From Defluviitaleaceae bacterium (GTDB taxonomy: Bacteria > Bacillota > Clostridia > Lachnospirales > WQUN01): 37,140 nt of DNA. Below, one piece after another: positions 1 through 37,140 of this stretch. The notes under the pieces were generated by a model. The model saw only the letters and a list, made by a program, of their open reading frames with translations. It ran no database searches and had not been told where the DNA came from. Both the position numbers and the translations under genes were made by a program. Location: NCBI GenBank assembly GCA_009785615.1, contig WQVX01000009.1, positions 1-37,140 on the forward strand. Reading direction: 5' to 3'. Position 1 is the stretch's first letter. Every line of letters starts with the position of its first letter.

Positions 1-2
1 AG

Positions 3-119
3 ATTAAGCTCAATAAAATATTCGTAATATGCAGGAGTATACCCGCTAAAGACTTGAATTTAGTAATTCAAATTTTGGCATCGGTTCATAGGCATTCAGA
101 TTATAAAAGCTCAGAATAA
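3..119 (+). CDS. C-terminal end of an unidentified protein (partial)
   Basis: An open frame enters from the left edge and runs 38 codons to TAA at 117-119. Its product reads as one amphipathic helix (…KDLNLVIQILASVHRHSDY…) with a polar tail. This resembles the C-terminus of a small helical protein such as an XRE-type regulator, but that is a guess. It lies just before a bidirectional terminator and is convergent with the thymidylate kinase gene, as expected for the end of a real gene. A chance open frame of this length is possible in AT-rich DNA, so confidence is low. Confidence 0.35.
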   Translation: MKLNKIFVICRSIPAKDLNLVIQILASVHRHSDYKSSE

Positions 120-133
120 TCACATTTTTTTGA

Positions 134-209
134 CAAAGCAAAAGCCCTCAAAAATGGTGAAAAGGAGATTTTGAACAGGCTCCTATACCGCTTGAGGGCT
201 TTTGCTTTG
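134..209. terminator. Bidirectional intrinsic terminator between convergent genes
   Basis: An 18-bp perfect inverted repeat (134-151 with 192-209) encloses a 40-base loop. The GC-rich core GCCCTCAA/TTGAGGGC is followed by TTTTGCTTTG on either strand, so each direction has its own U-rich tract. The loop holds a further 5-bp stem (AGGAG 163-167 with CTCCT 180-184). It sits between the end of the left-edge frame and the end of tmk, and suits transcripts from both sides. The loop is unusually long for a simple terminator. Confidence 0.7.
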
Positions 210-234
210 CAAAATTGCTATAATGCCAAAAGGT

Positions 235-912
235 TTAAGCCAAAACTTGCTCAATAATAATGCGGCTAACTTCTGATGGGTCTAAAACACGCTGTCCCTC
301 TTGATAATTCACTATACTAAAGCTTTCATCAATATCAGCAAATTTAAGATATTCATGTTCAACTTCTTTTTGAAAAAGCAAGTCATTTTCATGTATATCA
401 ATACCACCCTTTAGGTAATCTCTATCGCTTCCGATTCTATTATTGTTAGCCAAATTATTTTTAACAAAATCATAAGGAGGTTTTAAAAATAAAGTTAAAT
501 CCGGTTTAGGTAATGCAAAATGCTCATACTCCAGTTTCAAAATCCAATTTCTAAGAGTTTCTTTTTGAAGTTGATCATGCACCTTTGCACATTGAAAGGC
601 GATGTTAGAGTAAACATATCTGTCAACAATCAAAAATTGATGGTTATTGATTCCATCATTTAAAATCGGCTTTGCATCGTGTCTGTCTTGTGCATACATC
701 AAAGCAAGAAAGTATGGATTAATATCCTCAATAGCTCCAAATTCACCCCTCAAAAAACTTGCAATCATTTCACCTATCATTGTTTTAGTGATTCTTGGAA
801 AATGAAGAAACACATGACTGATTTTCTTTTCATTTAAATAATCTAACAACATCCCAACTTGAGTTGATTTGCCGGATCCATCTAAACCTTCAAATACAAT
901 AAATTTACTCAT
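235..912 (-). CDS. tmk: Thymidylate kinase (dTMP kinase), eukaryote-like type
   Basis: Phosphorylates dTMP to dTDP with ATP in the cytoplasm, an essential step of dTTP supply. The 225-residue protein begins with the P-loop GLDGSGKST (about residues 9-17), carries the DRY motif (DRYVYSNIAFQ, about 97-107) and has a lid-like region with NNRIGSDRDY. The usual bacterial TREPGGT loop is absent. In its place is HFPRITKTMIGE, closer to the FP-R-T-IG pattern of eukaryotic, viral and some bacterial enzymes. The start at 912 overlaps the end of the DUF58 gene by 8 bases, so translation is probably coupled. It is the last gene of a leftward run and is followed by the terminator at 134-209. Confidence 0.88.
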   Translation of the reverse strand: MSKFIVFEGLDGSGKSTQVGMLLDYLNEKKISHVFLHFPRITKTMIGEMIASFLRGEFGAIEDINPYFLALMYAQDRHDAKPILNDGINNHQFLIVDRYVYSNIAFQCAKVHDQLQKETLRNWILKLEYEHFALPKPDLTLFLKPPYDFVKNNLANNNRIGSDRDYLKGGIDIHENDLLFQKEVEHEYLKFADIDESFSIVNYQEGQRVLDPSEVSRIIIEQVLA

Positions 913-1999
913 AATTTACCACCTTATTCACTGATGTTTCAGCGGAAATAATTACAGCCCTGCCTTCATCTCGTCCATCAATAATGATTTTAGCTTCCTC
1001 TGCACTGCCGGGCACAATAAAGATTATTGCTTTGTCATCCATTTGTTTTGAAAACACACGATTTACAAGAGTATGAAATAACTCTGAAGAAGTACCTGAA
1101 GCTCGTCCCAATCCTTCTAAAATAGTCTGAAAATGGCTCGCGCCCAGCCCTTCACTAATATAATCCCAGCTACCATGAGAACCAAAAGTAACTATATTTG
1201 AAAAAAAATCATATTTGATCCTCTTTTGTTCCAAAGCACGACAAACAGTGTGTGCAATAGAAAGACAATGTTCAATCAATTGAATGTCATATTTGGTATC
1301 ACCCGTGGCATTCCTGTCTACGTTAAGCACCACACCGGCAGATATTTCAGTAGTGTAGTCATATGACTTTACCATCATCCTTCCGGCGCGCAGGCTTTGT
1401 GACCAAGAAATTGCTTTCATTGGCTCGCGACCTGTATATTCACGAAACCCGGCAGTCAATATAGGATCTTCAATAATAAACCTGCGTACAGATATATCTC
1501 CTAAAAAACCGCCTACTACTCTATCTATATAGGCATTTTCTGCGACTTTTGGGTAAATTACAATTTCATTAAAACTATCAACTTTTTTATAATTTTCACC
1601 GGTTCCAAGAAAGTCTCCGCCTTGCAACTCAGCACCTGAAAATGTATACCATCCTCTATTTGGAATGGATACAGGAATTTCACGCACCAAGCTTTTACGC
1701 GGCATTAAATATATCATTGATGTATACCAAGCATGTCTATTAATACGGTCGGTACTTACTACTACACCGGGGACATGTATTGTAATGGTTTCAGGCAAGA
1801 TTTCTTTTAATCGCACAAATGGGATAAATCGCAAACTTCTATTAGTAATAGTGGTTGTTATTTGAAATTGCTCTTCAGGAGCAACCAGCAATCGCGAGGG
1901 TTTATATTGAAATTCCACTCCGTTTAGGGCATTCTTTTTTGACCATTCTTGAATCAGATAACCTATAGTAATAACAGCTAGAAAAAAAATCAGCGGCAT
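905..1999 (-). CDS. DUF58 domain-containing protein
   Basis: A 364-residue protein with an N-terminal hydrophobic segment (about residues 2-16) that probably anchors it in the membrane. A beta-rich middle region follows, then the DUF58 signature around residues 187-215 (REYTGREPMKAISWSQSLRAG), which precedes a vWA-like half. DUF58 proteins are almost always paired with MoxR ATPases, and here the MoxR gene lies 3 bases upstream in the same transcript. The pair is generally thought to act as a chaperone-like or metal-insertion system; its substrate here is unknown. A GGAGG site lies about 9 bases before the ATG. The transglutaminase-like partner often found with this pair is not in the window. 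Confidence 0.85.
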   Translation of the reverse strand: MPLIFFLAVITIGYLIQEWSKKNALNGVEFQYKPSRLLVAPEEQFQITTTITNRSLRFIPFVRLKEILPETITIHVPGVVVSTDRINRHAWYTSMIYLMPRKSLVREIPVSIPNRGWYTFSGAELQGGDFLGTGENYKKVDSFNEIVIYPKVAENAYIDRVVGGFLGDISVRRFIIEDPILTAGFREYTGREPMKAISWSQSLRAGRMMVKSYDYTTEISAGVVLNVDRNATGDTKYDIQLIEHCLSIAHTVCRALEQKRIKYDFFSNIVTFGSHGSWDYISEGLGASHFQTILEGLGRASGTSSELFHTLVNRVFSKQMDDKAIIFIVPGSAEEAKIIIDGRDEGRAVIISAETSVNKVVNYE

Positions 2000-2002
2000 A
2001 GG

Positions 2003-2944
2003 CTAATCCTCCAGTGGAACGGCAGTCTTTTTAATAATACGATTTAATATCTCTTCTGCATCACTACTTTTTATGCTACTACCCATATTTAGCCGATGAG
2101 CCAATATATGAGGTGCTGTAAAGCACACATCTTCCGGTATGCAGTAATCTCTTCCATTCATGACAGCACAAGCTTGACTGGCCTTGTATAGGGCTATAGC
2201 CCCCCTGGTAGATACGCCGGAAATAAATTGGCTTTCCTTTCGTGTCCCTTCGATGATATCCATTATATATGCGGCAACTTCTTCCGATACCGGCACATTA
2301 TGATAATTATTTTGCACAAAAGCAGTTTCTTCTGCTGTTACAACCTGTTCCAAAGAATCTAACAATCTTGCAGTAGAAGGTCGAGATATAACCGATAATT
2401 CTTGTTCCCGATTCATATAGCCCAAAGATAGCCGCATGAAAAAGCGATCAATTTGCGCTTCCGGTAGCGGAAATGTTCCATAGGATTCTAATGGATTTTG
2501 AGTAGCCATTACCATAAAGGGTTCTTCAAGTAAGTTGGTATTGCCATCTATGGTAATTTGGCGTTCTTCCATAGCTTCCAGCAAGCTTGATTGCGTGCGT
2601 GGTGTTGCCCTGTTGATTTCATCTGCCAGTATGATATTGGCAAACAGTGGGCCGGGGCGGAATTCAAAATCATTTTGCTTTTGATTGTAAAAGTTGATGC
2701 CTGTTAAATCAGAAGGAAGCAAATCCGGCGTAAATTGAATGCGCTTAAATTTGCTTCCAACAGTTTTTGCAAAAGAACGAAGGAGCATAGTTTTGCCTGT
2801 TCCGGGGACATCTTCCAGCAACACGTGACCCGCACAGACAAAGGAAATTAGCACCAAGAAAACAGAATCTTCTTTTCCAACAATTACTTTTGAACAGTTT
2901 TCTACTACTTTTTGACGATATTGAGTGAATTTAAGGATATCCAT
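2003..2944 (-). CDS. MoxR-family AAA+ ATPase
   Basis: A 313-residue cytoplasmic AAA+ ATPase. It has Walker A DVPGTGKTMLL (about residues 44-54), Walker B IILADEINRATP (about 105-116), the sensor-1 stretch MVMATQNPLESYGTFPLPEAQIDRF split over about 145-169, and the MoxR lid domain at the C-terminus. Family members remodel or activate partner proteins, usually a DUF58/vWA protein, and that partner is the next gene. The start is supported by GAGGAG 10 bases before the ATG. It is separated from the upstream SDR gene by 51 bases, so it may share that transcript or have its own promoter. Confidence 0.93.
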   Translation of the reverse strand: MDILKFTQYRQKVVENCSKVIVGKEDSVFLVLISFVCAGHVLLEDVPGTGKTMLLRSFAKTVGSKFKRIQFTPDLLPSDLTGINFYNQKQNDFEFRPGPLFANIILADEINRATPRTQSSLLEAMEERQITIDGNTNLLEEPFMVMATQNPLESYGTFPLPEAQIDRFFMRLSLGYMNREQELSVISRPSTARLLDSLEQVVTAEETAFVQNNYHNVPVSEEVAAYIMDIIEGTRKESQFISGVSTRGAIALYKASQACAVMNGRDYCIPEDVCFTAPHILAHRLNMGSSIKSSDAEEILNRIIKKTAVPLED

Positions 2945-2995
2945 TATAAGTACTCCTCTTTAGAAATGTATTTGAGTCATCAGATTTAATCAGAT

Positions 2996-3736
2996 CTAAT
3001 TTAATCCCCCATCTAACCCAATAACTTGACCGGTTAGATAAGATGCTTCCGAAGAAGCCAAAAAATATACTAACTTTCCGACTTCTTCGGCGTTGCCAAA
3101 ACGCATCAAAGGGATTCTTTCTGTAAAAGCTTCCTGTTCTTCTTGTGATAACCTACTGTTCATTCTTGTTTCAATTGCGCCACAGGCTATGGCACACACC
3201 CGTACCCCGGAAGGCCCAAGCTCTTGAGCCATAGAGCGGGTAAACGCATGAGTAGCCCCTTTAGCCGCAGAATATACTGCTTCACAAGAGGCTCCTGTAG
3301 TTCCCCATATAGAAGATATGTTGATGATTACTCCTTTTTTTGCACGTACCATATCCGGTACTGCCAAATGGGTTGCGTTTAATATGTGGATAAAATTGTG
3401 ACGTATCACATCATCCCATTCGTGAGGTTTCATATCGGTAAAAAGACCAAAATGCGCCAGCCCTGCATTGTTTACCAATATATCTACTGAACCAAAATGA
3501 GACTTGATTTTGTTAAAAGCCATTTCAGCTTCAATATAATTTGACATATCTGCTAAAATGCCCATTACATTGCAATTACCTTGATTTCTCCGGTTTAATT
3601 CTTCTACTGCTTTGTCCAATTGAACTTGATCAATACGGCCATTTAATACGACTTTATCTCCATGTGCAGCAAATTCTTGGGCAATACCAAAACCTATTCC
3701 CCTAGATGAGCCTGTAACTAATACTGTACGATTCAT
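2996..3736 (-). CDS. SDR-family NAD(P)-dependent oxidoreductase
   Basis: A classical short-chain dehydrogenase of 246 residues. It starts with the cofactor motif TGSSRGIGFGIA, has the NNAG motif, the catalytic Ser (NISSIWG) and the YSAAK catalytic pair, and ends in a hydrophobic, Gly-rich stretch (TGQVIGLDGG) typical of FabG-like enzymes. I place the start at the ATG at 3736, preceded by AGAAGGA; a longer in-frame extension exists but has no ribosome site. The substrate cannot be told from sequence. The neighbouring Gfo/Idh/MocA and RpiB genes suggest a sugar or polyol; FabG-like fatty-acid or EF-P 5-aminopentanone reductase roles are alternatives. Confidence 0.85.
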   Translation of the reverse strand: MNRTVLVTGSSRGIGFGIAQEFAAHGDKVVLNGRIDQVQLDKAVEELNRRNQGNCNVMGILADMSNYIEAEMAFNKIKSHFGSVDILVNNAGLAHFGLFTDMKPHEWDDVIRHNFIHILNATHLAVPDMVRAKKGVIINISSIWGTTGASCEAVYSAAKGATHAFTRSMAQELGPSGVRVCAIACGAIETRMNSRLSQEEQEAFTERIPLMRFGNAEEVGKLVYFLASSEASYLTGQVIGLDGGLN

Positions 3737-3759
3737 AGCATAATCCTTCTGTTCCTTAT

Positions 3760-3786
3760 AACAAACCTGCTCATATAAGAGCAGGT
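3760..3786 (-). terminator. Weak terminator-like hairpin between oxidoreductase genes
   Basis: An 8-bp stem (ACCTGCTC 3765-3772 with GAGCAGGT 3779-3786) and 6-base loop lie in the 69-base gap between the Gfo/Idh/MocA and SDR genes. On the minus strand the stem is followed by only TTTGTTA, so it could attenuate readthrough or protect the 3' end of the upstream message rather than stop transcription fully. Confidence 0.45.
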
Positions 3787-3805
3787 CTATTGTCATTTAC
3801 TTATA

Positions 3806-4969
3806 TTACTTATCAAGACTTCCAACTGTAATATCTGAGCCTCCAAGATTCTCAACAGAAGTAGTCTTATTATAAAAATGTATGGCATTTTTTAAAATAC
3901 CTTCAAATGTGTAGTAATCATCAGTCTCTTTAATTGGAAGCTGTGCTGTTTGTTTTAAACATCCGGCCTTATAAATAGCTGTGATTAATTCTATTGCTCT
4001 TCTGCCATCCGGGCTGGTTATATCAGGTTTAACACCTTGTTCTAATGCCCTAAGTACATTGTCAATTTGACCTGTGTGTCCTTTATAAGTAAGGCTTGGC
4101 ATGGCATTATATTTGTTCGTTATTTCTGATATTAATGCGTCGTTTCTTTCCGGGAAGCCGTTTGGCTTAGATAATTCTGCTTCGCAACTAAATGGTGCTG
4201 CAATTTTAGCTTTTTCGCATTGCAATGTGATACTTTGCCCTTCACCATGATGAACAACAGAGCTTGTAACTTCTGCAAGGGTACCATCAGCATATTTTAA
4301 AATTGCAAAAGAGATATCTTCTACTTCCGAATTATCATGCATTACATTAGATAAAACAGCGGTAACTTCAATCGGCAAACTATCTTGTATCCAATTGATC
4401 ATATCAATTTGATGCACAGCATGGTTCAGGGTAGGGCCGCCGCCTTCTTTTTCCCAAAGCCCGCGCCACCATAAATCATAGTAGCAATGGCCTCGCCACC
4501 AAAAAGAATCTACATGAGCTACACGAACTTTGCCTGCAATACCACTTTCGGATAGCTCTTTTAACTTGTAAACACTGTCAATGTATCGATTTTGCGCTAT
4601 AACAGACATGGTTACTTTATTGCGTTTTTCGGCGGCTATCATTGCATCACATTCTTTTAAGCAAGTAGCCATAGGTTTTTCTACTAATACATGCTTGCCG
4701 GCATCCATGCAATCTATAGAAATATCTGCATGAACATATGGAGGTGTGCATACATGAACCAAGTCAATTTTCACACTAGATTCTAACATTTCTTGATGGC
4801 TCTTAAATACTGCTGCATCTTTTAAACCGAATCTTTCTTTTTTTTCCTCTGCCTTCTCCGGAAAGATATCTACCAGTGCAGTAATTTTACAACGATCTTT
4901 AAGCTCAAGAAGCCCTTCAATATGCATTTGAGAAATGTTTCCTGTACCTACAATAGCAACACAAATCAT
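3806..4969 (-). CDS. Gfo/Idh/MocA-family oxidoreductase
   Basis: A 387-residue NAD(P)-dependent dehydrogenase. The N-terminal Rossmann domain opens with VAIVGTGNISQMHIEGL; the family's EKPMA motif (VLVEKPMATC) comes at about residues 93-102. The substrate domain has GGGPTLNHAVHQIDM, carrying the His that usually completes the active site. Members oxidise or epimerise sugars, inositols or sugar acids; the exact substrate is open. The start is the ATG at 4969, behind AGAAGG. A WWRGHCYYDLWWRG stretch before the GGGPTLNH motif is rich in aromatics and may shape the sugar pocket. It lies between an SDR and an RpiB-type isomerase, suggesting a small sugar-conversion operon. Confidence 0.88.
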   Translation of the reverse strand: MICVAIVGTGNISQMHIEGLLELKDRCKITALVDIFPEKAEEKKERFGLKDAAVFKSHQEMLESSVKIDLVHVCTPPYVHADISIDCMDAGKHVLVEKPMATCLKECDAMIAAEKRNKVTMSVIAQNRYIDSVYKLKELSESGIAGKVRVAHVDSFWWRGHCYYDLWWRGLWEKEGGGPTLNHAVHQIDMINWIQDSLPIEVTAVLSNVMHDNSEVEDISFAILKYADGTLAEVTSSVVHHGEGQSITLQCEKAKIAAPFSCEAELSKPNGFPERNDALISEITNKYNAMPSLTYKGHTGQIDNVLRALEQGVKPDITSPDGRRAIELITAIYKAGCLKQTAQLPIKETDDYYTFEGILKNAIHFYNKTTSVENLGGSDITVGSLDK

Positions 4970-5100
4970 TTTATACCTTCTTTCTTTATGAAAATACAAC
5001 GGATCAACTCTCCATAATTAATACCACATTTCATGTTGAAATTGAATAGATTTATCCAATATAATTTGTAAAAATATATGATTTTTTCCGGCCGCAGGTT

Positions 5101-5529
5101 CTAAATATCTATCATATTAATTCGGTCAGCATGACGGCCGCCTTCAAACTCTGCTTCAATCCAAATTTTCACTAACATCTTTGCAAATTCTGCGGCAATC
5201 ACTCTTGCACCTAATGCCATAGCATTAGCGTTATTATGTTGCCGTGATAAAAGAGCTGTATATGAGTCTGTGCAATTTACGCAGCGTATGCCCTTTATTC
5301 GATTAGCTGCCAAAGAAATCCCAAAGCCGGTACCGCATATTAATATAGCTCTGTCGTATTCTCCGGCGGCTACTTTTTCCGCTGCCATTCGTCCGTACAC
5401 AGGATATTCCGCACGCTCTGCATTGTGGGCACCTATGTCGTCTACTTGGTGGTTCATTTCTTTTAACATTTTTGCAATTTCCATTTTCATTTCGTAACCT
5501 ACATGATCACTTGCCATAACTATTTTCAT
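5101..5529 (-). CDS. rpiB: RpiB/LacA/LacB-family sugar-phosphate isomerase
   Basis: A 142-residue protein of normal family length. It shows the SDHVGYEMK phosphate-site motif near the start, the ICGTGFGISLAANR motif with Cys65 (catalytic base in E. coli-type RpiB), and RQHNNANAMALG with His98. It should interconvert ribose-5-phosphate and ribulose-5-phosphate, or act on allose or another 5/6-carbon sugar phosphate. The start is the ATG at 5529 with GGGAGGA 9 bases upstream; the longer frame to 5601 has no ribosome site. It heads the leftward sugar cluster, with an inverted repeat and promoter-like sequence upstream. A dedicated catabolic isomerase is as likely as the housekeeping pentose enzyme. 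Confidence 0.85.
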   Translation of the reverse strand: MKIVMASDHVGYEMKMEIAKMLKEMNHQVDDIGAHNAERAEYPVYGRMAAEKVAAGEYDRAILICGTGFGISLAANRIKGIRCVNCTDSYTALLSRQHNNANAMALGARVIAAEFAKMLVKIWIEAEFEGGRHADRINMIDI

Positions 5530-5599
5530 GTGTTTTTTCCTCCCGGATTTGTTCTGAAATTGTGAATTTGCGCGCTTTTTGGAAATAACCTTGATGTCC

Positions 5600-5652
5600 A
5601 ACCGGTCTCATTTTGTTACCGGTTGAGTATAGTTTAAAAAGATAGACTGCAA
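5600..5652 (-). promoter_or_regulatory. Candidate rpiB promoter with downstream inverted repeat
   Basis: On the minus strand TTGCAG (5652-5647) and TATACT (5631-5626) are 15 bases apart, a short spacer. Just downstream, AACCGGT and ACCGGTT (5618-5624 and 5600-5606) form a 7-bp inverted repeat with an 11-base centre, at the expected transcription start. The arrangement looks like a promoter with an operator, but the factor is unknown. Confidence 0.4.
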
Positions 5653-5676
5653 TAAATCAAACTGTTATAATAACAG
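5643..5676 (+). promoter_or_regulatory. MATE-gene promoter with palindrome over the -10
   Basis: TAGACT (5643-5648) and a perfect TATAAT (5666-5671) are separated by 17 bases. The -10 is embedded in the 15-base palindrome CTGTTATAATAACAG (5662-5676), so a repressor bound there would block the promoter. Such a site is common for drug-exporter genes under TetR, MarR or similar control; no regulator gene lies next to it. Confidence 0.6.
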
Positions 5677-5706
5677 AAAAATAACCGGAAAAAAGTGAGG
5701 GATCTA

Positions 5707-7080
5707 ATGCAACGTTTCAAACATCTGCTTACTTCAATTGACATGACAGAAGGTGAGCCGTGGAAAAAATTATTGTTATTTACTATTCCCTTACTTGTAG
5801 GTAATCTTTTTCAGCAATTATATAACACTGCGGACGCCATAATTTTAGGTCGATTTGTGGGTGACGATGCTTTGGCGGCAGTAGGTAGCTCTATCCCGGT
5901 ATTTTTTTTGCTATTGGTGCTTTTAATGGGTGTAGCTATAGGCGCAGGCATTATGGTTTCTCAGTATTATGGAGCAAAGCAAAAAGAAGAGCTTTCCTAC
6001 ACCATAGGTACCAGTATTACCCTAATTACCATCTTGGGCTTAATTATGATGATTTTTGGCCCGTTGGGAACCCGCCCACTTTTAATATTATTGGATACTC
6101 CTATTGAAATTTTAGATGATAGTGCTATGTATATGAATATCCTTTTGTGGGGTGTTTTAGGCATGGCCTATTTTAATATACTATCCGGTATTTTGCGAGG
6201 GTTAGGAGACTCTTTTTCTCCTTTGATTTATTTGACCATTGCATGTTTGCTTAATATTGTCTTTAATATCATCTTTATTATAGTGTTGGATATGGGTGTA
6301 TTGGGTGCTGCCATTGGTACAGTAATAGCCCAATCGCTTAGTAGCATTTTATGCTTTCGTCGTTTATTACAAATGCGAGACGTTTTTAATGTTAACATGT
6401 ACTATCTATGGCCTAAGAAAAAATACATAATTCAAATTTTAAAGCTGGGTATACCCACAGGTGCATCTCAAGTTATATTTGTTTTAGCAATGATGGTGGT
6501 TCAGCCTTTGGTAAATGATTTTGGCCGTTTATTTATAGCCGCCTATGTTGTAATAATGCGTATAGATGGGTTTGTAATGATGCCAAACTTTTCTTTTGGC
6601 AATGCAATTACTGTTTATACAGGGCAAAATATTGGAGCCGGTAAGGTTGACCGCATAGGAAAAGGTGTTAAACAATGTACTATAATGGCAGCAGGCACGG
6701 CTTTTGTCATGGTAGGACTCATTTTGATTTTTGGTCAGTATATTGCCGGAGCCTTTACTACAACTCAAGAAGTAGTTGATACAAGTATCCGCATGATATG
6801 GATTTTAGCTTTTGGATATGTTGCCTTTGCCGTTAATATGGTAATGTGGGGAACTATCCGTGGGGCCGGAGATGCTATATCGCCATTGTGGGCAGCACTT
6901 ATAAATACAGTGGTAATTCGTTTGCCTACTGCTTTCCTATTTGTACATTGGATGGGGCGGCCGGAGGCTCTTATGTACTCCTTATTGCTAAGTTGGATAT
7001 TTAACACTATACTTGGAATTATTGTGTACCGCTTTGGAAAATGGCGCAATAAAGGGATTGTTAAACATGAATCTGTTTGA
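5707..7080 (+). CDS. MATE-family multidrug/cation exporter
   Basis: A 457-residue integral membrane protein with about twelve hydrophobic segments in two similar halves. The opening region (PWKKLLLFTIPLLVGNLFQQLYNTADAIILGRFVGDDALAAVG) is characteristic of the NorM/DinF-type MATE family, which exports cationic drugs or metabolites against Na+ or H+. A GTG at 5695 could serve as start, but GTGAGG there reads better as the ribosome site for the ATG at 5707. The stop overlaps the rarA start by 14 bases, so the two are probably cotranscribed although functionally unrelated. A palindrome over the promoter suggests repressor control. Confidence 0.9.
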   Translation: MQRFKHLLTSIDMTEGEPWKKLLLFTIPLLVGNLFQQLYNTADAIILGRFVGDDALAAVGSSIPVFFLLLVLLMGVAIGAGIMVSQYYGAKQKEELSYTIGTSITLITILGLIMMIFGPLGTRPLLILLDTPIEILDDSAMYMNILLWGVLGMAYFNILSGILRGLGDSFSPLIYLTIACLLNIVFNIIFIIVLDMGVLGAAIGTVIAQSLSSILCFRRLLQMRDVFNVNMYYLWPKKKYIIQILKLGIPTGASQVIFVLAMMVVQPLVNDFGRLFIAAYVVIMRIDGFVMMPNFSFGNAITVYTGQNIGAGKVDRIGKGVKQCTIMAAGTAFVMVGLILIFGQYIAGAFTTTQEVVDTSIRMIWILAFGYVAFAVNMVMWGTIRGAGDAISPLWAALINTVVIRLPTAFLFVHWMGRPEALMYSLLLSWIFNTILGIIVYRFGKWRNKGIVKHESV

Positions 7081-8389
7081 TTTACAACGAGAAAAAATCT
7101 TAAAAAAAGAAGCTCCCCTTGCGGCTCGTATGCGCCCGGAGAGTCTTGAAGAATTTTTAGGCCAAACTCATATAGTAGGCTCAAATATGCTTTTATACCG
7201 TGCAATTAAAGCAGATAAACTAACAAGCATTATCTTATATGGCCCACCGGGAACAGGCAAAACTACATTAGCCGGGATAATAGCAAATACTACACGTAGC
7301 GGTTTTATTCAGCTTAATGCAACCGCTGCCGGAATAAAAGATATAAAAGCTACCATAGAAACAGCCAGAGACCAACTTGCCATGACAGGTTCCAGAACTA
7401 TTTTATTTATAGATGAAATACATCGTTTTAACAAAAGTCAGCAGGATGCAATGCTGCCACATGTAGAAGATGGTACAATTATATTAATAGGTGCTACTAC
7501 TGAAAACCCTTATTTTGAAGTAAATAAAGCATTGGTGTCCCGCTCCGTTATTTTTGAGCTGGAACCTCTTTCGCAGACAGATATAATTGTACTACTTAAT
7601 CGTGCTGTTAAAGATTCAGAAAAAGGGCTGGGAGCCATGCCAATTGTTGCCATGGATGATGCATTGGAATTTTTTGCAGATAAGGCCAATGGAGATGCTC
7701 GTACAGCTTTAAATGCTATAGAGCTTGCCGCTTTAACCACTACACCCGCAGAAGATGGTACCATAACTATTGATTTAGATGTTGCCTCTGCTTGCATTCA
7801 AAAGCGGGTGCTTTGTTATGAAAAAGATGGCGACAATCATTACGATACTATATCAGCTTTTATAAAAAGTATGCGGGGATCTAACCCGGATGCAGCAGTT
7901 TTTTACCTGGCTAAAATGCTATATGCCGGAGAAGATCCCAAATTTATAGCTCGTCGTATTGTTATTTGTGCTGCCGAAGATGTAGGCAATGCAGACCCTC
8001 ATGCTTTGATGGTAGCTACAGCCGCAGCACAGGCAATAGATTTTATTGGAATGCCCGAGGGTAGAATTATTCTATCCCAAGCGGTTTTATATATATCCTG
8101 CGCACCCAAAAGTAACAGCGCGTTGTCAGCTATTACTAAGGCTTGGCAAGATGTAGAGCAAGTGCAGGTTAAAACAGTCCCTCCACATTTAAAAGATGCA
8201 CACTATTCAAGTGCTTCTGCTTTAAAGCGTGGGGTGGATTACAAGTATGCTCATGACTACCCGGGAAATTATGTATCCCAGCAATATTTACCAGATGAGC
8301 TTGTAGGAAAAATTTATTACGAGCCTAGTGATAATGGAGTCGAAAGGAAAATAAAAGACTCACTGATAAAATTGCGTGGAGAAACATAA
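7067..8389 (+). CDS. rarA: Replication-associated recombination protein A (RarA/MgsA)
   Basis: A 440-residue AAA+ ATPase of the RarA/WHIP/MgsA family that acts at stalled replication forks. It begins MNLFDLQRE, then RPESLEEFLGQTHIVG, Walker A YGPPGTGKTTLA, Walker B FIDEIHRFNKSQQDAML and sensor LIGATTENP. The C-terminal tetramerisation region includes KSMRGSNPDAAVFYLAKML and RRIVICAAEDVGNADPHAL, both hallmarks of the family. The start ATG at 7067, inside the end of the MATE gene, is preceded by AAAGGGA. A longer in-frame extension to 7013 would lie wholly inside the MATE gene and is rejected. Confidence 0.95.
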   Translation: MNLFDLQREKILKKEAPLAARMRPESLEEFLGQTHIVGSNMLLYRAIKADKLTSIILYGPPGTGKTTLAGIIANTTRSGFIQLNATAAGIKDIKATIETARDQLAMTGSRTILFIDEIHRFNKSQQDAMLPHVEDGTIILIGATTENPYFEVNKALVSRSVIFELEPLSQTDIIVLLNRAVKDSEKGLGAMPIVAMDDALEFFADKANGDARTALNAIELAALTTTPAEDGTITIDLDVASACIQKRVLCYEKDGDNHYDTISAFIKSMRGSNPDAAVFYLAKMLYAGEDPKFIARRIVICAAEDVGNADPHALMVATAAAQAIDFIGMPEGRIILSQAVLYISCAPKSNSALSAITKAWQDVEQVQVKTVPPHLKDAHYSSASALKRGVDYKYAHDYPGNYVSQQYLPDELVGKIYYEPSDNGVERKIKDSLIKLRGET

Positions 8390-8482
8390 GGATATTGTGT
8401 ATATAAAACACAAACACTACCTAAGTCTTATAGCGTCCAAGATAGCAAATTATTGGATGCTACACAGAAAGGATGTCTATTA

Positions 8483-9718
8483 ATGAACGAAGCACAGTTA
8501 AAGAAATACGCAGAACTTTTGGTAAGATCCGGAGGTAATGTGCAAAAAGGTCAACCAGTAGTAATTTCCAGTGATGTAACAAACGCATGTTTTGCCAGAA
8601 TGGTACAAGAATATGCTTACGATGCCGGTGCATCAGAAGTGGTAATGGAATGGCGGGACGATATTTCTTCCAAAGCTAAATATATGAGAGCCGCAGACGA
8701 AATTTTTGATGTATACCCTCAATGGTGCGTAGATCGTTTTAAATTTTATGATGATCGTAACGCAGTATATTTGCATATCATTTCGTCAGATCCTGATTTG
8801 CTTAAAGAGGTATCTCCTGACCGAATCATGAGATATACAAAAGCAAACCGCAAAGGAACAAAAGCGCACTCTACCCTTACCATGTCTAATGCACGCCGCT
8901 GGTCAGTATTAGCTGTTCCTTCACCTGAGTGGGCTGCTAAGGTATTCCCGGATCTTGATGCTGAGGCCGGTGTAGCAAAATTGTGGGAAGCTATAATAAA
9001 AGGCGCAAGAGCCGATGGAGATAACCCTATAGAAGATTGGGCTGCTCATCGTGAAAATTTCAACCAACACAAAAGTGCTATGGACAAAAAGCAATTTAAG
9101 ACTTTGCGCTTCACCAACAGCTTAGGTACTGACATTACAATAGGTATGCCGGAAAATCATAAATGGCAAGGTGGCGGTGATATAGGTCAAGATGGTTTTC
9201 CATTTTTTCCAAATCAACCTACTGAAGAAATTTTTACTGCCCCTGACAGAAACAAAGTTAACGGCAAGGTAGTAGCTTCTATGCCTTTAAGCTATCAAAG
9301 CCGCCTAATAGAAGAGTTTAGTATTACTTTTAAAGATGGAAAAGCTGTGGAATATCAGGCCAAAGCCGGCGAAGAGATTTTAAAAAGCATTATTGAAATG
9401 GATGAGGGAGCCGCTTATTTGGGTGAAGTAGCTCTTGTAGCTAATAGCTCGCCTATTTCTCAAATGAATATTTTGTTCTACAACACTCTTTTTGACGAAA
9501 ATGCATCAAGTCACTTTGCTTTAGGGAAAGCATATCCGGATTGCATAGAAAACGGTATCAATATGAATGACGACGAATTAGCTAAAGTCGGATTAAATGA
9601 TTCTATACTTCATGTAGACTTTATGTTTGGCACTGCGGATATGCATGTTGTAGGTACTTTAGCTGATGGCACAGAAATTGTAATAATGGATCAAGGAGAA
9701 TTAGTTAACTTAGAATAA
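8483..9718 (+). CDS. M29-family aminopeptidase (AmpS/PepS type)
   Basis: A 411-residue cytoplasmic metallo-aminopeptidase that removes N-terminal residues from peptides. The M29 metal ligands are present: Glu249 in TEEIFTAPD, Glu315 in GEVAL, His344 in SHFALG, Tyr351, and His377/Asp379 in HVDFMFG. The length fits the family. The start ATG at 8483 has AGAAAGGA 9 bases upstream; the frame extends ten codons further without a ribosome site. A 93-base gap separates it from rarA, and a strong terminator follows. Confidence 0.93.
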   Translation: MNEAQLKKYAELLVRSGGNVQKGQPVVISSDVTNACFARMVQEYAYDAGASEVVMEWRDDISSKAKYMRAADEIFDVYPQWCVDRFKFYDDRNAVYLHIISSDPDLLKEVSPDRIMRYTKANRKGTKAHSTLTMSNARRWSVLAVPSPEWAAKVFPDLDAEAGVAKLWEAIIKGARADGDNPIEDWAAHRENFNQHKSAMDKKQFKTLRFTNSLGTDITIGMPENHKWQGGGDIGQDGFPFFPNQPTEEIFTAPDRNKVNGKVVASMPLSYQSRLIEEFSITFKDGKAVEYQAKAGEEILKSIIEMDEGAAYLGEVALVANSSPISQMNILFYNTLFDENASSHFALGKAYPDCIENGINMNDDELAKVGLNDSILHVDFMFGTADMHVVGTLADGTEIVIMDQGELVNLE

Positions 9719-9735
9719 GTTAGACGAAGTTGAAA

Positions 9736-9769
9736 CAATCGCTTTAGCGATTGAAAATGCATAGCATTT
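9736..9769 (+). repeat. Two small adjacent hairpins downstream of the aminopeptidase
   Basis: CAATCGCT (9736-9743) pairs with AGCGATTG (9746-9753), and AAATGC (9755-9760) pairs with GCATTT (9764-9769). They lie between the stop codon and the terminator at 9771 and could stabilise the 3' end of the message. Confidence 0.5.
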
Positions 9770-9770
9770 A

Positions 9771-9813
9771 AAGCCTCCCAAGTTTTCGCAAATTTGAGCT
9801 TGGGAGGCTTTTT
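9771..9813 (+). terminator. Intrinsic terminator after the aminopeptidase gene
   Basis: AAGCCTCCCAAG (9771-9782) pairs perfectly with CTTGGGAGGCTT (9799-9810) over 12 bp with a 16-base loop, followed by a T run to 9813. It should end the MATE-rarA-aminopeptidase transcript before recU. Confidence 0.85.
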
Positions 9814-9863
9814 AAATTTTCATGAATTATACTGATTAAAAACGGCAAAAAAAGGAGATAATA

Positions 9864-10391
9864 ATGGCATATTGGAATACAAGAGGACTAAGGGGTAGCT
9901 CCTTTGAAGAGATGATTAACTTAACTAACCAATTATATTTGCAGCAAAAACTTGCAGTAATACAAAAAATCCCTACTCCAATAACGCCTATTGAGGTCAA
10001 TAACCATGAGCGTATTATTACTAAGGCTTACTTTGGAGAAAAAAGCACTGTAGATTACATTGGCGTGGTACAGGGCATAGCCGTTTGCTTTGATGCTAAA
10101 GAGACTCAATACAAAAATCTTCCGCTTAAAAACATCCATTCTCACCAAATAGCTTTTATGGATGATTTTATGCAACAAGACGGAATTGCTTTTTTATTGG
10201 TACATTTTAAAACTATGGCAGAGATGTTTTTTTTGCCGGCAGAACAACTTAAACGCCACTATGAGCTATCACAGCAAGGTAAGCGAAAATCTATCCCTTA
10301 TTCTGAATTTGACCAAGATTACAAAATACGTAATACTGCAAGCTTTCCGGTTCATTATTTGGAAGCTCTCAATACATATCTTATGAAATGA
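9864..10391 (+). CDS. recU: Holliday junction resolvase RecU
   Basis: A 175-residue RecU-type nuclease that cleaves Holliday junctions in Firmicutes recombination and chromosome segregation. It shows the PD-(D/E)xK core with Asp64 (STVDYIG) and Asp77-Ala-Lys79-Glu80 (CFDAKET), followed by PLKNIHSHQIAFM and the GIAFLLVHF strand typical of RecU. It is slightly shorter at the N-terminus than the B. subtilis protein, as in other clostridia. AAAGGAGAT lies 5 bases before the ATG. The usual partner gene (a class A penicillin-binding protein) is not here; a lipoprotein gene begins 9 bases downstream instead. Confidence 0.9.
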   Translation: MAYWNTRGLRGSSFEEMINLTNQLYLQQKLAVIQKIPTPITPIEVNNHERIITKAYFGEKSTVDYIGVVQGIAVCFDAKETQYKNLPLKNIHSHQIAFMDDFMQQDGIAFLLVHFKTMAEMFFLPAEQLKRHYELSQQGKRKSIPYSEFDQDYKIRNTASFPVHYLEALNTYLMK

Positions 10392-10400
10392 GGTATACAA

Positions 10401-11627
10401 ATGCGAAAATTAAGGTTGATTTTTATATTGACGACCATATTCATTCTTTTATCATCTTGTGAGGATGGCAGACATCTTATTATATACGATTTGCCAATTG
10501 ACGATGCTTTTGATGTGCAGGACGAGCCATATCAAACTCGCCATTTAGTCTTTATTGAATCTCAGCCTATGCGACTTGCAATGCATGAACCTTCTGAGGG
10601 TGCCTTTATAGGAATGTATACAGATGCAATTCCGGGTTTTGATGGGCGCGTTATAGCAGCAATTGAATCATCTCTTGGAGTAAATCATGCTGCATTTATG
10701 GAAGTTATGCATTTGGGTAGCGAATTTCCATACCTCTGGGTGTTGGAGTGTATCGCTGAACAAAAAATACCTATTTTGGTCATTCTTCCGCCTGAAAATG
10801 GTGTTCCTTTTGGTAGCCATTGGCAGGAAATTCTTACGGAAACCGCTACTTCTTTTGGGCAATTTCCAATACCCATGTTTGTGGTATTTTATCCTGTTTC
10901 TGCCGAAACAAACAGTTGGGATCCTGCTACCTACATTGCTTTTTTTAGATATGCCAGGGCTATATTTGCCGCTCATGCCCCTTCTGTTGCCTTTATATGG
11001 TCAATAGATGCAGAGTTAGAAAATTTTGAAGATTACTTTCCCGGTGATCTTGCAGTAGATTGGGTGGGTCTGTCACTTTTTTCACAATCGACAGATCTGT
11101 CACCTGATTTATTGGAAAGAGCTATGCGATTTTACCATACCTTCCATCAGAATAAGCCCATCATGTTAAACTTTGGCATAAGTCACTTTTCTACTGCCGA
11201 CCACCGATACCGAATTTCTGAAACTGCTATCGCATTAAAGCAAATCTACCGCGCCATTAAAAGCGATTTTCCACGAATTAAAATGATAAATTATATGGAT
11301 ATAGTCCGTTTAGATCTTACGGGTCAAGATTATCGTATCAGTATTGACCCTGCCTTACGTGCTGCTTATCAAGAAAGTGTTGGGGACTTTATTACTGTTG
11401 CGCCCCGCTCCTTTGATAATTCTGCGGTTTCTCAAGCAATTCGCTCATCATACTTTGCTCACGTAGAAGATGGTATTGTATACTTGGATACTCGCATTTT
11501 GGAAGAAGAGTTAAGCATATCAGTTCCCGGACAAACCGAATGGATAGATGGTACCAGAAAAGTAAACGCCGCTCTGCTAGATATCAATGTGGAAATTGAC
11601 CAAGGCCATGTGTGGCTTAGGAGCTGA
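10401..11627 (+). CDS. Lipoprotein with a degenerate GH26-like domain
   Basis: A 408-residue protein with a lipoprotein signal (residues 1-19, lipobox LSSC with Cys20), so it is probably anchored on the outer face of the membrane. Residues from about 60 to 300 resemble the GH26 beta-mannanase fold: AFIGMYTDAIPGFDGR, then YIAFFRYARAIF, VAFIWSID, YFPGDLAVDWVGLS and KPIMLNFG follow the family order. The acid/base Glu region reads FYPVSAETNSW and the nucleophile region reads NFG rather than EFG, so both catalytic Glu residues seem absent. It may bind glycan without cutting it. The last ~60 residues may form a small extra domain. GAGG precedes the ATG; recU ends 9 bases upstream. Confidence 0.6.
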   Translation: MRKLRLIFILTTIFILLSSCEDGRHLIIYDLPIDDAFDVQDEPYQTRHLVFIESQPMRLAMHEPSEGAFIGMYTDAIPGFDGRVIAAIESSLGVNHAAFMEVMHLGSEFPYLWVLECIAEQKIPILVILPPENGVPFGSHWQEILTETATSFGQFPIPMFVVFYPVSAETNSWDPATYIAFFRYARAIFAAHAPSVAFIWSIDAELENFEDYFPGDLAVDWVGLSLFSQSTDLSPDLLERAMRFYHTFHQNKPIMLNFGISHFSTADHRYRISETAIALKQIYRAIKSDFPRIKMINYMDIVRLDLTGQDYRISIDPALRAAYQESVGDFITVAPRSFDNSAVSQAIRSSYFAHVEDGIVYLDTRILEEELSISVPGQTEWIDGTRKVNAALLDINVEIDQGHVWLRS

Positions 11628-11647
11628 ATATTTATATAGAAAAAACC

Positions 11648-11676
11648 TTGACTTAAACATCTTTTTAGCCTATGAT
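11648..11676 (+). promoter_or_regulatory. rplM-rpsI promoter
   Basis: TTGACT (11648-11653) and TATGAT (11671-11676) are exactly 17 bases apart, a strong SigA-type promoter. It gives a leader of about 70 bases before rplM and separates the ribosomal operon from the lipoprotein gene. Confidence 0.8.
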
Positions 11677-11709
11677 GATTCGGTTGCAACTTTGTTAATT
11701 TGCCACTTA

Positions 11710-11728
11710 AATCCGTTAGCCCCGGATT
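11710..11728 (+). promoter_or_regulatory. Hairpin in the rplM leader (candidate autoregulatory site)
   Basis: AATCCG (11710-11715) pairs with CGGATT (11723-11728) around a 7-base loop, just upstream of the AGGAGG ribosome site. Structured L13 leaders are known in Firmicutes, so feedback control by a ribosomal protein is possible. I cannot confirm a match to the known family by eye. Confidence 0.35.
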
Positions 11729-11753
11729 CATATAACCAGGAGGAAAAATTAAA

Positions 11754-12185
11754 ATGCGAACCACATTTATTACCAAGCCCCTAGAGGTAGAGCGCAAATG
11801 GTACGTAGTAGATGCAGAAGGCCAGACATTAGGACGCCTATCCTCTAAAATTGCCCATGTGCTTAAAGGTAAACATAAGCCAATCTACAGCCCTAATGCA
11901 GATGTAGGCGATTATGTAATAGTTATTAATGCAGATAAAATTAAAGTGACAGGTAAAAAAATGCAAGATAAAGTTTATGTGCGTTACACCGGGCATATAG
12001 GCGGCAGAAAAGAAACATCTTTGCGTGACATGATGCAAAATAAGCCCGGCTTTGCAGTTTCTCATGCTATTAAAGGGATGTTGCCTAAAAATAACTTGGG
12101 CAGAAAAATGTTCAAAAAACTTCACGTATATGCCGGCCCGGACCATAAACATGAAGCACAAAAACCAGAACCGTTGACATTTTAA
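11754..12185 (+). CDS. rplM: 50S ribosomal protein L13
   Basis: A 143-residue large-subunit protein that binds 23S rRNA early in assembly. The sequence is highly conserved: [19 protein letters not shown] near residues 16-34, the [19 protein letters not shown] block, [10 protein letters not shown], and the [20 protein letters not shown] block near the C-terminus. AGGAGG lies 9 bases before the ATG. It is followed by rpsI in the usual L13-S9 pair. Confidence 0.98.
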
Positions 12186-12232
12186 TTTCAAAGCTTATAT
12201 TAGGGGAAAGATTGTAAAAGGAGAATAAAAAA

Positions 12233-12625
12233 ATGGCATCAGCGATGTATTACGGCACCGGCCGACGAAAAAGTTCTGTAGCTAGGGTATATCTTTTACC
12301 CGGCGATGGCAAAATAACAGTTAATAAAAGGGATATTGACGAATACTTTAACTTTGAAACACTCAAGCTTATTATACGTCAACCTATGGAATTAACAGGT
12401 ACTTTGGGTAAATTTGATGTTAAAGTTAATGTTTTTGGAGGCGGCTATACAGGTCAAGCGGGTGCAATTCGCCACGGAATTTCTCGGGCACTTTTACAAG
12501 CCGACGAAGATTTCCGTAAATCTCTTAAAAAAGCAGGCTTTTTGACCAGGGATTCCCGCATGAAGGAACGTAAAAAATATGGTCTCAAGGGTGCAAGGCG
12601 TGCGCCTCAGTTCTCTAAGAGATAA
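12233..12625 (+). CDS. rpsI: 30S ribosomal protein S9
   Basis: A 130-residue small-subunit protein whose C-terminal tail reaches the P-site tRNA. It has [16 protein letters not shown], the [22 protein letters not shown] core, and a basic tail ending RRAPQFSKR, the conserved S9 terminus. AAGGAGAAT precedes the ATG. It lies 47 bases downstream of rplM in one transcript and is followed by a terminator. Confidence 0.98.
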
Positions 12626-12638
12626 CATTACAACTGTT

Positions 12639-12668
12639 GGCCCTTGTTATAACAAGGGTCATTTTTTT
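12639..12668 (+). terminator. Intrinsic terminator of the rplM-rpsI operon
   Basis: The palindrome CCCTTGTTATAACAAGGG (12641-12658), extended by one flanking pair on each side, is followed by seven T residues (12662-12668). Confidence 0.85.
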
Positions 12669-12681
12669 CATATTTTAGACC

Positions 12682-12706
12682 TTTACATATTGCCCAATTA
12701 TGTAAA
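12682..12706 (+). promoter_or_regulatory. Inverted repeat upstream of the RadC-family gene
   Basis: TTTACATA (12682-12689) and TATGTAAA (12699-12706) are perfect 8-bp arms with a 9-base centre, 18 bases before the GTG start. A TAGACC/TATGTA pair with 17-base spacing overlaps it and may be a weak promoter, so the repeat could be an operator. It does not match a clostridial LexA box. Confidence 0.35.
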
Positions 12707-12724
12707 AAGTCTATTTGTTGGGAT

Positions 12725-13447
12725 GTGATTCACATAAGCAAAAAGCCCAAAAAAGAAAATCCTCATGAAGGTCATCGTGGGCGGGTTAGAAAACGATTTA
12801 TAGAAAATGGCCTAAATGGGTTTGCCCATCATGAGATGTTAGAGCTTCTTTTATATTACTGTTATGCACAGCAGGATACTAACGAGATAGCTCATAAAAT
12901 GATTAAAGAATATGGATCCTTGTATAATCTTTTTGAAGCAGATACATTTGATATCATGAACCGCTGCAACGTCACTGAAAGGGTTGCTGTGCTGGTTAGT
13001 TTGATACCTAAATTGTGCAATGTATACTTTAGAAGCAAATGGGAACGCGAAATAATTGTTATGAAAAGTTTAAACATTGCGGCTCAGTATGCTGTATCTC
13101 TTTTTGTAGGACGTACCAATGAGGCTTTTTACATATTTTGTCTGGATACAGGATACAGATTAAACCATGTATCTCTTATTGCAGAAGGCACATTAGATGA
13201 AACTGCAATATATCCAAGAGAAATTGTAGGAGAATCTATAAAGCACCAAGCCACCCATATTATCTTGGCTCACAATCATCCCGGTGCTACGGCCAATCCA
13301 TCACGCAGAGATATAGAAGCTACCCGCAAAATTGTTGAAGGTTTAAAATTTATGAATATAAGAGTGATAGACCATATAGTAGTAGCCGGAGACAAATACT
13401 ATAGCTTTGCATCTAATGATTATATGGTGGAAGGGTATATCTCGTGA
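12725..13447 (+). CDS. radC: RadC-family JAB-domain protein
   Basis: A 240-residue protein. The N-terminal half has the UPF0758 helical region (HEGHRGRVRKRFIENG, then HEMLELLLYYCYAQQDTNEIAH); the C-terminal half is a JAB/MPN metalloprotease-like domain with the JAMM motif AHNHPGATANPSRRD. The family name comes from a disputed DNA-repair link; its true biochemical role is unknown. The start appears to be GTG at 12725 with only a weak GGGAT site, and no ATG is available before the conserved region. It stands alone between the rpsI terminator and a pseudogene. Confidence 0.88.
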   Translation: MIHISKKPKKENPHEGHRGRVRKRFIENGLNGFAHHEMLELLLYYCYAQQDTNEIAHKMIKEYGSLYNLFEADTFDIMNRCNVTERVAVLVSLIPKLCNVYFRSKWEREIIVMKSLNIAAQYAVSLFVGRTNEAFYIFCLDTGYRLNHVSLIAEGTLDETAIYPREIVGESIKHQATHIILAHNHPGATANPSRRDIEATRKIVEGLKFMNIRVIDHIVVAGDKYYSFASNDYMVEGYIS

Positions 13448-13549
13448 AGATGTGTGAAATGTTACAAATGTAACCTTGATTTTACGTTGTCCAAAAACGA
13501 AGAACTTGCTAATGAAATGGATATTTATATTTATGCAAGGGGTTAAGCT

Positions 13550-14119
13550 ATGAAGTATAAAAATTTTTTCAGTGAAGAACTATCGCCTAATGAATTAATA
13601 TTGTAGACCGGCAAACCAAATATAAAAAAAATCTTTTCCAAAAGTGATTTATTTTTAGTTCCTTTTAGTTTTGTTTGGTGTAGTTTTGCTATTTTCTGGA
13701 CTATTAGTGCAACGAGGGCAAATGTAATATTTGGATCATTTGGAATGCTGTTTGTATTTGCGGGGCTATATTTCGTTTTCGGAAGATTTATAGTAAACCG
13801 AATAATGAAGAAAAACACATATTATGCAATTACAAATGAGCGAATTTTAATAATAAATACTTACTCTAATGGAAGAAAAAAAGGCATCGTAACTACTAAT
13901 ATTGCAAACATTTCTACGGAAACAGTATCATACGATAAGAATGGCATAGGGACAATTATTTTTGGAAAATTACCTTATATGATGCATCTGAATTATGGAA
14001 TGGAAATATTTGAGGGAACTTCACATGGTAATATTAAAGCTTTTTTTGATATTGATAATGTTGAAAAAGTATTCAATATATATAAAAAGGCTAAATATCA
14101 ATTGAAAGAAAGTAATTAA
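13550..14119 (+). pseudogene. Decayed PH-domain membrane protein
   Basis: The 3' part is intact: two hydrophobic segments (LFLVPFSFVWCSFAIFW and GMLFVFAGLYFVFGRFIV) followed by YYAITNERILII, typical of small bacterial PH-domain membrane proteins. The 5' part is broken. The expected start ATG (13550, with AAGGGG before it) runs into TAA at 13595. In the next frame the family-like words SEELSPNELIL and TGKPN flank a TAG at 13603-13605 where these proteins usually have Trp. Restoring the protein needs one base added near 13559-13562 and one removed from the A8 run at 13624-13631, plus TAG to TGG. The family fit is from memory. Around it, 13448-13549 and 14120-14262 hold no other gene. Confidence 0.75.
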
Positions 14120-14262
14120 GTATAATAACTCAAGGAGAGACTGCGATTTAACGTGTGCGAAAGTTGAGTTACAAACAATATAAAGGATTTCAGAAATATA
14201 GATGGACTTAAATTAGTAGCTTGGTTATAAATTTCCAATATTAAAATAAAAGAGGTGTACTT

Positions 14263-16617
14263 ATGTATCTACAAAATGACAATGCAAGAATTTCAGATTT
14301 TTTTGGATTTGACTGGACTTTCCGTTTGGATGAAGAACAAAGCTACCGCCCTGTTCAACTGCCCCATGACTGGAGCGTTGAGTATCCTTTTGATGAAAAT
14401 GCACCAACTTGTGGTTCCGGCGGATATGTAAAAGCCGGCATTGGATGGTATAAAAAAACATTTAAAGTTGATCCAAAAGCTAAAGGGAAAAAAGTCTTTT
14501 TGCTTTTTGACGGTGCTTACATGTGTACTACCGTATGGCTTAATGGCAAAGAACTTGGACATCATGCATATGGATACACCCATTTTGAATTTGAAATTAC
14601 AGACTGCCTTTTTTTTGATGAAGAAAATGTGCTTGAAGTAAAAGTAGATAATTCCCAGCAGCCTAACTCCCGTTGGTATTCCGGCTCCGGTATTACCAGA
14701 GATATATGGTTGAAAGCAACCAATGAAATTTATATACCAACCAATGGTACTTTCATAAGGACTGAGGGCGAGCAAGTCAAAATTTCTACAAAAGTTGAAA
14801 TGGCTCAACAAAAAAATATCCGACTCGTAACTACATTACTTGATCATGAAAATACAGTCTGCGGGAAGGCTGAAATGGAGATAACCAATCCCGGAGGATA
14901 CGATCAAGTAATAACAATACAAAATTCGCAGCTATGGTCAGATAAAAACCCTTACCTCTATAAAGCAGTTTCAGAATTAATCCATGAAGGAACGCTTATT
15001 GATAAATACGAGACTGTATTTGGCGTTCGTACTGTAGAATTTGATCCTGATAAAGGATGTCTTATCAATGGTGAAAGAGTAAAACTAAACGGAGTTTGCC
15101 TGCACCATGATGGCGGTTCTGTTGGAGCTGCTGTACCCAAAAAATTGTGGCACAGACGCCTGTTGCTCCTTAAAGAGATGGGATGTAATGCCATACGAGC
15201 ATCACATAATCCACCTGATACCGGCTTGCTTGAATTATGTGACGAGCTGGGTTTTTATGTAATGGATGAAGCCTTTGATGAATGGGAACAGCTTAAAGCA
15301 AAAACAGCAGGCAGTAATACACATGAAAGCAGAGGTTATTCTGAATGGTTTAAGGATAACTATCTAGCGGATATGGAAGCAATGTTGTATCGTGATCGCA
15401 ATCATCCTTCTGTTATCATTTGGAGCATTGGCAACGAGGTACCGGAGCAAACCATGGAGGATGGTCATATACTCGCCAAAAAACTACAAGATATTTGCCA
15501 TCGTATAGATCCTACTCGCTTATGTACGCAAGGTAACGACCAGATATTTGCTGAGCCAAAGCCGGCAACCGATGACTTCTTGCAGATACTGGATATTGTT
15601 GGATACAACTATACAGGTCGCTGGCGCAGTCGTGCAGAGACTCTTTACTATGACGATAAAATAGCAAATCCCAATTGGATACAATTAGGCACAGAGAATC
15701 CGGCCGCTGCGGGCATTAGAGGCGATTATCGCATGGATATTCCTGTAAGCCCATGGCAACGCTCATATTTTGCTGTTCCTGTATATGTAGGAAAGCTGTT
15801 GCGATATACCATGAGCCATGATTTCGTTGCAGGAGATTTTATGTGGACAGGCATAGATCACCTTGGGGAATCTAACTGGCCTAGCCGTAGTTCAAGCTCC
15901 GGCCCTATAGATACATGTGGCTTTGTAAAGGATCACTTTTATTTTTACAAAAGCATATGGAATCGTGAAGAGCCTATGGTTTATGTATTCCCTCATCGTA
16001 ATTTAGACGAGCTTAAAGGAACTGTACTTCCGGTACTTTGCTATACTAATTGCACATACGTAGAACTCTTTGTAAACGGCAAATCTTACGGTAAAAAAGC
16101 AACCAGCTATCCGCTTTATGGTATGACAGAAACTTATAATCATTTTGACAGCCCATCAGTAGCAGCAAATACAGATGACTTGTTTCTAAGCTGGGATATA
16201 CCTTTTGAAAGCGGAAATATGGAAGCTGTAGGTTATATAAACGATAAGGAAGCTTGCCGCTTTAAGGTGCAGTCGGCCGGTAAGCCTACTAAAATTAAAG
16301 CTGCTATTGATGTGGATTCCTTACAAGCAAATGGTAGAGACATCGCTCATATAGAAATTACCTTTGAAGATGAAAATGGTATCCAAAATCCTATTGCCTC
16401 TAATCTTGTAAGTATAGAAATAGAAGGCTCTGCGGAACTTATCGGCATAGACAATGGTAATCCAAATTGCCATGGATCCTTTAAAGGTAACACTAAAACT
16501 GCATTTAACGGTAAACTCCTTGGGATAATACGAGCCAAAAAAGATAAAGGGGAAATTACTATTAAAGTCAGTTCAGATGCCTTAGAACCTGCAATAATCA
16601 AAATAATTAGTGTGTGA
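14263..16617 (+). CDS. Glycoside hydrolase family 2 (beta-galactosidase-like)
   Basis: A 784-residue enzyme without a signal peptide, so probably cytoplasmic. It has the GH2 order: sugar-binding jelly roll (about residues 10-170, with LPHDWSVEYPF and GIGWYKKTF), an Ig-like domain, and a TIM barrel with CNAIRASHNPPDTGLLELCD. The acid/base Glu392 is in WSIGNE and the probable nucleophile Glu478 in GTEN. Beyond about residue 570 come a DUF4982-like segment and a C-terminal Ig-like domain (ANGRDIAHIEITFED). It should cleave beta-galactosides or related terminal sugars. AGAGGTG precedes the ATG. The next gene begins 42 bases downstream with no terminator between. Confidence 0.92.
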   Translation: MYLQNDNARISDFFGFDWTFRLDEEQSYRPVQLPHDWSVEYPFDENAPTCGSGGYVKAGIGWYKKTFKVDPKAKGKKVFLLFDGAYMCTTVWLNGKELGHHAYGYTHFEFEITDCLFFDEENVLEVKVDNSQQPNSRWYSGSGITRDIWLKATNEIYIPTNGTFIRTEGEQVKISTKVEMAQQKNIRLVTTLLDHENTVCGKAEMEITNPGGYDQVITIQNSQLWSDKNPYLYKAVSELIHEGTLIDKYETVFGVRTVEFDPDKGCLINGERVKLNGVCLHHDGGSVGAAVPKKLWHRRLLLLKEMGCNAIRASHNPPDTGLLELCDELGFYVMDEAFDEWEQLKAKTAGSNTHESRGYSEWFKDNYLADMEAMLYRDRNHPSVIIWSIGNEVPEQTMEDGHILAKKLQDICHRIDPTRLCTQGNDQIFAEPKPATDDFLQILDIVGYNYTGRWRSRAETLYYDDKIANPNWIQLGTENPAAAGIRGDYRMDIPVSPWQRSYFAVPVYVGKLLRYTMSHDFVAGDFMWTGIDHLGESNWPSRSSSSGPIDTCGFVKDHFYFYKSIWNREEPMVYVFPHRNLDELKGTVLPVLCYTNCTYVELFVNGKSYGKKATSYPLYGMTETYNHFDSPSVAANTDDLFLSWDIPFESGNMEAVGYINDKEACRFKVQSAGKPTKIKAAIDVDSLQANGRDIAHIEITFEDENGIQNPIASNLVSIEIEGSAELIGIDNGNPNCHGSFKGNTKTAFNGKLLGIIRAKKDKGEITIKVSSDALEPAIIKIISV

Positions 16618-16659
16618 GTCAGTTTTATATAGATATGACATTGCTTGGAGGTGTTTAGC

Positions 16660-17616
16660 TTGAAAATTGTCGTACTGGATGGATACACGGAAAACCCGGG
16701 AGATTTAAGCTGGGAAGGTTTTGAAAAATTAGGTAAATTTATTGTATATGATCGTGTACCTCACCAAAAGGATGAAATTATCAACAAAATTGATAACGCA
16801 GATGCAGTTATAACCAATAAAGTACCTATTACTCAAGAAATAATAGCGGCTTGCCCATCTATAAAATATATTGGCTTGCTTTCAACGGGCTATAATGTTG
16901 TAGACATAGAGGCAGCCAAGGCTAAAGGGATACCGGTAACTAATATCCCGGCATATGGAACGGATACAGTTGCGCAATTTACTATCGGACTGCTTTTAGA
17001 AATATGCCTTAATATCGGGCATCACAATGCAGAAGTAGTTGCCGGTCGTTGGGAAAAAAGCATTGATTTTTGCTTTTGGGATTACCCTCAAATAGAATTA
17101 GCAGGTAAAACAATGGGGATTATCGGATACGGTAACATTGGTAAAGCGACCGGTCAAATTGCTTCTGCTTTGGGAATGAAGGTTATTGCTAATAATAAAT
17201 CTGCTAAAGGAAAAAATCTTGTTTCTTTGGATGAATTGTTGGCTCAATCAGATGTAATTTCTCTGCATTGTCCACTGACACCGGAAAACGAAAAACTTAT
17301 TAACAAAGAAACTATTGCAAAAATGAAGGATGGCGTAATTATCTTAAATACTGCCAGGGGTGCTTTAGTTGATGAAAAAGATCTGGCTGATGCTCTAAAT
17401 TCAGGCAAAGTATATGCTGCCGGGGTTGATGTAGTTTCTGTTGAGCCAATAAAAAAAGATAATCCTCTGCTAAAAGCTAGAAATTGCTATATTACTCCTC
17501 ATATAGCTTGGGCAGCTAAAGAAGCAAGAGCTAGGTTAATGAATATTGCAGTAGAAAACCTTAAAGCATTTATAGATGGCAAACCAATAAATGTTGTTAA
17601 TAAACCTGTCAGCTAA
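16660..17616 (+). CDS. D-2-hydroxyacid dehydrogenase (NAD-dependent)
   Basis: A 318-residue two-domain dehydrogenase. The NAD-binding motif is GIIGYGNIGKATGQIA (about residues 150-165). The catalytic Arg lies in NTARGALVDE, the Glu in VSVEPIKKDNPL and the His in ITPHIAWAAKEAR. It should interconvert a 2-hydroxyacid and 2-oxoacid, most like glycerate dehydrogenase/hydroxypyruvate reductase. The start is TTG at 16660: GGAGGTG ends 6 bases before it, while the TTG at 16645 has no ribosome site. It is probably cotranscribed with the GH2 gene, suggesting a sugar-breakdown unit. Confidence 0.88.
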   Translation: MKIVVLDGYTENPGDLSWEGFEKLGKFIVYDRVPHQKDEIINKIDNADAVITNKVPITQEIIAACPSIKYIGLLSTGYNVVDIEAAKAKGIPVTNIPAYGTDTVAQFTIGLLLEICLNIGHHNAEVVAGRWEKSIDFCFWDYPQIELAGKTMGIIGYGNIGKATGQIASALGMKVIANNKSAKGKNLVSLDELLAQSDVISLHCPLTPENEKLINKETIAKMKDGVIILNTARGALVDEKDLADALNSGKVYAAGVDVVSVEPIKKDNPLLKARNCYITPHIAWAAKEARARLMNIAVENLKAFIDGKPINVVNKPVS

Positions 17617-17643
17617 CCAAACAAGTCTATTAAAACAAAATGT

Positions 17644-17679
17644 AAGAAGCTGTATCTCAAGAGTTGAATACAGCTTCTT
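17644..17679. terminator. Hairpin downstream of the hydroxyacid dehydrogenase gene
   Basis: AAGAAGCTGTAT (17644-17655) pairs with ATACAGCTTCTT (17668-17679), a 12-bp perfect stem with a 12-base loop. There is no T run on the plus strand, so it may end or stabilise the message inefficiently. The minus strand has TTTTGTTTT after the stem, but no leftward gene ends here. Confidence 0.5.
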
Positions 17680-17715
17680 GCTATAAAGAATAGACCTATC
17701 CCCAAGGGGGTTGTC

Positions 17716-18234
17716 ATGGACGCAACTTTACGTAGAAATACAATATATGAGATAATTAACCTAAGTAATGCACCTGTGAGTGCTTCTTCATTGGCTAAAA
17801 GGCTAAATGTAAGCCGTCAAGTTATTGTTGGAGATATAGCACTTTTACGCGCACAAGGACGCGAAGTCATTGCGACAGCAAGAGGTTACATTATTCCCGA
17901 ATTTATGGGATCTAATCAATATATCGGAAAAATTGCTTGCTCTCATAGTCCTGAAAACACCAAAGATGAGTTGTACATAATAGTAAATATAAAGGCTATT
18001 GTTCTAAATGTAATAGTTGAGCATGAATTGTATGGAGAGATTACAGGTCAGCTAAACCTCAAAAACAAAGGGGATGTTGATGTTTTTTTGCACAAGGTTA
18101 AATTAACCGAGATTAAGTTGTTATCCGAACTTACAATGGGGGTACATCTGCATACAATAGCTTGCCACGACAAGGATCATTTTGAACATGTATGCCAAGC
18201 CCTAAACAAGGCAGGTTATTTATATAGAGATTAG
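17716..18234 (+). CDS. niaR: Niacin-responsive transcriptional repressor NiaR
   Basis: A 172-residue regulator with an N-terminal HTH_11 domain (about 8-58, SASSLAKRLNVSRQVIVGDI as recognition region) and a C-terminal 3H domain. The metal-site pattern of the family is visible: His77 (ACSHS), Glu85, His144 and His146 (GVHLHTIAC), the same spacing as in the Thermotoga homologue. NiaR binds nicotinic acid and then represses NAD synthesis or niacin uptake genes. AAGGGG precedes the ATG. The next gene is the niacin S component with a matching palindromic operator, which strongly supports the assignment. I see no second operator before niaR itself. Confidence 0.92.
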   Translation: MDATLRRNTIYEIINLSNAPVSASSLAKRLNVSRQVIVGDIALLRAQGREVIATARGYIIPEFMGSNQYIGKIACSHSPENTKDELYIIVNIKAIVLNVIVEHELYGEITGQLNLKNKGDVDVFLHKVKLTEIKLLSELTMGVHLHTIACHDKDHFEHVCQALNKAGYLYRD

Positions 18235-18241
18235 CAGCCTA

Positions 18242-18299
18242 TTGACTTGAATAATCTCATACGATAAAATTTACAGGTGTCAAGACATATGTAAATTTT
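18242..18299 (+). promoter_or_regulatory. niaX promoter with NiaR operator
   Basis: TTGACT (18242-18247) and TAAAAT (18265-18270) are 17 bases apart. A long palindrome overlaps the -10 and start site: AAAATTTACA (18266-18275), TGTC (18278-18281), two bases, GACA (18284-18287), TGTAAATTTT (18290-18299). This TTTACA-nn-TGTC/GACA-nn-TGTAAA architecture agrees with known NiaR sites in Firmicutes as I recall them. Confidence 0.85.
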
Positions 18300-18316
18300 A
18301 TTTGGGAGTGATTATT

Positions 18317-18898
18317 TTGCAAGTAACAGCGCGTAAGTCCAATGTATTCCAGCTAACCGCTACAGCCATTTTAATAGCTGTTGGTATACTAATTCCGATG
18401 ATAGCTCCAAGGGTGGTGATAGGGCCTGCTTCGTACACTTTGGCAAGCCATGTAGCTATTTTTATAGCTATGTTTATTTCCCCAAAAGTTGCTATAGGTG
18501 TTACATTAGGTACTACAATAGGGTTCTTTTTTGGAGGATTCCCTTTAGTTATAGTGTTTCGAGCTGCCAGTCATATAATATGGGCATGGCCCGGTGCGCT
18601 CTATTTATCAAGAATTGATAAATTCAACATCCCATGGGTCAAACTACGCATATTTTCATTTATAATTGCCATAATCCATGGTGTAGGGGAATTGGTTGCG
18701 GTTATCTTCTTTTATTTTGGTACCGGCTTTCCGGAAGGTGTAGGGGTTGCATGGGTTTTAGGATTCATTGGTTTGGGTACGGTTGTGCATAGTATGGTAG
18801 ATTTAGAGATTGCCAATGTAGTACGACTTGCTCTACAAACACAAAGACCCTATAGAGAGTTAGCAAGCCGGGCTTCACCCTCAAAAACAAGAGGGTAG
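18317..18898 (+). CDS. niaX: Predicted niacin ECF-transporter S component NiaX
   Basis: A 193-residue membrane protein with about six hydrophobic segments, the size of ECF S components. The opening (QLTATAILIAVGILIPMIAP) and the SHVAIFIAMFISPKVAIGVTLGTTIGFF stretch fit the NiaX family, which binds niacin and works with a shared EcfA-A'-T module encoded elsewhere. Its place directly behind niaR, with a NiaR-type operator over its promoter, supports niacin as substrate. GGGAG (18304-18308) is spaced 8 bases from a TTG at 18317, my chosen start; TTG at 18302 has no ribosome site. The last codons form the left arm of its terminator. Confidence 0.88.
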   Translation: MQVTARKSNVFQLTATAILIAVGILIPMIAPRVVIGPASYTLASHVAIFIAMFISPKVAIGVTLGTTIGFFFGGFPLVIVFRAASHIIWAWPGALYLSRIDKFNIPWVKLRIFSFIIAIIHGVGELVAVIFFYFGTGFPEGVGVAWVLGFIGLGTVVHSMVDLEIANVVRLALQTQRPYRELASRASPSKTRG

Positions 18899-18910
18899 AA
18901 GCCCTTTTTT
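18870..18910 (+). terminator. Intrinsic terminator overlapping the niaX stop codon
   Basis: GGGCTTC (18870-18876) pairs with GAAGCCC (18898-18904), enclosing an inner CCCTC/GAGGG stem, followed by six T residues (18905-18910). The niaX stop lies in the right arm. Confidence 0.85.
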
Positions 18911-18921
18911 AGCCAATTACA

Positions 18922-20106
18922 TCATTTTTCTACTTCAACTCTAACAAATTTATTTTTACCTTTAGATACGACCATTCCATCTGTACAGGCTATTTTTGCA
19001 TGTACATCTTCTATAACCACATTGTCAATTTTGATCCCTTTACCTTGAACCAGCCTTCTTGCCTCCGAATTTGAAGGAGCAAGCCCACAAATTCGTACTA
19101 AATCGCATATGCCTATAGTTTTTTCATCATTTAGCGGAACTAACGCTGTTGCCATTTTATCCGGGATTGCTCCTGATGCTACAGTTGCGTAGCGGGACAC
19201 GGCTTCTTCAATGGCGGCTTCGCCATGATACATACGTATTATTTCTTTTCCAAAAACACGATGTGCTTCTACAACATCTTTTTGGATTATCTCTTTTGCT
19301 TCTTCTTCCGAAATATCCGTTGTCAACACAAAATATTCCAGTAATGCAGAATCAGGTACTCTCATAGCTTTTTCATACATTATGGCGGCCGGTTCGTCTA
19401 TACCAATATAGTTATCCAGGGACTTACTCATTTTTTCTTTGCCATCTAAGCCCACCAGCAAAGGGAAGGTTATAACTTCCTGTGGAGTTTGGCCATAGTC
19501 TCGTTGCAATTCTCTTCCAACCAGCAAGTTAAACGTTTGATCTGTACCTCCTACCTCTACATCTGCATGAAGTGCTACAGAGTCATATCCTTGAGCTAAT
19601 GGATAGAGCAATTCATGTAAGCTTATAGGTTGATTTTCTTTAAATCTCTTAGTAAAATCGTCACGCTCAAGTGTGCGGGCTAGTGTATACTTGCTTGCTA
19701 AGCCAATAACATCAGCAAAATTCATTGCGTTAAGCCATTCGGAGTTATAAGCGATAGTTGCTTTGTTGGGATCTAAAACCTTTCCTACCTGTTGAAGATA
19801 GGACACGCCATTTTCGCGTGTTTCTTCTAAAGTCAGTTTGGGGCGAGTTTTGCTTTTGCCTGAAGGATCACCAATCATGCCGGTAAAATCTCCAATAAGA
19901 AAGATTATCTCGTGCCCCATATCTTGTAGGGCTTTTAACCTGCGCAAAATAACAGTATGCCCAAGATGTAAGTCCGGGCGGCTGGGATCACATCCCAATT
20001 TAATTTTAAGCCGCTTGCCACTGTTAAGCCTATCTACTAAACCTTCTTTTGAAAAAATTTGAACAGCACCCCGCAGGGCAAAATCAATTTCTTGTTGTGT
20101 ATACAT
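18922..20106 (-). CDS. tyrS: Tyrosyl-tRNA synthetase
   Basis: A 394-residue class I synthetase charging tRNA-Tyr. It has the HIGH-type motif HLGH (LHLGHTVILRRL), the KMSKS motif and, at the C-terminus, an S4-like RNA-binding domain (RRLVQGKGIKIDNVVIED). The start is the ATG at 20106 with AAGGAG 6 bases upstream; an in-frame ATG six codons earlier overlaps that ribosome site. The ~190-base upstream region lacks a T-box leader, unusual but not rare for clostridial tyrS. It is convergent with niaX and has no terminator of its own that I can see. Confidence 0.95.
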   Translation of the reverse strand: MYTQQEIDFALRGAVQIFSKEGLVDRLNSGKRLKIKLGCDPSRPDLHLGHTVILRRLKALQDMGHEIIFLIGDFTGMIGDPSGKSKTRPKLTLEETRENGVSYLQQVGKVLDPNKATIAYNSEWLNAMNFADVIGLASKYTLARTLERDDFTKRFKENQPISLHELLYPLAQGYDSVALHADVEVGGTDQTFNLLVGRELQRDYGQTPQEVITFPLLVGLDGKEKMSKSLDNYIGIDEPAAIMYEKAMRVPDSALLEYFVLTTDISEEEAKEIIQKDVVEAHRVFGKEIIRMYHGEAAIEEAVSRYATVASGAIPDKMATALVPLNDEKTIGICDLVRICGLAPSNSEARRLVQGKGIKIDNVVIEDVHAKIACTDGMVVSKGKNKFVRVEVEK

Positions 20107-20300
20107 AAACATCTCCTTCTTCATTAGGAATGATTATCAAGAATCAAATTGCTATAATTGACGAATACATCTAGTTCATGTCATAATATACCACAATGAA
20201 AGAAATTCCGAAAGATATATATAGCAAAAAGACTCAATCGCTGAATAGTATGAGTAAAATTTGCTATGAAAGAGGTCTACTATGGAAGGGTGGCTAAAAA

Positions 20301-21128
20301 ATGTTTAGTATAGGCGCAATAGGTGCAGGTCATATGGGTATGGCAATATTAGAGGCAGTAGTTGCCCATAGCTCAATTGAAGCTTCTGATGTATTAGTGT
20401 ATGAATTAAATCCTGAACGAAGGCGAGAGGCCAAAGCACATAAGTTTGCTGCTGCCGGAAATGAGTACGAGGTTTTTGTTAATACAAAGCTGTTGCTGTT
20501 AGCTGTGCCCCCACAAGCTTGTGAAGAACTACTTATCAAGTTATCCAGGTATGCAACAAAGCAAGAAGATCGTGAACATAGCAAAGAAGATATCCCTGTA
20601 ATTATTAGTATTATGGCAGGTATTAGCTCCGAATACATCAGAAGTTATTTGGGTCAAGATACGCCTGTTATAACTTTAATGCCAACCATGGGAATGAAGG
20701 TTGGCCAAGGAGCAGCAGCTCTTGCCCATACAAATAATGTCCCTGAAGAAGTGCTTAAATCTATAATGCAAATTCTTTCTGCCACGGGCGAAGCTCTGGT
20801 AGTTTCAGAACCTTTACTTAAAGAAATTGTTGCTATAGGAGGTTGTATGCCGGGCTATGCATTTTATCTAATAGATGCATTTGCCCAAGCAGTACAGGAA
20901 CGAGGTGTCGATTATAGAATAGCGGTTAGAATGGCTGCCAGAGGATTTATGGGAGCAGCTATCCAAATATTAGAGGGCGGCGACCCAAATACATTGTTAT
21001 CGCATGTATGTACCCCGGGTGGATTAACTGCCCAAGGGGTAGATTCCTTTAGGCAAAACCAAGCGGATGTGTTTATAAAAGATTGCATAGTCAGCAGTAT
21101 ACGTAGAGGATACGAATTGTCAAAGTGA
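20301..21128 (+). CDS. proC: Pyrroline-5-carboxylate reductase
   Basis: A 275-residue enzyme for the last step of proline synthesis, reducing pyrroline-5-carboxylate with NAD(P)H. It starts with the Rossmann motif IGAIGAGHMGMAI; LLLLAVPPQACEELL and VITLMPTMGMKVGQG lie mid-protein, and the dimer/active-site signature CTPGGLTAQGVDSF near residues 231-244. In the family this motif is usually TSPGGTT, so Cys and Leu are minor departures. GGAAGGGTGG lies ahead of the ATG. It diverges from tyrS and shares a terminator region with sigG. Confidence 0.9.
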   Translation: MFSIGAIGAGHMGMAILEAVVAHSSIEASDVLVYELNPERRREAKAHKFAAAGNEYEVFVNTKLLLLAVPPQACEELLIKLSRYATKQEDREHSKEDIPVIISIMAGISSEYIRSYLGQDTPVITLMPTMGMKVGQGAAALAHTNNVPEEVLKSIMQILSATGEALVVSEPLLKEIVAIGGCMPGYAFYLIDAFAQAVQERGVDYRIAVRMAARGFMGAAIQILEGGDPNTLLSHVCTPGGLTAQGVDSFRQNQADVFIKDCIVSSIRRGYELSK

Positions 21129-21142
21129 AATACAAAATTAAC

Positions 21143-21173
21143 AAACCTCATGCTATCAGTATGCATGAGGTTT
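21143..21173. terminator. Bidirectional terminator between proC and sigG
   Basis: AAACCTCATGC (21143-21153) pairs with GCATGAGGTTT (21163-21173) over 11 bp with a 9-base loop. It lies between convergent proC and sigG; the U tracts are short on both strands. Confidence 0.65.
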
Positions 21174-21183
21174 AATTCGTTAT

Positions 21184-21960
21184 TTATGAAATATATTTTT
21201 TCATATTTTTAAGTGCATTTTTCTCCAACCTGGAGACTTGGGCTTGGCTAATGCCTATTTCATCAGCCACTTCCATTTGTGTCTTTCCTTCAAAAAAACG
21301 GAGATTCAAAATCAATTTTTCTCTGTCATTAAGCCTTTTTAAGGCTTCTGTTAATGACAAATTTTCTAGCCAGCGAAGGTCTGTATTTTTATCATCGCTC
21401 ACTTGATCCATTACAAAAATAGCATCAGCACCATCATGATAAATTGGTTCAAATAAAGAAATAGGATCTTGGATAGCATCTAGTGCAAAAATTATATCTT
21501 CCTTTGGTATCTCCATTTCTTTTGCTATTTCTTCAATAGTGGGTTCTTTGGCATTTTTGGTAGTAAGCCGTTCTTTTACTTGCAATGCCTTGTAAGCCGT
21601 ATCTCGCAGTGATCGACTAACCCTTATAGCATTATTGTCCCGCAAATAGCGGCGTATTTCCCCAATAATCATAGGAACGGCATAGGTGGAAAATTGTACG
21701 CCTTGGGTAATATCAAAGTTGTCGATGGCCTTAATTAAACCAATACAGCCTACTTGAAAGATGTCATCGGCATATTCTCCACGATTATTAAAACGCTGGA
21801 TTATGCTTAATACTAACCGTAAATTGCCAAAAATATATTGCTCCCTGGCATCTTCATCTCCTTCTAAAATTCTGGCAAACAGGGCTTTTTTTTCGTCGCC
21901 TTTTAATACCGGAAGTTTTGACGTATTTACACCGCAAATATCTACTTTATTGTGTTGCAT
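21184..21960 (-). CDS. sigG: Sporulation sigma factor SigG
   Basis: A 258-residue sigma-70-type factor that drives late forespore transcription. The N-terminus (NKVDICGVNTSKLPVLKGDE) is the SigG hallmark. Region 2 follows (YIFGNLRLVLSIIQRFNN, then DIFQVGCIGLIKAIDNFD and QFSTYAVPMIIGEIRRYLRD), region 3, and region 4 with QMEVADEIGISQAQVSRLE as helix-turn-helix. The ATG at 21960 has GGGAGGGAAG upstream; the frame extends 35 codons further without support. SigG is usually next to spoIIGA and sigE, but here it stands alone after proC. A small hairpin (TTCCC/GGGAA, about 22020-22035) lies in its upstream region. It shows the organism can form endospores. Confidence 0.95.
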   Translation of the reverse strand: MQHNKVDICGVNTSKLPVLKGDEKKALFARILEGDEDAREQYIFGNLRLVLSIIQRFNNRGEYADDIFQVGCIGLIKAIDNFDITQGVQFSTYAVPMIIGEIRRYLRDNNAIRVSRSLRDTAYKALQVKERLTTKNAKEPTIEEIAKEMEIPKEDIIFALDAIQDPISLFEPIYHDGADAIFVMDQVSDDKNTDLRWLENLSLTEALKRLNDREKLILNLRFFEGKTQMEVADEIGISQAQVSRLEKNALKNMKKYIS

Positions 21961-22080
21961 GTCTTCCCTCCCACGTCCGCTACCTGTACTTTTGTTCAGG
22001 AGCAGGAATAATAGAAGCTTTTCCCGAAGGAGGGAATTTATGCTTGGTAATTTATGTAAACACATTATTTGCCATTATAT

Positions 22081-22109
22081 TTGACTTTTTAAAAAGTTTT
22101 TGTTACACT
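22081..22109 (+). promoter_or_regulatory. Promoter of the ECF S-component gene
   Basis: TTGACT (22081-22086) and TACACT (22104-22109) are 17 bases apart. Transcription would start near 22116, at the foot of the structured leader. Confidence 0.55.
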
Positions 22110-22116
22110 TTTCTTA

Positions 22117-22203
22117 ATAATGCCATGAAGGTATTCCCTACCCATTGTTTGGTGTAGCGCATGAAGCGCGAGCGGGATGTTTTATGGTATTTTTTTGTTG
22201 TTT
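22117..22203 (+). ncRNA. Structured leader upstream of an ECF S component (riboswitch candidate)
   Basis: AATGCCAT (22119-22126) pairs with ATGGTATT (22184-22191, one G-U) and is followed directly by a run of T residues, so the closing helix doubles as a terminator. Inside, TCCC (22134-22137) can pair with GGGA (22174-22177), then two hairpins: UACCC with GGUGUA (one bulge) and GCGC/GCGC around AUGAA. This multi-branched design with a terminator before a vitamin-type transporter suggests ligand-controlled transcription. I do not recognise the class; TPP, FMN, THF, preQ1 and cobalamin signatures are not evident. Confidence 0.4.
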
Positions 22204-22231
22204 TTTTATTAAATTTTGGAGGATAATAATT

Positions 22232-22810
22232 ATGACTGAAATGACTCATCTAAAAAAAGTTGTTATTACTGCAATGATGATTGCTTCATGTGTGGTATTA
22301 CCCATGGCCTTTCATGCTATCCCGGGAGCCGGCCCAATGCTTTTACCCATGCATATCCCGGTGTTGCTTGCAGGCTTAATCTGTGGCCCTGTTTTTGGAT
22401 TTATAGCCGGATTGATAGGGCCGTTTTTATCAAGCATCCTAACGGGAATGCCTCCGGCAGGCTTTATGCCTGTTATGATGATTGAATTAAGTGTATATGG
22501 TGCTGTTACGGGCATTGTAATGAAGCTGGTACATACCGGTCGCTCGTCCTTAGACCTATATGCTAGTTTATTAGTTGCCATGTTATTTGGTCGGATTGTA
22601 GCCGGAATAGTCCAAGCACTTATTTTCTTTGAAGGCACTTACACTATGGCCATTTGGATAACAAGTCTTTTTATAACATCATTGCCGGGAATCGTAATAC
22701 AAATAGTATTTGTGCCCGGCTTGGTTATGGCTTTAGAAAAAGAACGGATCATTCCTTTGCGCTATCCTATACAGGCCACTACCCCGGCACCTGCACCGGC
22801 TACTACTTAG
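22232..22810 (+). CDS. ECF transporter S component, substrate unknown
   Basis: A 192-residue membrane protein with about six hydrophobic segments. PMHIPVLLAGLICGPVFGFIAGLIGPFLSSILTGMPP (about residues 38-73) is the signature stretch of vitamin-type ECF S components, here with the helical turn LAGLICGP. It captures a small vitamin-like substrate and needs the shared ECF energising module. The C-terminal tail is rich in Pro and Ala and probably disordered. TTTGGAGG lies 10 bases before the ATG. The leader with a terminator-like helix is the best clue to its regulation. A hypothetical gene follows 14 bases later. Folate, pantothenate or a modified-base precursor are possible substrates, but nothing here decides. 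Confidence 0.8.
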   Translation: MTEMTHLKKVVITAMMIASCVVLPMAFHAIPGAGPMLLPMHIPVLLAGLICGPVFGFIAGLIGPFLSSILTGMPPAGFMPVMMIELSVYGAVTGIVMKLVHTGRSSLDLYASLLVAMLFGRIVAGIVQALIFFEGTYTMAIWITSLFITSLPGIVIQIVFVPGLVMALEKERIIPLRYPIQATTPAPAPATT

Positions 22811-22824
22811 ATATTGCTTAGCTT

Positions 22825-23367
22825 ATGAGTGATATAGAACGCTATATAAAAGAACAATTTGAGTTGCATCCATCCATGGAACCCCGGGATGTAGCTAAAT
22901 TGTGTTATCAAGCGGCATTTGGAGCTGAGCATCTACTACAAGACGTAGAAAATGCCAAGCGATACTTTTACAAAGAATTTGAATCGCTTGACCCACAAAC
23001 AGATACAGACGAACCGCTTGTGGAACCTATAGGCTCCGGAGTATGCAGAATAAACCTTGGAGCTTGGAAAAAAAGAAGCTTGCCTCCGGAACAACTTTTT
23101 GAGCTTTTTGTTAAATCTGCCGGTAAAATAAAAAAAGACGAGTCTCAATTTTTGTCCTATTTAGAACAAGCTGAGAGATTCGTCAAAAATAACTTAATAG
23201 CTAATATTTCATTTACTGTAGAAGATTGGCACAATTTTATTAATGAATACAAAAAGGGTGGTATACGCCCCGTCCATCATAGCAAAACTTACCGAGAGCA
23301 AGAAAAGCCGGCCTATAGGGTAGTAGATGATAGTATATTTAAGCTTTCCGGCATAACTGATATATAA
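22825..23367 (+). CDS. Conserved hypothetical protein
   Basis: A 180-residue soluble protein I cannot assign to a function. It is mostly helical and has a distinctive N-terminal motif, LCYQAAFGAEHLLQDVENAKRYF (about residues 27-49 split), which I associate with a hypothetical family common in Clostridia. A conserved-looking HHSKTYRE stretch is near the C-terminus. No signal peptide or membrane segment. It follows the ECF S-component gene by 14 bases with no clear ribosome site, so it may be translated by coupling. Its 3' end overlaps the convergent folA gene by 55 bases. Confidence 0.7.
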   Translation: MSDIERYIKEQFELHPSMEPRDVAKLCYQAAFGAEHLLQDVENAKRYFYKEFESLDPQTDTDEPLVEPIGSGVCRINLGAWKKRSLPPEQLFELFVKSAGKIKKDESQFLSYLEQAERFVKNNLIANISFTVEDWHNFINEYKKGGIRPVHHSKTYREQEKPAYRVVDDSIFKLSGITDI

Positions 23368-23867
23368 GTGCTAAAACGATAAGCAAGATTGTTATGGTGT
23401 TTCAACTCTGATTCCCAAACCGGCTTCCGGTTAGAAAGTTGATCCGGGTTAGGGAAAAAAGTATCTGCCGAAGCCTGAGCTTGTACTTTTGTAATATATG
23501 CACAAGTACACTGATCCGGCAACTGCTCATATATAGTTTGACCACCTATTACAAAAACATCTTTTAAATCATATTTTTGGAGCATAGCATTCAATTGAGG
23601 TAAAGAGCCACAGCCGATTACCCCATGAATGTTATGCTCCTTATTTTGAAAATTTTTACTATCAAATTGCTTAGACAAAACGATATTAACTCGATTGGGC
23701 AATGGTTTTTTACCCGGTAAAGCTTTAAACGTATTATTATGCCCCATGATCACAACCTTATTTGTTGTCATGGATTTAAAATAACGCATATCTTCAGGAA
23801 TTGAAAACAAAAGGCGGTTGCAGCATCCAATGCCCAGGTTTTCATCTACTATTGCAATAGTGTTCAT
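23313..23867 (-). CDS. folA: Dihydrofolate reductase
   Basis: A 184-residue enzyme reducing dihydrofolate to tetrahydrofolate with NADPH. It begins NTIAIVDENLGIGCCN and has the clostridial LLFSIPEDMRYFK in place of the usual LPW-x-LPxD, then KPLPNRVNIVLS and FVIGGQTIYEQLP. The NADPH loop, usually MGRKTFESLP, reads MGHNNTFKALP: one residue longer, with His instead of Arg. The ATG at 23867 lacks a strong ribosome site, and a TTG six codons upstream is an alternative. The last ~15 residues extend beyond the usual end and overlap the convergent hypothetical gene. Confidence 0.85.
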   Translation of the reverse strand: MNTIAIVDENLGIGCCNRLLFSIPEDMRYFKSMTTNKVVIMGHNNTFKALPGKKPLPNRVNIVLSKQFDSKNFQNKEHNIHGVIGCGSLPQLNAMLQKYDLKDVFVIGGQTIYEQLPDQCTCAYITKVQAQASADTFFPNPDQLSNRKPVWESELKHHNNLAYRFSTYISVMPESLNILSSTTL

Positions 23868-23906
23868 CTTATGCAAATATGGCAACTATGAATACAGCTT
23901 CTTAAC

Positions 23907-25082
23907 CTAAGCATCAGCATAACTATCAAAATAGCCCTGTATTAATACTACAGGGGTGCCTTTATCGCCGCTTCCACTCATTAAATCGCAAAGGCTACCC
24001 AACAAATCGGTATATCTACGTGGGGTAGTTCCTTCTTTAGATGAGTTTGTACCGGCTTCTTTTTGCTGAATAATTTCTTTAATAGCTTTCTCTTGCTCAT
24101 CCTTTGATAATCCTTGAAGTTGAGTATCTGCTACCATTTTCATTTTAATCTCATTGGGTTGACCTTTAAGTCCCGGCGTAAAGCCCGGTGATACCACCGG
24201 GTCTGCCAATTCCCATATTCCACAAACAGGGTCTTTAAAAGCACCATCTCCATATACCATAACTTCAAGTTTAACGCCTGTACGGGCTTCCAGTTGCTTT
24301 TGCACGTCCAGCACAAAAGCATCACAGTCTCGTGGAAATAATTTTAACTTATCACTTGTAGAAAGATTGGAGCCAATTAGTCCATAGTCCGGGTTAAATC
24401 CACTGCCTTCTATTGACTGACTTAATATATCTGAAAGCGCGTAGACAGTCTTGGCTCCGGCCTTTTTTAAACGATTTTGGGTAAGAAACCGAGTGTGTAT
24501 ATCTGCCGCTAAAACATGTGGCGTAAGCTGTAAAATATCTCTGGGGTCTGTAGAAAAATACACCTTGGCTCCAACAGATTCATAAAGCTCAATATAATCT
24601 GCACCTGTAAAAGGATGCTTAAAATCTCCGGCTATCTCCCTAAATTTACCGGCAGGGATAGGGCCGCTAGGTAGTGTTTTTAGTTTATCCATTATTTCAT
24701 CTATCTGTTGCACATCCATAATAGGATTACCAACCTCATCAGAAGGATAGGATAATAAAACAAAGACTTCTTTGGCTCCAAGAACAATAGATTTTAATAT
24801 ATTGAGGAAACGGTTACGTGACAAAATAGGAAAGACTACCCCAACTTGTCCATCAGGGTATTTTTGGCGAATGTCAGTAGCCGCTTGGTCTAAGGTAGCA
24901 TAATTCCCTTGAGATTTAGCTACTATAGCTTCTGTAACAGCAACTATGTCATTGTTATGCAGAGAAAAACCCTCTGCATTTGCAGCATCAACTACATAAT
25001 CAGCTACTATCTTTGCCAATGGATCACCACTATTGATAATGGGTAATCTGATCCCTCTTGCTTGTGTGCCTATATAACGCAT
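23907..25082 (-). CDS. CofE-like (coenzyme F420-0:L-glutamate ligase family) protein
   Basis: A 391-residue protein resembling the F420-0 gamma-glutamyl ligase fold: GIRLPIINSGDPLAKIV, NNDIVAVTEAIVAKSQGNY near residues 43-61, and VMVYGDGAFKDPVCGIWELADPVVSPGF near 278-305. True CofE adds glutamate to the F420 side chain. F420 is not expected in most Clostridia and no other F420 gene is in the window, so the substrate is probably different. The protein is longer than archaeal CofE (about 250 residues). AGAGGGG precedes the ATG. It is downstream of the SSB-like gene but separated from it by a terminator. Confidence 0.78.
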   Translation of the reverse strand: MRYIGTQARGIRLPIINSGDPLAKIVADYVVDAANAEGFSLHNNDIVAVTEAIVAKSQGNYATLDQAATDIRQKYPDGQVGVVFPILSRNRFLNILKSIVLGAKEVFVLLSYPSDEVGNPIMDVQQIDEIMDKLKTLPSGPIPAGKFREIAGDFKHPFTGADYIELYESVGAKVYFSTDPRDILQLTPHVLAADIHTRFLTQNRLKKAGAKTVYALSDILSQSIEGSGFNPDYGLIGSNLSTSDKLKLFPRDCDAFVLDVQKQLEARTGVKLEVMVYGDGAFKDPVCGIWELADPVVSPGFTPGLKGQPNEIKMKMVADTQLQGLSKDEQEKAIKEIIQQKEAGTNSSKEGTTPRRYTDLLGSLCDLMSGSGDKGTPVVLIQGYFDSYADA

Positions 25083-25164
25083 AACAGTCCCCTCTTTTAT
25101 CTAAAAATAACTAACATAATTTTTGAACAATTCCCTGGTATTTTAGTTCAAATTTATTCAGATA

Positions 25165-25190
25165 TCAAGAAAAACCCGAAACATCGGGTC
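25165..25190 (-). terminator. Intrinsic terminator after the SSB-like gene
   Basis: ACCCGA and TCGGGT (25174-25179, 25184-25189) form a 6-bp stem with a 4-base loop, followed on the minus strand by TTTTTCTTG. It separates the SSB-like gene from the CofE-like gene. Confidence 0.8.
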
Positions 25191-25204
25191 TCATTGATAA
25201 AACT

Positions 25205-25882
25205 TTATGCATCTGTAGAGTCTGTGGAGTCCGTAGAATCTGAATCTGAACTATAATCTATTTTAGAGACGGATACTTCATATGCAGTTTTTTCCAGCAC
25301 CTCGCCACTTTCAAACCGTTTTTGATAAGGACGGCTTTGCATCCGACCCCACACCTTAATGTTGGAGCCTACAACCAGCTTACCAGCATAGCGGGCATTA
25401 CGCCCCCAAGCTATACAGGGTATGTAGTCGGACTTATTGTAAGAACGGTTAACAGCTAAAAGGATATCAGCAATTTCTCTGCCAAAAGGCGTGGTGCGGT
25501 ATATTGGAGGCTTGCAAATAAACCCATTAAGATATACATCGTTAGGATTTAGTTCTGATTTTTCTAATGGATCTTGCCCACTTTCCAACAACTCAACATC
25601 TCTGGCAAAAACGGTTAGTACCAGCCTGTTTCTGCGGTCAGCTTCTACATAGCTGTTATAGGATCTAATTTGCCCTGTAATGTATATCCAAGCACCTATA
25701 GATATACTGGATGTGTCTATTATCCTTTCAGATATAGTTACAGGTAAAATATCCGACACAGAACTTAGACGGTATATTTCTACGTCAAACTTATAAAAGC
25801 CCTCGCCATAAACCTCATGGCTAAATTCAAAATCCGAATGCACCCTACCGGCCACGCCGATGTGGTTACTTATATTTTCCAA
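25205..25882 (-). CDS. SSB-like protein with two OB-fold domains
   Basis: A 225-residue protein that reads as two successive SSB-type OB folds. The first (about residues 7-100) has VAGRVHSDFEFSHEV and IGAWIYITGQIRSYN; the second (about 115-210) has NDVYLNGFICKPPIYRTTPFGREIAD and YIPCIAWGRNARYAGKL, closest to PriB/SSB sequences. The tail is a Ser-Thr-Asp repeat (SDSTDSTDSTDA) lacking the hydrophobic DDIPF tip of true SSB. It probably binds single-stranded DNA, but with altered partner recruitment. The start appears to be TTG at 25882, 6 bases after GAGGGG. It is not the main SSB, which would be with rpsF and rpsR. Confidence 0.72.
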   Translation of the reverse strand: MENISNHIGVAGRVHSDFEFSHEVYGEGFYKFDVEIYRLSSVSDILPVTISERIIDTSSISIGAWIYITGQIRSYNSYVEADRRNRLVLTVFARDVELLESGQDPLEKSELNPNDVYLNGFICKPPIYRTTPFGREIADILLAVNRSYNKSDYIPCIAWGRNARYAGKLVVGSNIKVWGRMQSRPYQKRFESGEVLEKTAYEVSVSKIDYSSDSDSTDSTDSTDA

Positions 25883-25961
25883 AATGTTCCCCTCTTTTCT
25901 GAAGCCCGCTGAGCACCGTGCATGTAGTATGTTTTAACAATCTATTCATCCCAAACCCTGT

Positions 25962-26480
25962 TTATGACAATGTAAAAATATCGCATACAGCACATGCTGT
26001 AACCGCGCCTAATACATTAAGTGGGTTTACTTCAATTGGGCATGAAACCTTAAACTCCTGCGGCTCGTAAAAGCGTTCTCCTAATGTTTTAAAACCTCGT
26101 TGAATGCACACTTGCATGGCTCCGTCAGTAACGCTTGATGCTGTTACGCTGGCCTTGCTGTTAAAGCCATAAGTAATTATACCTCTTCCGTTAGGAATTT
26201 GCATAATAGGATTGTCTGCATTTACAATAAATAATTGAACTTCCTTTAACAAATTGTTTGCCTGTGCATTATAATCGCAATTGTCCTGTATAATCCATAC
26301 CTCAGGCAATGATCTTGTAGATTTTGAAGCATTTTCGTCGATACATACAATTGGAACCTCGTTATTTTTTGAAATTTCATACAAATTAGCTAATGATGTT
26401 AAACCTTTCCTTTGGCATATTCGCAAAAATAAAGCCGCTGTTTCGTTCGAGTTGCCCCCTATAATACCTACAGATGTCAT
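25962..26480 (-). CDS. Short protein of unknown function, weakly Mur-ligase-like
   Basis: A 172-residue soluble protein. I do not recognise it firmly. The N-terminus (TSVGIIGGNSNETAALFLR) looks like a nucleotide-binding turn. The second half has FIVNADNP, GRGIITYGFNSKASVTASSV, then EPQEFKVS and a hydrophobic end (LNVLGAVTACAVCDI), resembling the C-terminal part of Mur-type ligases, where ITYGF-like segments follow the central domain. It lacks the ATP-binding P-loop (GTxGKT), so it is unlikely to be an active ligase. Start ATG at 26480 with a run of six G residues upstream. It diverges from nrdJ across a 220-base gap. Confidence 0.6.
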   Translation of the reverse strand: MTSVGIIGGNSNETAALFLRICQRKGLTSLANLYEISKNNEVPIVCIDENASKSTRSLPEVWIIQDNCDYNAQANNLLKEVQLFIVNADNPIMQIPNGRGIITYGFNSKASVTASSVTDGAMQVCIQRGFKTLGERFYEPQEFKVSCPIEVNPLNVLGAVTACAVCDIFTLS

Positions 26481-26700
26481 TACTGTTCCCCCCATCTTAA
26501 CTAAATAAATTTTATTATCACTGCATATTTTTTTATTGTCTGCCAACTTATTTTTAGACAGTTGGCCTCTTTTTATGTTAGCGAAAATTTGCCACGCATT
26601 TTTCATAAGGAACAGTTCTGTGGTAAAATGCCATGGATATATTCCTAACAATTAAGTATAACATTAAAAAAATATGACTGTTACCCTTGGGGAGAGTATG
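26481..26700. other. Divergent intergenic region before nrdJ
   Basis: It should hold promoters for nrdJ and for the leftward unknown gene. A TGGTAAAAT (26611-26619) resembles an extended -10 for nrdJ, without a good -35. I see no NrdR box or cobalamin riboswitch. Confidence 0.3.
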
Positions 26701-29652
26701 ATGAATCTTTTGAATCTGGATGAAAAAATTATAAGGCATTTTACTAAAGACCTAGAAACCAGCGATAAAACCGTATACGATTTGTTTATATGGAAAAAAG
26801 TATCAGTTAAGCTTACCAATTATGCCACCGGCGCAGTTATTTTGGATATGGATGAGTTGGAATTTCCCAAACATTATTCCCAAAGTGCCTGCGATATTAT
26901 AGCCGGAAAATACTTCCGAAAGAAAGGTATACCCGGAAAACGTGGTGCAGAACATTCTATGCGCCAACTGGTACACCGCATGGTTTCTTTTTGGGTTGGT
27001 GCTCTTAAAGACGAAAAAATGCTTTCTGAAAATCAAGCACAAATCCTTTATGACGAGTTGGCTTACATGATGTTGATGCAAATGTGGGCACCAAATTCGC
27101 CACAATGGTTTAATACAGGACTATTTCATGCTTATGGTATAACAGGCACAAAGCAAGGTCATTACTACTATAATCCGCAAAAGAATGCTGTTGAGGTTTC
27201 TGATGATGCCTACACACGCACTCAAGGATCCGCTTGCTTTATTATTAGTGTACGCGATACTTTGATTGGAAACAAGTCCCTCACGGATCAAATGACTACA
27301 GAAACACTCCTCTTTAAGTACGGGTCAGGGGTAGGAACCAACTGGTCGCCTATTAGAGCAAAGGATGAATTTTTGTCCGGAGGCGGCAAATCTTCAGGCT
27401 TACTTAGCTTTTTAAAAGTTTCTGACCGTAATGCCGGGGCTATTAAATCCGGCGGTACAACCAGGCGAGCCGCTAAAATGAATATTCTAAACTTGGATCA
27501 TCCTGAGATTTTAGATTTTATCAAATGGAAGTCTGAAGAAGAGGATAAAGTAGCCGCTTTAGGCAAGATGGGCTATTCTACTGCTATAGATGGTGAGGCT
27601 TATGATACTGTATCCGGGCAAAATGCTAATAACTCTGTCCGCATAAGCAATTCCTTTATGTATGCTTTAGAATGGCAAAATGACGCAGAATGGCAAACAA
27701 GAGGTCGTATCGACTCTTCTGTAGATAATATTATTAAGGCAACAGAAATTTGGGATGCCACGGCCACGGCCGCTTGGCGTTGTGGAGATCCCGGGGTGCA
27801 ATTTGATGACACCATCAACGCTTGGCATACCTGCCCTTGTGGCGAAGATGGTAAATTAAATGCAACCCACAACCGCATTAACGCCTCTAACCCTTGCTCA
27901 GAATATATGTTTTTGGATGATACTGCTTGTAATTTAGCAAGCATTAATATATATAAGTTTTACGATTCAGCTACCAAAAAATTTGACATTGATTCTTATC
28001 TTCATGCTGTTAGATGCATCCAACTGGTATTAGAAGCTACCATTCATTGGGGACAGTTCCCAACTATGGATATTGCTCGTAAATCTTACTTATTCCGCAC
28101 AACAGGGCTTGGGCTTACCAATTTGGGAATGCTTTTTATGGCTATGGGTCTGCCTTATGATTCAGATGAGGCAAGGCAAGTGGGAGCAGCTTTGTGTTCA
28201 CTTATGACAGGGCATTCTTACTATACATCGGCTTTGATGGCTCAAAAAATAGGTGCGTTTTCTTGTTATGATGTCAATAAAGCACATATGAACAAAGTGA
28301 TACGCAATCATGCCAGGGCAGCTTCTTACAGCTCTTCTGATGTTCGTATGGAGGACATGCCTTACAGCCCCGGTATGATAGATCATAATATATTAAAGTC
28401 GTTGGGATTAGAAGATTTATCTAAAACGATAAACAAGGTATGGCAAGAAACAATAGAGGTTGGCGAGCAATTTGGATATCGCAATGCACAAGTAAGCGTA
28501 CTTGCGCCTACAGGAACCATTGCCTTTGCTATGGACTGTGCTACAACCTCCAGCGAGCCATTCTTTAGCCATGTGGTGTACAAAAAGCTGATTGGGGGTC
28601 AATATATGACCCTTGTAAATCCGGCTATTCCGGAAGCTCTTAATACATTGGGATACCCCCAAGAAGAAATTGATGCAATTATAGAATATGTAATGCGTAA
28701 AGACGAAGATGACACTATAAAAGATGGAAAAATAGAAGGTGCGCCACATCTTAAAGCGGAACATTTGCCGGTATTTGATACTGCCAACAGATGTGGTACA
28801 GGCAAGCGATTTATTTCGCCGGAAGGCCATGTAAAAATGATGGCGGCACTTACTCCACATATAACAGGTGCTATCAGTAAGACGGTCAATCTCCCTAAAG
28901 AATCTACCATTGAGCAGGTTAAAGAAATATATCGCATGTCTTGGCAAATGGGAGTAAAAGCCATAGCCTTATATCGAGATGGTTGCAAGGTAAGCCAGGT
29001 ATTAAGTTCGACCAAGGATGCAGCGCAAGAGCGTCCTATTACGGAATATACCTACCAAGAGCTGATAGACTACATCAATACTAAGAAAACAGTGTACAAG
29101 CCTAAGCGAGTTAAGCCTACGGGTATAAGATCCGCCAATGTTCATAAAGCGGCTATTAACGGCCTTACGTTATACATTACTGCCAGTTACTACGATGATG
29201 GGCGGCTGGCAGAGATATTTGCCACAACAGGACGTCAAGGATCATTGGTTAAAGGGCTTTTAGAAAGCCTGTCTATAACCATCTCTAAGATGCTACAGTA
29301 TGGTATAGCTCCTAAAGATATTGCTATGATGTACCGTGGCCAAAAGTATGAGCCTAACGGTTTTGTATCAGAGCATCCATATATTAAGCAAGTAGACTCT
29401 ATATCCGATTTGATCAGCAAAATAATAGATATAGAGATGGGTGATTATACGTACTGCCAAGTAAAACCTGATGATTTAGAAATTGATGAATCCAAATTTG
29501 CTGATGTTGACTACTCTGTACTTATTAGGGAATATAATGCAGCAGATTATCTCTATGGGGAAATTTGCCCGGATTGTAAGAGTAACAAACTAGTCAAAAA
29601 CGGAACTTGTAAAGTATGTACCGAATGCGGAAGCACAACGGGGTGTAGTTGA
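26701..29652 (+). CDS. nrdJ: Vitamin B12-dependent (class II) ribonucleotide reductase
   Basis: A 983-residue adenosylcobalamin-dependent reductase making deoxyribonucleotides without oxygen. It shows the substrate/radical motifs SACFIISV (near residue 180), the active-site NPCSE with Cys399 and Glu401, APTGTIAFAMDC, and a C-terminal zinc-ribbon-like tail (CPDCKSNKL and CTECGSTTGCS) that carries redox cysteines, usual for long NrdJ. The start is the ATG at 26701, 6 bases after GGGGAG; ATGs at 26674 and 26698 are in frame but badly spaced. It is monocistronic, ended by the strong terminator at 29736. Confidence 0.96.
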   Translation: MNLLNLDEKIIRHFTKDLETSDKTVYDLFIWKKVSVKLTNYATGAVILDMDELEFPKHYSQSACDIIAGKYFRKKGIPGKRGAEHSMRQLVHRMVSFWVGALKDEKMLSENQAQILYDELAYMMLMQMWAPNSPQWFNTGLFHAYGITGTKQGHYYYNPQKNAVEVSDDAYTRTQGSACFIISVRDTLIGNKSLTDQMTTETLLFKYGSGVGTNWSPIRAKDEFLSGGGKSSGLLSFLKVSDRNAGAIKSGGTTRRAAKMNILNLDHPEILDFIKWKSEEEDKVAALGKMGYSTAIDGEAYDTVSGQNANNSVRISNSFMYALEWQNDAEWQTRGRIDSSVDNIIKATEIWDATATAAWRCGDPGVQFDDTINAWHTCPCGEDGKLNATHNRINASNPCSEYMFLDDTACNLASINIYKFYDSATKKFDIDSYLHAVRCIQLVLEATIHWGQFPTMDIARKSYLFRTTGLGLTNLGMLFMAMGLPYDSDEARQVGAALCSLMTGHSYYTSALMAQKIGAFSCYDVNKAHMNKVIRNHARAASYSSSDVRMEDMPYSPGMIDHNILKSLGLEDLSKTINKVWQETIEVGEQFGYRNAQVSVLAPTGTIAFAMDCATTSSEPFFSHVVYKKLIGGQYMTLVNPAIPEALNTLGYPQEEIDAIIEYVMRKDEDDTIKDGKIEGAPHLKAEHLPVFDTANRCGTGKRFISPEGHVKMMAALTPHITGAISKTVNLPKESTIEQVKEIYRMSWQMGVKAIALYRDGCKVSQVLSSTKDAAQERPITEYTYQELIDYINTKKTVYKPKRVKPTGIRSANVHKAAINGLTLYITASYYDDGRLAEIFATTGRQGSLVKGLLESLSITISKMLQYGIAPKDIAMMYRGQKYEPNGFVSEHPYIKQVDSISDLISKIIDIEMGDYTYCQVKPDDLEIDESKFADVDYSVLIREYNAADYLYGEICPDCKSNKLVKNGTCKVCTECGSTTGCS

Positions 29653-29735
29653 TTAATCAATTCTGTAAAATCGGTTTTTTTCTCGTCTACAAAAGGCAAC
29701 TGCTATCGTGTCTCTTCCTTATTCGAATAGTACAC

Positions 29736-29783
29736 AAAAAAAGAACCCTTTGAATTGGCAATCAATTCAAAGGGTTCTTTTTT
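29736..29783. terminator. Strong bidirectional terminator between nrdJ and the phage tail module
   Basis: A 20-bp perfect stem (29737-29756 with 29764-29783) with a 7-base loop; core GAACCCTTTGAATT. A/T-rich flanks give six U residues on either strand, so it insulates rightward nrdJ from the leftward tail genes. The rest of 29653-29844 holds no gene. Confidence 0.92.
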
Positions 29784-29844
29784 GAAAGACTTCAATAGAA
29801 TGAGGTTAACGGACAGCTCTAATGGACTAACCTAATATTTAAAT

Positions 29845-30219
29845 CTAAGAAGTGAACTCATTATGCAATTGTTTTTCCAGTTCAATAATTTCTTCACGCC
29901 ATATTTGCCGCTTAGACTTAATTATTTTTCTTGGATTTTCGTCGGTGGCTACTTCACCATAAACTTGTAAAATTTCTTTTTCCTCCGGTGTTAGTATCTC
30001 TATTTCGGATAATGCACTTCTAAAAGCTGTTAAGCCTTGGTTGTCCATAGTTTGCAGAATTGCACCCAATATATTTTCCAAATGTGCAATGGCATGACTA
30101 TCACTTTGTCTTAATGCAATCATACGGGCATTTATCTCTGCCTCTATTTCATGATTGTCATTGTGTTCCAATTCCGCAGCAACAATTCCGGTTGCCGGGG
30201 TTTCTGTCTTATTTGACAT
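29845..30219 (-). CDS. Small acidic phage-associated protein, function unknown
   Basis: A 124-residue soluble, mainly helical protein at the end of the tail operon. It has no membrane segment, so it is not a holin. Long charged helices (residues 22-55 and 85-120) might form a coiled coil; a tail-fibre chaperone or structural role is plausible from position but not shown. AAGGAGAA lies 6 bases before the ATG, 35 bases after the fibre gene. Confidence 0.6.
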   Translation of the reverse strand: MSNKTETPATGIVAAELEHNDNHEIEAEINARMIALRQSDSHAIAHLENILGAILQTMDNQGLTAFRSALSEIEILTPEEKEILQVYGEVATDENPRKIIKSKRQIWREEIIELEKQLHNEFTS

Positions 30220-30254
30220 AGGTCATTCTCCTTATTTTTTGGTTAGTGAAAGCA

Positions 30255-31559
30255 TTAAGCAACACGGAAGCAAATGGGAACACGTGTGGCGGTGGCTCCC
30301 GCAGTATTTGTCAAACTAAGAGACATAGCAGCAACCCCATTTAAGGAAACGACTGCGACACTGGTAGAAGAGCCTCCTCTGGGAGTAACTAGCCACCAAT
30401 ACGAGCGAGTGTCTGTGCCTGCTATAACTTTTACACGTTTCATATTTTGGGCAAATATCGGATATTGAACATATCCTCCCGATCCAAACCCCGGCTCCGG
30501 AACCACATTACTACCCCATTGCCTACAGCCATATACTTCAACTTCCGATGGAAGCCAAAGTTCGTCCATTACGCGCCAGTTCCACTGGTTATCATCCGGT
30601 AATAAAATGCCTGTAGAGTGGCGTCGCCCCATTAAAGTTTCTTTGGGAGTAATAACATTGCGAACTTCTATTGGGATTTGGCTTAAAATGCCGCCACTTC
30701 TGTAGTCTACGGTTGTTGTAGGTGGGCTTGCTCCTGTTCCGTTTGGTACGCTTGTTTGTAGGCTGTTTATAAAAGCATTGGCGTTTGAGGCAAGAAAAGG
30801 TGTTGTCATGGAATCAAGACCATTGTTGTAATTAGCGAGATTCCAAGGTATCGGATCAGGCCATAATTCACGGCTGATGAAATCAATTTGGGGTGGTAGT
30901 ATTGATGCTGCTCTCCCATACCTTTCATAGGTATTTATCCCTGCTACTTCCATGTTGTAGGTATTTCCGGCTACTTCAAGCGGAATAAAATCCCCCGGCA
31001 AAATACCTGTAAAATTATTGGATCGTATTCTATTTTGAATCCACGCCCATGGATCACCATTGAATGGTGCATCAGATATTTCTTCTTGGAATTTTATGGT
31101 CAAGTCTACGCCCCGGTAAATGCGGCTTAATACTTGCAACGCAGTATTTGTGGCATCTGATAACGCTGCTGAACTCTCTTGTAAATCAGTATCCAGGTCA
31201 TGGATTTTACTTTCAGTATCAGCATGAAGTTGCTCAATATTATCTTGCACCACATCCAAATCATGAGAAGTGAAATTGCGAGCGATTGGAGTATTTTGAG
31301 GCCAATTTAAAGGTACATCTCCATCTGCAAAGGCTCTGGTTACGTTAATAAGTGTATTGTTTGCTATATTTTTGCTTTCGTATCTTATCGTTTCACGATT
31401 TCCACCATGTTGCAGCACTGCGATATTTTCTCCCGGTGGAAATATTGCGTCGCTTGCGTCCTCTACATGTATGGTTGTTACAGTTGAGCCAAGCTGTACA
31501 CTCAATCCGGTTGGTGGGGAATATGGTATGCCCCTGTACATCTTTTGCAATTGTCTCAT
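30255..31559 (-). CDS. Tail fibre / receptor-binding protein, DUF6273-like C-terminus
   Basis: A 434-residue protein. The N-terminal part (about 1-115: YRGIPYSPPTGLSVQLG, IRYESKNIANNTLINVTRAF, IARNFTSHDLDVVQDNIEQL) resembles the tail-attachment domain of siphovirus fibres; a short coiled coil (about 105-145) follows. Residues 165-275 form an uncharacterised beta-rich part. The C-terminus has MDELWLPSEVEVYG, GGYVQYPIFAQN, SYWWLVTPRGG and PICFRVA, a DUF6273-like domain probably making the receptor-binding tip. It could set host range. It overlaps the upstream 60-aa gene by 4 bases, so translation is coupled. Confidence 0.7.
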   Translation of the reverse strand: MRQLQKMYRGIPYSPPTGLSVQLGSTVTTIHVEDASDAIFPPGENIAVLQHGGNRETIRYESKNIANNTLINVTRAFADGDVPLNWPQNTPIARNFTSHDLDVVQDNIEQLHADTESKIHDLDTDLQESSAALSDATNTALQVLSRIYRGVDLTIKFQEEISDAPFNGDPWAWIQNRIRSNNFTGILPGDFIPLEVAGNTYNMEVAGINTYERYGRAASILPPQIDFISRELWPDPIPWNLANYNNGLDSMTTPFLASNANAFINSLQTSVPNGTGASPPTTTVDYRSGGILSQIPIEVRNVITPKETLMGRRHSTGILLPDDNQWNWRVMDELWLPSEVEVYGCRQWGSNVVPEPGFGSGGYVQYPIFAQNMKRVKVIAGTDTRSYWWLVTPRGGSSTSVAVVSLNGVAAMSLSLTNTAGATATRVPICFRVA

Positions 31560-31738
31560 TGATGAATCAACTCCACTCTGTTTATTGGGTACGTTTGTAC
31601 CCCTCCGCTACTGTCATAAATAGTAATAACTTCATAAGGTGCTGATGTTTCTTTTGCTGTATCGAATATTATTTGAAGTGCTTTAATATCCGTTACTTCC
31701 ATCTTGCCATCAATTATTATTTTTGTTGGTTTTGTCAT
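31556..31738 (-). CDS. Small tail-module protein
   Basis: A 60-residue protein starting MTKPTKIIIDGKMEVTD. Its ATG overlaps the stop of the tail/fibre gene upstream by 4 bases, and its own stop overlaps the next ATG by 4 bases, a strong sign that it is translated. It looks like a small beta-alpha protein (EVITIYDSSGGVQTYPINRVE). Function unknown; a connector or chaperone for the neighbouring fibres is possible. Confidence 0.7.
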   Translation of the reverse strand: MTKPTKIIIDGKMEVTDIKALQIIFDTAKETSAPYEVITIYDSSGGVQTYPINRVELIHQ

Positions 31739-33876
31739 AGTACTAACTCCCTTTCTGCCATTAAAAATCCTTGTACAAAAACTGTGATCAAAACGTAAGC
31801 AGGCACATTTGGTCTTATTTCTATTCGATGAAGGAAATTTGTGTTAATCTCACCATTTTGGGCTACCATCCATTGTTGAATTTCATCTCTGAATGTACGT
31901 CCTTGCACTACGCGCCTATCTGCATTGTTTATTCTTATAGTAAATGATGTCGGATTGCCTACAGGCGTTATGCCCGCTTCAAGCAAATGTGTATGCGGCA
32001 TATGATGTTGGTGGTTGGTTAAAGTATGGTGGTGGTTGCCGGTGTCAACGTTTTCATAGCGCAATGTTGCACTGCTAGGTGTCAAGCTAGGTAATCTGCG
32101 GCCTGTTAAACTCGGCAAGCTTCGATTTGCTAAATTGGGTAAACTTCGATCCGAAAGACTAGGCAATCTGCGGCCTGAAAGACTTGGTGCACTACCAGCA
32201 TTCCATGTTCCTAAGCTACCAGGATTCCAACTTATTAAATCTCTTGGAATATATAAGGTATGTCGGATTTCCAAGGAATTCATGCGTTCTAGTAAAAATT
32301 TATCATTACCAAACCAAGAACCTTCTTGATTTGACATTATGCCACCATGAGTATATTGGCGTGTAATTTCACCACCCAAACTTAGCGATTCTGGCAATGT
32401 CAAACTTGGTAAGCCCTGACCTGAAAGACTGGGCACACTTCCAGCGTTCCACGTTCCCAAACTTCCAGGATTCCATGTTCCCAGAGTCCCAGCACTCCAT
32501 GTTCCTAAGCTCCCAGGATTCCATATTCCTAAACTTCCCTGATCAAATATTGACGGAGTAAATGTTAACCTAACATGATGAGATCCTGTATTATGCTCTC
32601 TTGTCATTAATCCGGTGCTATTTATGTTAGGCTGTTCAGTTGCTCTATTGGCCACATTAATTTCAAACGGCCTAACCTCAACATTAAGCGTCACAAAATT
32701 AACAACTCGCATACTACCGGGAATAAAAAGAGGCATATACGCAGCTCTAGTTTGTGTCGCATTTTCAGCGTGGTGATTTTGCCAAAACTGCGTAACTCCT
32801 TGAGCATACGTTGCCTCTATTCGTTGCCGATTTCTCAATTGCAAAACTTCATTAGCGATATCTCTTGTCTTATTGGCCAGGGTCAAGGTGCATTTGGGAA
32901 TTTCTTTATGCTCCCACCTTATGCCTGTTATAAAAGTTTTCTTGAATCCCACTATTTCAGCAAGCTTACCTATAGCCGGAGTGCTAAAAGGATCACCATC
33001 CAATTGAGAAAGTTCAACTTCGTATTCCTCAAATGGCTCTTGAGCCTCATTTAAAATAGACTGCCCTATTTCCATCAAGCTTCTAGGGTTTTGTATTCGT
33101 CTATCCACAAAAGTACGCTCAATAGCATTGGGATAAAGTCTAAATATCTCCGGCGGCGACTGCAAAAAATCAACACCATTATTTACGCTTGATATCGTTA
33201 GCCGATTTACGCCTTCGCCATAGCCATAAGGGTATAATCGCGTACAAACGGTTGTTTGGTCTTGCCTTTTAGTTGCTTTAATTCGATTTTTCCCTTGCTC
33301 AATATACAGATCGGGTACAGCATTAGGATGTAGCTCTTTGAGATTTAAGACAAAAGGAAAGCTGCTTGTATCGAATGTCCACATAAAAGGTGCTAAAAAG
33401 TGATGTGGAACATCTAAAACAGCAGCTAACAAACTTTCGTCTGTCCATCCATATTCAAAGTTAAAGCGAAAATCACATTCTCCTAAAACCCAATTTCTTA
33501 TTGGCTGACGGGATAATATTTGACGTATGACGGCATCTGTGCGCCCGACTGTACCTGCACCACCCAAAATTACATCGCCTATCATCAAAGTATCTACCAG
33601 CGTAGCCAGCACATGCTCTCCACGATATTCCCAATCTCCTTCCTCGTTTATTGTTTTGCCATTGTACATTATCCTGTACAATTCTCCGCCGGGATTACGA
33701 ATGTAATTAAATGCTCGGCAGTATTGGTTTTTATGATCATTGTAGGGCAGGGAAAAACTAATATGGCTAATTGTGTTTATTTTTTCTTCTTCTACAATGT
33801 TGTAGGCATTTTCCAAATCTGCCAAAGGTTCCATTCGACTATTCAAGATAATTAACTTGTTATAGCCATCTATCAT
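31735..33876 (-). CDS. Siphovirus tail/fibre protein with octapeptide repeats and His-rich tip
   Basis: A 713-residue protein. The first ~350 residues resemble the baseplate hub/minor structural protein (Tal-type) that follows Dit. From about 446 to 500 and 547 to 601 there are two blocks of 8-residue repeats (GSLGTWNP/NA and LPSLSGRR/LPSLTGRR types) that should fold as a regular beta fibre shaft. Then a His-rich segment (NHHHTLTNHQHHMPHTH, about 612-628) recalls metal-binding HxH tips of phage tail fibres. A beta-rich domain ends the chain. It overlaps the 303-aa gene by 17 bases and the 60-aa gene by 4. Confidence 0.78.
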   Translation of the reverse strand: MIDGYNKLIILNSRMEPLADLENAYNIVEEEKINTISHISFSLPYNDHKNQYCRAFNYIRNPGGELYRIMYNGKTINEEGDWEYRGEHVLATLVDTLMIGDVILGGAGTVGRTDAVIRQILSRQPIRNWVLGECDFRFNFEYGWTDESLLAAVLDVPHHFLAPFMWTFDTSSFPFVLNLKELHPNAVPDLYIEQGKNRIKATKRQDQTTVCTRLYPYGYGEGVNRLTISSVNNGVDFLQSPPEIFRLYPNAIERTFVDRRIQNPRSLMEIGQSILNEAQEPFEEYEVELSQLDGDPFSTPAIGKLAEIVGFKKTFITGIRWEHKEIPKCTLTLANKTRDIANEVLQLRNRQRIEATYAQGVTQFWQNHHAENATQTRAAYMPLFIPGSMRVVNFVTLNVEVRPFEINVANRATEQPNINSTGLMTREHNTGSHHVRLTFTPSIFDQGSLGIWNPGSLGTWSAGTLGTWNPGSLGTWNAGSVPSLSGQGLPSLTLPESLSLGGEITRQYTHGGIMSNQEGSWFGNDKFLLERMNSLEIRHTLYIPRDLISWNPGSLGTWNAGSAPSLSGRRLPSLSDRSLPNLANRSLPSLTGRRLPSLTPSSATLRYENVDTGNHHHTLTNHQHHMPHTHLLEAGITPVGNPTSFTIRINNADRRVVQGRTFRDEIQQWMVAQNGEINTNFLHRIEIRPNVPAYVLITVFVQGFLMAERELVL
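32074..32235 (-). repeat. 24-base tandem repeats in the fibre gene, block B
   Basis: Diverged 24-base units encode LPSLSGRR, LPSLSDRS, LPNLANRS, LPSLTGRR and LPSLTP. They follow a short NPGSLGTWNAGS segment related to block A. Confidence 0.75.
32378..32538 (-). repeat. 24-base tandem repeats in the fibre gene, block A
   Basis: Units encode GSLGIWNP, GSLGTWSA, GTLGTWNP and GSLGTWNA, then GS-VPSLSGQG-LPSLTLPE. Four near-identical octapeptides grade into the other type seen in block B. Confidence 0.8.
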
Positions 33877-34771
33877 TGTAAATCACATCCCCTTCAAGTC
33901 TGGGGTTGCCTTGATGCCCCACATGTAATCGCTGTGTATTGCGATCAAAGTGTATCCAATCGCCAATAAAACGACTTCTTAAATTGATTGTTTGCCCTCT
34001 ATGATTCAAAAATACAGTGAAATTATTAGAGTCTACCCTCAATTCACTGCCCGGAGGCATTTCTCCACTGATGAAGAATGTTTGATAGCGGCGCAATGCG
34101 ATACGCAAAAAGTTATTGATAATCTCGTATAAATCCGATTCTTCCCACATTATTTTGCCAACGTGGACATTGCCTTCTAATATCTCTTTTATTTCAAATT
34201 CAGTGTAGAAGATTTTTCCTGCATGAGAATTATTTTCAATAACTTCTTTAATATTTGGCAATTGGTACATTATCTTGCCGCTATGCATTTGTCCTGTAAC
34301 ACGCTCTTGCATATTTGACTCGTTAAAGGCGTAAACTAATAATTCAAGAGGTTCGTGCGTGATTCTTTCATAAAGCTGAACTGAATTAGGCAAAATTGCT
34401 GAAGGATTTGCTCTAACATCTAGCTGTTCCCTAATTCTTGAAATCACGCTTATAATCTTTGTTTGTCCAATTAAGCCGCCCATGTGCTCATGTATAATTG
34501 ACTCTGCATCAAGATAGCGATACATGTCGTTAGAAGAATTAAAGCTCATGGTATTGAAACCACCAACATTAAAGCTTGAACCTATAATCCCAAAATTGAA
34601 AGTAGAGCCTTTGATTTCAGCTTGAAGGATTTCTGTAAGAGCAGATTCAGCATCCACAAATTTAGTGAGTATAACACCTTCTATACGCTCACTAATTATG
34701 CTTGTCGCATTAAGTTCAACATAATAATCATCTGTACCAATGTTAAATTCGCCTAAGTTAAATCTAATCAT
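33860..34771 (-). CDS. Tail protein carrying a Dit-like C-terminal domain and internal repeats
   Basis: A 303-residue protein. The N-terminal part is rich in Phe-Asn (FNLGEFNIG, FNFGIIGSSFNVGGFN). The middle (about 155-225) has three to four ~26-residue repeats built on H-x-GKI-M/F-Y/W then EI/EVIE (HSGKIMY, HAGKIFY, HVGKIMW). The last ~70 residues (FISGEMPPGSELRVDS to GDVIYNDRWL) look like the C-terminal domain of siphovirus distal tail proteins. The Dit N-terminal half lies two genes upstream. Start overlaps the upstream stop by 8 bases. Function as a tail-tip component is inferred from position. Confidence 0.6.
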   Translation of the reverse strand: MIRFNLGEFNIGTDDYYVELNATSIISERIEGVILTKFVDAESALTEILQAEIKGSTFNFGIIGSSFNVGGFNTMSFNSSNDMYRYLDAESIIHEHMGGLIGQTKIISVISRIREQLDVRANPSAILPNSVQLYERITHEPLELLVYAFNESNMQERVTGQMHSGKIMYQLPNIKEVIENNSHAGKIFYTEFEIKEILEGNVHVGKIMWEESDLYEIINNFLRIALRRYQTFFISGEMPPGSELRVDSNNFTVFLNHRGQTINLRSRFIGDWIHFDRNTQRLHVGHQGNPRLEGDVIYNDRWL

Positions 34772-35555
34772 GGCTAATTATAATGCTTCTTTCTGCGAAG
34801 CGTCCTATATAGCCCCTATGAATTTCTTCAGGATTTGGACTTGAATCAAAGGCGGCTATTGCAGCACCTGTTGCTGCCTGCATAAAACCTCTGTACCTCC
34901 ACATGCCCCAGCGATCTAATGGTGTTGGGAAAGTAACTGTATTTGTGTTTGTTATAGTCATAACTCCATTAACTACATGTGGGGCAGTAAATGTTATAGC
35001 AGGACGTGAGTAATTTTCTCCACTAAGTTCACCTCCCCCTGATTCAGGATTTCCATCAAACATAGCAGCATGTGTTGTAAAACCGGTCAATGATTGACCT
35101 CGAAGAAGATTTAAATATGCCGTACGGAATTGACGTGAAAAATTGCCACGGCTCCAATAAATTATGTCTCCGGCTAAAATACCGGGCTGTTGATTTGGTC
35201 TGATTTCAAGCGGAACGGTTAGCTCGCCCCTAAGCAACATGTTACCCTGTGGGTCGCCCGGTTGTTGTCTATCAAATATACCTATATATCTGACACTTCC
35301 CGGTGATTGTGAGGACATTGGCCATGTAATATCTTGTGTATTACTGATGGATAAATGCCCATTAAAGTCCGCTGGAGGTGTAAATGATATTGGTTGTCGT
35401 TGATAGCCTTCATACACGACTTCAGCACCCGCTTGGCCTGTATTTGTTGGGTCAGTTAGGAAAAGACCGCAAAACAATTGACCATAACCATTGGTAGATT
35501 GATTTTGAAAAGCGTTTAACACTTGCCTTGAAAAAAAATGAGTTGAAAAATACAT
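34764..35555 (-). CDS. Phage tail protein with a duplicated domain
   Basis: A 263-residue protein made of two related halves. Half one (about 30-100: LFLTDPTNTGQAGAEVVYEGYQRQPISFTPPADFNGH, NTQDITWPMS, VRYIGIFD) matches half two (about 165-235: AMFDGNPESGGGELSGENYSRPAITFTAPHVVNGV, NTNTVTFPTP, WRYRGFMQA) motif by motif. This domain resembles a fibre-associated module of siphovirus tails, often annotated only as tail protein. AAGGAGAA precedes the ATG by about 6 bases. It lies between the Dit N-terminal gene and the gene carrying a Dit-like C-terminus. Confidence 0.65.
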   Translation of the reverse strand: MYFSTHFFSRQVLNAFQNQSTNGYGQLFCGLFLTDPTNTGQAGAEVVYEGYQRQPISFTPPADFNGHLSISNTQDITWPMSSQSPGSVRYIGIFDRQQPGDPQGNMLLRGELTVPLEIRPNQQPGILAGDIIYWSRGNFSRQFRTAYLNLLRGQSLTGFTTHAAMFDGNPESGGGELSGENYSRPAITFTAPHVVNGVMTITNTNTVTFPTPLDRWGMWRYRGFMQAATGAAIAAFDSSPNPEEIHRGYIGRFAERSIIISHD

Positions 35556-35570
35556 AAAAATTTCTCCTTT

Positions 35571-36125
35571 TTATAACAGACTTAACGCTGTTACAGTTAT
35601 ATTTCTCACCGGCACGTTGTTGTTGTTTCTTAAAATTATCAACGTGGGGGTGGATGCAGTGCCATGATAATTAATATCTGTGTACCCGGTAGCTATCCTA
35701 GAGATAGTCTGATCGCTGTATGCAAACGGATCACAGAAAAATGATAAATTAAATGTTCCTGTTGGGGTTTGATTGTTATTAAACCCACGGTAATAATAGG
35801 CATTTAGTTCTGAACTGTCGTACAAGCTTGCCATATAATGCTTGTACGGCTCAATATCTAAAACCAGCGGGCCTTTACGACTTAGCCAAAGTGTTATTTC
35901 TCTAATATCATGTCGGACTTTGGGATCTTTCCAAAAACAATTTAAATTTAAAATTCGATTGTCGTACATGTTATTTTCAAAGTCGTAAGTGCCATGTCGG
36001 AAATCTATCTTCTTGCGCCCTTGCCTTTTTGGAGGGCTAAAAAAATCTTGCTCGGTTGCATATATGCCATAATCTTTGCTGGACACTCCATTGTATCTAA
36101 ATGTAAATGCACTCATATCAACCAC
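35571..36125 (-). CDS. Distal tail protein (Dit), N-terminal domain
   Basis: A 184-residue protein matching the N-terminal half of siphovirus Dit, the hexameric ring joining tail tube to tip: FTFRYNGVSSKDYGIYATE, KIDFRHGTYDFENNMYDN, LNLNCFWKD and TFNLSFFCDPFAY. It ends YHGTASTPTLIILRNNNN…VRNITVTALSLL. Full Dit proteins are about 250-300 residues with a second beta domain; here the second domain is missing, and a similar sequence occurs at the end of the 303-aa gene. It follows the tape measure gene by 3 bases, the expected Dit position. Confidence 0.8.
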   Translation of the reverse strand: MVDMSAFTFRYNGVSSKDYGIYATEQDFFSPPKRQGRKKIDFRHGTYDFENNMYDNRILNLNCFWKDPKVRHDIREITLWLSRKGPLVLDIEPYKHYMASLYDSSELNAYYYRGFNNNQTPTGTFNLSFFCDPFAYSDQTISRIATGYTDINYHGTASTPTLIILRNNNNVPVRNITVTALSLL

Positions 36126-36128
36126 CTT

Positions 36129-37140
36129 CTATATTTCTGCAAATCCTGCACCTCTTAACGTGTCATGTAATCTTTGGGCCTGTTTTCTATTTATCATATC
36201 AATGTCTATTTCATCCTCTACAGTCCATTCTTGGTTAAAAATTATTTGGATTGGTCCGGTATCTTTTGCAGATGATACTTTGCCAATGCTGCCAACATTA
36301 CGTTCAAGGCTACTTAAAGCTGTAAATGCCGGATTTATGGTAGCATTGTCCAAATCTCCAAAAGTGTCCTCTATAGTCTTTTTGATTGTGCCATCCATAG
36401 ATTTTACACCTGTGACAAAACCTTCACCTACGCCTATTCCAATCCCGGCAAATAGCCTTGATGGAGAGTTCATATCAAACATGTTTTTAGCTGTACGCTC
36501 TGCGGCATGGCACATTTCTTTTATTGCAGCTACAACTTCTTGGATGCCTTGACGTATTCCCCGGGCTGTGCTGCTTGCAATGTTTTGTCCTGCCGGGACA
36601 AATTGCTGAGTACCAAGGCGTCTTACTTCGTCTGCAAGTCCTTGAATTTCTTGAGCAGTTTCCTGACGTAGTGGTTGTAATTCTGCTACAGCCATTCGGC
36701 GGGCTATTTCATGTTGTTCACGCCACAAATTTACATATTTTGTTAGTTCAACATCACTCATTCTGTTTAATGCTGCAATTTCTGTTGCTGCACTTGGCCC
36801 CATTTCTCGAAGTTGTTGAAGTAACCCTTCGTCAATAGCCCTTCTGGAAAGAGTATCGATGTTTCTTTCCCAATCACGCATTTGGTTAACTTGAGCATCT
36901 AAATTGCCCATAAGCTGTGTGTGTTGTACCTCTTCCCGCTCCCGCAGCTCTGCAAATAAGCCAAAAGTACCGGCTATCGAAGAAGCTCTTCTGTCGATCG
37001 CGTCTTGGTATCGTTGCTCGGCCTGCTCCATGCGTTCCATAAGGCGTTCTTGTTCTTGGAAAATGCCACGTTGGAAATTGTAGTACTCTTGTAATTGCTG
37101 CTTGTTTTCGTCATACATTCGTTGATTGGCTTCGCTAAAT
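36129..37140 (-). CDS. Tape measure protein, C-terminal part (partial)
   Basis: The frame stays open to the right edge (FSEANQR precedes the first Met), so the 329 residues visible from 37118 are the end of a longer protein. Long charged helices (about 1-180, with EQERLMERMEQAEQRY) form coiled coil. A membrane-like segment and the tape-measure signature MNSPSRLFAGIGIGVGEGFVTGV lie near residues 214-236. In siphoviruses the tape measure sets tail length and is followed by Dit, as here. Confidence 0.85.
   Translation of the reverse strand, partial: FSEANQRMYDENKQQLQEYYNFQRGIFQEQERLMERMEQAEQRYQDAIDRRASSIAGTFGLFAELREREEVQHTQLMGNLDAQVNQMRDWERNIDTLSRRAIDEGLLQQLREMGPSAATEIAALNRMSDVELTKYVNLWREQHEIARRMAVAELQPLRQETAQEIQGLADEVRRLGTQQFVPAGQNIASSTARGIRQGIQEVVAAIKEMCHAAERTAKNMFDMNSPSRLFAGIGIGVGEGFVTGVKSMDGTIKKTIEDTFGDLDNATINPAFTALSSLERNVGSIGKVSSAKDTGPIQIIFNQEWTVEDEIDIDMINRKQAQRLHDTLRGAGFAEI

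Follow-up and report, generated by a model that had tools for sequence, protein, structure and literature searches.

The tail genes described here are likely to form a domesticated, headless, noncontractile tail that resembles F-type tailocins and comes closest in layout to the monocins of Listeria. Because two related bacteria carry the same headless gene set, the tail of this gut bacterium is probably kept for use against other bacteria, as a tailocin, rather than as part of a virus. What we observe directly is gene content, gene order, conservation and the absence of the portal family PF04860. The distal half of the locus lies in the window, that is, the whole stretch of DNA analysed, which is contig C9 in full (37,140 bases; GCA_009785615.1, contig WQVX01000009.1) of a draft genome of 3.29 Mb in 240 contigs, 96.85% complete. 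At the right edge of the window, the assembly thus breaks off within the tape measure gene.

Positions 29845-37140 encode, in leftward order, the tape measure protein, Dit, a gp80-like protein, a Dit-C-like protein, Tal, a 60-aa ORF, the fibre and a 124-aa protein. Open reading frames, together with family matches where stated, bear out the siphovirus order of tape measure, Dit, tail proteins and fibre that an earlier, sequence-only reading had described. The features, including two at the border and one comparison with the related genome G025, are as follows:

36129..37139, minus strand: tape measure, C-terminal 336 aa (phrog_1686, 4.7e-23), frame open at the contig end
35571..36125, minus strand: Dit, 184 aa, N-terminal-domain type (phrog_33, 1.2e-19)
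34764..35555, minus strand: gp80-like tail protein, 263 aa (PF23140 Gp80, 1.8e-31, in two stretches, the domain occurring twice)
33860..34771, minus strand: tail protein, 303 aa, 25% identical to a 333-aa G025 protein in the same place
31735..33876, minus strand: Tal, "prophage endopeptidase tail" protein, 713 aa (phrog_4311, 1.9e-77; PF06605, 3.4e-9)
31556..31738, minus strand: 60-aa ORF, an open frame that overlaps the ends of the Tal and fibre genes (overlapping start and stop codons)
30255..31559, minus strand: candidate fibre or receptor-binding protein, 434 aa, by its position after Tal
29845..30219, minus strand: 124-aa soluble protein, the last gene, where a lysis cassette would be
about 29742..29788, no strand: two-way intrinsic terminator, 21-bp stem, A/T runs on both sides (-28 kcal/mol, z = -8)
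26674..29652, plus strand: host nrdJ, class II ribonucleotide reductase (PF02867, PF08471, PF12637), a neighbour outside the tail locus

The family e-values for the tape measure, Dit, Gp80 and Tal are far beyond chance. The tape measure aligns with the C-terminal half of that of G025, Dit is 42% identical to its counterpart in G025 and 49% to that in a further genome, G072, and the gp80-like protein is 40-45% identical to both of its counterparts. Tal, the sole such gene in the genome, has its best match in G025 (43% over 390 aa). The N-terminal 105 aa of the fibre are 37% identical with the G025 fibre, and its C-terminus is weakly DUF6273-like, below the cut-off. The 303-aa protein and its 333-aa G025 counterpart share a conserved C-terminal PPG..L..DS motif; G072 has a counterpart at the same position, and the C-terminus of the 303-aa protein would, by its sequence, resemble the C-terminal domain of a split Dit. 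Profile comparison gave no family match for the 60-aa ORF and no convincing family or phage match for the 124-aa protein, which has a peak hydropathy of 0.52 and no transmembrane segment and is thus as soluble as had been claimed. The single-sequence structure models of the 124-aa protein (all-helical, low confidence, pLDDT 53) and of the fibre (pLDDT 36) were too poor for a fold search, and that the former helps in fibre assembly is no more than a guess. No relatives of the tube, Tal, Dit, fibre or 124-aa protein came out of pattern scans of IMG/VR.

At the left border, the terminator hairpin, with T runs on both strands, separates the tail operon from nrdJ, and no shuffled sequence was as stable. 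The bidirectional terminator of the sequence-only reading is confirmed, with a stem one base pair longer than the 20 bp claimed, and its host nrdJ is identified as such by the three families listed. A comparison of nrdJ neighbourhoods, which that reading had proposed, was run: the orthologues in relatives are 64-75% identical, and the C9 tail genes stand beside nrdJ in none of the 16 loci compared. Nor did the lysis genes that it had failed to see come to light, as neither family matches nor hydropathy disclosed a holin or endolysin at 29845-37140; across the tail genes hydropathy peaks at 1.72, within Tal, and none of them looks like a holin gene.

A whole-genome search with the G025 tube gave a single match, at C34:23899-24510 (74% identical), and the gene that contains it is followed by a chaperone gene:

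C34:23899-24546: tail tube, with no second tube gene detected in the genome
C34:24536-24910: chaperone G, 62% identity in the G025-based search, with GT made via -1 slippage at T_TTT_TTT

Beside the tube are a gene for a 131-aa regulator (phrog_11237) and a repressor-like gene whose 153-aa product lacks an S24 domain; beyond the latter come host genes for a cNMP-binding protein, a pyridoxine-type kinase and a chemotaxis receptor. Upstream of the tube, a leader is present twice. Contig C34 ends 1.5 kb past the chaperone and C9 opens inside the tape measure; the two ends share no overlapping sequence, the N-terminus of the tape measure is missing from the assembly, and an attempt to link the contigs by synteny did not find the C34 flank around nrdJ in 16 relatives. 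From the contiguous G025 locus, we infer that C34 is probably the upstream half of the C9 tail locus. A noncontractile tail set is then represented, with the tube and chaperone on C34 and the rest on C9, as it is in one piece in G025. The sequence-only reading had advised looking to the right of the window for the missing phage genes; on C34, the proposed other end, neither head nor lysis nor integrase genes were seen, and the C9 part likewise holds no lysis gene or integrase. That reading would have yielded to a complete head-to-lysis prophage flanked by att sites. Instead, the C34 end is headless and no direct repeat of at least 11 bp is common to the outer borders of C34 and C9.

The whole-genome search (HEADLESSNESS) with the portal family PF04860 found no match in the source genome or in G025. 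The family was found in four of the five comparison genomes (G033, G021, G013 and G037), among them all three of the relatives in which Tal is part of a prophage (G033, G021 and G013). The genome-wide search for head genes covered PF04860 only, and capsid and terminase were looked for beside the tail genes; no head gene lies beside the C34 tube. The arrangement usual in the family is seen in G033 (L037/L038), where terminase, portal, capsid and tail genes lead to a fibre and then to holin and amidase genes. As judged from the parts covered, the features of a temperate siphovirus (PF04860 portal, integrase, lysis gene and border repeats) are absent. Of those of an F-type tailocin, the tail gene set is present and the regions covered are headless, with no lysis cassette. 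We file the locus as a probable F-type-tailocin-like variant, not as a proven member, because it lacks that cassette and its activity is putative.

The G025 locus (G025:C16, WRAN01000016.1) belongs to Defluviitaleaceae bacterium Lab288P1bin39, to judge from the isolate name a termite-gut MAG, of the order Lachnospirales and the same family as the source. Its contiguous order is S24/CI-type repressor, ArpU-like regulator, tube, chaperone, tape measure, Dit, gp80, the 333-aa protein, Tal, a kelch-rich fibre and an amidase, with host genes on either side and no head gene. The first gene encodes an HTH+S24 repressor, which is consistent with SOS control. The amidase directly follows the fibre; its nearest counterpart in the source genome is only a 33%, 74-aa match within a 1670-aa protein. 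Among 392 genomes sampled from the order, a single further close tube came up, on G072:C102, from another family. This contig carries the phrog_11237 regulator, tube, chaperone, a 542-aa tape measure, Dit, gp80 and a partial 303-aa protein before it ends, and the 1.9 kb upstream of the regulator, all that the contig shows there, contains no head gene. The headless order is common to three genera, in G072 as far as its short contig goes. The loci nevertheless differ: an S24 repressor, a kelch-rich fibre and an amidase set G025 apart from C34/C9, and in G072 the tape measure is short and not preceded by an antisense gene.

The tubes of C34, G025 and G072 are 66-73% identical, with pN of 0.18-0.23 against pS of 0.85-0.88 (saturated), and by this measure are under strong purifying selection. 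The chaperone is predicted as G and G-GT in all three loci, with T_TTT_TTT at the corresponding codon and homologous GT domains in the -1 frame past the slippery site. The tube tree is compatible with the three headless tubes having arisen once, at low support (65/91). Tube constraint and the conserved frameshift site argue against a dead remnant, and we consider it unlikely that the locus is a decaying prophage from which head and lysis genes were deleted, leaving the remainder without function. Such decay does fit the missing lysis genes of the main locus, and it fits a second locus, at C2:14043-17884, beside fliS and flagellin genes. That locus has one copy of the C34 tube leader (90% identical), a chaperone G that has lost the slippery site and lacks GT, four YbjQ-like genes in antisense orientation and, without a tube or Dit, an orphan tape measure of 706 aa whose final codons agree with those of the window tape measure; it looks like a decayed second copy. 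The leader itself resembles a promoter with an immediate intrinsic-terminator hairpin, which is kept in all three copies. Every tail frame seen on C9 and C34, however, is intact, and random decay would not leave three genera with the headless order, saturated synonymous change, low protein change and the frameshift site.

An ordinary complete prophage, with head and lysis genes on sequence missing from the assembly, would suit a draft in so many contigs whose C9 breaks within the tape measure, and prophages such as that of G033, equipped with terminase, portal, capsid, holin and amidase, do have related tails. Yet in siphophages the tube follows head-tail connectors, as in Bacillus phage vB_BhaS-171, and here a small regulator takes that place; the genome has no PF04860 portal, only the 124-aa protein and terminator follow the fibre where G033 has holin and amidase, and the closest relatives are headless, all of which makes this quite improbable. 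The sequence-only reading had left the choice between lysis genes placed elsewhere and a domesticated tail. The tube beside a regulator, the lack of PF04860 and an order conserved in two other genera favour the latter and make the former the lesser option. One of the domesticated forms that it had offered, a gene-transfer agent packaging host DNA, is rejected. Gene-transfer agents are chromosomal and lack integrase and replication genes, as does this locus in the parts seen, but they need portal, capsid and terminase, and with PF04860 absent genome-wide and no head gene beside the tube this origin is extremely unlikely. A cell-associated or non-lytic device, serving adhesion or contact killing rather than release as a bacteriocin, would explain the missing lysis genes, and neither locus seen to the fibre end has a holin, nor the source genome a counterpart of the G025 amidase. 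We regard it as very doubtful: the locus has no membrane-anchoring module, the G025 amidase stands right after the fibre, and host autolysins could supply lysis.

Among known systems, Listeria monocins are F-type and have an ftb cluster of regulators, tube gene lmaA and tail genes, ending in a holin-lysin cassette, ftbQR, tied to lysis and release (PMC7076858). Monocins share with C34/C9 a headless noncontractile siphotail operon in a Gram-positive host, a likeness of layout, but C34/C9 has no terminal holin-lysin cassette. Rhizoviticin and the F-pyocins are F-type tailocins that arose from siphophage tails once the head genes had been lost, as C34/C9 probably did; they are, however, proteobacterial and come from other phage lineages, and rhizoviticin, which is probably controlled by a LexA-family repressor, retains early phage genes and part of an integrase as well as lysis genes (PMC10811719). 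Phage vB_BhaS-171 matches both the tube (35%) and Tal (31%) and has, as does C34/C9, the tube, small genes, tape measure, Dit and tip proteins in that order. In contrast to C34/C9, it is a complete phage with terminase, portal, capsid, connectors, holin, endolysin and integrase, in which the head-tail connectors directly precede the tube and holin and endolysin follow the tip genes.

If the C34/C9 locus is such a domesticated tail, relief of repression would let the regulator switch on one operon, and the tube would polymerise along the tape measure with the G-GT chaperone, while Dit, the gp80-like and Dit-C-like proteins, Tal and the fibre would form the tip. We infer particle assembly and killing from the gene set: the particle would be a noncontractile tail, free and without DNA, which would attach to competing bacteria and most likely make them permeable, in the manner proposed for tailocins and their target cells (PMC10811719). 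As a rule of thumb, tape measures of 542 to about 750 aa would correspond to tails of roughly 80-110 nm. Because the parts seen encode no holin or endolysin, release would have to depend on a lysis function outside the locus or on occasional autolysis.

Antisense genes lie between the chaperone and the tape measure in G025, C34 and C2. That of G025 encodes a lipoprotein (lipobox LLLIGCG), and those of C34 encode a 264-aa signal-peptide protein and a 151-aa protein. In genome G098, a prophage carries the tape measure as an array of N-terminal fragments plus two complete copies, and an antisense gene for a 130-135-aa protein with a C-terminal hydrophobic anchor directly precedes four of these units; no relatives of these proteins were found beside other tape measures. 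No antisense gene precedes the tape measure in G072, G033, G062 or vB_BhaS-171. Two of the three headless loci thus have such genes, whereas the passages on the monocin ftb cluster mention none (PMC7076858). A partner or immunity role of the antisense genes is only a hypothesis. It can be extended, though we doubt it, to the idea that the tape measure may be an interchangeable part with its own partner gene and the headless tail a holin-less weapon with a swappable penetration-and-immunity cassette. Ltp, a phage lipoprotein, acts on the tape measure. Superinfection-exclusion lipoproteins have their prototype in the Ltp of phage TP-J34 (PMC3952083), and in a cassette the antisense lipoprotein, secreted, membrane-anchored or YbjQ-like products could similarly shield the producer from the matching tape measure, the C2 unit of leader, chaperone and tape measure being a stored spare.

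A 2024 paper calls F-type tailocins rare and names only F-pyocin, monocin and rhizoviticin (PMC10811719), and in a literature search on tailocins and Lachnospiraceae neither word stood in the title or abstract of any paper retrieved. A headless siphotail conserved across three genera of Lachnospirales would extend the noncontractile bacteriocins by a new lineage, and it makes two questions testable: by what route tails leave the cell if there is no holin-lysin cassette, and whether the neighbours of the tape measure gene shield the producer.

Upstream of the tube gene in the source genome (G000), a leader of ~100 bp stands in two copies, and a third opens an orphan second tail cassette on another contig, C2; a genome search found no further strong matches elsewhere in G000.

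G000:C34:23581-23679 and 23770-23870, leader copies upstream of the tube gene
G000:C2:14043-14141, single leader copy on C2
G000:C2:14043-17884 (L031), second tail cassette, adjoining fliS and flagellin genes

Each leader consists of a promoter-like -10 element followed, at most ~20 bases on, by an intrinsic-terminator hairpin, in which the differences between copies preserve base pairs. Beyond its leader, the C2 cassette has a chaperone gene that encodes G but lacks GT, four YbjQ-like genes in antisense orientation, and a tape measure of 706 aa.

Tape measure genes are multiplied in a G098 prophage, which also carries additional chaperone copies.

G098:C24 (L119:1006-17549), prophage in which the tape measure gene occurs twice in full and three times as an N-terminal fragment

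Immediately upstream of four of the tape measure starts lies an antisense gene for a 130-135-aa protein with a hydrophobic anchor at its C-terminal end.

In the Defluviitaleaceae MAG G025, the amidase downstream of the fibre is duplicated, the copies being 78% identical, ~2 kb apart, and separated by two host-type genes.

G025:C16:37956-38705 and 40927-41637 (L034), amidase and its duplicate

Within the window, the gene for the tail-associated protein Tal contains a tandem repeat.

Window 32437-32538, 24-bp tandem repeat, 4.2 copies

This DNA repeat codes for GSLGTWNPGSLGTWNAG-type repeats, in place of which relatives have His-rich H-x-H repeats.
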